From Clostridia bacterium (GTDB lineage: Bacteria > Bacillota > Clostridia > Oscillospirales > Acutalibacteraceae), in the NCBI GenBank assembly GCA_017416285.1, contig JAFQCU010000005.1, forward strand, positions 1 through 45,800: a stretch of 45,800 nt of DNA, written 5' to 3'. The position numbers and the translations under genes are program-made. A model generated the notes under the pieces. The model made no database searches, had not been told where the DNA came from, and saw only the letters and a program-made list of their open reading frames with translations. Below are positions 1 to 45,800 of the stretch, in pieces; position 1 is the first letter of the stretch; every line of letters begins with the position of its first letter.

Positions 1-92
1 ATCAATCCTAAATGGTGTTCTCGCATATCTAGTATAACAGATATTTTGAATTCTGCCGAGTGTTTTCTGAAAATTTGTCCTTTCTTTGCCAT
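1..92 (-). CDS. IS3-family transposase OrfA-like N-terminus (partial, runs off the window)
   Basis: Thirty codons are visible from the ATG at 92, starting MAKKGQIFRKHSAEFKISVI. A lysine-rich start followed by 'S.EFK..V' is the usual beginning of the helix-turn-helix OrfA subunit of IS3-type transposases, which binds the element ends. A strong GGAGGTG ribosome binding site lies at 101-109 on the minus strand. The gene sits just inside the inverted repeat, as expected for this family. The remainder, including any OrfB with the DDE catalytic triad and the programmed frameshift, lies outside the window. Confidence 0.7.
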   Translation of the reverse strand, partial: MAKKGQIFRKHSAEFKISVILDMREHHLGL

Positions 93-134
93 AAAAAATA
101 TGCACCTCCAAAAGTGTCTAACTTTTGGGGTGCA
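1..134 (-). mobile_element. IS3-family insertion sequence, left end (partial)
   Basis: The outer end reads, on the minus strand, TGCACCCCAAAAGTTAGACA starting at 134. This is the terminal inverted repeat type seen in many IS3-group elements of Clostridia. It is followed by a ribosome binding site and the first codons of a transposase that run off the window at base 1. Only one end is present, so neither the other inverted repeat nor the target duplication can be checked. The element ends about 25 bp upstream of the promoter of the neighbouring TetR gene. Confidence 0.75.
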
Positions 135-158
135 TATCACAAAAGTGGGGATTTTTTG

Positions 159-187
159 TTGACAAAAATAAAGTTTTGTTATAAAAT
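159..187 (+). promoter_or_regulatory. Promoter of the TetR gene
   Basis: TTGACA at 159-164 and TAAAAT at 182-187 are separated by 17 bp. Two direct copies of GATATATAA follow at about 195 and 209, between the -10 box and the ribosome binding site. They could be a regulator binding site, but they are AT-rich and the evidence is weak. The promoter lies outside the IS end. Confidence 0.7.
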
Positions 188-229
188 AACATATGATATA
201 TAACATAAGATATATAAAGAAGGTGTAGT

Positions 230-769
230 ATGCCTCCCAAGGTAAAAAATACTCGTGAGGAAATTATTAAAGCCGCAGTTGAAATTATAAGAAGCAATGG
301 TGAAGTGGCACTTAATGTGCGAAGCGTTGCCGAGGCGCTTGGCTGTTCAACCCAACCGGTTTTTTCAAATTTCAAAACTATGGATGAGCTTAAGGGTGAA
401 GTTATAAAGAAAGCACAATTAATATATTCTGCCTTTGCCGAAGAGCATATAAACAGCGAGCAATTTTCCGATTATAAGGCGGAGGGTATGGCATATATCA
501 CCTTTGCGAAAAACGAAAGCCATTTATTTAAGCTTTTGTACCTTGATAATACTGACAATTCGTTAAATAGCAAATTAGAAAAAATAGCTTCAAAAACCTT
601 AACGCTTTCTGAAGATGAGGCAAGGCTTTTTAATCTTGAAATGTGGGCGTTTGTGCATGGTATGGCGGTTATGACCGCAAATGCAGACTTTCCGCTTCAC
701 GAAGCGGTCATAAGCCGCATTTTTGATGATGCTTTTGAGGGAATTAAAACAAGGTTTAATTTGCGGTAA
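230..769 (+). CDS. TetR/AcrR-family transcriptional regulator
   Basis: A 179-residue protein of typical TetR length. The N-terminal DNA-binding domain (about residues 8-55) has the family pattern: TREEIIKAAVEIIRSNG, then 'LNVRSVAEALGCSTQPVFSNFKTMDEL', the helix-turn-helix with its following helix. The C-terminal half should bind a ligand and form the dimer; 'MWAFVHGMAVM' matches a common pattern of this class. The start is the ATG at 230 with AAGAAGG just upstream. The gene stands alone between an IS end and a terminator, so its target is not evident. Autoregulation is plausible, as for most of the family, but it is inferred. Confidence 0.88.
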   Translation: MPPKVKNTREEIIKAAVEIIRSNGEVALNVRSVAEALGCSTQPVFSNFKTMDELKGEVIKKAQLIYSAFAEEHINSEQFSDYKAEGMAYITFAKNESHLFKLLYLDNTDNSLNSKLEKIASKTLTLSEDEARLFNLEMWAFVHGMAVMTANADFPLHEAVISRIFDDAFEGIKTRFNLR

Positions 770-790
770 ACTATTATTTGAAATACAAAT

Positions 791-826
791 AAAAACGGTA
801 GAGGCCAAAAGGCTTCTACCGTTTTA
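791..826. terminator. Bidirectional terminator between TetR and the suf operon
   Basis: AAACGGTAGA/TCTACCGTTT inverted arms with extra GGCC pairing around an AAAA loop. The A-rich left flank and T-rich right flank let it serve both the plus-strand TetR gene and the minus-strand operon ending at 838. Confidence 0.85.
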
Positions 827-837
827 AAATTAACATA

Positions 838-1755
838 TTATTTTAAAAATCCGTTTACAATTTGTTCCTCGGCTTCGGCTTCAGAAAGTCCCAAGGTCAT
901 AAGCTTAATAAGCTGTTCACCTGCAATTTTACCAATGGCGGCTTCGTGAATAAGCGCCGCATCAATATGATTTGCAGTAATTTGGGGAAGTGCGGAAACG
1001 TGCGCATCATCCATAATAATTGCATCACATTCTGTATGACCGCTGCAAATATTGTTGCCGTTAATACGTGAAACAAAAAGCTGACTGGATTTATCCTTTG
1101 CAACCGAACGTGAAATAACGTTAGCACTGCAGTTTTCACCGTTCATATCAACCGTAAAATCGGTTTCAGCGTATTGGCTGCCGTGTGTCATAAGTTTTTC
1201 TTTTACAATGAGGGTTGCGTTGTCAGCCAAGGTTGCCTTTGTTATACGTTTGGTGGAATCAATACCCTTGATTTGGGTGGTTTCCATTTCCATATAACCG
1301 CCGTCGGCAATATTAATAACGGTGGTGGGGTTCATATTTTTACCACCTTCGCCATCACCCTCGCCAACGTGCTTTTCAACATATTTCACCTTGGCGTTTT
1401 TGCCAATGAAAAAGCTGTGTATACCATCGTGGCGGGATTCCTCGCTACCGCAGTTGTGAATACCGCAGCCTGCAACAATTTCAACGTCGCAGTTGTCGCC
1501 AACGATAAAATCGTTATACACCATTTCAGTAAGACCGCTTTCACTTATAATTACGGGAATGTGAATTTTTTCACCGACTGTGTTGGGCTTAATAATAATT
1601 TCAATGCCCGAAACGCCATCTTTTTCACGTATGTCAACATTTTCGGTAATGTGACGGGAAGAAAGCTTACCATTGGCACGAATGTTGAACGCACCTGTGG
1701 GGGTGCCGTCGATATCAGCTATCATTTTCAAAAGGTCAAGTTCAGTATTGTTCAT
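838..1755 (-). CDS. sufB: SufB/SufD-like Fe-S cluster scaffold (minimal-type SufB)
   Basis: A 305-residue SufBD-family protein, the scaffold on which Fe-S clusters are built together with the SufC ATPase. The middle is the repetitive beta-helix typical of the family ('KVKYVEKHVGEGDGEGG', 'YMEMETTQIKG'). The C-terminus has the conserved helical signature 'DAALIHEAAIGKIAGEQLIKLM' followed by 'LGLSEAEAEEQIV'. It is much shorter than classical SufB (about 465 residues), and no sufD, sufS or sufU is adjacent. The pair therefore resembles the two-gene minimal SUF (SufBC/SMS) system described in anaerobes. It starts 3 bp after the sufC stop with a GGAGGTG ribosome binding site and is the last gene of the operon. 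Confidence 0.88.
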   Translation of the reverse strand: MNNTELDLLKMIADIDGTPTGAFNIRANGKLSSRHITENVDIREKDGVSGIEIIIKPNTVGEKIHIPVIISESGLTEMVYNDFIVGDNCDVEIVAGCGIHNCGSEESRHDGIHSFFIGKNAKVKYVEKHVGEGDGEGGKNMNPTTVINIADGGYMEMETTQIKGIDSTKRITKATLADNATLIVKEKLMTHGSQYAETDFTVDMNGENCSANVISRSVAKDKSSQLFVSRINGNNICSGHTECDAIIMDDAHVSALPQITANHIDAALIHEAAIGKIAGEQLIKLMTLGLSEAEAEEQIVNGFLK

Positions 1756-1758
1756 CCG

Positions 1759-2493
1759 TCACACCTCCTCTAAAGCGGTTGTAAGTACCTTACAAGCGGC
1801 ATCTGCGGCGTGCAAAAGGCTGGGGAGAATATCATCCTTTTTTCCAACGTCACGTACCTCGCCGTTTGCAATAACCACAACCTTGTCGGCAATGTTAAGA
1901 ATACGCTCTTGGTGAGAGATAATTATAATACTGCCACCAAGTGTGTTGTGCATTTTTTCAAAAACCTTAATAAGGCTGTTAAAGCTCCAAAGGTCAATAC
2001 CTGCTTCAGGCTCGTCAAAAATTGAAACCTTTGTGCCACGTGCTAAAACTGTGGCAATTTCAATTCGTTTAAGCTCACCGCCTGAAAGAGAAGCGTTGAC
2101 TTCACGGTTAATGTAATCCCTTGCACAAAGTCCAACCTGTGAAAGGTAACCGCAAGCCTTTGTAACGCTTATATCCTCACCGGCAGCAAGACTTATAAGG
2201 TCATGCACGGTAATGCCCTTAAAACGTACAGGCTGCTGAAAAGCAAAGCTAATGCCTTTTTGTGCACGCTCGGTAATGGTAAGGTTTGTAATATCTTCGC
2301 CATCTAAAAGAATCTGGCCGGCGGTGGGGGTAATAATACCTGCAATAATTTTTGCCAAGGTGGATTTACCGCCCCCGTTAGGACCGGTAATAACCACAAA
2401 GCCATCATCTATTTTTAGATTGACATTTTTTAAAATTTGTTTTTCGCCGTCCTCATTTTCGGCTGTAAAAGATATGTTTTTAAGCTCTAACAT
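1759..2493 (-). CDS. sufC: SufC-like Fe-S assembly ATPase
   Basis: A 244-residue ABC ATPase of the SufC class, a soluble ATPase that drives conformational change in the SufB scaffold. Walker A is GPNGGGKSTLAKI (about residues 38-50), the Q-loop is 'SFAFQQPVRFKG', the signature is 'LSGGELKRIEIA', Walker B is 'VSIFDEPEAGID', and the switch histidine is in 'IIIISHQE'. SufC proteins characteristically have the FQ-P-.-.-G and SGGE-.-KR patterns seen here, which separates them from transporter ATPases. The ribosome binding site is GGAGGATAT before the ATG at 2493. The start overlaps the upstream peptidase-like gene by 14 bp, so translation is probably coupled. Confidence 0.93.
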   Translation of the reverse strand: MLELKNISFTAENEDGEKQILKNVNLKIDDGFVVITGPNGGGKSTLAKIIAGIITPTAGQILLDGEDITNLTITERAQKGISFAFQQPVRFKGITVHDLISLAAGEDISVTKACGYLSQVGLCARDYINREVNASLSGGELKRIEIATVLARGTKVSIFDEPEAGIDLWSFNSLIKVFEKMHNTLGGSIIIISHQERILNIADKVVVIANGEVRDVGKKDDILPSLLHAADAACKVLTTALEEV

Positions 2494-2836
2494 ATATCCT
2501 CCAGAAATATTTGCGGTTACAAACGGGAAAGTCGTTCATAACGCCGTGTTCGGGGTCGTAAAAAGTACCTTTATAATAAAGTGACCAATGCCAACACCGT
2601 GGGGTTTCAAGGCTTAAAAGTGCAATTTCGGGCAAATCGGTTTTATTGTTTGCCAAAAGCCGCTGATTTTCCACCTTAAAACCATTATTATTTAAAAAAG
2701 AAAGCATTTCCCGAAGGGTTGTTTCTTTTTCGTTATTTAGGGTATGCACCACTTCATTGACCGATTTATTCGTAAGCATAGCCAGAACGGCTTGTCCGCA
2801 TTGAAGGGGTGTGGGTTCGTGAATATATTCTATCAT
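2480..2836 (-). CDS. Small C39-like cysteine peptidase-fold protein
   Basis: A 118-residue protein with the papain-like C39 layout. Gln12 and Cys13 are in 'PTPLQCGQAVLAML', His83 is in 'RCWHWSLYYKG' and Asp94 in 'FYDPEHG'. These correspond to the oxyanion Gln, catalytic Cys, His and Asp of the C39/C39-like peptidases, which cleave leader peptides after double-glycine sites or act as stand-alone peptidases. There is no transmembrane or ATPase part, and no signal peptide, so it should be cytosolic. It overlaps the AEC gene by 4 bp (ATGA) and sufC by 14 bp, so it is locked inside this operon. Its substrate and any link to Fe-S assembly are unknown. Confidence 0.7.
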   Translation of the reverse strand: MIEYIHEPTPLQCGQAVLAMLTNKSVNEVVHTLNNEKETTLREMLSFLNNNGFKVENQRLLANNKTDLPEIALLSLETPRCWHWSLYYKGTFYDPEHGVMNDFPVCNRKYFWRIYVRA

Positions 2837-3756
2837 AAGTTTGCCAACTTTTCTGCAAAAGTAATCATTGCCGGCATGGTTATAAGTGATAATAACGTGC
2901 TGAGTGATACCAAATTAACCGAAAGCTCGGTATCACGACCGTATTTCGCTGAAAACATTGTTGTAACAGCAGCTACGGGGGCACTACAGCAAATCGCCTG
3001 TGATATAAGCATATCGCCTTTAATGCCGCAAAGCCACATAATTGTAATTGCGGCGGCGGGGTAGATGACAAGCCTTAACAAAATGGCGAAAATACATTTT
3101 ATATTAGTAAGTCCTTTTAGCACGTTGGAATTTGCAAGATGAAAACCAATAATTATCATTGGCAACGGGGTATTAAGTGCCGCAAGCATAGAAACCGGTT
3201 CGCTTATTATTTTGGGTACAGGGATTGACAAAAGAAAAACAGCCAAACCAATAATGAGCGCCAAAAATGCGGGAGTAGTAATTATTTTAATGGGTTTAAG
3301 TGTTTTTTTGTCACCGCTCATTACGAGCAGCCCCCAGCTCCAAACAAAAGCGTTGAATATTGCAACAAAGGATGAGCCGAGAAAAACACCGCTTTCCCCA
3401 AGCAAGGCTTGTTGCAGCGGAATTGCCATAAAGCCGCAATTTGAAAAAACAGCCGCATACTGAAGCACTACCTGACGGTTTTTATCGTTATCCCTTAAAA
3501 ACAGTACACTTAAAACAATAAAGCCGATGTGCAAAATTATGCCCAAAAGAAAGCTGATAAGCAGGTCCTTAAGGTCGCTTTTATTGAATTCACGAAAAAA
3601 TGATTTAATAATAACACAAGGGGTGACAAACATTAAGACAAAGTCGGTCATGCAGCGCACCCATTCGTTATTTAAAAGCTTTATTTTTGCAAGTGCAAAC
3701 CCGAGAAATATTAATATAAAAAGTATTATTACTTGGGTTAAAACGTCAACAAACAT
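2833..3756 (-). CDS. AEC-family (auxin efflux carrier-like) permease
   Basis: A 307-residue membrane protein with about ten hydrophobic segments in two bundles, the usual form of bacterial AEC carriers (for example the malate permease type). Family features are the N-terminal 'FILIFLGFALAKIKLL' helix, 'FSNCGFMAIPLQQALLGESGVF' (a conserved N-GF-GIP-type stretch) and, in the second half, 'SAPVAAVTTMFSAKYGRD'. These carriers move organic acids or related small molecules; the substrate cannot be read here. The ATG shares one base with the stop codon of galT (TAATG), and the stop overlaps the next gene, so all are translated from one message. Confidence 0.87.
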   Translation of the reverse strand: MFVDVLTQVIILFILIFLGFALAKIKLLNNEWVRCMTDFVLMFVTPCVIIKSFFREFNKSDLKDLLISFLLGIILHIGFIVLSVLFLRDNDKNRQVVLQYAAVFSNCGFMAIPLQQALLGESGVFLGSSFVAIFNAFVWSWGLLVMSGDKKTLKPIKIITTPAFLALIIGLAVFLLSIPVPKIISEPVSMLAALNTPLPMIIIGFHLANSNVLKGLTNIKCIFAILLRLVIYPAAAITIMWLCGIKGDMLISQAICCSAPVAAVTTMFSAKYGRDTELSVNLVSLSTLLSLITMPAMITFAEKLANL

Positions 3757-5246
3757 TATTTTACGCTTTCTATAAATTTCATAAAGGCCTTTTGACCTTT
3801 TTCATCACGCTTGAATACGCCTGTATCCTCAAGCACCTTTGAGAAAACAATACCGATTTCGGCCTTAATAATGCCATCAATGTTGTCGGCGTTGATATCA
3901 CTGTATTTTGCCTTGATTTCTTCTTCCCAGTCGGCATGCTTTGCAAGGGCTTCATCGTTTGTGATATCACGGTTTTCTAAAATAGCTGTCTGTAAATCTG
4001 CCATTTCCTGCTTTAAGCGGCCGGGGAGCACGGCAAGACCCATAACCTCAATAAGACCAATGTTTTCTTTTTTGATGTGGTGATATTCGGGGTGGGGGTG
4101 ATAAACGCCCAAGGGGAATTCTTCGGTGGTAATGTTGTTGCGAAGAACAATATCAAGCTCATAATCGTCACCACGTCTGCGTGCAATAGGTGTAACAGCA
4201 TTGTGCTTTTCGCCATCGGTTTCGGCAAGAATAAAGGCATCTTCATCGGTGTATTTTTCCCAAGCGGTTAAAATTTTACCGCCAAGCTCGATTACACGCT
4301 CGGCATTTGCACCTGTAATACGGATAACCGACATGGGCCATTTAACAATACCGGTTTTGAGATCCTCAAATCCTTCAAAAACAAGCTCTTTTTCGATTGG
4401 TGCCTTTGTCATAGCAAAGGTGTAACGGCCACCCTGATAATGCTCGTGTGAAAGGATAGAGCCGCCAACAATGGGAAGACCGGCGTTTGAACCGATGAAA
4501 TAATGTGGGAAGATGGTAACAAATTCAATGATTTTGCGAAGGGTGGTAATATCAACCTTCATGGGTATGTGCTCGCCGTTATATACGATGCAATGCTCGT
4601 TATAATAAACGTAAGGTGAATATTGCATAAACCAGTCATCACCGTCAAGCGAGAGGGGGATAATGCGGTGGTTTTGACGTGCGGGGAAGTTAATGCGACC
4701 GGCATAACCCTCACATTCCTTGCAAAGTGCACACTTGGGATAACCTGACTGCGGTGCGTTTTTAGCCGCAAGGATAGATTTTAAATCCTTTTCGGGTTTT
4801 GAAAGGTTTACGGTAATATCCATTGCGCCGTATTCGGTGTCAGCAAGCCATTTAAGGTCTTTTTCAACACGGTAGCGGCGTATGTAATCGCTGTCACAGC
4901 TTAAGTTATAGTAATAGTCGGTAGCAGCTTCGGGTGATTCTTTATAAAGCGAGTTAAATTTTGCAATAACCTCGCTAGGGCGGGGCATCATAGCTGCCAT
5001 AAGCTTGGTGTCAAAAAGGTCACGTTCAGTTACGTTGTCATCGATAAGACCTTTATCAACTGCAAAATCAAGAAGCTCTTTTAGGGTTTCTTCCAAATTA
5101 ACGTCAGTAAAGGTTTCATCGCAGTCGAAGCTGTCGAGCTTTAAAATTTCTAAAATGCGGTTGGTTACAAAAATTTCATCTTCTTTGGTAAAAAGATTTT
5201 TTGCAAGACCATAGCATACTAATTTTTTAATACTTTTATTAATCAC
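3756..5246 (-). CDS. galT: UDP-glucose--hexose-1-phosphate uridylyltransferase, type 2
   Basis: About 496 residues, the length of the Gram-positive GalT type 2 family. It exchanges UMP between UDP-glucose and galactose-1-phosphate in the Leloir pathway. Visible family blocks are 'GYPKCALCKECEGYAGRINFPARQNHR', the histidine motif 'GGSILSHEHYQGG', and 'LGVYHPHPEYHHIKKENIGLIEVMG' near the C-terminus. An ATG at 5255 is in frame, but GGGAG directly abuts it. A GTG at 5246 sits 9 nt from the same site, so GTG is the better start. It is the first gene of the operon. The alpha-galactosidase at 31812 could supply its galactose, though it is far away. Confidence 0.92.
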   Translation of the reverse strand: MINKSIKKLVCYGLAKNLFTKEDEIFVTNRILEILKLDSFDCDETFTDVNLEETLKELLDFAVDKGLIDDNVTERDLFDTKLMAAMMPRPSEVIAKFNSLYKESPEAATDYYYNLSCDSDYIRRYRVEKDLKWLADTEYGAMDITVNLSKPEKDLKSILAAKNAPQSGYPKCALCKECEGYAGRINFPARQNHRIIPLSLDGDDWFMQYSPYVYYNEHCIVYNGEHIPMKVDITTLRKIIEFVTIFPHYFIGSNAGLPIVGGSILSHEHYQGGRYTFAMTKAPIEKELVFEGFEDLKTGIVKWPMSVIRITGANAERVIELGGKILTAWEKYTDEDAFILAETDGEKHNAVTPIARRRGDDYELDIVLRNNITTEEFPLGVYHPHPEYHHIKKENIGLIEVMGLAVLPGRLKQEMADLQTAILENRDITNDEALAKHADWEEEIKAKYSDINADNIDGIIKAEIGIVFSKVLEDTGVFKRDEKGQKAFMKFIESVK

Positions 5247-5272
5247 AAAAATCATCTCCCTTTTAACATAGA

Positions 5273-5302
5273 ATTATACTATATTTAATATATAAATGTC
5301 AA
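5273..5302 (-). promoter_or_regulatory. Promoter of the galT-AEC-C39-sufC-sufB operon
   Basis: On the minus strand, TTGACA (5297-5302) and TATAAT (5273-5278) are separated by 18 bp. It is the only strong promoter seen upstream of the five overlapping genes. Confidence 0.75.
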
Positions 5303-5348
5303 TGCCATTAAGTCCTAAATTGATATATTTTTGTCAAAGTGGATTTTA

Positions 5349-5377
5349 TTGACTGTATATGCGAGATATGATATAAT
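5349..5377 (+). promoter_or_regulatory. Promoter of the small membrane protein gene
   Basis: TTGACT at 5349-5354 and TATAAT at 5372-5377, 17 bp apart, lie just upstream of the AGGGTGAT ribosome binding site. Confidence 0.75.
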
Positions 5378-5398
5378 AATAATAATTAGGGTGATGAT

Positions 5399-5866
5399 AT
5401 GAAAAAAGCTAAAAATATCATTTTGCTTAGTGGTATAATTTGCAATGTAATTTGTATTTTATGGAATTGCTTGAGTTTTTTTATAGAACGCATTAGTGTT
5501 ATTGAACAATTAAGCAGCGAACAAATTTTACAACATTTAATTAACGGTTTAGTGTTGCCAAACGCTCTAATCTTAATTTTGATGATTTTACCCGTCATTT
5601 TGTTTGTCTTAAATCTTAAGAATAAATCGGGCAAGGTTTTACCGATTGTGTCGTTTGTGTTTTGTGGTTTAATTGCTTTATATAGTTTGTTTTTTTCTGT
5701 TACACCTGCAATTCCAAAGTATTTGTTGTTAAGCGAGTGGGCGCTTATAGATACATATTGGTCGGTTTTAATCTACTGGGTAACAAGCGGCGGAATCTTG
5801 CTTTTTGCGGGCTTCACACTTTTGACAGTCGGCAGTGCGATGTCGCTTATTAAAAGTAAAGAATAA
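5399..5866 (+). CDS. Small four-helix membrane protein of unknown function
   Basis: A 155-residue hydrophobic protein with about four membrane segments (near residues 5-27, 48-70, 80-102 and 118-148). The loops are short and polar, with no catalytic or binding motif I can name. It has its own promoter and an AGGGTGAT ribosome binding site, so it is likely real. It is monocistronic. Its stop codon overlaps the left terminal repeat of the dispersed element at 5865, suggesting the element inserted right at the gene end. I do not recognise the family. Confidence 0.7.
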   Translation: MKKAKNIILLSGIICNVICILWNCLSFFIERISVIEQLSSEQILQHLINGLVLPNALILILMILPVILFVLNLKNKSGKVLPIVSFVFCGLIALYSLFFSVTPAIPKYLLLSEWALIDTYWSVLIYWVTSGGILLFAGFTLLTVGSAMSLIKSKE

Positions 5867-6031
5867 ATTGGGGGTTTATCTAATTCGTAATGCGTAATTC
5901 GAAATTATTACACAAATTAAATTGTGTATTCGTAGGGGAAACCATTGGTTTCCCGCAAGCATTGCGAATTGCCGACGGGTGACACAATGGTCGCCCCTAC
6001 ATATTGGCATCTCCCCGATAAACTATAATTT
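5865..6031 (+). repeat. Dispersed TIR element, copy A1
   Basis: Bounded by AAATTGGGGGTTTATC (5865-5880) and GATAAACTATAATTT (6017-6031), which are imperfect inverted repeats. The interior has a run of GTAAT/CGTAATTC-type iterations and a long hairpin from GTAGGGG (about 5934) to CCCCTAC (about 5994). Other copies are at 30119, 36818 and 42012. No coding capacity. The stretch 5867-6191 holds this element plus the rplU promoter and leader. Confidence 0.75.
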
Positions 6032-6071
6032 AAACCACTGAAAATACAACGGAAATTATGTCATTTTTTCC

Positions 6072-6100
6072 TTGACAAACGGTAGCGTTTGTGATAAACT
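6072..6100 (+). promoter_or_regulatory. Promoter of rplU-prp-rpmA
   Basis: TTGACA at 6072-6077 and TAAACT at 6095-6100, 17 bp apart, lie about 90 bp upstream of the rplU start, leaving room for a structured leader. Confidence 0.8.
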
Positions 6101-6102
6101 GT

Positions 6103-6180
6103 ATAAGCCGCATATTGTGGGCTTTTTTAAGTTGCGCCTTTTTTGGTGCACGCCTTCTGTAGCGAGACTGAAAAATAAGC
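6103..6180 (+). ncRNA. Candidate L21 leader (autoregulatory 5' UTR)
   Basis: The roughly 80-nt untranslated leader between the promoter and the rplU ribosome binding site contains a GCCGCA/TGTGGGC hairpin followed by six T, then a second pairing around GCGCC...GGTGC. Firmicutes rplU genes often carry an L21 leader RNA bound by L21 for feedback control. Position and layout fit, but I cannot confirm the consensus fold by eye. Confidence 0.5.
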
Positions 6181-6191
6181 AGGTGAAAAAT

Positions 6192-6497
6192 ATGTACGCA
6201 ATTATCGAAACAGGCGGAAAGCAGTACCGTGTTGAAAACGGCGACGTTATCTACATCGAAAAGCTCGACGCTCAGGTTGACGAAGAAGTTACCTTCGACA
6301 AGGTTGTTGCTGTTAGCAACAGAACTTTAAAGGTTGGTAAGCCCTATGTTAAGGACGCTTTCGTTAAAGGCACCGTTTTAAAGAACGGCAAGGGCAAGAA
6401 GATTACTGTCTTCACTTACAAACCCAAGAAGGGCTGCGCTCGTAAAATGGGTCACAGACAACCCTACACTAAAGTACAGATTACTGAAATCGGTTAA
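6192..6497 (+). CDS. rplU: 50S ribosomal protein L21
   Basis: 101 residues beginning [20 protein letters not shown], the standard L21 opening, and ending with the 23S-rRNA-binding basic stretch '[25 protein letters not shown]'. I chose the ATG at 6192, which has AGGTGAA upstream. An in-frame ATG at 6072 lies within the promoter and is not real. First gene of the conserved L21-Prp-L27 operon. Confidence 0.97.
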
Positions 6498-6502
6498 TTA
6501 GT

Positions 6503-6832
6503 ATGACTAGTGTAAAATTTTTGGCTGATAAAAAGCTTTGCGGCTTTGAAATCAGCGGTCACAGTACTGTAAACTGTGATGACGAGGTCGGTAAAACGGT
6601 TTGTGCGGCGGTATCAAGCGCTGCATATATGACAGCAAACACCATAACCGAAATTATTGGCGATAATGCAGATGCAAGGGTATCGGACGGCGAAATGTAT
6701 TTCAAGGTTTTAAACCCAAGCGATGCGGCAATAATGGTTTTGGAAGGTTTTAAGTTACATTTGACCGAATTATCGATGCAATATAGCAATAACATCAAAA
6801 TTTTGGAGGTGCAAAAAAATGTTAAAGATTAA
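6503..6832 (+). CDS. prp: Ribosomal-processing cysteine protease Prp
   Basis: A 109-residue protein with the Prp catalytic pair. His20 is in 'ISGHSTVNC' and Cys34 in '[14 protein letters not shown]', matching the family pattern GH..(12)..VCAAVS. Prp removes the short N-terminal extension of ribosomal protein L27 in Firmicutes and is essential in Staphylococcus aureus. It lies between rplU and rpmA and overlaps rpmA by 14 bp, the standard arrangement. The substrate encoded next door carries the expected cleavage motif. Confidence 0.95.
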
Positions 6833-7103
6833 CATCCAGTTATTCGCTCATAAAAAGGGTGTGGGTTCTACCAAGAACGGCCGTGACAGTGAATCTAAAC
6901 GTCTTGGCGTTAAGCGTGCTGACGGTCAGTTTGTTCTCGCAGGCAACATTCTCGTTCGCCAGAGAGGCACACACATTCATCCCGGCAACAACGTAGGCCG
7001 TGGTTCTGACGATACTTTATTTGCCCTTATCGACGGTAAGGTTAAGTTTGAAAGAGTTGGCAGAGACCGTAAACAGGTTAGCATTTACGCTGTTGAGCAA
7101 TAA
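6819..7103 (+). CDS. rpmA: 50S ribosomal protein L27 with cleavable N-terminal extension
   Basis: 94 residues. The start [20 protein letters not shown] shows the Firmicutes extension: residues 1-9 end in Phe9, and mature L27 starts at Ala10-His11-Lys12, which reaches the peptidyl-transferase centre. Prp is expected to cut after Phe9. The ribosome binding site is GGAGGTG, inside the end of prp. The body '[20 protein letters not shown]' is typical. Confidence 0.97.
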
Positions 7104-7113
7104 TTAACTTTAA

Positions 7114-7148
7114 AGTCCGGGTGCTTTCAGCGTCCGGATTTATTTTTT
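7114..7148 (+). terminator. Terminator after rpmA
   Basis: The TCCGG/CCGGA stem with extra TGC/GCG pairing is followed by ATTTATTTTTT. Moderate stem strength. Confidence 0.6.
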
Positions 7149-7179
7149 ATGATTTAAAACCCTGAAAGGACTGATAATT

Positions 7180-7563
7180 ATGAAAATTTGTCATGTTTGC
7201 GGTATTGAATGTGATGACAGTCAAGAGGTTTGTTTGGTTTGTGGCGCAGATTTAACCGAAAGCGAAGCCGTAGCAGATGAGAATTTAGAAAGACCGATTT
7301 CTGAACCGGTGCTTGTTGCAACTTTTGAGGACGTTGTTTTTTCCGAAATTTTTAAAGATATTTTGGTGGAAAACGGCATACCCTATTCAACGGGTAGTGA
7401 TGCCGGCGCAATAGTTGTAACCTTTGGCGGCAGCTTTACTTCGGATGAAATTTACGTTGAAAAGCGTGATTTTGATAAGGCAGAAGCGCTTTATAATGAA
7501 TTTATAGAAAACCCACCCGAGTTTTCGGATGAGGAATTCTTTATTGAAGAGGATTTTAATTAA
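7180..7563 (+). CDS. Zinc-ribbon plus DUF2007-type protein
   Basis: 127 residues. The N-terminus has two CxxC pairs (CHVCG at residues 4-8 and CLVCGA at 18-23) forming a zinc ribbon. Residues 45-115 resemble the DUF2007 'putative signal-transducing' domain: 'PVLVATFEDVVFSEIFKDILVENGIPY' then 'IYVEKRDFDKAEALYNEF', a pattern of an interaction with a degenerate second strand. The tail is very acidic. The ribosome binding site is GAAAGGA. Its stop overlaps the obg start (TAATG), so it is translationally coupled to Obg. The function is unknown. Confidence 0.75.
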   Translation: MKICHVCGIECDDSQEVCLVCGADLTESEAVADENLERPISEPVLVATFEDVVFSEIFKDILVENGIPYSTGSDAGAIVVTFGGSFTSDEIYVEKRDFDKAEALYNEFIENPPEFSDEEFFIEEDFN

Positions 7564-8834
7564 TGTTTGTTGATATAGCAAAAATACATTTAAAAGCAGG
7601 CAACGGCGGTAACGGTGCGGTATCCTTTCACCGTGAAAAGTTTGTTGCGGCAGGCGGTCCCGATGGTGGTGATGGCGGCAAGGGCGGCGATATTGTCTTT
7701 AAAGCCGATAGCAATTTATCCACCTTGGCGGATTTTCGCTATAAAAGAAAATACACGGCACAGAGCGGTGAGAACGGCGGCACTTCACGTTGTACGGGTA
7801 AAAGTGCGCCTAATCTTGTAATATCAGTTCCCGTTGGCACCTTGGTTAAGGATGCCGAAACCGGTCGTATTATTGCCGATATTTCGGGGGAAGAGCCGGT
7901 AGTTATTGCAAAAGGCGGTAACGGTGGTTGGGGCAACCAGCACTTTGGTAATGCAACCCGTCAAATTCCCCGTTTTGCAAAAAGCGGAAACCCTGGTGAG
8001 GAATTGGACGTAACCCTTGAGCTTAAGCTACTTGCTGACGTGGGACTTATCGGTTTTCCGAACGTGGGCAAGTCAACACTTGTGTCGGTTGTAAGTGAAG
8101 CAAAGCCGAAGATTGCGAACTACCACTTTACAACCCTTACCCCTGTTTTGGGTGTTGTAAGACTTGACGAGGGTTCTTCGTTTGTAATGGCAGATATCCC
8201 CGGTCTTATCGAGGGTGCCGGCGAGGGCATTGGCCTTGGACACGAATTTTTACGACACGTTGAACGCTGTCGTTTGCTTTTGCACGTTATTGACGTTTCG
8301 GGAAGTGAGGGTCGTGACCCTATTGATGATTTCCAGAAAATCAATCACGAGCTTTCGATTTTCAGTGAGGAATTAACACTGGCGCCGCAAATTATTGTTG
8401 GTAACAAGTGTGACCTTATTGAAGAGGATGAAATTGAACGTCTTAAAGCCTATTTTGAAGGGCTTGGTTATAAATTTTTCCCCGTTATGGCAGCTATTGC
8501 CGAGGGTACAAACGAGCTTATAAACTATGTTGCGAGCGAGCTTCAAAAGCTTCCTCCCATCAAGATTTATGAGGCTGAAGAAAAGCCCGTAGAAGAGGTG
8601 GACAGAAACCGCCGCAAGTTTACAGTACGCTTTGACGGTACCTATTATTACGTTGAAGACTGCGACTGGCTTATGGAGGTTATGAATAACGTTGACCCTG
8701 ATGACTATGAATCGCTTCAATATTTTGAACGTGTTATCAGGGAGTGTGGCATAATCGATGCATTGGAACGCAAGGGCTGTTCCGAAGGCGATACAGTTAA
8801 AATTTTAGATATTGAATTTGATTATGTTCCGTAA
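7563..8834 (+). CDS. obgE: GTPase Obg (CgtA)
   Basis: 423 residues with three domains. The glycine-rich Obg fold (about 1-158) contains 'GGNGGNGAVSFHREKFVAAGGPDGGDGGKGGD'. The GTPase domain has G1 'GFPNVGKSTL', switch I around 'NYHFTTLTPVLG', G3 'DIPGLIEGA', G4 'NKCD' and G5 'SAI'-like 'MAAIAEG'. The C-terminal OCT domain is at about 345-423. Obg is an essential ribosome-associated GTPase with roles in 50S assembly and stress signalling. It sits downstream of L21/L27 as in most bacteria. Confidence 0.97.
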   Translation: MFVDIAKIHLKAGNGGNGAVSFHREKFVAAGGPDGGDGGKGGDIVFKADSNLSTLADFRYKRKYTAQSGENGGTSRCTGKSAPNLVISVPVGTLVKDAETGRIIADISGEEPVVIAKGGNGGWGNQHFGNATRQIPRFAKSGNPGEELDVTLELKLLADVGLIGFPNVGKSTLVSVVSEAKPKIANYHFTTLTPVLGVVRLDEGSSFVMADIPGLIEGAGEGIGLGHEFLRHVERCRLLLHVIDVSGSEGRDPIDDFQKINHELSIFSEELTLAPQIIVGNKCDLIEEDEIERLKAYFEGLGYKFFPVMAAIAEGTNELINYVASELQKLPPIKIYEAEEKPVEEVDRNRRKFTVRFDGTYYYVEDCDWLMEVMNNVDPDDYESLQYFERVIRECGIIDALERKGCSEGDTVKILDIEFDYVP

Positions 8835-8854
8835 TATATTTAAGTAGGTGTTTT

Positions 8855-9235
8855 ATGGAAAATCCAAATCTGTTAAGTCCGTCGGTGTTGGCGTTTGTGG
8901 GTGATGCGGTTTACGGTCTTATGGTGCGTACCGCTTTGGCAGAGGTTAATCGTCCTTCGGGTGAATTGCATAAGCTTTCGGTAAAGCTTGTAAACGCAAC
9001 GGCTCAAGCCGAGGCTTATAAAATGATTGAACCCGAGCTTTCTGAAAAAGAAATTATGGTTTTTAAGCGTGGCAGAAATTTTAAAACCGGCAATACCCCC
9101 AAAAATTCAAGCGGGGGAGAGTATCATACCGCAACCGGTCTAGAAACGCTTTTTGGTTTTTTATATCTTTCGGGCGAAAATGACCGCCTTAAAACACTTT
9201 TTAATATTATTTGGAAAAGCTCACACATATCTTAA
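8855..9235 (+). CDS. mrnC: Mini-ribonuclease 3 (23S rRNA maturation)
   Basis: A 126-residue RNase III catalytic domain without a double-stranded RNA binding domain. The active-site signature is 'LAFVGDAVYGLMVR' (Asp17), with the second acidic site in 'TGLETLFGFLYL'. Mini-III matures the ends of 23S rRNA in Firmicutes. It lies 20 bp after obg and before a strong terminator, so it closes this cluster. A TAAGTAGGTG ribosome binding site precedes the ATG. Confidence 0.93.
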   Translation: MENPNLLSPSVLAFVGDAVYGLMVRTALAEVNRPSGELHKLSVKLVNATAQAEAYKMIEPELSEKEIMVFKRGRNFKTGNTPKNSSGGEYHTATGLETLFGFLYLSGENDRLKTLFNIIWKSSHIS

Positions 9236-9240
9236 ACTAA

Positions 9241-9278
9241 AAAATGGGTACACTAGTTAGTGTATCCATTTTATTTTT
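9241..9278 (+). terminator. Terminator after mrnC
   Basis: A near-perfect inverted repeat AAAATGGGTACACTA / TAGTGTATCCATTTT, then ATTTTT. Confidence 0.85.
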
Positions 9279-9288
9279 AAGGTGAATT

Positions 9289-10137
9289 ATGAAAACAAGA
9301 ATTAAAGAATTTTTGAAAGATATAATTTATTATATTGTGGGCGGAAGTATATATACGGTAGCGGTTACAACTTTTTTATCTGCCAATGAAATTTCGCCCG
9401 GTGGGGTAACAGGTATTGCAACCGTGCTTAACTTTTTATTAAATACCCCTATCGGCGGGGTTGTGTTTTTAATAAACGTACCGCTTTTTATCATTGCAGT
9501 TTTTAAATTTGGAAAAGGGTTTATTATTAAAACCGCTATTGCAACAGCGATAACTTCAATTCTGTTAGACCTGCTTGTAATTGTTTTACCGATTATGAAA
9601 ATTGATTTAATTCTTGCAAGTATTTTTGGCGGCACCTTAATGGGCTTGGGTGTCAGTATTATTATGCTCAGAGGTTCGTCAACCGGTGGTGTCGAAATTG
9701 TTGCGAAGCTGGTTTCGTTAAAGTACCCTTATGTTAGTATGGGCAGACTTATGCTCTTGCTTGATTTCTCGGTAGTGGTTGTTTCAGCGCTTGTTTATAA
9801 AAACGCCCAAAGTGCATTATATTCTACCGTTGCACTTTATTCCTGCTCGAAAATTATGGACCTTGTGCTATATGGCGCAGACAAGGGTAAGGTTATTTAT
9901 ATAATAAGTGATAAAGCACAATATATTGTGTGTGATATTCTTAACAAAATTGGTCGTGGTGCCACCTTTTTAGACGTTAGGGGCGCTTATACCGGCGATA
10001 AACGGCAAATGATAATGTGCACTGTCAGAAGAAACGAGGTGCATAATGTCTATGCCGCCGCAAGACAACATGATAAGTCGGCTTTTATTGTTGTTTGCGA
10101 AGCGGGCGAGATACTTGGTGAGGGTTTTAAAAAATAA
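9289..10137 (+). CDS. YitT-family membrane protein with DUF2179 domain
   Basis: 282 residues. The N-terminal two thirds hold about five membrane helices of the YitT (DUF161) type, with 'SANEISPGGVTGIATVLNF' and 'RGSSTGGVEIVAKLVS' as conserved blocks. The last 80 residues ('KVIYIISDKAQYIVCDILNKIGRGATFLDVRGAYTG') form the cytosolic DUF2179 domain, which has a small-ligand-binding ferredoxin-like fold. Firmicutes carry several such proteins, and their substrates are mostly unknown. AAGGTGAA precedes the ATG. Confidence 0.9.
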   Translation: MKTRIKEFLKDIIYYIVGGSIYTVAVTTFLSANEISPGGVTGIATVLNFLLNTPIGGVVFLINVPLFIIAVFKFGKGFIIKTAIATAITSILLDLLVIVLPIMKIDLILASIFGGTLMGLGVSIIMLRGSSTGGVEIVAKLVSLKYPYVSMGRLMLLLDFSVVVVSALVYKNAQSALYSTVALYSCSKIMDLVLYGADKGKVIYIISDKAQYIVCDILNKIGRGATFLDVRGAYTGDKRQMIMCTVRRNEVHNVYAAARQHDKSAFIVVCEAGEILGEGFKK

Positions 10138-10160
10138 TTTACATTTTGTCGAAATAGTAC

Positions 10161-10213
10161 TTGAAATATCTATAATTTGTGTTATAATTAATTTTGCACT
10201 CACTATATATAGT
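10161..10213 (+). promoter_or_regulatory. nrdD promoter with a possible NrdR-type palindrome
   Basis: TTGAAA (10161-10166) and TATAAT (10183-10188) are 16 bp apart. The perfect palindrome ACTATATATAGT lies at 10202-10213, right after the expected transcription start. It resembles the core of NrdR boxes, which control ribonucleotide reductase genes, but only one clear box is visible and the NrdR assignment is a guess. Confidence 0.5.
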
Positions 10214-10263
10214 ATAATTTGTTTTGCGAATTTATTTTAAGAATTTATTTTGAGGTAGAAGTT

Positions 10264-12441
10264 ATGAAGATTATTAAAAGAAGCGGCGCAGAGGTTACTT
10301 TTGACCCGAATAAAATTATAGTGGCCGTTACCAAAGCTAATCAAAGCGTAGTTCCAAGCCACAGAATGACCGATGTTCAGATTAAAAGAATTGCTGAAGA
10401 TGTTGAATCTGCAGCGGCAAATATGAACCGTTCATTAAGCGTTGAAGAAATACAAGATATGGTAGAAGACCAAATCATGAACCAACGTGCATTTGACGTG
10501 GCTCGCCGTTATATTACATATCGTTATAATCGTGCTTTGGTTAGAAAATCGAATACTACCGATGAACAGATTTTAAGTCTTATTGAATGTAATAACGAAG
10601 AAGTAAAGCAGGAAAACAGTAATAAAAACCCCACTGTCAACAGTGTTCAGCGTGACTATATGGCAGGTGAAGTAAGTAAGGATATTACCCGCCGTATACT
10701 TTTGCCGCCCGATATTGTTGATGCACACGACCGTGGTCTTATTCACTTCCACGATGCCGATTATTTTGCACAGCATATGCACAACTGTGACCTTGTTAAT
10801 CTTGAGGATATGCTTCAAAACGGTACTGTTATCAGCGGTACTTCGATTGAACGTCCGCACAGCTTTTCAACCGCTTGTAATATCGCTACTCAGATTATTG
10901 CGCAGGTAGCTTCCTGTCAGTACGGCGGTCAAAGTATAAGTCTCACTCACTTGGCACCCTTTGTTGACGTAAGCCGCAAGAAAATTTATGCCGAAGTTAC
11001 TGAAGAATTTAAAGCCTCAGGCTTGGATATTACAGAAGAAAAAATTTCTGAAATTACAGAAAAGCGCCTTTTAAAAGAAATTGCACGTGGTGTTCAGACA
11101 ATACAGTATCAGGTTGTTACCCTTATGACCACTAATGGTCAGGCACCCTTTGTTACTGTGTTTATGTACCTTAACGAAGCTAAAAACGAGCAGGAAAAAG
11201 CCGACCTTGCTTTAATTATTGAAGAAGTCTTAAAGCAACGTTATCAAGGCGTTAAAAATGAAAAGGGCGTTTGGATTACTCCCGCTTTCCCCAAGCTTAT
11301 TTACGTTTTGGAAGAGGATAATATCAAAGAAGGAACAAAGTATTGGGAACTTACAAAGCTAGCTGCTAAATGCACCGCTAAGCGTATGGTACCCGACTAT
11401 ATTTCCGAAAAGGTTATGCTTCAGAATAAGGTTGACAAAAACGGTGACGGCCATTGCTATACCTGTATGGGCTGCCGCAGCTTCTTAACCCCTTACGTTG
11501 ACGAAAACGGCAAACCGAAGTATTATGGCCGCTTTAACCAAGGCGTTGTAACCGTAAACCTTGTTGATATCGGTTTATCGGCAAATGGCGATATGGAAAA
11601 ATTCTGGAAGATTTTTGATGACAGAATGGAGCTTTGCCACCGTGCACTTCAAGCCCGTCACGAACGTCTTACAGGCACCCTTTCGGATGCCGCACCTATT
11701 TTGTGGCAGTACGGCGCACTTTTGCGCCTTAAAAAAGGCGAAAAGATTGATAAGTACCTCCATGGCGGTTATTCTACCATTTCGCTTGGTTATGCCGGTC
11801 TTTGGGAATGTGTTTATGCTATGATTGGCAAAAAGCTCACCGAAAAAGAGGGTGAGGAATTCGGCCTCCAAATTATGCGTAAACTTAACGAATACACCGC
11901 AAAATGGAAGGCTGCCGAGGTTATTGACTATTCACTTTATGGCACACCGCTTGAAAGCACTACATATAAGTTTGCAAAATGCTTGCAAAAGCGTTTCGGT
12001 ATAATCAAGGGTGTTACCGATAAGAACTATATTACCAATAGCTATCACGTACACGTTACCGAGGATATTGATGCCTTTGAAAAATTGGCGCTTGAAGCTA
12101 AATTCCAGGCATTATCACCGGGTGGTGCAATAAGCTATGTTGAGGTTCCAAATATGCAAAATAACCTTGACGCTGTTTTATCGGTAATGCAGTTTATTTA
12201 TGATAACATTATGTATGCCGAGCTTAATACCAAGAGTGACTACTGTCACGAATGTGGCTTTGATGGTGAAATTGAAATTAAAGAGGACGAGCACGGCAAG
12301 CTTGTGTGGACCTGTCCAAACTGCGGCAATACCGATCAGGACAAGCTTAATGTAGCAAGAAGAACCTGCGGTTATATTGGCACACAGTATTGGAACCAAG
12401 GCAGAACACAGGAAATTAAGGAAAGAGTTTTACATCTTTAA
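10264..12441 (+). CDS. nrdD: Anaerobic (class III) ribonucleoside-triphosphate reductase
   Basis: 725 residues. It reduces ribonucleoside triphosphates to dNTPs using a glycyl radical. The N-terminal ATP-cone ('MKIIKRSGAEVTFDPNKI') gives allosteric control. The zinc site near the C-terminus is CHEC...CPNC. The radical glycine is in 'RRTCGYIG' (about Gly703). The true start is ATG 10264, which has GAGGT upstream; an in-frame ATG at 10219 gives a non-conserved extension. It works with the activase nrdG just downstream and indicates anaerobic life. Confidence 0.97.
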   Translation: MKIIKRSGAEVTFDPNKIIVAVTKANQSVVPSHRMTDVQIKRIAEDVESAAANMNRSLSVEEIQDMVEDQIMNQRAFDVARRYITYRYNRALVRKSNTTDEQILSLIECNNEEVKQENSNKNPTVNSVQRDYMAGEVSKDITRRILLPPDIVDAHDRGLIHFHDADYFAQHMHNCDLVNLEDMLQNGTVISGTSIERPHSFSTACNIATQIIAQVASCQYGGQSISLTHLAPFVDVSRKKIYAEVTEEFKASGLDITEEKISEITEKRLLKEIARGVQTIQYQVVTLMTTNGQAPFVTVFMYLNEAKNEQEKADLALIIEEVLKQRYQGVKNEKGVWITPAFPKLIYVLEEDNIKEGTKYWELTKLAAKCTAKRMVPDYISEKVMLQNKVDKNGDGHCYTCMGCRSFLTPYVDENGKPKYYGRFNQGVVTVNLVDIGLSANGDMEKFWKIFDDRMELCHRALQARHERLTGTLSDAAPILWQYGALLRLKKGEKIDKYLHGGYSTISLGYAGLWECVYAMIGKKLTEKEGEEFGLQIMRKLNEYTAKWKAAEVIDYSLYGTPLESTTYKFAKCLQKRFGIIKGVTDKNYITNSYHVHVTEDIDAFEKLALEAKFQALSPGGAISYVEVPNMQNNLDAVLSVMQFIYDNIMYAELNTKSDYCHECGFDGEIEIKEDEHGKLVWTCPNCGNTDQDKLNVARRTCGYIGTQYWNQGRTQEIKERVLHL

Positions 12442-12447
12442 AAAACA

Positions 12448-12478
12448 GGGCTTTCCAAAAGGAAGGCCCTTAAATTTT
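12448..12478 (+). terminator. Intercistronic hairpin between nrdD and nrdG
   Basis: GGGCTTTCC/GGAAGGCCC with an AAAA loop, then TTAAATTTT. The T-tract is interrupted, so it may be a leaky terminator or an mRNA-stabilising hairpin that sets a lower dose of the activase. Confidence 0.55.
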
Positions 12479-12488
12479 GGGGTCAGCT

Positions 12489-13049
12489 ATGAATTATGCA
12501 GTAATTAAAAAATTTGATATTGCCAACGGCCCCGGTGTCAGGGTTTCACTTTTTGTCAGTGGTTGCCGTCATAAGTGTAAAAACTGTTTTAACAGTGAAG
12601 CGTGGGATTTCCAATTTGGAACCCCCTTTACAGATGATACGGTTGATGAAATTATTGAAGCGCTTGATAAAGAGTATATCGAAGGCTTTTCACTTTTGGG
12701 CGGTGAGCCCTTTGAGCCTGAAAACCAAGAGGGAATTCATAAGGTTTTAAAAGCAATAAAAGAAAAATTGCCCCTAAAAACAGTTTGGTGTTATACCGGC
12801 TTTGATTATGAAAAGCAACTTGTAAGGGGGCTTGTCGGTGATAAAGAGCTTACTTTAAAATGTTTAAGCCTTATCGACGTTTTGGTTGACGGGAAGTTTG
12901 TGGAAGAGCTTAAAAGCCCAACGCTACTGTTTCGTGGGTCATCTAATCAGCGTATAATTGACGTTAAAAAATCACTTGCCGAAAACCGTGTAATATGGCT
13001 TGACGGCGTGTGGGAGCGTAAAATGGGCTCGGGTAATATTTATGAATAG
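12489..13049 (+). CDS. nrdG: Anaerobic ribonucleotide reductase-activating protein (radical SAM)
   Basis: 186 residues. The radical-SAM cluster motif CxxxCxxC is at Cys26, Cys30 and Cys33 ('SGCRHKCKNCF'), after 'NGPGVRVSLF', which is typical of NrdG. The glycine-rich 'LLGGEPFEPEN' contacts SAM. It makes the glycyl radical on NrdD. The start is ATG 12489 with GGGG 5-9 nt upstream; a TTG at 12477 is in frame but lacks a ribosome binding site. The dut gene follows after 10 bp. Confidence 0.95.
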   Translation: MNYAVIKKFDIANGPGVRVSLFVSGCRHKCKNCFNSEAWDFQFGTPFTDDTVDEIIEALDKEYIEGFSLLGGEPFEPENQEGIHKVLKAIKEKLPLKTVWCYTGFDYEKQLVRGLVGDKELTLKCLSLIDVLVDGKFVEELKSPTLLFRGSSNQRIIDVKKSLAENRVIWLDGVWERKMGSGNIYE

Positions 13050-13059
13050 GGGAATATCA

Positions 13060-13500
13060 ATGAAGATAAACTTTAAAAAATTAAGCGAAAATGCAAAGGT
13101 GCCTACTTACGGCTCACCTTATTCTGCAGGTGCGGATTTATACGCTTTAACAAACGGTGAAACGGTTGAATTTTTACCGGGCGAAACAAAAATAATACAC
13201 ACCGGCATTGCTATGGAAATACCAGTTGGCTATGCAGGTCTTATTTACGCCCGAAGCGGAATCGCCAATAAGCGTGGACTTGCACCGTCTAATAAGGTTG
13301 GTGTTGTCGATGCCGATTATCGTGGCGAAATTATGGTGTCGCTTCACAATCATTCTAACGAAACACAGCAAATTACCGATGGCGAGCGTGTTGCCCAAAT
13401 GGTTATTGCACCATTTTTGGCAGTTGAATATAACGAGGTTTCAGAGCTTTCCGAAACCGTTCGTGGAACCGGCGGATTTGGTTCTACAGGCAAAAAATAA
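13060..13500 (+). CDS. dut: Deoxyuridine 5'-triphosphate nucleotidohydrolase
   Basis: A 146-residue trimeric dUTPase with all five motifs: 'AGADLYAL', 'YARSGIANKRG', 'GVVDADYRGEIMV' (nucleoside-binding Tyr and catalytic Asp), 'GERVAQMVI' and the C-terminal P-loop-like 'RGTGGFGSTG'. It converts dUTP to dUMP plus pyrophosphate, keeping uracil out of DNA. It follows nrdG by 10 bp, so dNTP production and clean-up are co-expressed. The start is ATG 13060 after AGGGG; an upstream in-frame start at 13000 lies inside nrdG and is unlikely. Confidence 0.96.
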   Translation: MKINFKKLSENAKVPTYGSPYSAGADLYALTNGETVEFLPGETKIIHTGIAMEIPVGYAGLIYARSGIANKRGLAPSNKVGVVDADYRGEIMVSLHNHSNETQQITDGERVAQMVIAPFLAVEYNEVSELSETVRGTGGFGSTGKK

Positions 13501-13513
13501 TTAATAATTTATT

Positions 13514-13548
13514 AATAAGGGGTAACAAGATTGTTACTCCTTATTTAA
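13514..13548 (+). terminator. Terminator after dut
   Basis: AATAAGGGGTAACAA / TTGTTACTCCTTATT arms with a 2-nt apex, followed by TAATT. Strong stem, weak T-tract. Confidence 0.7.
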
Positions 13549-13577
13549 TTGACAAAAATACAGTTTTGGGGTACAAT
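13549..13577 (+). promoter_or_regulatory. Promoter of the LtaS-like gene
   Basis: TTGACA (13549-13554) and TACAAT (13572-13577), 17 bp apart. The ribosome binding site GAAAGGTG follows. Confidence 0.8.
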
Positions 13578-13611
13578 ATTAAGGTAGAATTTTTAGAAAG
13601 GTGCCGATTAA

Positions 13612-15582
13612 ATGAAAAAATATTATTATTGGGCGTTTTTTCCAATAACTATTTTTTACTGTGAATTGTGGCTAAGACTTTTCAGCGGCGAAAGGTTTTT
13701 TAACTGGGGCCTTGTGACTGTCGCCTTGTTTTCGGTTGTTTTCGGTCTTCTTTCACAGTTTTTGTCATTTAACAAAAATGCGGGGCTTATAATTGTACAG
13801 TCATTTTTAAGTCTTTGGTACAGCGTGCAAACGGTTTACCACAACATTTTTGGCACTTATATGATTTTGTATTCATTAAAGGGTGCTGACCAAATTGCCG
13901 AAAGCGAAATGCTGGGCGAAGCGTTTTTAGCCATTGCGAAAAGTCTTTGGCAGGTTTTAATTTTGTTTGTACCGCTGATTTTGCTTATTATCGGTATCAA
14001 ACGCTTTAAGAATCGGCACAAGGCAAAAAAACGTGAAATGTGGACTGCTGCAGGTGTTACCGCCGCAGTGTTGACAATCACCTTATTACTCCGCATTGCC
14101 ATACCTTATTATAGGGACCGAAATGCAATTTTTGAAATGAATCGCAGTGTTTCGTATAACGGGCTTTTATATACTGAAATTTTGGATTTTGGTTATAACA
14201 TTTTGGGCATTGATAACGGTTATGAAATTGACCCTGATATTGAAAATATTTTACATGGTGAAAATAAGCCCACTAAATATGAACCCAACGTAATGCAGAT
14301 TGATTTCCAGACCCTTGCCTCGCAGGAAACCGATACTACCGTAAAGGCGCTTCACGAATATTTCGGCAGCCGTACCCCAACCTATAAAAACAAATACACC
14401 GGTATGTTTGAGGGATATAATTTAATTCAGGTGACTGCCGAAGGTTTTTCATACTTTGCAATCGATAAGGAATTAACCCCCACCCTTTATAAAATGCAGC
14501 ACGAGGGCTTTGACTTTACTAATTTCTATACACCCATCTGGGGCGTAAGCACCTCTGACGGTGAGTATGTTGCTACAACGGGTCTTATTCCCAAAGGCGG
14601 TATTTGGAGTTATTTCACATCGGGTAAAAACAATATATTTTTCCCGTTTACAATGCCTCAACAGTATCTTAATGACGGTTTAAAGACTGTCCGTGCTTAT
14701 CATAACCACACCTATACCTATTACAGCCGCCATATCTCTCATAAGAATATGGGCTTTATATATAAAGGTATCGGCAACGGTCTTGAAAAGGTGGTTAATC
14801 CCAAACGCTGGCCGGAATCCGACCACGAAATGCTCAAGGGTACAACAAGTGAATATATCGGCAAGGACCGTTTTATGACCTATTATATGACGGTTAGCGG
14901 TCACCTTAATTATACCTTTATGGGTAACAGCATGGCAGCACGTCACAAGGATAAGGTAAAGCACCTTGACCTTTCAAGCAATGCAAAGGCATATCTCGCT
15001 TGTAATATCGAGCTTGATTTAGCGATGGAACATTTGCTTGAGGCGCTCGAAAAAGCCGGTGTTGCTGAAAAAACAGTTATAGTTATCACACCCGACCATT
15101 ATCCATACGGCCTTGAGGATAAGGAGCATATTGACCCTTATCATTATTTCAGTGAGCTTGCGGGCCATCAAATCGACCCCGATTTAGAGCTTTATAAAAG
15201 CTGTCTTATAATCTATTCCAAGGGTATGGAAAAACCAATTAAGGTTGATAAATATTGCAGCTCTTTGGATATTATTCCAACCCTTAATAATCTCTTTGGT
15301 TTTGAATATGATTCCCGACTTTTACCCGGTACAGACATAATGTCTGACAGTCAGGCGCTTGTTATGTTCAACAACCATTCGTTTTTGACCGAAAAGGGCT
15401 TTTATAATTCCAAAACAGATGAATTTGAACTTTTTGACGGTCAAGAGCTTGAGGATGTTGATGAATACGTTTCATCAATGCGTAAGGTTGTAAACAATAA
15501 GTTTAAAATCAGTGCACAAATTCTGGACACAAATTATTACGCAAAGGTAATAAATCGTGAACACAAGCTTTCACAAAAATAA
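13612..15582 (+). CDS. LtaS-family membrane sulfatase-fold phosphotransferase
   Basis: 656 residues with five N-terminal membrane helices (about residues 5-210) and an extracellular alkaline-phosphatase-fold domain. Residues matching the lipoteichoic acid synthase active site are visible: Glu277 ('VTAEGF'), Thr314 ('GVSTSDGEY', the glycerol-phosphate-carrying Thr of LtaS), and Asp495-His496 ('ITPDHYPYG'). The likely role is transfer of phosphoglycerol-type groups from lipid to a surface polymer. The exact product (lipoteichoic acid, its primer or glycan decoration) cannot be decided. It is monocistronic with its own promoter and terminator. Confidence 0.87.
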   Translation: MKKYYYWAFFPITIFYCELWLRLFSGERFFNWGLVTVALFSVVFGLLSQFLSFNKNAGLIIVQSFLSLWYSVQTVYHNIFGTYMILYSLKGADQIAESEMLGEAFLAIAKSLWQVLILFVPLILLIIGIKRFKNRHKAKKREMWTAAGVTAAVLTITLLLRIAIPYYRDRNAIFEMNRSVSYNGLLYTEILDFGYNILGIDNGYEIDPDIENILHGENKPTKYEPNVMQIDFQTLASQETDTTVKALHEYFGSRTPTYKNKYTGMFEGYNLIQVTAEGFSYFAIDKELTPTLYKMQHEGFDFTNFYTPIWGVSTSDGEYVATTGLIPKGGIWSYFTSGKNNIFFPFTMPQQYLNDGLKTVRAYHNHTYTYYSRHISHKNMGFIYKGIGNGLEKVVNPKRWPESDHEMLKGTTSEYIGKDRFMTYYMTVSGHLNYTFMGNSMAARHKDKVKHLDLSSNAKAYLACNIELDLAMEHLLEALEKAGVAEKTVIVITPDHYPYGLEDKEHIDPYHYFSELAGHQIDPDLELYKSCLIIYSKGMEKPIKVDKYCSSLDIIPTLNNLFGFEYDSRLLPGTDIMSDSQALVMFNNHSFLTEKGFYNSKTDEFELFDGQELEDVDEYVSSMRKVVNNKFKISAQILDTNYYAKVINREHKLSQK

Positions 15583-15587
15583 AATTA

Positions 15588-15623
15588 ACACGGTAGAACG
15601 CAAAAAGTTCTACCGTGTTTTTT
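15588..15623. terminator. Bidirectional terminator
   Basis: ACACGGTAGAAC / GTTCTACCGTGT with an 7-nt loop and TTTTTT on the right; A-rich on the left. It serves the LtaS-like gene and the convergent sugar transport operon. Confidence 0.88.
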
Positions 15624-15644
15624 GTGTTTTAATTTTAAGGTTTA

Positions 15645-16478
15645 TTATCCCTTAACCGCACCTGCGGCAACACCCTTTATAATATACTTCTGACTTGTTA
15701 AATAAAAAATTATAACAGGTATTATTGAAAGCACAAGCATTGCCATTAAGGCACCCATATCAACCGAACCATAACCGCCTTTTAAATATTGCACCGCAAC
15801 AGGAATGGTTTTATAATCGTTCCCGATTATCAAATACGGCAACAGGTAGTCGTTCCATATCCACATTGTGTTTAAAATTGCAACCGTTACGGTTGTGGGC
15901 TTTAAAACGGGGAACACAACTAAAAAATAGGTTTGAAGTGTGTTGCAGCCGTCAATGGTAGCGGCTTCTTCAATGGTTTTGGGCACCGATTTTACAAAGC
16001 CTGAAAACATAAAGGTGGCTAGTCCTGCCCCAAAGCCGAGATAAATTAAAATTATACCTACGGGGTTGTCAAGCATTAAAATGTTAGCAACCTTCGACAT
16101 GGTGAACATAACCATTTGAAATGGCACAATCATTGAAAAGACAAGTGCGTAATATAAAACTGTAGTTAAAAGGGTTTTGGCTCTGACAATATACCACGCT
16201 GTCATTGAAGTAAAAATTACGATTGCGGCAACCGAAAAAACGGTTATAAATAATGACCAGAAAAAAGCCGTGCCAAAACCCGTTTGGGTAAAACCGCTTA
16301 TATAATTTTCAAAGCCGGAAAAGGTTTCGCTGTTTGGCAAAGCAAAAGGGGCTTCGGTAATAGAAAATTTAAATTTTAAAGAATTGATTATGATTATTAA
16401 AATAGGCAAGAGAAAAACAACTGATAAAAATAGCAGTATGGCGAAAATAATGCCGTGAGATAAGTGTTTTCTTATCAT
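15645..16478 (-). CDS. Carbohydrate ABC transporter permease (MalG type)
   Basis: 277 residues with six membrane helices. The cytoplasmic coupling loop 'EEAATIDGCNTLQTYFLVVFPVLKPT' is the EAA motif that docks to the ATPase. The ending 'QKYIIKGVAAGAVKG' is typical of MalG-type sugar permeases. It overlaps the MalF-type gene by 4 bp and is last in the operon. Confidence 0.93.
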   Translation of the reverse strand: MIRKHLSHGIIFAILLFLSVVFLLPILIIIINSLKFKFSITEAPFALPNSETFSGFENYISGFTQTGFGTAFFWSLFITVFSVAAIVIFTSMTAWYIVRAKTLLTTVLYYALVFSMIVPFQMVMFTMSKVANILMLDNPVGIILIYLGFGAGLATFMFSGFVKSVPKTIEEAATIDGCNTLQTYFLVVFPVLKPTTVTVAILNTMWIWNDYLLPYLIIGNDYKTIPVAVQYLKGGYGSVDMGALMAMLVLSIIPVIIFYLTSQKYIIKGVAAGAVKG

Positions 16479-17317
16479 TGTTCAACCTCTTTCCTGCGGG
16501 TTAGTATAAGCTGTGTTAAGGCTATGGCGGCAACAATTAAAAAGAAAATAACCGCCTTGGCTTGACCAACACCCTCGTATCCCACCCTGCCGTAAAAGGT
16601 TTCGTAAATATCAAGCGCAAGCATTTTTGTTCGCCCGCTTGGTGCACCTGCCGTTAAAGCGAGATTTTGGTCAAACATTTTAAAGGAATTTGTTATGGTT
16701 AAAAACAAGCAAATTGTAATTGATGGCATAACTGACGGAATAGTTATTCTGAAAAGTGTAGTAAAAACACCGGCACCATCAACCTTTGCAGCCTCTAAAA
16801 TGTCGGTGGGTACACTTGTCAGCCCTGCGATATAAATTATCATAATGTAGCCAATCATTTGCCAGTTCATAAGCACTATAAGTCCCCAAAAGCCAAAGCG
16901 TTCATCACTTGTAATTGCATAACCAAAGGGCTGAAGCACACCGTTTATTATAAGCTGCCAAATATAACCCAACACAATACCGCCAATTAGGTTTGGCATA
17001 AAAAATACCGTTCTGAAAAGATTGGTTCCAATTATTTTACGGGTAAGCAGCAGTGCTAAAATAAAGGCGAAAACGTTAATTGTTATAATTGATACAAGTG
17101 CAAAACCAATAGTAAACCATAACGCATTTAAAAAATCGCTGTTATCGGTAAAGGCACTTATATAATTTTTAATGCCAACAAAGGTGGCATTTTCAACCGT
17201 TGTAAATTCTGTAAACGAAAGGTAAAGCCCCATTATAAAGGGTATTACAAAGGCTATTGAAAACGCAATAAGGGTGGGAAGTACAAAAATGGGGAAATAA
17301 CGTTTTAAGGGTTTCAT
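16475..17317 (-). CDS. Carbohydrate ABC transporter permease (MalF/UgpA type)
   Basis: 280 residues with six membrane helices, opening 'FPIFVLPTLIAFSIAFVIPFIMGLYLSF' as in sugar-type permeases. The EAA loop is 'EAAKVDGAGVFTTLFRITIPSVMPS'. It directly abuts the binding-protein gene and overlaps the second permease, so a 1:1 heterodimeric channel is expected. Confidence 0.93.
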   Translation of the reverse strand: MKPLKRYFPIFVLPTLIAFSIAFVIPFIMGLYLSFTEFTTVENATFVGIKNYISAFTDNSDFLNALWFTIGFALVSIITINVFAFILALLLTRKIIGTNLFRTVFFMPNLIGGIVLGYIWQLIINGVLQPFGYAITSDERFGFWGLIVLMNWQMIGYIMIIYIAGLTSVPTDILEAAKVDGAGVFTTLFRITIPSVMPSITICLFLTITNSFKMFDQNLALTAGAPSGRTKMLALDIYETFYGRVGYEGVGQAKAVIFFLIVAAIALTQLILTRRKEVEQ

Positions 17318-18661
17318 TTAATCACGTTCACTTTTCCAAGCTTTTACAATGTCATCTTTAACCTTATCCCATTCTTTTTTGCCTTGTGCATAATCAAGCA
17401 AGGCATCACCGGTGGCCTTTTTAAATGCTTCGCCGGGGAATGCATTAAATACCCAAGGAATGATTTTAAGGTTTTCGTCCTTCATATAACGTGTGATTTC
17501 ACGTGCTAATGGGTCGGAGGGTGTTTCGTTTTCAGAAAAAGTGTTAAAAGGTGTTATAAAACCAAGCTTTTCTGTAACGTACTTTTTGCCGATATCACTA
17601 CTGAAAAGCCATTCTAAAAATGCGAGAGAAGCCTTTTGCTGTTCGGCGGTAGCGTTTTTGTTTATAGCAAGATAATTTTCGGTACCAACGCAAACGCCTT
17701 GGGATTCTTCACCGTCAATATCGGTATAAATGGGAAGCATTTTAATGTCCTCAGCGGTTACGGTATTGCCCTTAACGCCGGAAATTTGTGACCAGCTCCA
17801 GTTGCCGTTTTGCACCATTGCAACTTTGCCCAATGCAAATTCTGCCATTGAATCAGCAACCGACTTTGAGCCCAAAAGATTTTTGGGTGTGATAGAATTG
17901 TTTAAATATAAATCGAAAATTTTTCTATAATTTTCGCTGTATTTTAAGGTAATTTCATCGGCATCTAAAAGTGCAAGCGTAGGGTCGCCCTCTTTGTGCT
18001 TTTGACTGATTTCATAATAAATCGGAACGTTCAAAAGGTGGGTTTGCCAACGCCAGTCTTCGCCGGCAGATAACGAGGTGGATGCAAAAACGCCCTCAAT
18101 AGCAAGTGCTTTTTTATGAGCCGTCATATCTTCAACTACTGCCTTAAGGTCTCTGAAATTTTTAATTTCGGACATATCGGTAAAGCTTGTTTTTTTATCA
18201 GGCAGTGCAAAATATCGTTTCATAATAGCGTTGTTGTAAATAATACCGTAGCCCTCAACAACATAGGGTATGGCATAAACTCCGCCGTCATCATGAATAG
18301 CAAGTGATTTATCTGTTAAATAGCTGTAAAGCTTGCTATCTTTAATGTTTAGGCAGTAATCATCCCAGTTGTCATAACCGATAGGTCCGTTAACCTGAAA
18401 AATTGTGGGTGGGTTAGATTTTGCAATTTCGGATTTTAAGGTTTGCTCATAGGTGTTAGCGGCGGCGGTAACCACCTTGACTTTTACGCCGGTTTCAGCC
18501 TCGTACTTATCGGCAAGTTCTTCATAAACTGCTGCCGATTCCGGTTTAAAGTTTAAAAAATAAACCAAGGCGGCATTTTTTTTGCTTGTGCAACCCGCAA
18601 GGGAAAAACAAGAAAAAATTAAAGCGGCCGCAAGTAAAAATGCGGTGAATTTTGTTTTCAT
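17318..18661 (-). CDS. Extracellular sugar-binding lipoprotein of an ABC importer
   Basis: 447 residues, solute-binding family 1. The signal peptide ends in the lipobox 'SLAGC' with lipidated Cys24, so it is anchored to the outer face of the membrane. 'ADKYEAETGVKVKVVTA' and 'WLFSSDIGKKYVTEKLGFITPF' are typical of the fold. The ribosome binding site is GGAGGATT. The ligand is not readable; carbohydrate is likely from the partner permeases. No ATPase gene follows, so a shared MsmK-type ATPase must be encoded elsewhere. Confidence 0.92.
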   Translation of the reverse strand: MKTKFTAFLLAAALIFSCFSLAGCTSKKNAALVYFLNFKPESAAVYEELADKYEAETGVKVKVVTAAANTYEQTLKSEIAKSNPPTIFQVNGPIGYDNWDDYCLNIKDSKLYSYLTDKSLAIHDDGGVYAIPYVVEGYGIIYNNAIMKRYFALPDKKTSFTDMSEIKNFRDLKAVVEDMTAHKKALAIEGVFASTSLSAGEDWRWQTHLLNVPIYYEISQKHKEGDPTLALLDADEITLKYSENYRKIFDLYLNNSITPKNLLGSKSVADSMAEFALGKVAMVQNGNWSWSQISGVKGNTVTAEDIKMLPIYTDIDGEESQGVCVGTENYLAINKNATAEQQKASLAFLEWLFSSDIGKKYVTEKLGFITPFNTFSENETPSDPLAREITRYMKDENLKIIPWVFNAFPGEAFKKATGDALLDYAQGKKEWDKVKDDIVKAWKSERD

Positions 18662-18758
18662 TTTTTAATCCTCCAAAAAATAAAGTTCTTTTTATACTTT
18701 GCCTCAAAAAGCCAAAATTATGAAAAATAAAAAATATTTTAAAAGTTTGAAAAATTTC

Positions 18759-18787
18759 TTGACAACGGGCTGTAATTATGGTATATT
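18759..18787 (+). promoter_or_regulatory. tRNA promoter
   Basis: TTGACA (18759-18764) and TATATT (18782-18787), 17 bp apart, lie 18 bp before tRNA-Thr. Confidence 0.8.
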
Positions 18788-18805
18788 ATTTAGGCGCTTG
18801 AAAAT

Positions 18806-18881
18806 GCTGGTGTAGCTCAGTTGGTAGAGCAGCTGATTTGTAATCAGCAGGTCGGGGGTTCGAGTCCGTCCACCAGCTCCA
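18806..18881 (+). tRNA. tRNA-Thr (TGT)
   Basis: 76 nt cloverleaf. The acceptor arm is GCTGGTG/CACCAGC, the D-arm includes GTAGCTCAGTTGGTAGAGC, the anticodon stem is GCTGA/TCAGC around loop TTTGTAA (anticodon TGT), the T-arm is GGGGTTCGAGTCCG, and CCA is encoded at 18879-18881. Its last bases are duplicated downstream. Confidence 0.96.
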
Positions 18882-19045
18882 GCGTTTATGAGTCTTTAAT
18901 CGGACTCGAAGCCTGAGAGGGTGAGTGGCGTTAAGAAAACATCACGGTGTGATGTTTTTAGTCACGAAGTGCGAAGCGGCTGTGCCGCAAGCACGGCAGA
19001 CTTTTGAAAAAAGGCTGCGTCCGTCCACCAGCTCCAGCGTTTATG
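18864..19045 (+). repeat. Cassette bounded by a 27-bp duplication of the tRNA-Thr 3' end
   Basis: Bases 18864-18890 (end of tRNA-Thr including CCA, plus the next bases) recur exactly at 19019-19045. The spacing is 155 bp. The spacer has a terminator hairpin, a 10-nt inverse copy of the tRNA T-arm (CGGACTCGAA at 18901-18910) and no coding capacity. This looks like the attL/attR-like trace of an element that uses the tRNA end, or a local duplication that then diverged. Confidence 0.8.
18936..18960 (+). terminator. Hairpin terminator downstream of tRNA-Thr
   Basis: AAAACATCAC / GTGATGTTTTT with a 3-nt loop. It lies inside the duplicated cassette and would separate tRNA-Thr from tRNA-Tyr. Confidence 0.7.
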
Positions 19046-19067
19046 GAGTTCAAGCAAAATTTAATAT

Positions 19068-19152
19068 GGGAGTGTTCCCGAGTGGCCAAAGGGGGCAGAC
19101 TGTAAATCTGTTGTCTTCGACTTCGGTGGTTCGAATCCACCCGCTCCCACCA
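19068..19152 (+). tRNA. tRNA-Tyr (GTA)
   Basis: 85 nt class II tRNA with a long variable arm. The acceptor is GGGAGTG/CGCTCCC, the anticodon stem CAGA/TCTG is around loop CTGTAAA (anticodon GTA), the T-arm is GGTGGTTCGAATCCACC, and CCA is encoded at 19150-19152. Confidence 0.96.
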
Positions 19153-19329
19153 AAAATCCTCGTAACGTATGTTACGGGGATTTTTACTTTTTCACTATTA
19201 CCTCTTCACTCTTCACTTTTCTCTTAAATACAAGGATTTTTGGGAAGTAAGAAGTAATAGTGAATAGTGAAGAAGTCCACTCTGACGAAGTCGGAATATC
19301 ACTAAATTTAGGTCAAGATGGATTCGAAC
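19150..19329 (+). repeat. Structured dispersed repeat, copy B1
   Basis: Starts on the CCA of tRNA-Tyr. Its first 77 bp (19150-19226) and a 43-bp block (19234-19276) are identical to copy B2 at 25274. It contains a terminator-like hairpin (AAAAATCCTCGTAAC/GTTACGGGGATTTTT, 19152-19185), a long-range pairing between CCAAAAATCC and GGATTTTTGG, inverted TTCACTATTAC-type iterations, and ends in GTCAAGATGGATTCGAAC (19312-19329), an 18-mer also shared with B2. Noncoding. Confidence 0.85.
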
Positions 19330-19348
19330 GACCGAAATACGATATATC

Positions 19349-19377
19349 TTGTTTTATTTATAATTCTATGCTATAAT
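19349..19377 (+). promoter_or_regulatory. Promoter of lipoprotein gene
   Basis: TTGTTT (19349-19354) and TATAAT (19372-19377), 17 bp apart. Confidence 0.65.
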
Positions 19378-19397
19378 GAAAAAAAGGTTGTGTTTTT

Positions 19398-19808
19398 ATG
19401 AAAAAAGTTGCGAGCATATTTTTAATCCTTATGTTTGTTTTTTCATTGTCTGCTTGTTCTGGCGGAGTTTCAGGTGACGAAGCAAAATCTCATATAAACG
19501 GTTTTTTAGAAAAAATAGAGTCTGAAGATTACGAGGCGGCAGAAAAATTTTTACATCCTGAACGCCCTGCAGACCTCCAAGAGTTTTTTGAAGCGTTGGA
19601 AAACGAAAAAAATGTTGACTTTTCAAGCATAAATATTGAAAAATATACTGAATTTAAATCATCATTGTATGATAGCTCGGTTGGTGGTTCTACATACAGT
19701 TTGACAATAAAAATTGCGGCTTCCGATAAAATTATTCAAATGGAAATTGAAACTGTAAAAAATGATAACGGATACGGAATATACAATTTAGATATTGACA
19801 TTGATTAA
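19398..19808 (+). CDS. Small lipoprotein of unknown function
   Basis: 136 residues. A signal peptide with lipobox 'SLSAC' puts the lipidated Cys at position 20, so the mature protein of about 117 residues sits on the outer face of the membrane. The mature part is acidic, with 'INGFLEKIESEDYEAAEKFLHPE', a helix pattern like the NTF2-like DUF4878-type lipoproteins. No catalytic residues stand out. It has its own promoter and terminator. It lies just before the two-component system, but nothing shows that they act together. Confidence 0.75.
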   Translation: MKKVASIFLILMFVFSLSACSGGVSGDEAKSHINGFLEKIESEDYEAAEKFLHPERPADLQEFFEALENEKNVDFSSINIEKYTEFKSSLYDSSVGGSTYSLTIKIAASDKIIQMEIETVKNDNGYGIYNLDIDID

Positions 19809-19834
19809 TGGCATCATAATAGTTCGTAACAGCC
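19809..19834 (+). repeat. 26-bp dispersed repeat, copy C1
   Basis: Begins TGGCATCATAATAGTTCGTA and ends ACAGCC. Identical at 25250-25275; a diverged copy is at 27358-27385. It contains the near-palindrome GTTCGTAAC and sits just after a stop codon each time or in the spacer that follows. Confidence 0.8.
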
Positions 19835-19835
19835 C

Positions 19836-19869
19836 AAAAAGACGATTGTTTTTGCAGTCGTCTTTTTTT
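19836..19869 (+). terminator. Terminator after the small lipoprotein gene
   Basis: AAAAAGACGA / TCGTCTTTTT with further ATTG/CAGT pairing, then TTTTT. Confidence 0.88.
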
Positions 19870-19911
19870 ATTCCCTTTAATATAGATAAAATCGTTAAAC
19901 AAATATATTTT

Positions 19912-19943
19912 TTCAATAATTTTTCAATCTTTTGTGGTATAAT
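19912..19943 (+). promoter_or_regulatory. Two-component promoter with tandem response-regulator box
   Basis: TTCAATA (19912-19918) and TTCAATC (19923-19929) start 11 bp apart, and TATAAT follows at 19938-19943. There is no good -35 box: the repeats occupy that region. OmpR-type regulators bind such direct repeats one helical turn apart. The same layout precedes the VTC gene at 21904. Confidence 0.6.
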
Positions 19944-19964
19944 GGTTTGATGGGGAGGTGTCTT

Positions 19965-20648
19965 ATGAGAATTTTGCTCATTGAAGATGAAAAAAGAATG
20001 GCGCAGGCACTTTGCGAAATACTTCGTCTTGAAAAATATGAGGTAGACCATTATTCAAACGGACTTGATGGATTATTTGCAATAGAAAGCAATATTTATG
20101 ATATTGCAATTCTTGACGTTATGCTTCCCGGAATGAACGGGTATGAAATCGTAAGGAAAGCACGCAGTAAAGGCATTGCAACACCAATTTTAATGCTTAC
20201 TGCAAAGGCAGAGCTGGATGATAAGGTTACCGGTCTTGACAGTGGAGCAGATGATTATTTAACAAAACCTTTTATGACCAAAGAACTCCTTGCCCGACTT
20301 CGTGCACTTGGCAGAAGAACACTCGGCATGACGGAGGGCATTCTCTCTTTTGCTGATATTACTCTTGATACAAGCACTCTCACATTATCTTGCACTACCA
20401 ATGGTCAGAGTGTTCGACTCAGCGAAAAGGAATATCGTATTCTTGAATATTTAATTGCAAATAGCGGTCAGATTCTTACTCGTGAACAGTTAGCGGTTAA
20501 AATTTGGGGATTTGAAAGCGATACCGAATATAACAACGTTGAAGTGTATATGTCTTTTACTCGGAAAAAGCTGGCTTTTGTGGAAGCCAAAACTGAAATA
20601 AAGGCGGTTAGGGGCATTGGATACGAATTGAGGTGTAGCGATGTTTAA
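19965..20648 (+). CDS. OmpR/PhoB-family response regulator
   Basis: 227 residues. The receiver domain (1-115) has the acidic pocket Glu7-Asp8, phospho-acceptor Asp51 ('IAILDVMLPG'), Thr79 and the Lys in 'YLTKPF'. The winged-helix domain (about 130-225) has 'LSEKEYRILEYLIANSGQILTREQLAVKIWG'. The start is ATG 19965 after GGGGAGGTG; upstream in-frame starts lie in the promoter. It overlaps the kinase gene by 8 bp. It probably regulates its own promoter and that of the VTC cluster. Confidence 0.95.
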   Translation: MRILLIEDEKRMAQALCEILRLEKYEVDHYSNGLDGLFAIESNIYDIAILDVMLPGMNGYEIVRKARSKGIATPILMLTAKAELDDKVTGLDSGADDYLTKPFMTKELLARLRALGRRTLGMTEGILSFADITLDTSTLTLSCTTNGQSVRLSEKEYRILEYLIANSGQILTREQLAVKIWGFESDTEYNNVEVYMSFTRKKLAFVEAKTEIKAVRGIGYELRCSDV

Positions 20649-21888
20649 AAAATCAAGAAGAAAAATCGTTGCTTCAATTATGTCTATTCTCGTACTTTTA
20701 TGGGTAAGCACGCTTGGCGTAATTTATGCATCAAGTTATTTTGAAATGACAAAACAAAATGAGCAGATGTTAGAGGCACATGCCGAAATGTACGTTTTGC
20801 CGCAATCAATGGGCGAGCTTCAGCCGGAAAGACCTATGCCGGGCGGAAATCCTGCCTTTAAACCCGATTTTGATCCCGAATCGCCTAAATTTAAGCTATC
20901 TACCTTTTATACAGTGGCGGTTTCTGATGATGGAGCTATTTTAGAAATCAAAAACGGTGAGCCTACGGTTTATACAGATGATGCCCTTGGTAAAATGGCA
21001 AAAAATATTATTAAGGATGGCAAAAACACAGGGACATACAGCAATTTGGTTTTTCGCAAGGTGGATAAGGGCGGTTATACACTGGTTGCGTTTATGGATA
21101 ATACCGTTATTAACGAGGGTGCCATAACTCTGTTCAGATATACCCTTATTTTTGGTGCTGTGGCTTTGGTTATATTCTTTTTCCTTGCGGTATTTCTTGC
21201 AAGAAAAATTGTTAATCCTCTTGAAGAAAGCTATCAAAAGCAAAGGCAGTTCATTTCTGATGCGGGTCACGAGCTTAAGACACCGGTATCGGTAGTAAGC
21301 ACCAATGCAGAACTGCTTTCCCGTGAGATTGGCGATAATAAATGGCTTCAAAATATTCAGTATGAAAATGAACGTATGGGAATATTAGTGGGACAGCTTT
21401 TACAGCTTGCCAGAACCGAAACCGTAAAACCACAGATGGAACAACTTGATTTTAGCCGACTTGTTGCGGGTGAAGCGCTTCCGTTTGAGGGTGTTGCCTT
21501 TGAAAAGGGTTTGCTGTTAAATAGTAATATTGCAAGCAATATCAAGGTGGAGGGTAATGCTACACAGCTTAAACAAATTGTTTCGATACTGCTTGATAAT
21601 GCTATTCGCCATAGCACACAAAAAGGCGAGGTTACTTTGTCATTAATTAAAGAACACGGTTATGCAAGGCTTTCGGTGATTAACAAGGGTGATGAAATAT
21701 CTGAAGAACAACGTGAACATATATTTGAACGTTTTTACCGTGTGGATACTGCCCGTAATAGTGAGGATAATCATTACGGTCTTGGGCTTGCCATTGCAAA
21801 AGCGATTACAGATTCCCATAAAGGTAATATTCAGGTGCTATGTTATGATGGATTTGTGGAATTCAGAGCACAAATTCCCGTACTTTAA
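20641..21888 (+). CDS. Sensor histidine kinase, partner of the adjacent regulator
   Basis: 415 residues. One membrane helix lies at about 10-32 and another at about 160-184, with an extracellular sensor region of roughly 125 residues between them. That region is rich in Pro/Glu near residues 55-80 ('ERPMPGGNPAFKPDFDPE'). The linker to the HisKA domain is very short, so a full HAMP domain is absent. The phospho-His is His210 ('DAGHELKTPVSVV'). The N-box is 'LKQIVSILLDNAIRHS' and the G-box 'HYGLGLAIAKAI'. The signal is unknown; an extracytoplasmic cue is expected. Confidence 0.94.
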   Translation: MFKKSRRKIVASIMSILVLLWVSTLGVIYASSYFEMTKQNEQMLEAHAEMYVLPQSMGELQPERPMPGGNPAFKPDFDPESPKFKLSTFYTVAVSDDGAILEIKNGEPTVYTDDALGKMAKNIIKDGKNTGTYSNLVFRKVDKGGYTLVAFMDNTVINEGAITLFRYTLIFGAVALVIFFFLAVFLARKIVNPLEESYQKQRQFISDAGHELKTPVSVVSTNAELLSREIGDNKWLQNIQYENERMGILVGQLLQLARTETVKPQMEQLDFSRLVAGEALPFEGVAFEKGLLLNSNIASNIKVEGNATQLKQIVSILLDNAIRHSTQKGEVTLSLIKEHGYARLSVINKGDEISEEQREHIFERFYRVDTARNSEDNHYGLGLAIAKAITDSHKGNIQVLCYDGFVEFRAQIPVL

Positions 21889-21903
21889 ATAAAATTTAAA
21901 ATT

Positions 21904-21936
21904 TTCAATAAAACTTCAATATTCCTCCTGTACAAT
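21904..21936 (+). promoter_or_regulatory. VTC-cluster promoter with tandem response-regulator box
   Basis: Two copies of TTCAATA (21904-21910 and 21915-21921), 11 bp apart, are followed 9 bp later by TACAAT (21931-21936). The layout is the same as at 19912-19943, which suggests control by the regulator encoded just upstream. Confidence 0.6.
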
Positions 21937-21964
21937 GATTTTATCATATGCAGGAGGTTTTTTT

Positions 21965-22708
21965 ATGGCGTTTCAAACCGTATTTAAAAGATATGAGCTT
22001 AAATATATGCTGACGCTTGACCAAAAGGAAAAAATCCTTACAGCAATGGCACCGTATATGAAGCTTGATAAATACGGCCGAACTACTATTCGAAACCTTT
22101 ATTATGATACGGACACTTATCTTTTAATACGCCGTTCTATTGAAAAACCGGTTTATAAAGAAAAGCTGCGAATTCGAAGCTATAGCAAGGCGACTAATGA
22201 CAGCACTGTTTTTGTGGAGCTTAAAAAGAAATATAAGCATGTGGTGTATAAGCGAAGAATTTCTTTGCCGAATAGTCAGGCAATGGATTGGCTTGCGGGT
22301 GAAAACCATCCTGAAAACTACACGCAAATTGCTAACGAAATTGATTATTTTATGAAATTATACGGTACGCTACATCCAACGGTATTTCTTTCCTATGAAC
22401 GTGAAGCATATTATTCTGATGATGGTTCTGATTTTCGGGTAACCTTTGATGATACAATTCTTTGCCGACAGGAAAATCTGTCGCTTACGGCTGACGTATA
22501 TGGGACACCGATTCTTCCCGAAGGCAAAGTGCTGATGGAAATTAAAAGTAGCGGCGGAATCCCGCTGTGGATGACAAAGGTTTTATCCGAAGAAAAGCTA
22601 TATAAAACACCTTTTTCAAAATATGGAACAGCGTATAAAACGCTTATTTTCCCACAAAATCATACAATAAATTCATATAATATGTTGGAGGTAACTAATA
22701 ATGCTTGA
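21965..22708 (+). CDS. VTC-domain (polyphosphate polymerase-like) protein
   Basis: 247 residues, a single VTC/CYTH-type tunnel domain. Basic and acidic residues expected to line the tunnel are seen: Lys8-Arg9...Glu11...Lys13 ('FKRYELKY'), Lys67-Arg69-Arg71 ('KLRIRSY'), Glu85...Lys87 ('FVELKKK'), Lys96-Arg97-Arg98, and a C-terminal acidic-basic pair in 'LMEIKSSGGIPLWM'. Eukaryotic VTC4 makes polyphosphate from ATP with this fold; bacterial relatives are mostly untested. The start is ATG 21965, 7 nt after AGGAGG. It overlaps the DUF4956 gene by 8 bp. Activity is inferred. Confidence 0.88.
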   Translation: MAFQTVFKRYELKYMLTLDQKEKILTAMAPYMKLDKYGRTTIRNLYYDTDTYLLIRRSIEKPVYKEKLRIRSYSKATNDSTVFVELKKKYKHVVYKRRISLPNSQAMDWLAGENHPENYTQIANEIDYFMKLYGTLHPTVFLSYEREAYYSDDGSDFRVTFDDTILCRQENLSLTADVYGTPILPEGKVLMEIKSSGGIPLWMTKVLSEEKLYKTPFSKYGTAYKTLIFPQNHTINSYNMLEVTNNA

Positions 22709-23396
22709 AAAATTATTTAAAGGATTATTTGATACGGATTTAACTAATGTTATCAGCGTGACTGATTTTCTGCTTTGCCTAGGTGTATCTCTTGTAATTG
22801 GTCTTTTAATGGCGTTTGCTTATATGTATCGCACACGCTACACAAAGAGCTTTGTTGTAACGTTAGCTTTGCTTCCGGCAGTAGTTTGTGTGGTTATTAT
22901 GATGGTAAACGGCAACGTTGGAACCGGCGTTGCGGTAGCCGGTGCGTTTAGCCTTGTGCGTTTTCGCAGTGTCCCCGGTACGGCAAAAGAAATTTGCACT
23001 CTGTTTTTGGCAATGGGCGCAGGGCTTATAGCCGGTATGGGATATCTTGGCTTTGCAGTATTATTTGCGGTGGTTATGTGCGTAGTTTTTGTTATCTATA
23101 ATCGTTTGGATTTCGGAACAAAGAAAAATGCAGCGATATTTAAAACCTTTACTATTACTATCCCCGAAGATTTAGATTATTCAGGTGTTTTTGATGATAT
23201 TTTTTCCGACTACACAGCCTCTCACGACCTTGTGCGTGTTAAAAGTACAAATATGGGAAGTATGTTCAAGCTTACATATAATGTAATGCTTCGTGATGCC
23301 GCCCGTGAAAAGGAAATGATTGATAAAATTCGCCAAAGAAACGGAAATCTTGAAATTGCTGTGTCTAAACAAGAAACTGCCGGCACAGAATTGTAA
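22701..23396 (+). CDS. DUF4956 membrane protein
   Basis: 231 residues with four membrane helices in the first 135 residues (about 20-43, 50-70, 97-114 and 116-134). The conserved loop is 'VAVAGAFSLVRFRSVPGTAKEI'. A soluble tail of about 90 residues ('AIFKTFTITIPEDLDYSGVFDDI') resembles a small ferredoxin-like/ACT fold. DUF4956 genes are commonly next to VTC-domain genes in Firmicutes, so a membrane partner or product exporter is plausible. The substrate is unknown. Confidence 0.88.
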   Translation: MLEKLFKGLFDTDLTNVISVTDFLLCLGVSLVIGLLMAFAYMYRTRYTKSFVVTLALLPAVVCVVIMMVNGNVGTGVAVAGAFSLVRFRSVPGTAKEICTLFLAMGAGLIAGMGYLGFAVLFAVVMCVVFVIYNRLDFGTKKNAAIFKTFTITIPEDLDYSGVFDDIFSDYTASHDLVRVKSTNMGSMFKLTYNVMLRDAAREKEMIDKIRQRNGNLEIAVSKQETAGTEL

Positions 23397-23409
23397 TGGG
23401 AGGGCTTAT

Positions 23410-25188
23410 ATGAAAAAAATATTATCAATCTTATTGGTTTTTGCTTTTTTGCTTTCAGGTTGCAGTTCTAAGGAAAAATTAAACAATGAAGATTTAAACG
23501 ATAGTGCCAAACCTTTCGAGGTGGATTTTTCAAAAACGGATACGGATATGTTTACCGAACGTGATAACGAAATTGAGTATGACAAAAGCAATGCGGTCAC
23601 CATTAAGCTTAATGGGGCTTCGGCAACTGCAAGCTCTGACAGTGTTAAAATATCCGGCTCACGGGTTACTATTACCGAAGAAGCAACCTATGTTATTTCT
23701 GGTAGCCTAACCGATGGCATGCTGGTTGTTAATGCAAAAGACACAGCCAAATTACAGCTCGTTTTTGACGGTGTAAACATTACAAGCAAGACCTCTGCCG
23801 CATTGTATATTTTACAAGCAGATAAAGTGTTTGTAACACTGGCTGACAAAACCGATAATACACTTGCTAACGGTGGCAGCTTTACCGCAATAGATGATAA
23901 TAATATTGATGCAGCTCTGTTTTCAAAGCAAGATTTAACAATGAACGGAACAGGCTCTTTGACAGTAACTTCACCGGCAGGACACGGTATAGTCTGTAAG
24001 GATGATTTTGTGATAACGGGTGGGACCTATGTGGTGAAGAGCGCATCCCACAGTTTTGATGCAAATGATAGCGTCAGAATTGCAAATGCCAAACTTACTG
24101 TTGATGCCGGTAAGGACGCCATACACGTTGAAAATAGCGACGAAGCCGACAAGGGCTTTGTTTATATCACAAGCGGGACGATTAAGGCCGAGGCCGAGGG
24201 CGACGGAATTGCTGCAAGCGCATATATGCAGATAGCCGGAGGAACGATAGATTTACTTGTCGGCGGCGGAAGTGAAAACGGCACAAAAGCATCATCGGGC
24301 AATTATGGCGGATTTATGGGGGGCAGACCCGGTGGAATGCGCCCCGGCGGCAATCAAGATTTTGTGACAGAGGAAGATACCGTTAGTATGAAGGGACTGA
24401 AGGCCGCAAGCGGAATACTTATTTCAGGCGGAGATATTACCATTAATTCGGCAGACGATTCTATACATTCAGATTCTTCGCTTACCATTAACGGCGGAAA
24501 CTTTATTATTGCATCGGGTGATGATGCAATTCACGCTGAGGATACTTTGACAGTTACCGCAGGCGAGATTGATATTTCTGAAAGTTACGAAGGGCTTGAA
24601 GCTCTGCACATAGACGTGCAGGGCGGAAATATCAAGTTAAAAGCAAGTGATGACGGACTAAATGCCGCAGGCGGTACGGACCAAAGTGGTATAGTAGGGG
24701 GCCGTGATGGAATGTTTGGCGGCTTTGGCGGCAGACCGGGTGGCGGTATGTCATCTAATTCAAATGGCAGTATCAAAATATCCGGCGGCACGCTTTATAT
24801 TAATTCTTCAGGTGACGGCTTAGATGCAAACGGCACCTTGGAAATCAGCGGCGGTTATACCGTAGTGGTTGGACCAACGCAAGGCGATACCGCAACGCTT
24901 GACTATGATAAGAGTGGTATTATTACAGGGGGAACCTTTATAGGAACAGGTGCTCAGGGTATGGCTCAAAGCTTTAGCGATTCCGAGCAAGGCGTTATAG
25001 CTATAAGCGTTGGTAATCAAAGCGCCGGCACAAAGATTGTATTAAAAAATAAAAGTGGAAAAACAATTATTGAGCATTCACCCGAACTTAATTTTGCAGT
25101 TGTGATTCTCTCAAGTCCCGATATCAAAAAGGGCGAAACCTATACGGTTACCGTTGGCTCTGAATCTGGAAAATTTGAGGCAAATTAA
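23410..25188 (+). CDS. Cthe_2159-like beta-helix surface lipoprotein
   Basis: 592 residues. Lipobox 'LLSGC' gives lipidated Cys18. The rest is a repeating right-handed beta-helix with rungs such as 'ITINSADDSIHSDSSLTINGGNFIIASGDDAIHAEDTLTVTAG', rich in Asp/Asn turns likely to bind calcium. Two Gly/Pro-rich loops ('GGFMGGRPGGMRPGG' and 'GGFGGRPGGGM') break the helix. The Cthe_2159 family binds acidic polysaccharides such as polygalacturonate. The start is ATG 23410 after GGGAGGG. It ends the VTC-DUF4956 operon. Its ligand here is unproven. Confidence 0.85.
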   Translation: MKKILSILLVFAFLLSGCSSKEKLNNEDLNDSAKPFEVDFSKTDTDMFTERDNEIEYDKSNAVTIKLNGASATASSDSVKISGSRVTITEEATYVISGSLTDGMLVVNAKDTAKLQLVFDGVNITSKTSAALYILQADKVFVTLADKTDNTLANGGSFTAIDDNNIDAALFSKQDLTMNGTGSLTVTSPAGHGIVCKDDFVITGGTYVVKSASHSFDANDSVRIANAKLTVDAGKDAIHVENSDEADKGFVYITSGTIKAEAEGDGIAASAYMQIAGGTIDLLVGGGSENGTKASSGNYGGFMGGRPGGMRPGGNQDFVTEEDTVSMKGLKAASGILISGGDITINSADDSIHSDSSLTINGGNFIIASGDDAIHAEDTLTVTAGEIDISESYEGLEALHIDVQGGNIKLKASDDGLNAAGGTDQSGIVGGRDGMFGGFGGRPGGGMSSNSNGSIKISGGTLYINSSGDGLDANGTLEISGGYTVVVGPTQGDTATLDYDKSGIITGGTFIGTGAQGMAQSFSDSEQGVIAISVGNQSAGTKIVLKNKSGKTIIEHSPELNFAVVILSSPDIKKGETYTVTVGSESGKFEAN

Positions 25189-25249
25189 TATAACAACTAC
25201 AAATATAAGTGCATTTAGTAATTATTGTTACTAAAGACCAACTTTGAGC

Positions 25250-25275
25250 TGGCATCATAATAGTTCGTAACAGCC
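25250..25275 (+). repeat. 26-bp dispersed repeat, copy C2
   Basis: Identical to 19809-19834. Here it abuts repeat B2 directly. The 322-bp gap 25189-25510 holds C2, B2 and a terminator, and no gene. Confidence 0.8.
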
Positions 25276-25455
25276 AAAAATCCTCGTAACGTATGTTACG
25301 GGGATTTTTACTTTTTCACTATTACCTCTTCACTCTTCACTTTTCTCTTATATACTCGGATTTTTGGGAAGTAAGAAGTAATAGTGAATAGTGAAGAAGT
25401 TCGGTGTATGCTTCGCATACGAAATATAAAAATCTCCGTCAAGATGGATTCGAAC
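25274..25455 (+). repeat. Structured dispersed repeat, copy B2
   Basis: The 77-bp block 25274-25350 and the 43-bp block 25358-25400 match B1 exactly, as does the terminal GTCAAGATGGATTCGAAC (25438-25455). The variable part between 25401 and 25437 holds a different hairpin (GTATGCTTCGCATAC). It contains the same head hairpin, which may terminate the VTC operon. Confidence 0.85.
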
Positions 25456-25468
25456 AAAGCAAAAACAT

Positions 25469-25508
25469 AGGGCTGATTTAGCAAAATATAATCGCTAAAT
25501 CAGCCCTC
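25469..25508. terminator. Bidirectional terminator
   Basis: AGGGCTGATTTAGC / GCTAAATCAGCCCT, a perfect 14-bp stem, with T-runs on the plus side and AAAAA on the left, so it also ends the minus-strand operon. Confidence 0.88.
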
Positions 25509-25510
25509 TT

Positions 25511-26293
25511 TTATTTTTTCTCTTTCAATCTTAACTTTGCTTCCTCAACGGTTTCACCGTCTTTGGTGAGGTAAGCGTCTACAAACTTATCTTCGATTTT
25601 GGTATAACCCTCAACAACGCCTTTTTCAATTTTCTTGTAACCGCCGGTTACTGCCTCGGCGATTTTTTTATTTGCCTTAACAATTTTTGATTTAGCCATA
25701 TCTGTATATTTTCCTCCAATCAGATTGATTCCTAGAAGCAGTACAACAATCCATACTGCTGTGCCTGTAAAAATGTTTAGTAATAAGATTTCCGGCGCTT
25801 CCATACCCGGAAAGGACACTAGCATAGATCGTTGCATTGTGTAGATAGAAACACACGCATCGGCGAGCGATATATTACGGAGTGTCTTTAATACCGGAGA
25901 AGCAGAACGCTTTGCCTTTACCATACCGATAATAGCAATGGTAATTTTAGTAAATGTGTATGTGGCAATGGTAATCATTACAATTATGTGAAAGGCGGTG
26001 CCTCTATCTTTGACAGCGGACATTATGTTCACGCCTACTATGCAGAACGAAAGCACCACCAATAAGATTCCCGTAATGCGCCGTGCAAAAAGCTCGGTAT
26101 CATAATCGCCGCTTGCTTTTCGTTTAACCTGCAACACAGAAAATCTTGTCATTGCAAGCACGGTATAATACGCACCCACTGTAATAAACCACCACGAAGG
26201 GTTAAGAAAACCTATAATACAGTTGCCGAGCGCATAAGCAGCGTTAAATGCAAGACTTGTATAAGGGTTTCTTACAAGATTTAATACTTTCAT
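25511..26293 (-). CDS. Membrane protein with amphipathic 11-residue-repeat tail
   Basis: 260 residues. About six membrane helices fill residues 10-195. The cytosolic tail (about 205-260) repeats an 11-residue pattern: 'VTGGYKKIEKG', 'VVEGYTKIEDK', 'FVDAYL', then 'TKDGETVEEAKLRLKEKK'. Such tails occur on several small Clostridia proteins and should form a long amphipathic helix. I do not recognise the membrane domain. It overlaps the upstream gene by 4 bp, so the two are co-translated and probably under the TetR regulator at 26823. Confidence 0.78.
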   Translation of the reverse strand: MKVLNLVRNPYTSLAFNAAYALGNCIIGFLNPSWWFITVGAYYTVLAMTRFSVLQVKRKASGDYDTELFARRITGILLVVLSFCIVGVNIMSAVKDRGTAFHIIVMITIATYTFTKITIAIIGMVKAKRSASPVLKTLRNISLADACVSIYTMQRSMLVSFPGMEAPEILLLNIFTGTAVWIVVLLLGINLIGGKYTDMAKSKIVKANKKIAEAVTGGYKKIEKGVVEGYTKIEDKFVDAYLTKDGETVEEAKLRLKEKK

Positions 26294-26658
26294 TTGATAC
26301 CTTTAATCATCGGAATGAGAGCAATCAGCATAATGATACCAAGTAAACCGATAAGTGTACCCCAAATGATTTGCTCCCAAACAAGGCACATACACATACC
26401 CAAGCCAAGCACCAAAGCGGCAATAATAGCATATATGGTGCGGAATACATTTTTTGCATTCATTTTCGGCATCTTTTTGTTTTCCAGCTTGCACCAGATG
26501 AGTGCCGTGATAATACTAAGCACGATACCTATAGTACCGAAAATTACACCTTCTGTAAAGGCATTCCATTCGGGCAGAAGTGCCATACACATTCCGAGTG
26601 CGAAAAGCACCCCACTTACAGTTCCCATAATTAGTGCAACAAAACTACTCTTTTTCAT
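26290..26658 (-). CDS. Small four-helix membrane protein
   Basis: About 122 residues starting MKKSSFVALIMGTVSGVLFA. I chose ATG 26658 because GGAGAT lies 5-11 nt upstream; the longer in-frame start at 26676 would place that site inside the coding region. There are four hydrophobic helices with 'ALGMCMALLPEW' and 'LGLGMCMCLVWEQ', two similar halves that suggest an internal duplication. The function is unknown. First gene of the two-gene operon divergent from a TetR regulator. Confidence 0.75.
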   Translation of the reverse strand: MKKSSFVALIMGTVSGVLFALGMCMALLPEWNAFTEGVIFGTIGIVLSIITALIWCKLENKKMPKMNAKNVFRTIYAIIAALVLGLGMCMCLVWEQIIWGTLIGLLGIIMLIALIPMIKGIK

Positions 26659-26680
26659 TTTGAAATCTCCTTTCATTAAA

Positions 26681-26763
26681 CCAACACTTGTGTTTTTATT
26701 GCGTTTATAGTATAATATTAATTGCTAAAGTAAAACAATCAACAATTAAACGACAAGTGTTGG
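26681..26763. promoter_or_regulatory. Divergent promoter region with paired TetR-type operator
   Basis: CCAACACTTGT (26681-26691) and its exact reverse complement ACAAGTGTTGG (26753-26763) flank the region between the divergent genes. The left site is itself a near palindrome (AACAC-TT-GTGTT). A plus-strand promoter TTGTGT (26688-26693) N17 TATAAT (26711-26716) overlaps the left site, and TATACT-type -10 sequence is readable on the minus strand. Confidence 0.65.
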
Positions 26764-26822
26764 AATAAAAGAAAATACGGCCATCAGTTTAGTTAAAAAT
26801 GTTGGGATAATGGAGAATAGTT

Positions 26823-27341
26823 ATGAATGTAAAGAACAATAAGCGACGCAGGTGTTCGCAAGAGAAAATTGAACGGGCGTTTATAGAACTGCTACAAACC
26901 CGTGAAATTAAGGATATTACCGTTTCTGATCTTATTAAAATGACAGAATTAAATCGTAGCACGTTCTATGCGAACTACATTGATATATTTGATCTTGCCG
27001 ATAAAACGAGAGAAAAACTTGAAAATGATTTTAGCAATTTGTTCGCTGATTACGATTATTTCAATGAGCGCACTGGTGCGTTAAAGATGTTTAAACATAT
27101 TAAAGAAAACCAAATTTTCTACAAAACTTATTTCAAGCTATGTTATAATGACAAACACCTTATTTCGATATATGATACAAGACGAGCAGAACAAGAACAT
27201 ATTAATAGCAACATCAAATATCATATTGAATTTTTTAGAAACGGTCTAAATGCCATTATTAAGCTATGGCTTTCGGGCGGATGTCAGGAAACTCCTGAGG
27301 AAATGGCAGAGGTTTTAAAACAGGAATATAGAGGAAGATAA
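26823..27341 (+). CDS. TetR-family regulator
   Basis: 172 residues. The helix-turn-helix is 'ITVSDLIKMTELNRSTFYANYIDIFDL' (about 36-62), with 'RSTFYANY' as the recognition helix pattern seen in the DhaS-like subgroup. The C-terminal half lacks known ligand residues. It is divergent from the two membrane genes, and the inverted pair of 11-bp sites between them is a natural operator. It likely represses both itself and the membrane operon. GGAG precedes the ATG. Confidence 0.88.
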   Translation: MNVKNNKRRRCSQEKIERAFIELLQTREIKDITVSDLIKMTELNRSTFYANYIDIFDLADKTREKLENDFSNLFADYDYFNERTGALKMFKHIKENQIFYKTYFKLCYNDKHLISIYDTRRAEQEHINSNIKYHIEFFRNGLNAIIKLWLSGGCQETPEEMAEVLKQEYRGR

Positions 27342-27357
27342 ATTTCTTAAAACAAAG

Positions 27358-27385
27358 TGGCAGCATAACGGTTCGTAACTGCTCC
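27358..27385 (+). repeat. Diverged copy C3 of the 26-bp repeat
   Basis: TGGCAGCATAACGGTTCGTA then ACTGCTCC, with about four changes from C1/C2. Compensating changes (A to G near GTTCG) keep the hairpin-like core. Confidence 0.6.
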
Positions 27386-27404
27386 ATTTAGTTATATTTT
27401 AATG

Positions 27405-27433
27405 TTGCTCATGGTTTGATTTTATGATATAAT
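27405..27433 (+). promoter_or_regulatory. Promoter of the two-lipoprotein/SGNH cluster
   Basis: TTGCTC (27405-27410) and TATAAT (27428-27433), 17 bp apart, with AAGGGGG before the ATG. Confidence 0.65.
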
Positions 27434-27455
27434 TAAATAAAAAGGGGGATGTTGT

Positions 27456-28292
27456 ATGAAAAGGTTCAAAAAATCGTTTATTGCTGTTATTGTAATGATT
27501 TTAATTTTACTTTTGAGTGGTTGCAAAGCATTTGTTGGCGCCTTTGAAAATGAAGAACTTCGTAATCATACCGATACTATGCTTAATGCAATACTTATGA
27601 ACGATGCCGATGCGGGTTATTCGCTTGTGCAAGATGTTTGTAAAAGAACCGATTTCGACCCCGCATTCAATGAGATGTGCGAAATGCTTGACGGGGTTAA
27701 AAGCTATGAACTTGAATTGTTGTCGATATACCAAAATAGCAGTTATGAAAACGGTGAATCACTAAAAACGATAGATTCGGTTTATGTAATGAATACCAAT
27801 AGTTCCTGCTATGTTGTAACCGTTCAAATGAGTTCTAAGGCCGAAAAATTATGTTTATTTAATCTTGCGCCTTATGAAAAGACTAATTTATATTATACCG
27901 GCGTTATAACCAATATGAAGGGTGCTTCAATTTTACAGTGGGCCTTTTTACTTTCCAATCTTTTGGTAATAGCCCTCACAGTGTTTGCACTTATTGACTG
28001 TTGCCGCAAAAAAATTAAATTTAAACCGCTTTGGATTATTATAATTATTTTGGGTGCATTCTCTATTGGGGCGACAATTTCCGCAACAAGTTTTAATATA
28101 AATTTTGGCTTGTTTTGGTTTACAGCGTACAGTGCGTTCGTTCGTTATGGTGGCGGACAGGTGTTATTACGCTTTGTAATTCCTTGGGGAGCTCCGCTTT
28201 ATTTCATTTTAAGGCATTGGCTTATTAAAAAACCGGTGGAAGTAATAGAATCCGAAATAACAAATACAGATAACGAACAAGTTTTGGAATGA
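27456..28292 (+). CDS. Lipoprotein with C-terminal membrane helices, unknown function
   Basis: 278 residues. Lipobox 'LLSGC' with Cys23, then an extracytoplasmic domain (about 30-155), then three hydrophobic helices (about 163-180, 193-212 and 216-250) and a cytosolic acidic tail. A lipidated N-terminus plus a polytopic C-terminus is uncommon. The extracytoplasmic part has an NTF2-like feel ('DTMLNAILMNDADAGYSLVQDVC') similar to the small lipoprotein at 19398. I recognise no catalytic motif. The next lipoprotein begins 21 bp downstream. Confidence 0.72.
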   Translation: MKRFKKSFIAVIVMILILLLSGCKAFVGAFENEELRNHTDTMLNAILMNDADAGYSLVQDVCKRTDFDPAFNEMCEMLDGVKSYELELLSIYQNSSYENGESLKTIDSVYVMNTNSSCYVVTVQMSSKAEKLCLFNLAPYEKTNLYYTGVITNMKGASILQWAFLLSNLLVIALTVFALIDCCRKKIKFKPLWIIIIILGAFSIGATISATSFNINFGLFWFTAYSAFVRYGGGQVLLRFVIPWGAPLYFILRHWLIKKPVEVIESEITNTDNEQVLE

Positions 28293-28313
28293 TTTTTTAA
28301 AGGTAAAACAAAA

Positions 28314-29009
28314 ATGACGTTTAAAAATAGAATTTTATGTGTTTTAATGTCCTGTTTCATCGCACTTTCTTTTTCGGCTTGCGGAGTTGGGGATATTGTA
28401 GAAGCCGGTGCACCTTCGGGTGTTAGTCAGCAATCGCCAACTATAAGCACACCGCAAAAGCCAACTTCTTCAGAAGAATCCAAAGAAGAAAGCCAAATTG
28501 ATAATGATACTATTGATTATCCGCTTGAAATGTGGTTTGCCAGCGGTGTCGGTGCGTGGTATACCAAGCTTACGATTCATGCGAACGGAAGCTTCAGCGG
28601 CGAATTTCACGATAGCAATATGGGTGAAATTGGGGATGATTATCCAAACGGTACAACATACGAGTGTAAATTTTCGGGTTATTTCAGCAATCCGCAAAAG
28701 GTCAATGATTACACCTATTCCTTAACCCTTGAAACGATTGAAATTGAGGGCGAAATTGGTGAAAGCAGAATAGCGGATGGCATGCTTTATAAAACTTCAT
28801 CGCCCCATGGTCTTATGAATGTCGACGATACAGGTTATGCTAAAGAGTTTTTGCTTTACACCCCCAATGCTCCCACAAGCGAAATGCGGGAGGAGTTTTT
28901 ATCCTGGTGGCCCGAGCGTTTCGGCGCAGACCCAAATGGTCAGCTTTTAATTTACGGCTTACAAAACGTAGAAACAAGTGATGGCTTTTTCACAGCAAAA
29001 GAGAATTGA
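28314..29009 (+). CDS. Secreted lipoprotein of unknown function
   Basis: 231 residues. Lipobox 'SFSAC' with Cys23, a low-complexity Ser/Gln/Thr/Glu linker (about 35-65), then a beta-rich domain ('YTKLTIHANGSFSGEFHD', 'YECKFSGYFSNPQKVNDYTYSLTLETIE') ending in 'YTPNAPTSEMREEFLSWW'. It looks like the DUF-type lipocalin-like lipoproteins common in gut Clostridia, but I cannot name the family. The ribosome binding site is weak (AAAGG). It precedes the SGNH gene by 17 bp. Confidence 0.72.
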   Translation: MTFKNRILCVLMSCFIALSFSACGVGDIVEAGAPSGVSQQSPTISTPQKPTSSEESKEESQIDNDTIDYPLEMWFASGVGAWYTKLTIHANGSFSGEFHDSNMGEIGDDYPNGTTYECKFSGYFSNPQKVNDYTYSLTLETIEIEGEIGESRIADGMLYKTSSPHGLMNVDDTGYAKEFLLYTPNAPTSEMREEFLSWWPERFGADPNGQLLIYGLQNVETSDGFFTAKEN

Positions 29010-29026
29010 ACAACAAAGGTGATAAT

Positions 29027-30079
29027 ATGAGCGATATTTCAAAAATTGACAAAAATTTTATTGTCGATACAAAAATCAACAAACCTGATATTAAGTTTTA
29101 CAACGTGAACGAAGCCCCCTTTAAGGTTTATGGTGTATACCATACGGGCGAACGCTTTGTAAGAATGCCGGGTGAGGTTGCCAAAAGTGTAAGCCAAGGC
29201 GTATATTCATTACATTGGCAGACAGCGGGCGGACGTGTTCGTTTTAGAACCAACAGCCCATATATTGCAATTCATGCAAAAATGCCGGGGTGTGCCAAAA
29301 TGTCACACTTTGCGCTTACAGGCTCGACCGGTTTTGACCTTTACCGTATGCACGGCAAGGAAGAACGTTACGTTTTGAGCTTTGTTCCCCCGTTTGATAT
29401 TAAAGACGGTTATGAAATGGTTAAGGATGTGGGAAAGGGCGGTATGCGTGAATATACCATAAACTTCCCGCTTTACAGCACCCTTTCTGAGTTATATATC
29501 GGTCTTGCCGAGGGTGCACGAATTGAAGAACCCACGCCCTACCGTGATATGCCGCCTATCGTTTATTATGGCTCGTCCATAACGCAGGGGGGCTGTGCCT
29601 CACGTCCGGGCAGTACATATCAAGCGCATTTAACCCGCCGTTTTCGTATTGACCACGTTAATCTCGGATTTTCGGGCAATGCCAAAGGCGAGGATGAAAT
29701 GATTGAATACATTAAGGGGCTTTCAATGTCTTGCTTTGTGATGGATTATGATTATAACGCCCCCTCGGCCGCACACCTTGCCGCTACACACGAAAAATTG
29801 TTTAAGGCAGTGCGTGAGACTCACCCCGATATTCCGATTATTATGATGCCTATGCCGATTTATTACACTTGGGAAAGTGAGAAACCACGCCAAGCGATTA
29901 TCAAGGCTACTTATGATAATGCCGTAAAGGCGGGGGATAAAAATGTTTATTACCTCACAAGCCGTGATATGATGCGTTATTGCGGTAACGAGGGTACGGT
30001 TGACGGCTGTCACCCCACCGACCTTGGTTTTTATTCAATGGCTAAAGCACTTGAAAAGGTTATGAAGAAGATATTTTAA
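29027..30079 (+). CDS. SGNH/GDSL-family hydrolase
   Basis: 350 residues. A beta-sandwich N-terminal domain (about 1-165) precedes the SGNH catalytic domain. Block I is 'VVYYGSSITQGGCASRPGSTY' with the nucleophile Ser, block II Gly in 'NLGFSGNAKG', block III Asn is not obvious ('VMDYDYNAPS'), and block V is 'VDGCHPTDLGFYSMAKAL' with Asp and His. The two-domain form matches carbohydrate-acetyl-esterase-like members. No signal peptide is seen, so it acts in the cytosol. The start is ATG 29027 after AAAGGTGAT; a TTG at 29006 overlaps the previous gene and is less likely. Confidence 0.9.
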   Translation: MSDISKIDKNFIVDTKINKPDIKFYNVNEAPFKVYGVYHTGERFVRMPGEVAKSVSQGVYSLHWQTAGGRVRFRTNSPYIAIHAKMPGCAKMSHFALTGSTGFDLYRMHGKEERYVLSFVPPFDIKDGYEMVKDVGKGGMREYTINFPLYSTLSELYIGLAEGARIEEPTPYRDMPPIVYYGSSITQGGCASRPGSTYQAHLTRRFRIDHVNLGFSGNAKGEDEMIEYIKGLSMSCFVMDYDYNAPSAAHLAATHEKLFKAVRETHPDIPIIMMPMPIYYTWESEKPRQAIIKATYDNAVKAGDKNVYYLTSRDMMRYCGNEGTVDGCHPTDLGFYSMAKALEKVMKKIF

Positions 30080-30083
30080 TTTT

Positions 30084-30115
30084 AAAACCCTCACAAATCT
30101 GTGAGGGTTTTGTAT
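30084..30115 (+). terminator. Terminator after the SGNH gene
   Basis: AAAACCCTCAC / GTGAGGGTTTT with a 6-nt loop, then GTATTT. Confidence 0.88.
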
Positions 30116-30118
30116 TTA

Positions 30119-30206
30119 AAATTATAGTTTATCGGGCAAGCCTAATGCGGAATTACGCATTACGCATTACGAATTACGAATTTCGTTCAGCGATAAACTC
30201 CCAATT
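30119..30206 (-). repeat. Dispersed TIR element, copy A2 (inverted)
   Basis: AAATTATAGTTTATC (30119-30133) and GATAAACTCCCAATT (30192-30206), inverted relative to A1. The 88-bp interior is made of ATTACGCATTACG iterations like those in A1. The right end abuts the stop codon of the TspO gene. Confidence 0.75.
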
Positions 30207-30679
30207 CACCTATTCAACCACCATATGCCTGCGGTTAAATAGCCGGCAAATGTGACCCATATTGCATAGGGTATTTGCAGGTATGCGGCAATTTTATTTA
30301 TTTCATAATATTTTATAATGGTTACAACGATAAGGAAAAGTAAAAACAGCAGCCAGAAAAATGCAAAGCCAAACGCCCGAAGGTTAAAGAAAACAATATT
30401 CCATGAAAAGTTGACCGCAAGACTTAAAGCGTAAATTAAAAGCGCAGAGCTTTTTTGGTTATTTGGGGCGTTAGAGTTATAAATCATAGCGGCGCTTATG
30501 CCCATAAGTATAAAGAGTATGGTCCAAACTATTGGAAAAAGGATAGCGGGTGGCGATAGCGGCGGCATTAAAACGTCGTTATTTATATCCATATTGTTGC
30601 GGGTGAAAAATGCAGACAGACCGCCGACTGCAAGGGCAGTGAGAATAAAAAATGCGTAAGATTTAATTTTTTCTTTCAT
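30206..30679 (-). CDS. tspO: TspO/MBR-family tryptophan-rich membrane protein
   Basis: 157 residues with five membrane helices. The family motifs 'MPPLSPPAILFPIVWTILFILMGISAAMIY' and 'ALSLAVNFSWNIVFFNLRAFGFAFFWL' are clear, and the C-terminus 'WVTFAGYLTAGIWWLN' is typical. TspO proteins bind tetrapyrroles; in bacteria the role ranges over stress signalling and porphyrin handling. AGGTGAT precedes the ATG. It stands alone, convergent with the SGNH gene. Confidence 0.93.
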   Translation of the reverse strand: MKEKIKSYAFFILTALAVGGLSAFFTRNNMDINNDVLMPPLSPPAILFPIVWTILFILMGISAAMIYNSNAPNNQKSSALLIYALSLAVNFSWNIVFFNLRAFGFAFFWLLFLLFLIVVTIIKYYEINKIAAYLQIPYAIWVTFAGYLTAGIWWLNR

Positions 30680-30761
30680 ATAATCACCTGATAAAAATTA
30701 TATGCAGCAATATTATGTTTATGAGGTGAATTTTTTATTTGTATATAAAAATAAGTTGTGT

Positions 30762-30790
30762 TTGATTTTTTTGTGGTAGTGTGTTAAAGT
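30762..30790 (+). promoter_or_regulatory. Promoter of the DUF4434/GH36 operon
   Basis: TTGATT (30762-30767) and TAAAGT (30785-30790), 17 bp apart, about 50 bp before the first start codon. Confidence 0.6.
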
Positions 30791-30837
30791 AAATTCATAA
30801 AAAGTTTTTTATGCTTTTGTGATTGGAGAGAATATAA

Positions 30838-31785
30838 ATGAAAAAAATCAACGGTACCTTTTTTGAGTTTTATCATCATAATCTTGCCAGCGGTGGAAAC
30901 TGGAACAGTCAGTGTCGCGAATTCACAGAAGAACAATGGGAAGCAAAGGTTGACGAAATTGCCGCTTTAGGTATGAAATACATTGTGCTTATGGAAAGCT
31001 CACTTGTATACGATAAATCTGCCGAAAGTTATTTTGAAACCGATATATATCCCGCAGCGCCTATGAAGGCGAAAAATCCAATATCGGCACTTATGCGTGC
31101 GGCTGAGCGTAATGGCTTAAAGGTGTTTATGTCTTGCGGATTTTACGGTATTTGGTATCATACCCGTGAAAATATGACAAGCGAAGCAGTTAAAGAGCGC
31201 GCCTTTAAGGCAATGAAGCAGTTATACCAATTATACGGTGATAACAAAGCTTTTTACGGTTGGTATTTGCCCGACGAAACCGAAATCAATCCGTATTTTG
31301 ACGAAGATTTTATTAAATATGTAAATGAATATGCTGAATACGGCAGAAGTTTTAATAAAGATTTGAAAATTTTAATTGCCCCCTACGGTACACGCTTTGC
31401 GTGCACAGACGAGCATTATATTGAACAGCTTAAAAGGTTGGATTGCGATATAATCGCTTATCAGGATGAGGTGGGCGTAGAAAAATCTACAACCGAAGAA
31501 ACCAGGGTTTATTTTGAAAGATTAAATAAAGCTCATAAGATAGCGGGCAAAAGCGCAATATGGGCAGATATGGAAACCTTCCAATGCGAAGGAAAGGTTT
31601 ATTTCAGTAATTTGACTGCGGCGGATTCCGAACGCGTAAAAAAACAAATGGAAAGCATATCAGATTATGTTGATGAAATTATAATTTATATGTATCAGGG
31701 CACGATGAATCCGCCTGATACAAAGGCAATGTGCGGTCATCCGAGCACTGTTAACCTTTATACCGATTTATTTTTAAGCAAATAA
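30838..31785 (+). CDS. DUF4434-type TIM-barrel protein
   Basis: 315 residues. The N-terminal 'GTFFEFYHHNLASGGNWNSQCREFTEEQWEAKVDEI' and 'GWYLPDETEINPYFD' match the DUF4434 pattern, a TIM-barrel family related to glycoside hydrolases. Acidic residues in 'PDETEIN' and 'WADMETFQCEG' are candidate catalytic residues. No signal peptide, so it is cytosolic. It is co-directional with the alpha-galactosidase 26 bp downstream, so action on a galactose-containing sugar is a guess. Confidence 0.78.
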   Translation: MKKINGTFFEFYHHNLASGGNWNSQCREFTEEQWEAKVDEIAALGMKYIVLMESSLVYDKSAESYFETDIYPAAPMKAKNPISALMRAAERNGLKVFMSCGFYGIWYHTRENMTSEAVKERAFKAMKQLYQLYGDNKAFYGWYLPDETEINPYFDEDFIKYVNEYAEYGRSFNKDLKILIAPYGTRFACTDEHYIEQLKRLDCDIIAYQDEVGVEKSTTEETRVYFERLNKAHKIAGKSAIWADMETFQCEGKVYFSNLTAADSERVKKQMESISDYVDEIIIYMYQGTMNPPDTKAMCGHPSTVNLYTDLFLSK

Positions 31786-31811
31786 GCAATTGTTGAAAAA
31801 GGAGCATAACT

Positions 31812-33965
31812 ATGCCGATAAATTTTAACAGTCAAAACAATGTTATTTTTATTGAAACTAAAAACACCGTTTATGCAATGAAACTTTTGCACGATAAATT
31901 TTTGGTGCATTTGTATTATGGCGAAAAGGGAAAGTTTGATATAAACTTGCATAATAGTTGGATGGATTTTTCGCCCGATTATAATACGTGGCGTAATTTA
32001 GTTCCCGAAAACCTTATGACGGAATATGTCGGTTTTGACAGTGGCGACTGGCGTGCATCTTCTTTAAGGGTGAAAAACAAATATGGTCAAAGTAATGTAT
32101 TTTTAGATTATGTTGGCTATCGCATTTTCGACGGCCGTTTACCGCTTGGCGATTTACCCAGTGCTGATGCGGACGAGAATACTCAAACGCTTGAAATTTC
32201 TTTGATTGATAATTTGACTAATTTGTCGGTTAAACTTTATTATACGGTTTTCCCTGACAGCGATGTGATATCGCGTTATGCAGTGTATGAAAACAACGGC
32301 GAAAGCGCGCTTACAATTGAAAAATCAATGTCATTGACGGTCGATTTGGATAATTGTGATTTTGATATGATATCATTTTACGGAAATTGGGATAACGAGC
32401 GTAATTTTGAACGCTATCATATTCGTCACGGTTTGCAAAGCGTTTACAGCCGCCGCGGCATGTCAAGTCATACACTTAATCCGTTTTTTGCATTGGTATC
32501 GCCCGATTGCGACGAAAATAAGGGTCATGCATACGGCTTTAACTTTGTTTATAGCGGTAATTTTTTGAGCGAGGTTGAAGTTGACCATTTAAATCATACC
32601 CGTGTGCAAATCGGTCTGGGTGATGAAAAATTTAGTTGGCTTTTAGAAAAGGGCGAAAGTTTTATTACTCCCGAAGCGGTTATGACATATACCGAAAACG
32701 GCTACGGACAAATGAGCCGTAATTTTCATAAGTTTATAAGAAAACATATTTTACCGCCCGAACCGTTCAACTGCCGTCCCGTTGTAATTAACCCGTGGGA
32801 AGCGGTATGGTTTGACATTAATGAAAAAATGATGCTTGAATTTGCCGAAAACGCCAAGAAAACAGGTATGGATATGCTTGTTATGGATGACGGTTGGTTT
32901 GGCGAGCGCCATAATGACCGCGCAGGGCTTGGCGATTGGTTTGCAAACAAGCGCAAATTCCCTGATGGACTTAAAACGTTTGTTGACAGAGTAAAAGCGC
33001 ACGGTATAAAGTTCGGTATTTGGGTTGAGCCTGAAATGGTAAATCCCGACAGCGATTTATACCGCAAACATCCCGATTGGTGTATTCACTGTGTTGACCG
33101 ACCGCGTCTTTTTAGTCGCCATCAGCTCGTTCTTGATATGGGCAACGAAGATGTTATTAACTATTTGAAGGAAACCTTTTTGAAAACTTTTGACGGTGTG
33201 GCACTTGATTACTTTAAGTGGGATTGCAATCGTCCGTTGTCGCAAACAGGTTCGGCAGTATTGCCTGCCGAAAGACAGGGCGAAGCGGCTCACCGTCATA
33301 TTTTGGGTGTTTATAAACTGCAAAAGTGGTTTAAAGAAACCTATCCTAACTGTTTTTTGGAAAACTGTGCGGGTGGTGGCGGACGTTACGACCTTGGTAT
33401 GATGAAATTCAGTTCAATGATTTGGACAAGCGATAACACAATACCCCAAAAGCGAGTTAAAATTCAATATGGCTCGCTTATGGGCTATCCTGCCGCCACA
33501 ATGAGCTGTCACGTGTCAAACCGCGGAGGTATTTGCGAAGATGCAAAACAGTTAAAATTCCACGGTGATGTGGCATTGGCGGGTGCAATTGGTTATGAAA
33601 TGCATTTGCCAAAGGCAAGCGATGAAATGAAAAAAAGCATCACCAATCAGATTAACGCTTACCGCAAATATGAAAAACTTATTTTAACGGGTGAATATTA
33701 TCCTGTAATTAATCCGTTTTTGAATAATTACAGCGCGTATTACTATATGAACGAAGATAAAAGCGAGATTTTATTGTCTTTTATTCAGTTTGCGCCCGAT
33801 AGCGGCAAAAAGGTTTTGGTGCCTGTTATCTACGCTGATGAAAATGCAGTTTATATTGACGAAAACGGCAAGGAGTATGCCGGAAAAGAACTTATAAACG
33901 GAATGGAATTTATTTGCGATGACACCGACAATAATTCCGATGTGTTGTATTTTAAGAAAAAATAA
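31812..33965 (+). CDS. GH36 alpha-galactosidase
   Basis: 717 residues, the standard length of bacterial GH36 enzymes. It removes alpha-1,6-linked galactose from sugars such as melibiose and raffinose. The nucleophile is Asp471 in 'YFKWDCNRPLS' and the acid/base is Asp541 in 'SMIWTSDNTIP', the usual 70-residue spacing. 'VMDDGWFGERHNDRAGLGDW' and 'ENCAGGGGRYDLGMM' are also conserved. No signal peptide, so the substrate must be imported first. AAGGAG precedes the ATG. Galactose released here could feed the GalT encoded at 3756. Confidence 0.95.
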   Translation: MPINFNSQNNVIFIETKNTVYAMKLLHDKFLVHLYYGEKGKFDINLHNSWMDFSPDYNTWRNLVPENLMTEYVGFDSGDWRASSLRVKNKYGQSNVFLDYVGYRIFDGRLPLGDLPSADADENTQTLEISLIDNLTNLSVKLYYTVFPDSDVISRYAVYENNGESALTIEKSMSLTVDLDNCDFDMISFYGNWDNERNFERYHIRHGLQSVYSRRGMSSHTLNPFFALVSPDCDENKGHAYGFNFVYSGNFLSEVEVDHLNHTRVQIGLGDEKFSWLLEKGESFITPEAVMTYTENGYGQMSRNFHKFIRKHILPPEPFNCRPVVINPWEAVWFDINEKMMLEFAENAKKTGMDMLVMDDGWFGERHNDRAGLGDWFANKRKFPDGLKTFVDRVKAHGIKFGIWVEPEMVNPDSDLYRKHPDWCIHCVDRPRLFSRHQLVLDMGNEDVINYLKETFLKTFDGVALDYFKWDCNRPLSQTGSAVLPAERQGEAAHRHILGVYKLQKWFKETYPNCFLENCAGGGGRYDLGMMKFSSMIWTSDNTIPQKRVKIQYGSLMGYPAATMSCHVSNRGGICEDAKQLKFHGDVALAGAIGYEMHLPKASDEMKKSITNQINAYRKYEKLILTGEYYPVINPFLNNYSAYYYMNEDKSEILLSFIQFAPDSGKKVLVPVIYADENAVYIDENGKEYAGKELINGMEFICDDTDNNSDVLYFKKK

Positions 33966-33968
33966 AAA

Positions 33969-33999
33969 AAGCCACGGTTAAACCGTGGCTTGAATTTTT
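33969..33999. terminator. Bidirectional terminator
   Basis: AAGCCACGGTT / AACCGTGGCTT with a tiny loop, A-run on the left and TTTTTT on the right. It ends the GH36 operon and the convergent PRTase gene. Confidence 0.88.
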
Positions 34000-34004
34000 T
34001 AATA

Positions 34005-34649
34005 TTATAGCTTTGAAAAGCCGTGGCTGTTGATAAGCGCATCGAGCTTTTTGCCTTCCTTACAAAGGGGGCAGTCATGTGAGGGAACCGAGAAATAATC
34101 CGGTAAATCTTTGGGGTTGAAAACCGAATTAACCTTAAAGCCGTCGCATTCGTCCTTTGTGGAGAACATTGCCGCAATACCAACGGGAATACCGCCGTAA
34201 TATTTAATGGCTTCAATAGCGTTGGTAACGGTTTCACCCGAAGCAACCGAGACAGCCAAAACAAGCACGTGCTTGCCCTTAATCATTGGCAAAATATTAT
34301 CACGGAAAATAAGCTGTGAGCCGTTTGCAGTTTCGGGTGTTACAATGTAAATTGTTTGGTGGGCGTTAATATTCATAAAGCTGTGCTTTGTAAGCTCGTT
34401 TGCGAGACAGGTGCCGACAACTTCAGTACCGTCAAGGCAAAGCACGGTATCAACGATTGTGTTTAAATAATTATAACGGCTGCAAAGCTCACGAGCAACG
34501 GCTTTTGCTTCGCTTAAACGTGACTTTTGCGCCGCAACGTCAATATAATAGTTGCTGTGCGCATGGGGAGAGGCAAAGTGACCCTTTGCAACACGAAGAT
34601 ATAAATTATCTACGTTGGTTTTAATTTTTATAATGTCTTTAGATGGCAT
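34005..34649 (-). CDS. PyrE-like phosphoribosyltransferase with altered PRPP loop
   Basis: 214 residues with the type I phosphoribosyltransferase fold. The usual PRPP motif (hydrophobic strand, two acids, then TTGG/T) is replaced by 'VLVLAVSVASGET' (128-140). The Gly-Glu-Thr end is kept, but both acidic residues that bind PRPP are missing. The C-terminus has an unusual 'CPLC' (193-196). This resembles a group of Clostridia proteins labelled orotate phosphoribosyltransferase, but loss of the acids argues for a different substrate or a regulatory role. GGAGG precedes the ATG. Monocistronic. Confidence 0.72.
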   Translation of the reverse strand: MPSKDIIKIKTNVDNLYLRVAKGHFASPHAHSNYYIDVAAQKSRLSEAKAVARELCSRYNYLNTIVDTVLCLDGTEVVGTCLANELTKHSFMNINAHQTIYIVTPETANGSQLIFRDNILPMIKGKHVLVLAVSVASGETVTNAIEAIKYYGGIPVGIAAMFSTKDECDGFKVNSVFNPKDLPDYFSVPSHDCPLCKEGKKLDALINSHGFSKL

Positions 34650-34679
34650 AAATTAACCTCCCTATGATTTTGTAATTAA

Positions 34680-34708
34680 ATTATATACGAAAAACGGGTA
34701 TTTTACAA
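34680..34708 (-). promoter_or_regulatory. Promoter of the PRTase-like gene
   Basis: On the minus strand TTGTAA (34703-34708) and TATAAT (34680-34685), 17 bp apart. Confidence 0.75.
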
Positions 34709-34726
34709 GATTTTTTTAAAAACCTA

Positions 34727-34755
34727 TTGCAAATGCGGGTGATATTTTTTAAAAT
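34727..34755 (+). promoter_or_regulatory. Promoter of the TIM-barrel isomerase operon
   Basis: TTGCAA (34727-34732) and TAAAAT (34750-34755), 17 bp apart. It is divergent from the PRTase promoter, with the -35 boxes 18 bp apart. Confidence 0.7.
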
Positions 34756-34786
34756 GTAGATGAGTTAAAAATAAGGGGTGCTTTAA

Positions 34787-35656
34787 ATGTTGATTTCAGC
34801 CAATACAAAGATTTTAGAAAACCGCATGAGCGAGATTGAGGCAATTAAGTATTTTGCAAACTGTGGTTTTAAAGCTCTTGATTTGGGTATGGACGATATG
34901 TGGAATGAAAACAGCCCAAAGGTTGGACCCGATTATGTTGAATATGCAAAGGAACTTAAACGAGTTGCCGACGGTTGTGGTATTGTGTTTAATCAGTCAC
35001 ACACACCTATGCATTCAAGCTATATTGACGAGGCAAAAACCGCAAAGGCGTTTGACAATATAAAGCGTGCGATTGAATTTGCCGCTATCGTTGGTGCTAA
35101 AAACACCATTGTTCACCCAAAACAGCACCTTGAATATCCCGAATTTAAGGACGAATTAAGAAAACAAAATATTGAATTCTACGGAAAGCTTTTACCGCTC
35201 TGTGACGAGTATGATATAAACATTTTAACCGAAAATATGTGGAGAACAAAGGGCACTAATGCAATTTTGCACAGCGTTTGTGCACCTATTGATGAGTTTT
35301 GTGATTATGTCGATATGATGAATCACCCACGCTTTGGTGCTTGCCTTGATATTGGTCACACTTATCTTGTGCACGAAAATATTATTGATATGATTAATGC
35401 TTTGGGTGACAGAATTTGGGGACTTCACATTCACGACGTGGCAATCGATAATGATTTACACACAATACCATTTTTCGGCAGTATTAAAAACTGGGAAGAA
35501 ATTATGAAACAGCTTGGCAGGATTGGTTATAAGGGCGATATCACCTTTGAAATAAAGGCGCTTGGCCAAATACCTGACAGCCTTTTGCCTGATACGTTAA
35601 AATTGCTTCATCGTGTGGGCGAAACCCTTGCTGAAATGCTTGAAAGCGGCAGATGA
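34787..35656 (+). CDS. Sugar phosphate isomerase/epimerase (AP-endonuclease-2 fold)
   Basis: 289 residues, TIM barrel. Metal-ligand positions of the xylose-isomerase-like family are seen: Glu in 'ILTENMWR', Asp and His in 'CLDIGHTYLV', His in 'GLHIHDVAI' and Glu in 'DITFEIKALG'. Members interconvert sugars or inositols; the substrate is unknown. Three bases separate it from the SLC13-type carrier gene, so uptake and conversion of the same compound is plausible. GGGGTG precedes the ATG. Confidence 0.9.
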   Translation: MLISANTKILENRMSEIEAIKYFANCGFKALDLGMDDMWNENSPKVGPDYVEYAKELKRVADGCGIVFNQSHTPMHSSYIDEAKTAKAFDNIKRAIEFAAIVGAKNTIVHPKQHLEYPEFKDELRKQNIEFYGKLLPLCDEYDINILTENMWRTKGTNAILHSVCAPIDEFCDYVDMMNHPRFGACLDIGHTYLVHENIIDMINALGDRIWGLHIHDVAIDNDLHTIPFFGSIKNWEEIMKQLGRIGYKGDITFEIKALGQIPDSLLPDTLKLLHRVGETLAEMLESGR

Positions 35657-35659
35657 TTT

Positions 35660-36787
35660 ATGGCGTTATTTTTAAAAGGAATTTTAAATTTTTTCAAAAG
35701 AAATATTGTAATGACAGTAGCGCTTATTGCGGCGGTGGTAACTTCGTGTATGATTCCGCCCGACAAAGCATACGTGGGATATTTTGATTTTAAAACACTA
35801 ACCTGTTTATTCTGTGTGCTTGCCGTTGTTTGCGCTTTAAAAAACATAAGGTTTTTTTACATACTTGCCCGCAAAATTGTTGAGGTTTGCGGAAATATAC
35901 GAAGCTGTGTTTTAATGCTTGTGTATATAACCTTTATCGGTTCAATGCTTATTGCAAACGATATGGCGCTTTTAACATTTTTACCTTTGGGGTATTACGT
36001 GCTTACTACAACCAAGCAGGAAAAGTATATGGAAATCACCTTTATTTTGCAAAATATTGCGGCAAATTTGGGTGGTATGCTTACTCCGTTTGGTAATCCG
36101 CAAAACCTTTATCTTTATTCATTTTTTGAAATTGATAATTTGGAATTTGTGGGTATAATGGCGCCCTGCTTTACTGTGGCAATAATTTTAATAACTCTTT
36201 GTTGTCTTGTTTTTATAAAGCCCGAAAAGGTGATTTTGCAAAAACAAGGGGTGAATTTGCCGCCCGTTAAAACAATTTTATATTTGTTGCTTTTTGCATA
36301 CTCAATTTTAATTGTTTTCAGGGGTATACCTTACTGGACGGGGCTTATTGTTATTCCGCTGTTTTTGATTATTATGGATAGAGATGCTTTAAAGGCGGTA
36401 GACTATCCGTTATTATTTACCTTTGTGTTTTTCTTCATTTTTGCGGGCAATATGGCACGAATCGACGCAGTGCGTACTTTGTTTTCATTTTTATTATCAA
36501 AAAGCACCCTGCTGTTTTCGGTGTTGTCATGTCAGGTTATCAGCAACGTACCGTCGGCGGTACTGCTTTCGCAGTTTACAAATAACTATGCCGATTTGCT
36601 TGTTGGTGTGAATATCGGCGGTGCGGGCACGTTAATTGCTTCCCTTGCAAGCCTGATTACCTTCCGTGAATATGCAAAGCATAACCCAACAAAGTTCAAG
36701 CATTACATATTAACTTTTTCGCTTTTTAATTTTGGCTTTTTGGCAGTGCTGACAATCTTTGCACTTATTTGGAACGCATTTTTTTAG
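35660..36787 (+). CDS. SLC13/citrate-transporter-like permease
   Basis: 375 residues with about ten membrane helices. The conserved loops are 'IANDMALLTFLPLG' and 'NIAANLGGMLTPFGNPQNLYLY', the latter matching the SNT-like GNPxN signature of the ion-transporter superfamily. A second-half partner is 'VISNVPSAVLLSQF'. Anion substrates (citrate, dicarboxylates, arsenite) are typical for the superfamily. It follows the isomerase gene after 3 bp with no ribosome binding site of its own, so it is translationally coupled. Confidence 0.87.
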   Translation: MALFLKGILNFFKRNIVMTVALIAAVVTSCMIPPDKAYVGYFDFKTLTCLFCVLAVVCALKNIRFFYILARKIVEVCGNIRSCVLMLVYITFIGSMLIANDMALLTFLPLGYYVLTTTKQEKYMEITFILQNIAANLGGMLTPFGNPQNLYLYSFFEIDNLEFVGIMAPCFTVAIILITLCCLVFIKPEKVILQKQGVNLPPVKTILYLLLFAYSILIVFRGIPYWTGLIVIPLFLIIMDRDALKAVDYPLLFTFVFFFIFAGNMARIDAVRTLFSFLLSKSTLLFSVLSCQVISNVPSAVLLSQFTNNYADLLVGVNIGGAGTLIASLASLITFREYAKHNPTKFKHYILTFSLFNFGFLAVLTIFALIWNAFF

Positions 36788-36817
36788 TTTTTAATATAAT
36801 GTAAAGGAAAATTGTAT

Positions 36818-36929
36818 AAATTGGGGTTTATCGCTTACGCAAGGTAATAGGTAAGAGGTAATAGTGAAGAGGTAAGGTGTCGGCTTCGCCGACGGATATA
36901 AATTGGTTTGTCCCGATAAACTATAATTT
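36818..36929 (+). repeat. Dispersed TIR element, copy A3
   Basis: AAATTGGGGTTTATC (36818-36832) and GATAAACTATAATTT (36915-36929). The 112-bp interior is GGTAATAG/GTGAAGAG iterations and a GTCGGCTTCGCCGAC hairpin. It shares CGACGGATATAAATTGG with the segment that precedes A4. Confidence 0.8.
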
Positions 36930-36941
36930 GAAATATATTAA

Positions 36942-36970
36942 TTGCAAAAATAACCATTATATGTTAAAAT
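36942..36970 (+). promoter_or_regulatory. Promoter of cysK-ppa
   Basis: TTGCAA (36942-36947) and TAAAAT (36965-36970), 17 bp apart. Confidence 0.7.
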
Positions 36971-37003
36971 ATAAGGTACATATTCTATTTGGGGGATTTG
37001 ATT

Positions 37004-37933
37004 TTGTTTTATAATAACGTTTTGGAAGCGATGGGGAACACTCCGCTTATCAAACTGCAAAAAATCGTTCCTGCGGGCAGTGCTCAGGTTTTAGTTAAAT
37101 ACGAGGGCGTTAATATCGGCGGTTCAATTAAAACACGTACAGCTTACAGCATGATAACCGAAGCTGAAAAAGCAGGCATTATTAATAAGGACACTATAAT
37201 TGTTGAGCCTACAAGCGGCAACCAAGGCATTGGGCTTTCACTTATTGGTGCGGTAAAGGGGTATAAGGTTGTTATTGTTATGCCCGACTCGGTAAGTGAG
37301 GAACGTCGCAAGCTTGTAAAGGCTTATGGCGCTGAGCTTATTTTAATCCATGATGACGGTGATATTGGAAAGTGTATTGAAGAATGTCTTGCAACTGCTA
37401 TCCGTATGTCTGAAGAGGATGAAAACGTTTGGGTGCCTCAGCAGTTTATTAACCCCGATAACCCCAAAATCCACCGTAATACCACAGCGGTTGAAATTTT
37501 AGAGCAGGCCGAGTGCAAAATTGACGGTTTTTGTTCGGGTGTTGGCACAGGCGGTACTTTAACGGGTATTGGCGAGGTTTTAAAGGAACATAATCCCGAC
37601 ATTAAAATTTGGGCGGTTGAGCCTGAAAATGCCGCAATTTTATCAGGCGGCAGCATTGGTACACATTTGCAAATGGGTATTGGCGATGGCATTATCCCCG
37701 AAAATTTAAATCTTAACATTTTTTCCGAAACGGCGATTGTCACCGATGAAGAAGCAATTAATACCTCAAAGCGCCTTATTCGTGAGGAGGGCATTTTGTG
37801 TGGCATTTCAAGTGGCACAAACGTTGCCGCCGCTTTAAGAATGGCACAGCTTTTGGGCGAGGGTAAAACCGTTGTGACAGTTTTGCCCGACACCGGTGAA
37901 AGATACTTCAGTACCGAGCTTTTTGAATTTTAA
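37004..37933 (+). CDS. cysK: Cysteine-synthase-family PLP enzyme
   Basis: 309 residues. The start is most likely TTG 37004, which gives MFYNNVLEAMGNTPLIKLQK and lies 7 nt after GGGGGA; other in-frame TTGs lie within that site. PLP Lys43 is in 'GGSIKTRTAYSM', where most family members have SVKDR. The substrate loop is 'PTSGNQGIGLS' (usual form TSGNTG), and the phosphate loop is 'GVGTGGTLTGIGE'. The normal reaction makes cysteine from O-acetylserine and sulfide. The motif changes may point to a different nucleophile. The pyrophosphatase gene follows 12 bp later. Confidence 0.87.
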   Translation: MFYNNVLEAMGNTPLIKLQKIVPAGSAQVLVKYEGVNIGGSIKTRTAYSMITEAEKAGIINKDTIIVEPTSGNQGIGLSLIGAVKGYKVVIVMPDSVSEERRKLVKAYGAELILIHDDGDIGKCIEECLATAIRMSEEDENVWVPQQFINPDNPKIHRNTTAVEILEQAECKIDGFCSGVGTGGTLTGIGEVLKEHNPDIKIWAVEPENAAILSGGSIGTHLQMGIGDGIIPENLNLNIFSETAIVTDEEAINTSKRLIREEGILCGISSGTNVAAALRMAQLLGEGKTVVTVLPDTGERYFSTELFEF

Positions 37934-37945
37934 GGAGAATTAAAA

Positions 37946-38479
37946 ATGGCAAATATTTGGCATGATATATCCCCAAAACGCATAACACCTGATGAATTTG
38001 TTTGTGTTGTTGAAATCCCCAAGGGCAGCAAGAAAAAGTACGAGCTTGACAAAGAAACCGGCTTTTTAATACTTGACCGAATTTTGTATACATCTACACA
38101 CTATCCTGCAAACTATGGCTTTATTCCTCGCACCTTTGGTGATGACGGCGACCCGCTTGATGTTTTGCTTTTGTGTGCGCAAACCCTTGACCCGTTAACA
38201 CTTGTAAAGGCGTATCCTATTGGTGTTATTACAATGATTGATAACGGTCGTAATGATGAAAAGATTATTGCAATTCCTTGTAATGACCCAACCTATAATC
38301 ACTATACTGATATTGAACAACTGCCAAAGCACATTTTTGATGAAATGCGCCACTTCTTTACGGTTTATAAAAACCTCGAAAATAAAGAAACTGCCGTTGA
38401 TGAGGTACAGGGCAGAGAAGTTGCTGTGAATATTATCAAAGAGGCTATTGAACATTATATTGAATGTTTTTGTAAGTAA
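37946..38479 (+). CDS. ppa: Inorganic pyrophosphatase (family I)
   Basis: 177 residues with the family I signature 'GDDGDPLDVLLL' (metal-binding Asp residues), plus 'EIPKGSKKKYELDKETG' and 'HYPANYGFIPRTF'. It hydrolyses pyrophosphate, pulling biosynthetic reactions forward. AAGGAGAA precedes the ATG. It is downstream of and co-transcribed with the cysK-like gene. Confidence 0.96.
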   Translation: MANIWHDISPKRITPDEFVCVVEIPKGSKKKYELDKETGFLILDRILYTSTHYPANYGFIPRTFGDDGDPLDVLLLCAQTLDPLTLVKAYPIGVITMIDNGRNDEKIIAIPCNDPTYNHYTDIEQLPKHIFDEMRHFFTVYKNLENKETAVDEVQGREVAVNIIKEAIEHYIECFCK

Positions 38480-38484
38480 AAATT

Positions 38485-38512
38485 AAAACCGACCCCAACG
38501 GGTCGGTTTTTC
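38485..38512. terminator. Bidirectional terminator
   Basis: AAAACCGACCC / GGGTCGGTTTT with a 4-nt loop, then TCTATTTTT. It serves ppa and the convergent MATE gene. Confidence 0.88.
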
Positions 38513-39921
38513 TATTTTTCAAATGATTTTGGGCGTTCCTTAATGCGTTGCTCGTAAACACGTTTTTTATGCTTATTAATAATGTTGTAAGCAACAAATA
38601 ATGCCAGAATGCAACCGCACCAAGAAAAGATATATGAAACATAAAGGCTGTCCAGCGTGTGGAATTTCGGCATTTGAAAAACGGTGAAAATCCACATAAT
38701 ACGGATACCGCAAACAGAGGAAATCGAAATAAACAGTGTTGTGAGAGATGCGCCCATTCCTCGTACGGCGCCGGTGAAAACCTCCATAATACCGCATAAC
38801 GCATAAAACAAAGCGATGTATGATAATCTTGTTATGCCGGCTTCAATGGCAATTTCATTACCCGGAACATACAGGGATAAAAGCGCTTTGCTGAAAATGT
38901 TTATAGCAAGACCGCCCAAGGTGCCAACGCAAGTCACGCAAATGAGGTTGCGCCTCAGCACACGGGAAACACGTTTGAAGTTGCCCGCACCCATATTTTG
39001 ACCCGTAAAGTTGAGTGAGGTTTGGTAAAATGCATTCATTGCCACGTAAACAAAGCCCTCGATACTAGCGGCGGCGGCATTACCCGAAACAATAGCGGGG
39101 TTATCAAATGAGTTGATAGATGCCTGAACAATCATATTTGAAATGGAGAAAATCGAACCGTTAAAACCGGCGGGCAAACCAATTTTTGCAACCTTTTTAA
39201 GTATAGCGAGGCGAATTTTCATTTTCTTTAAAACAAGACGGCATTCATCCTTGCGGTTTAAAAGGGTTAGTATCATAAGGGTTGCCGAAAGGGTTTGAGC
39301 AATAACTGTTGCTGTGGCAACGCCGTCAACGTCCATGCCAAAAAGGGTTACAAAAACTACATTAAGGCAAAGGTTTGTCATGCCAGCAATAATGAGGTAT
39401 TTCATTGGGGTTTTGGTATCGCCCGAAGCACGCAAAATTGCCGCACCGAATTCAAACAAAAAGTTTGGCACGGCACCTAAAAAGTAAATTTCAAGGTAAA
39501 GGGTGGAAAGGGGAAGTATATCGGCAGGGGTGCTCATCATTTTAAGCAAAGGCCCGCTGAACAAAAGCCCGATAACCGACATGCTAAGGCCTAATATGGC
39601 AGCCAAGGGGATAGCGGTATGTACAATTTTTTCGGTTAAATCTTTATTGCCGCTGCCAATAGCGTTGGCAGTGCAAACCGCAACGCCGGCACCACAACCA
39701 ATGAAAAGATTGGTTATAAGGTTTACAAGTGAGCCTGTTGCCCCAACTGCACCTACGCATAAATCACTACAAAAACGGCCCACAACGACAAGGTCGGCAG
39801 CGTTAAACAAAAGCTGCAAAATCGAGCTTAGCATTATAGGCAAGGTGTAGCGTATAATGGCAGAAAAAATAGGCCCATCGGTCATATTAATTTTTCGAAG
39901 CGGCTTATGTGCGGTATTCAT
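38512..39921 (-). CDS. MATE-family multidrug/metabolite efflux pump
   Basis: 469 residues with 12 membrane helices in two homologous halves. The N-terminal 'GPIFSAIIRYTLPIMLSSILQLLFNAADLVVVGRF' and the mid-protein 'KVAKIGLPAGFNGSIFSISNMIVQASIN' are classic MATE openings of the two halves. It exports cationic compounds using a Na+ or H+ gradient; the substrate is unknown. AAAGGGGC precedes the ATG. Monocistronic. Confidence 0.94.
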   Translation of the reverse strand: MNTAHKPLRKINMTDGPIFSAIIRYTLPIMLSSILQLLFNAADLVVVGRFCSDLCVGAVGATGSLVNLITNLFIGCGAGVAVCTANAIGSGNKDLTEKIVHTAIPLAAILGLSMSVIGLLFSGPLLKMMSTPADILPLSTLYLEIYFLGAVPNFLFEFGAAILRASGDTKTPMKYLIIAGMTNLCLNVVFVTLFGMDVDGVATATVIAQTLSATLMILTLLNRKDECRLVLKKMKIRLAILKKVAKIGLPAGFNGSIFSISNMIVQASINSFDNPAIVSGNAAAASIEGFVYVAMNAFYQTSLNFTGQNMGAGNFKRVSRVLRRNLICVTCVGTLGGLAINIFSKALLSLYVPGNEIAIEAGITRLSYIALFYALCGIMEVFTGAVRGMGASLTTLFISISSVCGIRIMWIFTVFQMPKFHTLDSLYVSYIFSWCGCILALFVAYNIINKHKKRVYEQRIKERPKSFEK

Positions 39922-39952
39922 ATAAAAGCCCCTTTCATATGATTGTACTTGC

Positions 39953-39980
39953 AGTATAACACTTTAAAAAATAAATGCAA
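39953..39980 (-). promoter_or_regulatory. Promoter of the MATE gene
   Basis: On the minus strand TTGCAT (39975-39980) and TATACT (39953-39958), 16 bp apart. Confidence 0.65.
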
Positions 39981-40001
39981 GCGTTTTTTGAAAAATAAAA
40001 T

Positions 40002-40027
40002 ACGGCGGAACGTAAGCGTTCCGCCGT
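40002..40027 (-). terminator. Terminator of acpP
   Basis: ACGGCGGAACG / CGTTCCGCCGT with a 4-nt loop, followed on the minus strand by TATTTTATTTTT. Confidence 0.85.
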
Positions 40028-40039
40028 GCGTATGTTTTA

Positions 40040-40267
40040 TTATATGTTGTTTTCGATATATTCAACCAATTCACCGATTGTGCGAATATTTTCGATTTCG
40101 CTATCGGGGATTTCAATATCAAACTCATCTTCAATAGACATTAAAATTTCAACAACGTCAAGGCTGTCTGCGCCCAAGTCGGTTGCGATATTTGTGTCTG
40201 CCGAAAGTTCGTCAATGTTTACATCAAGTGTATCTGCTAAAATTTGCTTGATTTTGTCAATTGTCAT
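40040..40267 (-). CDS. acpP: Acyl carrier protein
   Basis: 75 residues, very acidic. The phosphopantetheine attachment is Ser35 in 'TDLGADSLDVVE'. It carries growing acyl chains in fatty acid synthesis. Here it is monocistronic, away from the fab genes, which happens in some Clostridia; a specialised ACP cannot be ruled out. GCAGGAGG precedes the ATG. Confidence 0.95.
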   Translation of the reverse strand: MTIDKIKQILADTLDVNIDELSADTNIATDLGADSLDVVEILMSIEDEFDIEIPDSEIENIRTIGELVEYIENNI

Positions 40268-40290
40268 AAATTATGCCTCCTGCAAAAATT

Positions 40291-40345
40291 GTCGCCGAAG
40301 CGACCTTACTAATACAAATATATTTTACAATTTATGATTTGTCAA
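40291..40345 (-). promoter_or_regulatory. acpP promoter and UUCG-capped leader hairpin
   Basis: On the minus strand TTGACA (40340-40345) and TATATT (40317-40322) are 17 bp apart. Close downstream, GTCGC-TTCG-GCGAC (40291-40304) forms a UUCG-capped stem followed by AATTTTT, in front of the ribosome binding site. It could stabilise the message or act as an attenuator. Confidence 0.7.
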
Positions 40346-40379
40346 TAGTTTTTTTATTTAATTTATATGTATAAAACAG

Positions 40380-40408
40380 TTGCAAAATTATGTTTGATAT
40401 TTTATAAT
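40380..40408 (+). promoter_or_regulatory. proS promoter
   Basis: TTGCAA (40380-40385) and TATAAT (40403-40408), 17 bp apart, with a roughly 70-nt leader. No T-box fits in that space. Confidence 0.65.
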
Positions 40409-40483
40409 GTATGTGTTAAAATGATGTAACTGTGTATTTTTATGCGAAAGGTGGGAATAGACGCCCAAAAAGGCGCCTGTTTT

Positions 40484-41917
40484 ATGGCTAAAGAAAAATT
40501 AGTAAAAGCAATTACTTCTATGGATGAAGATTTTGCGAAATGGTATACCGACGTTTGTATTAAAGCCGAGCTTATCGATTACGCTTCGGTTAAAGGTTGT
40601 ATGATTATCCGCCCTTATGGCTACGCTATTTGGGAGCTTATTCAAAGCCAGATGGATGCTCGCTTTAAGGCAACAGGCCATGAAAACGTTTATATGCCTT
40701 TGTTTATTCCTGAAAGTCTTTTACAAAAGGAAAAGGACCACGTTGAAGGCTTTGCGCCCGAGGTTGCATGGGTTACCCACGGCGGCAGTGATGAACTTGA
40801 AGAACGTCTTTGTGTTCGCCCCACCTCTGAAACACTTTTCTGTGACCATTTTAAAAATATAGTTCACTCTTACCGTGATTTACCTAAATTATATAATCAG
40901 TGGTGCAGCGTTGTTCGTTGGGAAAAGACCACACGTCCATTTCTCCGTTCACGTGAATTTTTATGGCAAGAAGGTCATACTCTTCACGCCACCGCTGAAG
41001 AAGCAAAGGCTGAAACCGAAAGAATGCATAAAATTTATGCTGACTTTGCAGAAGAAGTTTTGGCAATGCCGGTTGTAATGGGTAAGAAAACCGAAAAGGA
41101 ACGTTTTGCAGGTGCTGAAGCCACCTATACTATCGAAGCATTAATGCACGATGGCAAGGCGCTTCAAAGTGGCACATCGCACTACTTTGGCGACGGCTTC
41201 TCTAAAGCGTTTGACGTTACCTTTACCGATAAAGAAAACAAAATGGTTCACCCCTTCCAAACCTCTTGGGGCACAACCACACGTCTTATCGGTGCAGTTA
41301 TTATGACCCACGGTGATGATAGCGGTCTTGTATTGCCTCCCGCAATCGCACCTATTCAGGTTGTTATCGTTCCCATCGCTTCTCACAAAGAGGGTGTTAT
41401 GGAAAAGGCTGGTGAAGTTTGCGAAACACTTAAAAAGGTTTGCCGTGTTAAGCTTGACGACAGCGAACAGTCACCCGGTTGGAAGTTTGCTGAATATGAA
41501 ATGAAGGGCGTTCCGCTTCGTTTGGAGCTTGGTCCCCGTGATATTGAAAATAACTGTTGTGTTCTTGCTCGCCGTGACAATGGCGAAAAGGTTACCGTTT
41601 CACTTGACGAGTTGGAAACCAAAATACCCGAGCTTTTAAAGGCTGTTCAGGACGGTCTTTATAATAAGGCGCTCGAGCATCGTGCAACCGCAACCTTTGA
41701 TGCACACGACCTTGATGAAATGATTGACATTGCTAAAAATAAGGACGGCTTTATTCGTGCAATGTGGTGCGGCGACCGTGAGTGTGAGGATCAGTTAAAA
41801 GAACTCACCGGCGTAACCTCACGCTGTATTCCTTTCGAGCAGGAAGAAATCAGCGACAAGTGTGTTTGCTGCGGTAAACCTGCAAAGCATATGCTCTATT
41901 GGGGCAAGGCGTATTAA
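40484..41917 (+). CDS. proS: Prolyl-tRNA synthetase, eukaryote/archaea-like type
   Basis: About 477 residues from ATG 40484. Class II motif 1 is in '[17 protein letters not shown]', motif 2 '[21 protein letters not shown]', motif 3 'LGPRDIE' region. It lacks the editing insertion of bacterial-type ProRS and has the C-terminal zinc-binding domain (cysteines in 'CGDRECEDQ' and 'CVCCGKP') of the short type. The start is uncertain: AAAGGTGGG lies about 30 nt upstream and the spacer can fold (CGCC/GGCG), which may bring it near ATG 40484. ATG 40442 is the alternative and lacks any ribosome binding site. Confidence 0.93.
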
Positions 41918-41924
41918 TAAAACT

Positions 41925-41956
41925 AAAAACCAACCTTTCGGGGTTGGTTTTTGTTT
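41925..41956 (+). terminator. Terminator after proS
   Basis: AAAAACCAACC / GGTTGGTTTTT with a 6-nt loop, then GTTTT. Confidence 0.88.
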
Positions 41957-42011
41957 TAGTGAATAGTGAAAAGTGAATAGTGAAGAGTTAAGGTCGCTTC
42001 GTGACGGATAT

Positions 42012-42172
42012 AAATTGGGAGTTTATCGCACAGACTATATTGATATTTTGTAGGGACAGGCCTCTAGGACTGTCCGTTTATTAAGGCGACGTGCTGGCGG
42101 GCGGTCGTGGACGCCAGCCCCTACGAATTCTCAATACGGCTTGTGCTTTTTTGGCCCGATAAACTATAATTT
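42012..42172 (+). repeat. Dispersed TIR element, copy A4
   Basis: AAATTGGGAGTTTATC (42012-42027) and GATAAACTATAATTT (42158-42172). The interior carries a long hairpin from GTAGGGAC (about 42051) to CCCCTAC (about 42117), like that in A1 but with different arms. Just upstream (41959-41995) is a GTGAATAGTGAA iteration track. The 322-bp gap 41918-42239 is filled by the terminator, this track, A4 and a promoter. Confidence 0.8.
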
Positions 42173-42189
42173 AACAACTAAATTAGTAC

Positions 42190-42218
42190 TTGTAACAGTA
42201 ATTGGATTTTGGTATAAT
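42190..42218 (+). promoter_or_regulatory. Promoter of the Wzz-like lipoprotein gene
   Basis: TTGTAA (42190-42195) and TATAAT (42213-42218), 17 bp apart, then AAAGGGGGGAG. Confidence 0.7.
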
Positions 42219-42239
42219 ACTTTAAAGGGGGGAGATTTG

Positions 42240-42671
42240 ATGAAAAAAATTTTAGCTATGCTTTGCGTTATTTCGCTTATGCTGTTATCCGGTTGTGGCA
42301 TTTCTGAAAAGCTCGTATTAAAGAAATATACTGCAAAAGGTGAGTTCATCGTTTCTTCCGGTTCTATTGACGATGATTACGTTGTAACCAGTTCAGAGCT
42401 TGACGAGGGAACGAATTTTGTACGTGATTTTTTTGAGAGCGATGGTTTAATCAACGAAATCCATAAAAATTTAGAGCTTGATATTTCGGTTGAAGAATTG
42501 AAAGAGACTATATCTTTTGAAACTGATGAAGGATCGTATGTTATTAGTGTTATTGTGGAAACCGATAGTCAAGAAAAATCCGATAAGATTTTAGATTGTA
42601 TATTTAAGGTATTACCCGAATATGCCAAGGGGAAAATTCCGGGAAGGATAGCTTTTTTAGGTGACGAATAA
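42240..42671 (+). CDS. Small lipoprotein with a Wzz/CapA-like extracellular domain
   Basis: 143 residues. Lipobox 'LLSGC' with Cys19. The mature part 'YVVTSSELDEGTNFVRDFF', 'EIHKNLELDISVEELKETISFETDEGSYVISVIVETDSQEKSDKILDCI' follows the pattern of the extracellular domain of polysaccharide co-polymerases (Wzz/YveK/CapA), which normally sit between two membrane helices. Here there is only a lipid anchor and no kinase or polymerase gene nearby. The start is ATG 42240 after GGGGGGAG; the upstream in-frame ATG at 42141 is inside element A4. Family link is by pattern only. Confidence 0.72.
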   Translation: MKKILAMLCVISLMLLSGCGISEKLVLKKYTAKGEFIVSSGSIDDDYVVTSSELDEGTNFVRDFFESDGLINEIHKNLELDISVEELKETISFETDEGSYVISVIVETDSQEKSDKILDCIFKVLPEYAKGKIPGRIAFLGDE

Positions 42672-42680
42672 TTTATACGC

Positions 42681-42710
42681 TGGGGAATAAGCCCCACCGT
42701 TTTTGTTTTT
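42681..42710 (+). terminator. Weak terminator
   Basis: TGGGG / CCCCA with a 6-nt loop followed by CCGTTTTTGTTTTT. Confidence 0.6.
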
Positions 42711-43330
42711 CGGCAGCAAAAAAGTTTGGGTATAAATTGGGGTTTATTGGTAAGATTAATATGTCAAAAACATCCATTGTGTAACGGAAATAAGGTTGTG
42801 CGTAAGCGTGGCGGGGGGATTGTTTCGCAACTACAAATCATGATAAATAGCGCATATGGTTCAATTTTTATAATTATTTGGAAAAATTAAATTCCTAAAA
42901 TATACTTATTTTCATTAGTAAAGATGTATGCTGCATAACCATAGTTGATATGAGTAAATTACAATAATTGAGCATTGAACGGTCGACAAAATACAATCAA
43001 TTTGTTTTAAAGTTCTTTTTCCTTTCCTTACAAGTAGGGTTGGGCACTTAAACCATTTACTTTTCATAGTACAAGACATTTTATAGGTTGGTTTTTGTTT
43101 CATTAATACATATTGGGTACTGTTTTACAGTATGAGTATATTTAATTGAAAAGCGCCGATAAATTAATGATTCGCATTGTTGAAAGATTATAATTTATAG
43201 ATGGTTTTGTATGACAATTTTTTAAAATTTAGGTATAAAATTTTTTATTGATTTGTTATTATATATATGTTAACATTAATATGTATACTTATACAAATTT
43301 TGTAATTTAGTAAAAAAGGAGAAAACGGAT
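42711..43330. other. Gene-free AT-rich region
   Basis: About 620 bp with no convincing gene on either strand. A lone left TIR AAATTGGGGTTTATT is at 42734-42748 and a weak right-end match GATAAATTAATGATT near 43158, possibly the worn ends of a fifth A element of about 440 bp. A possible promoter for the next gene is TTGATT (43248-43253) N17 TAACAT (43271-43276). I see nothing else. Confidence 0.5.
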
Positions 43331-45800
43331 ATAAAAAAAATACTTTCTGTTTTATTGGCCTTGACACTTTTGCTTGCTGTTTTACCAATGGGTATGTTCG
43401 GCATAACCGCAAGTGCGGCCACAACCGGTTCAACCGGTGCGTGTAGCTGGTCATTAAATGGTACTGTTCTTACAATTACAGGCAGTGGTAAAATGGCCGA
43501 TTACGGTTCTAGCACTGCACCCTGGGGTAAGGACATTACCGAGGTAATTATCGAAAGTGGCGTTACCTATATCGGTGCTGCAACATTTAGCGGTTGTACA
43601 AAGCTCCAAAAGGTTACTATGGCTGATACTGTTACCAGTATGAGCTGGAACGTTTTTAGCGGTTGTACTTCTCTTAAAGATGTTAAGCTTTCGGCGAAAT
43701 TAACCTCGATAAACATATATGCATTTAATAAGTGTACTTCACTTGAAAGCATAGCATTGCCTGATACTCTTAAAGAAATACAGGACGGTATGTTCTCTGG
43801 CTGTACTTCGCTTAAGTACGTAACTTTGGGTAATCAGGTTACACGTCTTCATGAGCACTGTTTTGATAATACCGCTATTGAAAACATAGCTGTACCGGCA
43901 ACTCTTGTTGGTATTGATAAAGCGGCCTTAAGAATAAAAACTTTAAGACGTATTTTCTTTGGCGGCACACAAGAACAGGCTGAAAAGATTGAAATTGCCA
44001 GCTTAAATGACGAACTAATCGGTGTTGGTTCAGACGTGGCAGTAAGCTGGGTTTATGATTGCTGTTCAAATCATACCTATACTTCAGATTGTGACACCAC
44101 TTGCAACAACTGTAACTGGATAAGGCAGACTGATACAGCACATACATATTCTGATGCTAATTGTTCTGTTTGCGGCGATTATCGTTATGAAACAATGGGT
44201 GCTACCGGTCAGTGTACATGGTATGTTTACAATAAAAAGTTAATTATTACCGGCAACGGCGCAATGGATTCTTACTTACATGGTGAAGTAGTTCCTTGGG
44301 GTAGAGAGGTTACATCCTTGTATATTGATAAGGGCGTTACCGAAATTCCCGCAGGTGCTTTTTATAATTGTTCGATATTATTTGACACTATTGAAGTTTC
44401 TGCAGAGAATACAAATTATATTGTACAAAGCAATAATTTAATTGAAAATGCCACCAAGAAGGTTGTTTTTGGTTGTTGGAAATCAACAATTAATGCTACA
44501 GGTCTTAAGAATGTAACAACAGTTGGAGCATATGCATATTACGGCACATCTGGCGTAGATAATGCGGGCTCGAAAATAGGTCTTACTGCTATTACATTGC
44601 CGAAATCTGTTACCGAAGTTGAAACCAACGCTTTCGCAAAGTGCGAGTTGTTAAAGTCTGTAAGAATGAACGGTTTGGTTACAATTGGAAGCGGCGCTTT
44701 CGAATCCTGTATTTCGTTGGATACACTTACTTTTCCGTCAACTCCATATCTCCAAACTATCGGCGATAACGCATTCTTGAATTGTAGTGCCTTAACCACA
44801 CTTAAATTGCCCACAACGGTAAAAAGTATAGGTAATTGGGCGTTCTATAATTGTACAGCACTTAATACTGTTACACTTAATAGCGGCTTAGAACAAATTG
44901 GTGCTTACGCATTTTATAGTTGTACAGCACTTACTGAAATTGCTATACCCGATACAGTAAACGAAATCGGTTACTATGCATTTGCGGGTTGTACTGAGCT
45001 TACAAAAGCAGAAATTTCTGACAATGTTAAGGTGTTAGAAGATGGTGTATTCCACAACTGTCATAAACTTGCTGAGGTTACATTACCGTCAACGGTTACT
45101 GACATTGAAGAAAACACCTTTACCAACTGTTACGCTTTGACAGAGGTTAATATCCCCGTAACTCTTGATGAGGTTTGGGAGTCTGCATTCCATGGTTGTG
45201 ATGCGCTTGCTACCGTAAATTACGATGGTTCACAATCTGACTTTATGGAAATGGATATTGAGGATGATAATGATCCGTTAATGTTGGCTGAATGGAATTA
45301 TGCGATAGATTCCGAATGCGCACACGAATACGACAACGCATGCGACGCAGAATGTAACCTTTGCAGCGAAATTCGTGAAGTGGCAGGCCACAACTACACA
45401 TCTGTTACCACCGATGCAACCTGTACAGAAAACGGCAAAATCGTTTACACCTGTACCGTTTGCGGCGATAGCTATGAAGAGGTTATTGACGCAAAGGGTC
45501 ATACTGAAGTAATTGACGCAGCAGTAGATGCTACATGTACCACAACCGGTCTTACCGAAGGTAAACATTGTAGCGTTTGCGGTACCGTTATCGTTGCACA
45601 GCAAGAAGTTCCCGCACTTGGTCATAGCTATGGCGATTGGGTAGTAGACGTAGCAGCAACAACCAATAAAGCAGGAAGTAAGCATAGAGAATGTAGTGAA
45701 TGCGGAGCAAAAGAAACAGAAGTAATCCCGATGGTATTCGGTTTCAGAGGTGCATCACTTGAGTTACAGAGTAGCTTAGGTATAATCTATACAATAAACG
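43331..45800 (+). CDS. Secreted BspA-like leucine-rich repeat protein (partial, runs off the window)
   Basis: At least 823 codons, open to the window end. The frame opens with ATA at 43331, 9 nt after AAAGGAG (43316-43321): I/M-KKILSVLLALTLLLAVL, a signal peptide cut near 'ITASA'. No ATG, GTG or TTG fits this site. Then come LRR_5 repeats of about 23 residues ('LPDTLKEIQDGMFSGCTSLKYV', 'IGNWAFYNCTALNTV', and others), interrupted by Cys-pair modules ('CDTTCNNCNWI', 'CSVCGDYRYE', 'CDAECNLCSEI', 'CTVCGDSYEEV'). BspA-like proteins sit on the surface and bind host or matrix ligands. Confidence 0.87.
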   Translation, partial: MKKILSVLLALTLLLAVLPMGMFGITASAATTGSTGACSWSLNGTVLTITGSGKMADYGSSTAPWGKDITEVIIESGVTYIGAATFSGCTKLQKVTMADTVTSMSWNVFSGCTSLKDVKLSAKLTSINIYAFNKCTSLESIALPDTLKEIQDGMFSGCTSLKYVTLGNQVTRLHEHCFDNTAIENIAVPATLVGIDKAALRIKTLRRIFFGGTQEQAEKIEIASLNDELIGVGSDVAVSWVYDCCSNHTYTSDCDTTCNNCNWIRQTDTAHTYSDANCSVCGDYRYETMGATGQCTWYVYNKKLIITGNGAMDSYLHGEVVPWGREVTSLYIDKGVTEIPAGAFYNCSILFDTIEVSAENTNYIVQSNNLIENATKKVVFGCWKSTINATGLKNVTTVGAYAYYGTSGVDNAGSKIGLTAITLPKSVTEVETNAFAKCELLKSVRMNGLVTIGSGAFESCISLDTLTFPSTPYLQTIGDNAFLNCSALTTLKLPTTVKSIGNWAFYNCTALNTVTLNSGLEQIGAYAFYSCTALTEIAIPDTVNEIGYYAFAGCTELTKAEISDNVKVLEDGVFHNCHKLAEVTLPSTVTDIEENTFTNCYALTEVNIPVTLDEVWESAFHGCDALATVNYDGSQSDFMEMDIEDDNDPLMLAEWNYAIDSECAHEYDNACDAECNLCSEIREVAGHNYTSVTTDATCTENGKIVYTCTVCGDSYEEVIDAKGHTEVIDAAVDATCTTTGLTEGKHCSVCGTVIVAQQEVPALGHSYGDWVVDVAATTNKAGSKHRECSECGAKETEVIPMVFGFRGASLELQSSLGIIYTIN

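Follow-up and report, generated by a model that had tools for sequence, protein, structure and literature searches.

Results

The window, a stretch of 45,800 nucleotides from a Clostridia bacterium, carries a two-component system followed on the same strand by three genes, which encode a VTC-domain enzyme, a DUF4956 membrane protein and a Cthe_2159 lipoprotein:

19965..20648, + strand, OmpR/PhoB-type response regulator (Pfam PF00072 and PF00486)
20641..21888, + strand, sensor histidine kinase (Pfam PF00512 and PF02518)
20800..20880, + strand, Pro/Gly-rich extracytoplasmic segment of the kinase (peak P+G density 0.38; variable among orthologues)
21965..22708, + strand, VTC-domain protein, polyphosphate polymerase-like tunnel enzyme (PF09359, 146 bits, cut-off 23)
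22701..23396, + strand, DUF4956 membrane protein, remote MgtC homologue (PF16316; hhalign 98.2%)
23410..25188, + strand, Cthe_2159 beta-helix lipoprotein with GGRPGG-rich loops (PF14262, 314 bits; phmmer matches to 4peu/4phb)

The source bacterium is related to uncultured gut Clostridia. Receiver and winged-helix domains, together with a cognate kinase, place the regulator among the OmpR/PhoB two-component systems; of the 98 regulator models, none of the 25 listed matched it above its cut-off. By inspection, the kinase probably crosses the membrane twice, with ~130 extracytoplasmic residues forming a domain between the crossings. The P+G comparison set 41 kinases against 20 background kinases, and its p-value overstates independence because members of the same groups are included. 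A two-component pair lies near VTC in 30 of 53 loci with a Cthe_2159 protein vs 11 of 67 without one.

The VTC Pfam scan used an open reading frame from 21935, a start that would overlap the -10 box; the ATG at 21965 follows the end of an AGGAGG Shine-Dalgarno sequence by 7 bp. A direct phmmer search of the VTC and DUF4956 proteins against the PDB gave chance-level matches only, and a VTC profile recovered yeast Vtc4. The active-site comparison covers eight tunnel residues (R69, R71, R146, R158, E192, K194, S218 and K219), which are invariant in 13 sequences, are conserved at 1.00 in 140 and align with Vtc4 (3g3q) in the profile match. We take their counterparts to be R264, R266, R361, R373, E426, K428, S457 and K458; K13, outside the aligned stretch, is presumably the counterpart of K200. 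Models for PPK1 and PPK2 found no match in the 85%-complete genome, so that VTC could be the enzyme that makes polyphosphate there. Homology to Vtc4 does not in itself fix the product.

VTC is present in 95 of 200 family genomes. We fetched 120 VTC loci besides that of the window, leaving out the seven lowest-scoring matches, several of them gene fragments; among the 121 analysed, L084 yielded no VTC gene on scanning. The common clustering of VTC and DUF4956 genes, stated in the preliminary description, was borne out, with DUF4956 at most two genes away in 118 of 120 VTC loci.

Profile comparison relates DUF4956 to MgtC over 205 columns (98.2%, E 4.3e-14; column-reversed control 0.4%). Only the DUF4956 model matches the window protein, the MgtC domain staying below its Pfam cut-off, as it does for the VTC-adjacent DUF4956 proteins of genomes G053 and G020 (E 2.4e-4 and 4.9e-4). 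A DUF4956 profile search of the PDB returned nothing. A 2025 paper had already stated the MgtC resemblance for the Streptococcus counterpart. The Cthe_2159 protein carries the lipobox LLSGC.

The regulatory elements lie upstream of the regulator and between the kinase and VTC genes:

19912..19929, + strand, regulator-promoter box TTCAATA-N4-TTCAATC, TTCAATAATTTTTCAATC (direct repeat replacing the -35 box, read from the sequence)
19938..19943, + strand, regulator-promoter -10 box TATAAT (read from the sequence; similar spacing in relatives)
21904..21921, + strand, VTC-promoter box TTCAATA-N4-TTCAATA, TTCAATAAAACTTCAATA (direct repeat, read from the sequence)
21931..21936, + strand, VTC-promoter -10 box TACAAT (read from the sequence; conserved in relatives)
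21924..21957, + strand, terminator-like hairpin with arms 21924-21932 and 21949-21957, followed by 7 T (covariation, energies and specificity to after-kinase sites)
21952..21957, + strand, VTC Shine-Dalgarno sequence AGGAGG (read from the sequence)

Paired TTCAAT(A/C) copies standing 8-9 bp before the -10 box in place of a -35 box had been described at both promoters, and we find them so: the half-sites are 11 bp apart at each, the gap to the -10 box is 8 bp at the regulator promoter and 9 bp at the VTC promoter, and inspection revealed no TTGACA-like -35 box at 17-bp spacing at either. A direct repeat in place of the -35 box, at a regulator's own and at its predicted target promoter, is what an OmpR/PhoB-type activator would be expected to use. 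In the window alone the pattern with two mismatches is nothing unusual (5 observed vs 3.5 expected). The 1.45-Mb genome has only two exact matches to TTCAATM-N4-TTCAATM, one before the regulator gene and one before VTC. By eye, none of the eight one-mismatch boxes in this genome has TANNAT 8-10 bp downstream, and no further regulated gene emerged there as a clear candidate.

A search for the box at orthologous loci, named beforehand as a check that could refute the link, found it conserved. With at most one mismatch it lies 3' of the kinase gene in 23/23 loci in which VTC is next after the orthologous kinase, in 6 of 14 in which VTC is not next, and 5' of the regulator gene in 26/35 relatives. 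Some loci represent one genome twice, and the box and hairpin counts take each such pair once; L154 and L157 are close kin. Across 200 family genomes, box plus -10 box gave 22 sites vs 2 with a reversed control, and 19 of the 22 were assigned to regulator, VTC or beta-helix promoters. This shared, conserved box upholds the earlier proposal that the two-component system is tied to the VTC operon. No box was seen 5' of the regulator in L184 and L186; L156 has only one half of it, together with a good -10 box, and L172 has it with two mismatches. Other box-bearing genes in relatives include an FtsX/MacB-type ABC transporter, CotH-type operons, other beta-helix proteins and a glycosyltransferase, one box lying upstream of GT2-GtrA in L274; in L159, L165, L169 and L183 the regulator lies behind the ABC operon and the box precedes that operon. 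In VTC loci outside the orthologous systems no convincing TTCAAT box was seen. By eye, several non-orthologous VTC loci carry a different, AAGGTTCATTTAGGGTT-like repeat.

Within the hairpin, the 5' arm overlaps the VTC -10 box and the 3' arm contains the VTC Shine-Dalgarno sequence. In an alignment of 27 sequences, a hand-picked part of the loci whose box follows the kinase or precedes VTC, 97.8% of cells are paired and 5 of the 10 pairs show changes on both sides; on either measure 0/500 shuffles scored as high, and the further pair types were matched by 33 of 500. By a strict count (stem score of at least 8 and at least 4 T), the hairpin is present at 34 of 37 after-kinase sites vs 0/28 regulator and 0/6 ABC promoters. 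Read-through RNA is predicted to fold at -19.0 kcal/mol (z -4.6) and RNA from the assumed VTC start at -2.4; in L218 the RNA with the 5' arm folds at -21.6 (z -2.6), the fragment without it has z -0.2, and the L219 hairpin has z -5.0. A terminator scan limited to loops of at most 8 nt did not list the hairpin, whose loop is 16 nt by the gapless stem, and the terminator-like sites in that scan were no commoner than in shuffles. Loci L186-L188 carry the box 3' of the kinase gene but no comparable hairpin. In four CotH-type loci (L166, L171, L172 and L184) the VTC Shine-Dalgarno site lies past the hairpin, so masking of the ribosome site is not general.

Direct repeats flank the cassette:

19809..19834, + strand, 26-bp direct repeat, left copy
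25250..25275, + strand, 26-bp direct repeat, right copy
19150..19276, + strand, 127-bp repeat, first copy, beginning at the 3' end of tRNA-Tyr
25274..25400, + strand, 127-bp repeat, second copy, 98% identical

Strong as these repeats are in the window, we set aside a mobile cassette: the 15 checkable relatives showed no flank repeats longer than 12 bp, and the 127-bp repeat has six further partial or diverged matches elsewhere in the genome.

Discussion

We propose, with a probability of about two in three, that the locus is a self-contained sensing-and-response cassette, in which a two-component system activates its own and the VTC promoter, a hairpin keeps the two operons apart and the output would, more tentatively, be a surface polymer. 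The kinase would detect an extracellular signal, and the phosphorylated PhoB-like regulator would bind the conserved 7-4-7 repeat at the place of the -35 box and thereby switch on both promoters. The hairpin would divide the regulator-kinase operon from the VTC operon: with its layout and covariation, transcripts reading through from the former are predicted to be terminated or to have their ribosome site hidden, so that VTC should need its own promoter. By the usual spacing from the -10 box, RNA from that promoter would start inside the loop, lack the 5' arm and be translatable. Three proteins would form the output: a VTC tunnel enzyme that retains the active-site residues compared, a membrane protein resembling MgtC and a beta-helix lipoprotein that is exported. 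At somewhat less than even odds, we suggest that these three products synthesise, transport or anchor an anionic polymer of the cell surface or contribute to surface-glycan assembly. The evidence tying DUF4956 and CotH to polysaccharide stems from a different genus.

There is nearly an even chance that the hairpin is a mere intrinsic terminator of the regulator-kinase operon, its overlap with promoter and ribosome site reflecting compactness without regulatory effect. Hairpin and T-run are kept in the four CotH-type loci despite their separate Shine-Dalgarno site, and in L218-L220 and L070 despite a different stem sequence, as simple termination would have it; however, the 3' arm is itself the ribosome site, with the -10 box at the 5' arm, in the window as in most of the close relatives. 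Termination and masking alike predict no VTC expression from read-through. As for the product, VTC, rather than polymerising polyphosphate, could be a tunnel enzyme that uses another triphosphate or a glycan precursor on behalf of a surface polysaccharide. We regard this as doubtful: the company that VTC, DUF4956 and CotH keep with Pel operons (in the available text of PMC7112168), the Streptococcus intermedius mutants in two of the three genes, altered in Pel and aggregation (in the portion of PMC12345266 at hand), and the box before GT2-GtrA in L274 speak for it, but all eight residues in the Vtc4 comparison are retained and the PPK1 and PPK2 models lack a match in the 85%-complete genome. 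Less likely still, the system would answer damage to the cell envelope or antimicrobial peptides, with the polymer genes as one output beside an exporter-like ABC transporter. In some relatives the two-component pair does share its box with an ATPase and an FtsX/MacB-type permease, and the NCBIfam model that fits this ATPase best, though below cut-off, is a bacteriocin-export ATPase; yet the window genome has a weak 104-residue permease match only, and among the 23 kinase-then-VTC loci the transporter stands beside the regulator in L169 only.

Returning to the sensing-and-response cassette, one could push it further, to a version that we consider rather unlikely: box, -10 box, terminator and Shine-Dalgarno sequence, fused in ~60 bp, would restrict translation of the effector operon to RNA started by the regulator; the Pro/Gly-rich sensor would read the operon's own surface beta-helix protein or polymer in a closed loop; and the VTC and MgtC-like pair would export polyphosphate or a related polymer in many surface contexts, Pel being one.

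The preliminary description had called the whole system undescribed as a functional unit. Within the literature searched this holds for the kinase-linked unit and fails for the VTC-DUF4956 core. The promoter-overlapping hairpin, the DUF4956-MgtC relation, the other box-bearing targets and the flanking direct repeats were absent from that description. VTC-DUF4956 pairs are common, and our literature search found no paper showing their product; a defined regulator, a box and a target list offer a handle on both signal and product. The fused promoter, terminator and ribosome site would act as a compact read-through filter.

Among known systems, the yeast VTC complex, which includes Vtc1 and SPX features, shares the tunnel domain and the compared catalytic residues of Vtc4 (3g3q), whereas the 247-residue window protein is the VTC domain alone and its partner is MgtC-like, not Vtc1-like. 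With the MgtC family (PF02308), DUF4956 shares a profile match that includes the C-terminal domain; it differs in staying below the MgtC cut-off and in its own invariant GA.S.VRFR motif. Overlap of promoter and terminator is familiar from E. coli ampC/frd. For the hairpin we propose a likeness to late-promoter control of T4 I-TevI, where, in the available part of PMC2988022, upstream-started RNA masks the ribosome site and internal-promoter RNA does not. Here the 5' arm would lie upstream of the VTC RNA start predicted from the -10 position; the differences are that the operon is chromosomal, that its promoter is of the regulator type and that a T-run may contribute termination.

The closest gene set is the VTC-DUF4956-CotH accessory group beside Gram-positive Pel operons, known from the accessible sections of PMC7112168. 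In S. intermedius (SIR_1592-1594), mutants in two of these three genes alter Pel level and aggregation, and the arrangement is reported, in the accessible sections of PMC12345266, not to have been detected outside Pel loci; read together, these sections suggest that SIR_1592 is the DUF4956 protein. PelG, the pel gene searched, had no match in the 85%-complete window genome, and among the 200 family genomes it was above cut-off in 7 and matched at any level in 15; G131 (L066/L171), outside these 15, has VTC-DUF4956-CotH. The window shares with the Pel accessory genes a VTC-DUF4956 pair adjoining an exported third protein, but its set goes with a two-component system and boxes and has Cthe_2159 instead of CotH. 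Finally, the boxes recall direct-repeat promoters of the PhoB/PhoP type: the geometry for Mycobacterium PhoP, in the consulted extract of PMC4832192, is likewise 7-bp repeats and a 4-bp spacer (7-4-7). The window boxes sit at the place of the -35 box and are set apart by their own sequence, TTCAATM.

The box in its own genome and in orthologous loci

The preliminary description had placed TTCAATM-N4-TTCAATM boxes in the response regulator and VTC promoters (19912-19929 and 21904-21921); direct reading confirmed both, with their 11-bp period and gaps of 8 and 9 bp to TATAAT and TACAAT, as well as the identities named for all five cassette genes. Two-mismatch matches within the window alone are unremarkable, since 5 were found vs 3.5 expected; in the full 1.45-Mb assembly (37 contigs, 85% complete), there is no exact match besides these two.

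Using the kinase as query among named genomes, we collected 45 loci, 39 of them with a kinase above 250 bits in the scan. The near relatives are uncultured Clostridia whose records mostly bear the name Oscillospiraceae or Clostridia; many of these titles point to the guts of ruminants, goats and deer among them. With one mismatch permitted, the box lies directly 3' of the kinase in 29 of the 37 loci with enough sequence. It follows the kinase in all 23 loci where VTC comes next, and in 6/14 where it does not. In two of these six (L152, L155), the contig stops shortly past a visible VTC start; in L160, a different gene intervenes; and in L186-L188, with kinases 40-41% identical, the box precedes a long ORF (770 to 784 codons). 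Where kinase and VTC lie apart (L189), the box stands immediately before the VTC start.

Upstream of the regulator, the box was found in 26/35 loci; the nine others include L168, whose one-mismatch box the script passed over. The L172 regulator has a box with two mismatches and that of L156 half a box; none was found upstream of the regulator in L184 and L186. Five loci (L156, L159, L165, L169, and L183) have an ABC-transporter operon ahead of the regulator; in all of them but L156, a box precedes that operon, deviating at 0 to 2 positions, always the seventh base of a repeat. The box thus mostly goes with the leading gene of the operon, whichever it is, that contains the two-component system.

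An FtsX/MacB-type permease and ATPase operon with the same box was also seen upstream of the regulator in L155, L159, L165, L169, L175, and L183 (Pfam was tested in L155). A permease fragment in L164 has a Met/Pro/Gly-rich stretch resembling those in the sensor and lipoprotein.

Specificity across the family

A search of 200 family genomes for the box with a -10-like hexamer returned 22 sites in 15 genomes vs 2 for the reversed control. Nineteen were assigned upstream of a regulator gene, a VTC gene, or one for a Cthe_2159/beta-helix protein; the L218 protein counts as a beta-helix only through a sub-cut-off Pfam match. The exceptions are a site after an unrelated kinase (G057), one not placed at a regulator, VTC, or beta-helix gene (G162), and a complete regulator-type promoter with box before a small unrelated ORF adjoining a transposase-like gene (G075, L221:1076), possibly a detached promoter. 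Comparison between genomes supports well a wiring in which the two-component system would act on the box-bearing promoters, with a probability of about 0.85.

Separately, L274 holds an array of three kinase genes with four TTCAAT boxes, one preceding a GT2-GtrA glycosyltransferase gene.

Genomic context and origin of the cassette

VTC is present in 95/200 family genomes. Among 120 VTC loci, DUF4956 lies within two genes in 118, Cthe_2159 is near in 53, and a full two-component pair in 41. The pair is commoner with Cthe_2159 (30/53) than without (11/67; Fisher p 6e-6, loci not independent). Several VTC-adjacent pairs are non-orthologous to that of the window and oriented divergently from VTC, and the sequence separating them carries different repeats, so the coupling probably arose more than once. 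Non-orthologous two-component systems stand beside VTC in L042, L038, L039, and L046, whose VTC promoters share, by eye only, a AAGGTTCATTTAGGGTT-like repeat. Sensor segments rich in P/G, at a density of 0.33 or more, were counted in 23/37 orthologous kinases and in 20/41 non-orthologous kinases of VTC loci vs 0/20 other kinases (none of these sets independent).

Within the genus, a kinase of at least 70% identity occurs in 7/61 genomes, this one included, plus one cut-off copy. Nested direct repeats surround the cassette beside tRNA-Tyr:

19809-19834 and 25250-25275, 26-bp direct repeat bracketing the cassette
19150-19276 and 25274-25400, 127-bp repeat, the first copy beginning at the tRNA-Tyr 3' end

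The 25-base core of the shorter repeat has no further copy in this genome at up to 3 mismatches, and the flank repeats were not seen in the 15 relatives checked. The patchy distribution and the repeats, which look like an insertion or duplication scar, suggest that the cassette was acquired or duplicated at a tRNA site. Just before tRNA-Tyr, 27 bp covering the 3' end of tRNA-Thr and the sequence following it are also perfectly repeated (18864-18890, 19019-19045).

Effector proteins

The VTC residues that align with eight active-site residues of Vtc4 show no variation among 13 sequences and are conserved at 1.00 across an alignment of 140 homologues, and the 13-sequence profile matches Vtc4 in the PDB (E 3e-8). 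DUF4956 aligned with the MgtC profile over 205 columns, scoring 98.2% in hhalign (reversed control, 0.4%); the Pfam MgtC model alone gave sub-cut-off matches to VTC-adjoining DUF4956 proteins in G053 and G020. This relationship is already published and not new: a 2025 mBio article describes the S. intermedius counterpart as MgtC plus ACT (PMC12345266). Cthe_2159 proteins are beta-helices with reported cellulose and polygalacturonate binding (PMC6712302). PPK1 and PPK2 models had no match in this genome, nor was PelG found there (85% complete); PelG exceeded the cut-off in 7/200 genomes, all with VTC. It is plausible, if tentative, that the cassette synthesises or exports a putative polymer.

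In L166, L171, L172, and L184, VTC-DUF4956-CotH takes the place of VTC-DUF4956-Cthe_2159 downstream of the same two-component system and composite promoter; the effector operon is exchanged behind a retained control element.

A composite promoter-hairpin element

Where it follows the kinase, though not where it precedes the regulator, the box continues into CCTCCTG-TACAAT...CAGGAGG-TTTTTTT-ATG, a hairpin whose left arm extends into the -10 and whose right arm doubles as the Shine-Dalgarno sequence. An alignment of 27 sequences, the window plus 26 relatives picked by hand, showed pairing in 97.8% of cells and changes on both sides in 5/10 pairs; no shuffle matched either value, further pair types were matched by 33/500, and slid control versions fell to 35-61% pairing. 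Relatives whose targets differ retain this layout although their stems are quite unlike it in sequence, for instance CCTTCTCTGT/ACAGAGAAGG in L218 and CCTCATCCGTT/AACGGATGAGG in L219. Under a strict criterion (stem score at least 8, at least 4 T), hairpins were counted at 34/37 after-kinase sites, L186-L188 failing, and at 0/28 regulator and 0/6 ABC promoters; the looser script threshold of 6 gave 34, 8, and 0.

The predicted read-through RNA folds at -19.0 kcal/mol (z -4.6) in the window and at -29.4 (z -6.4) in L162. If it starts at the assumed position 21943, the RNA is essentially unfolded; the regulator leader folds ordinarily (z -0.1). The hairpin is likely to act as a terminator. That it masks the ribosome site in the window's subgroup is an evenly balanced prediction, and a pure masking role is disfavoured because the Shine-Dalgarno site is separate from the hairpin in the four CotH-type loci. 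A precedent for the composite element is T4 I-TevI (PMC2988022).
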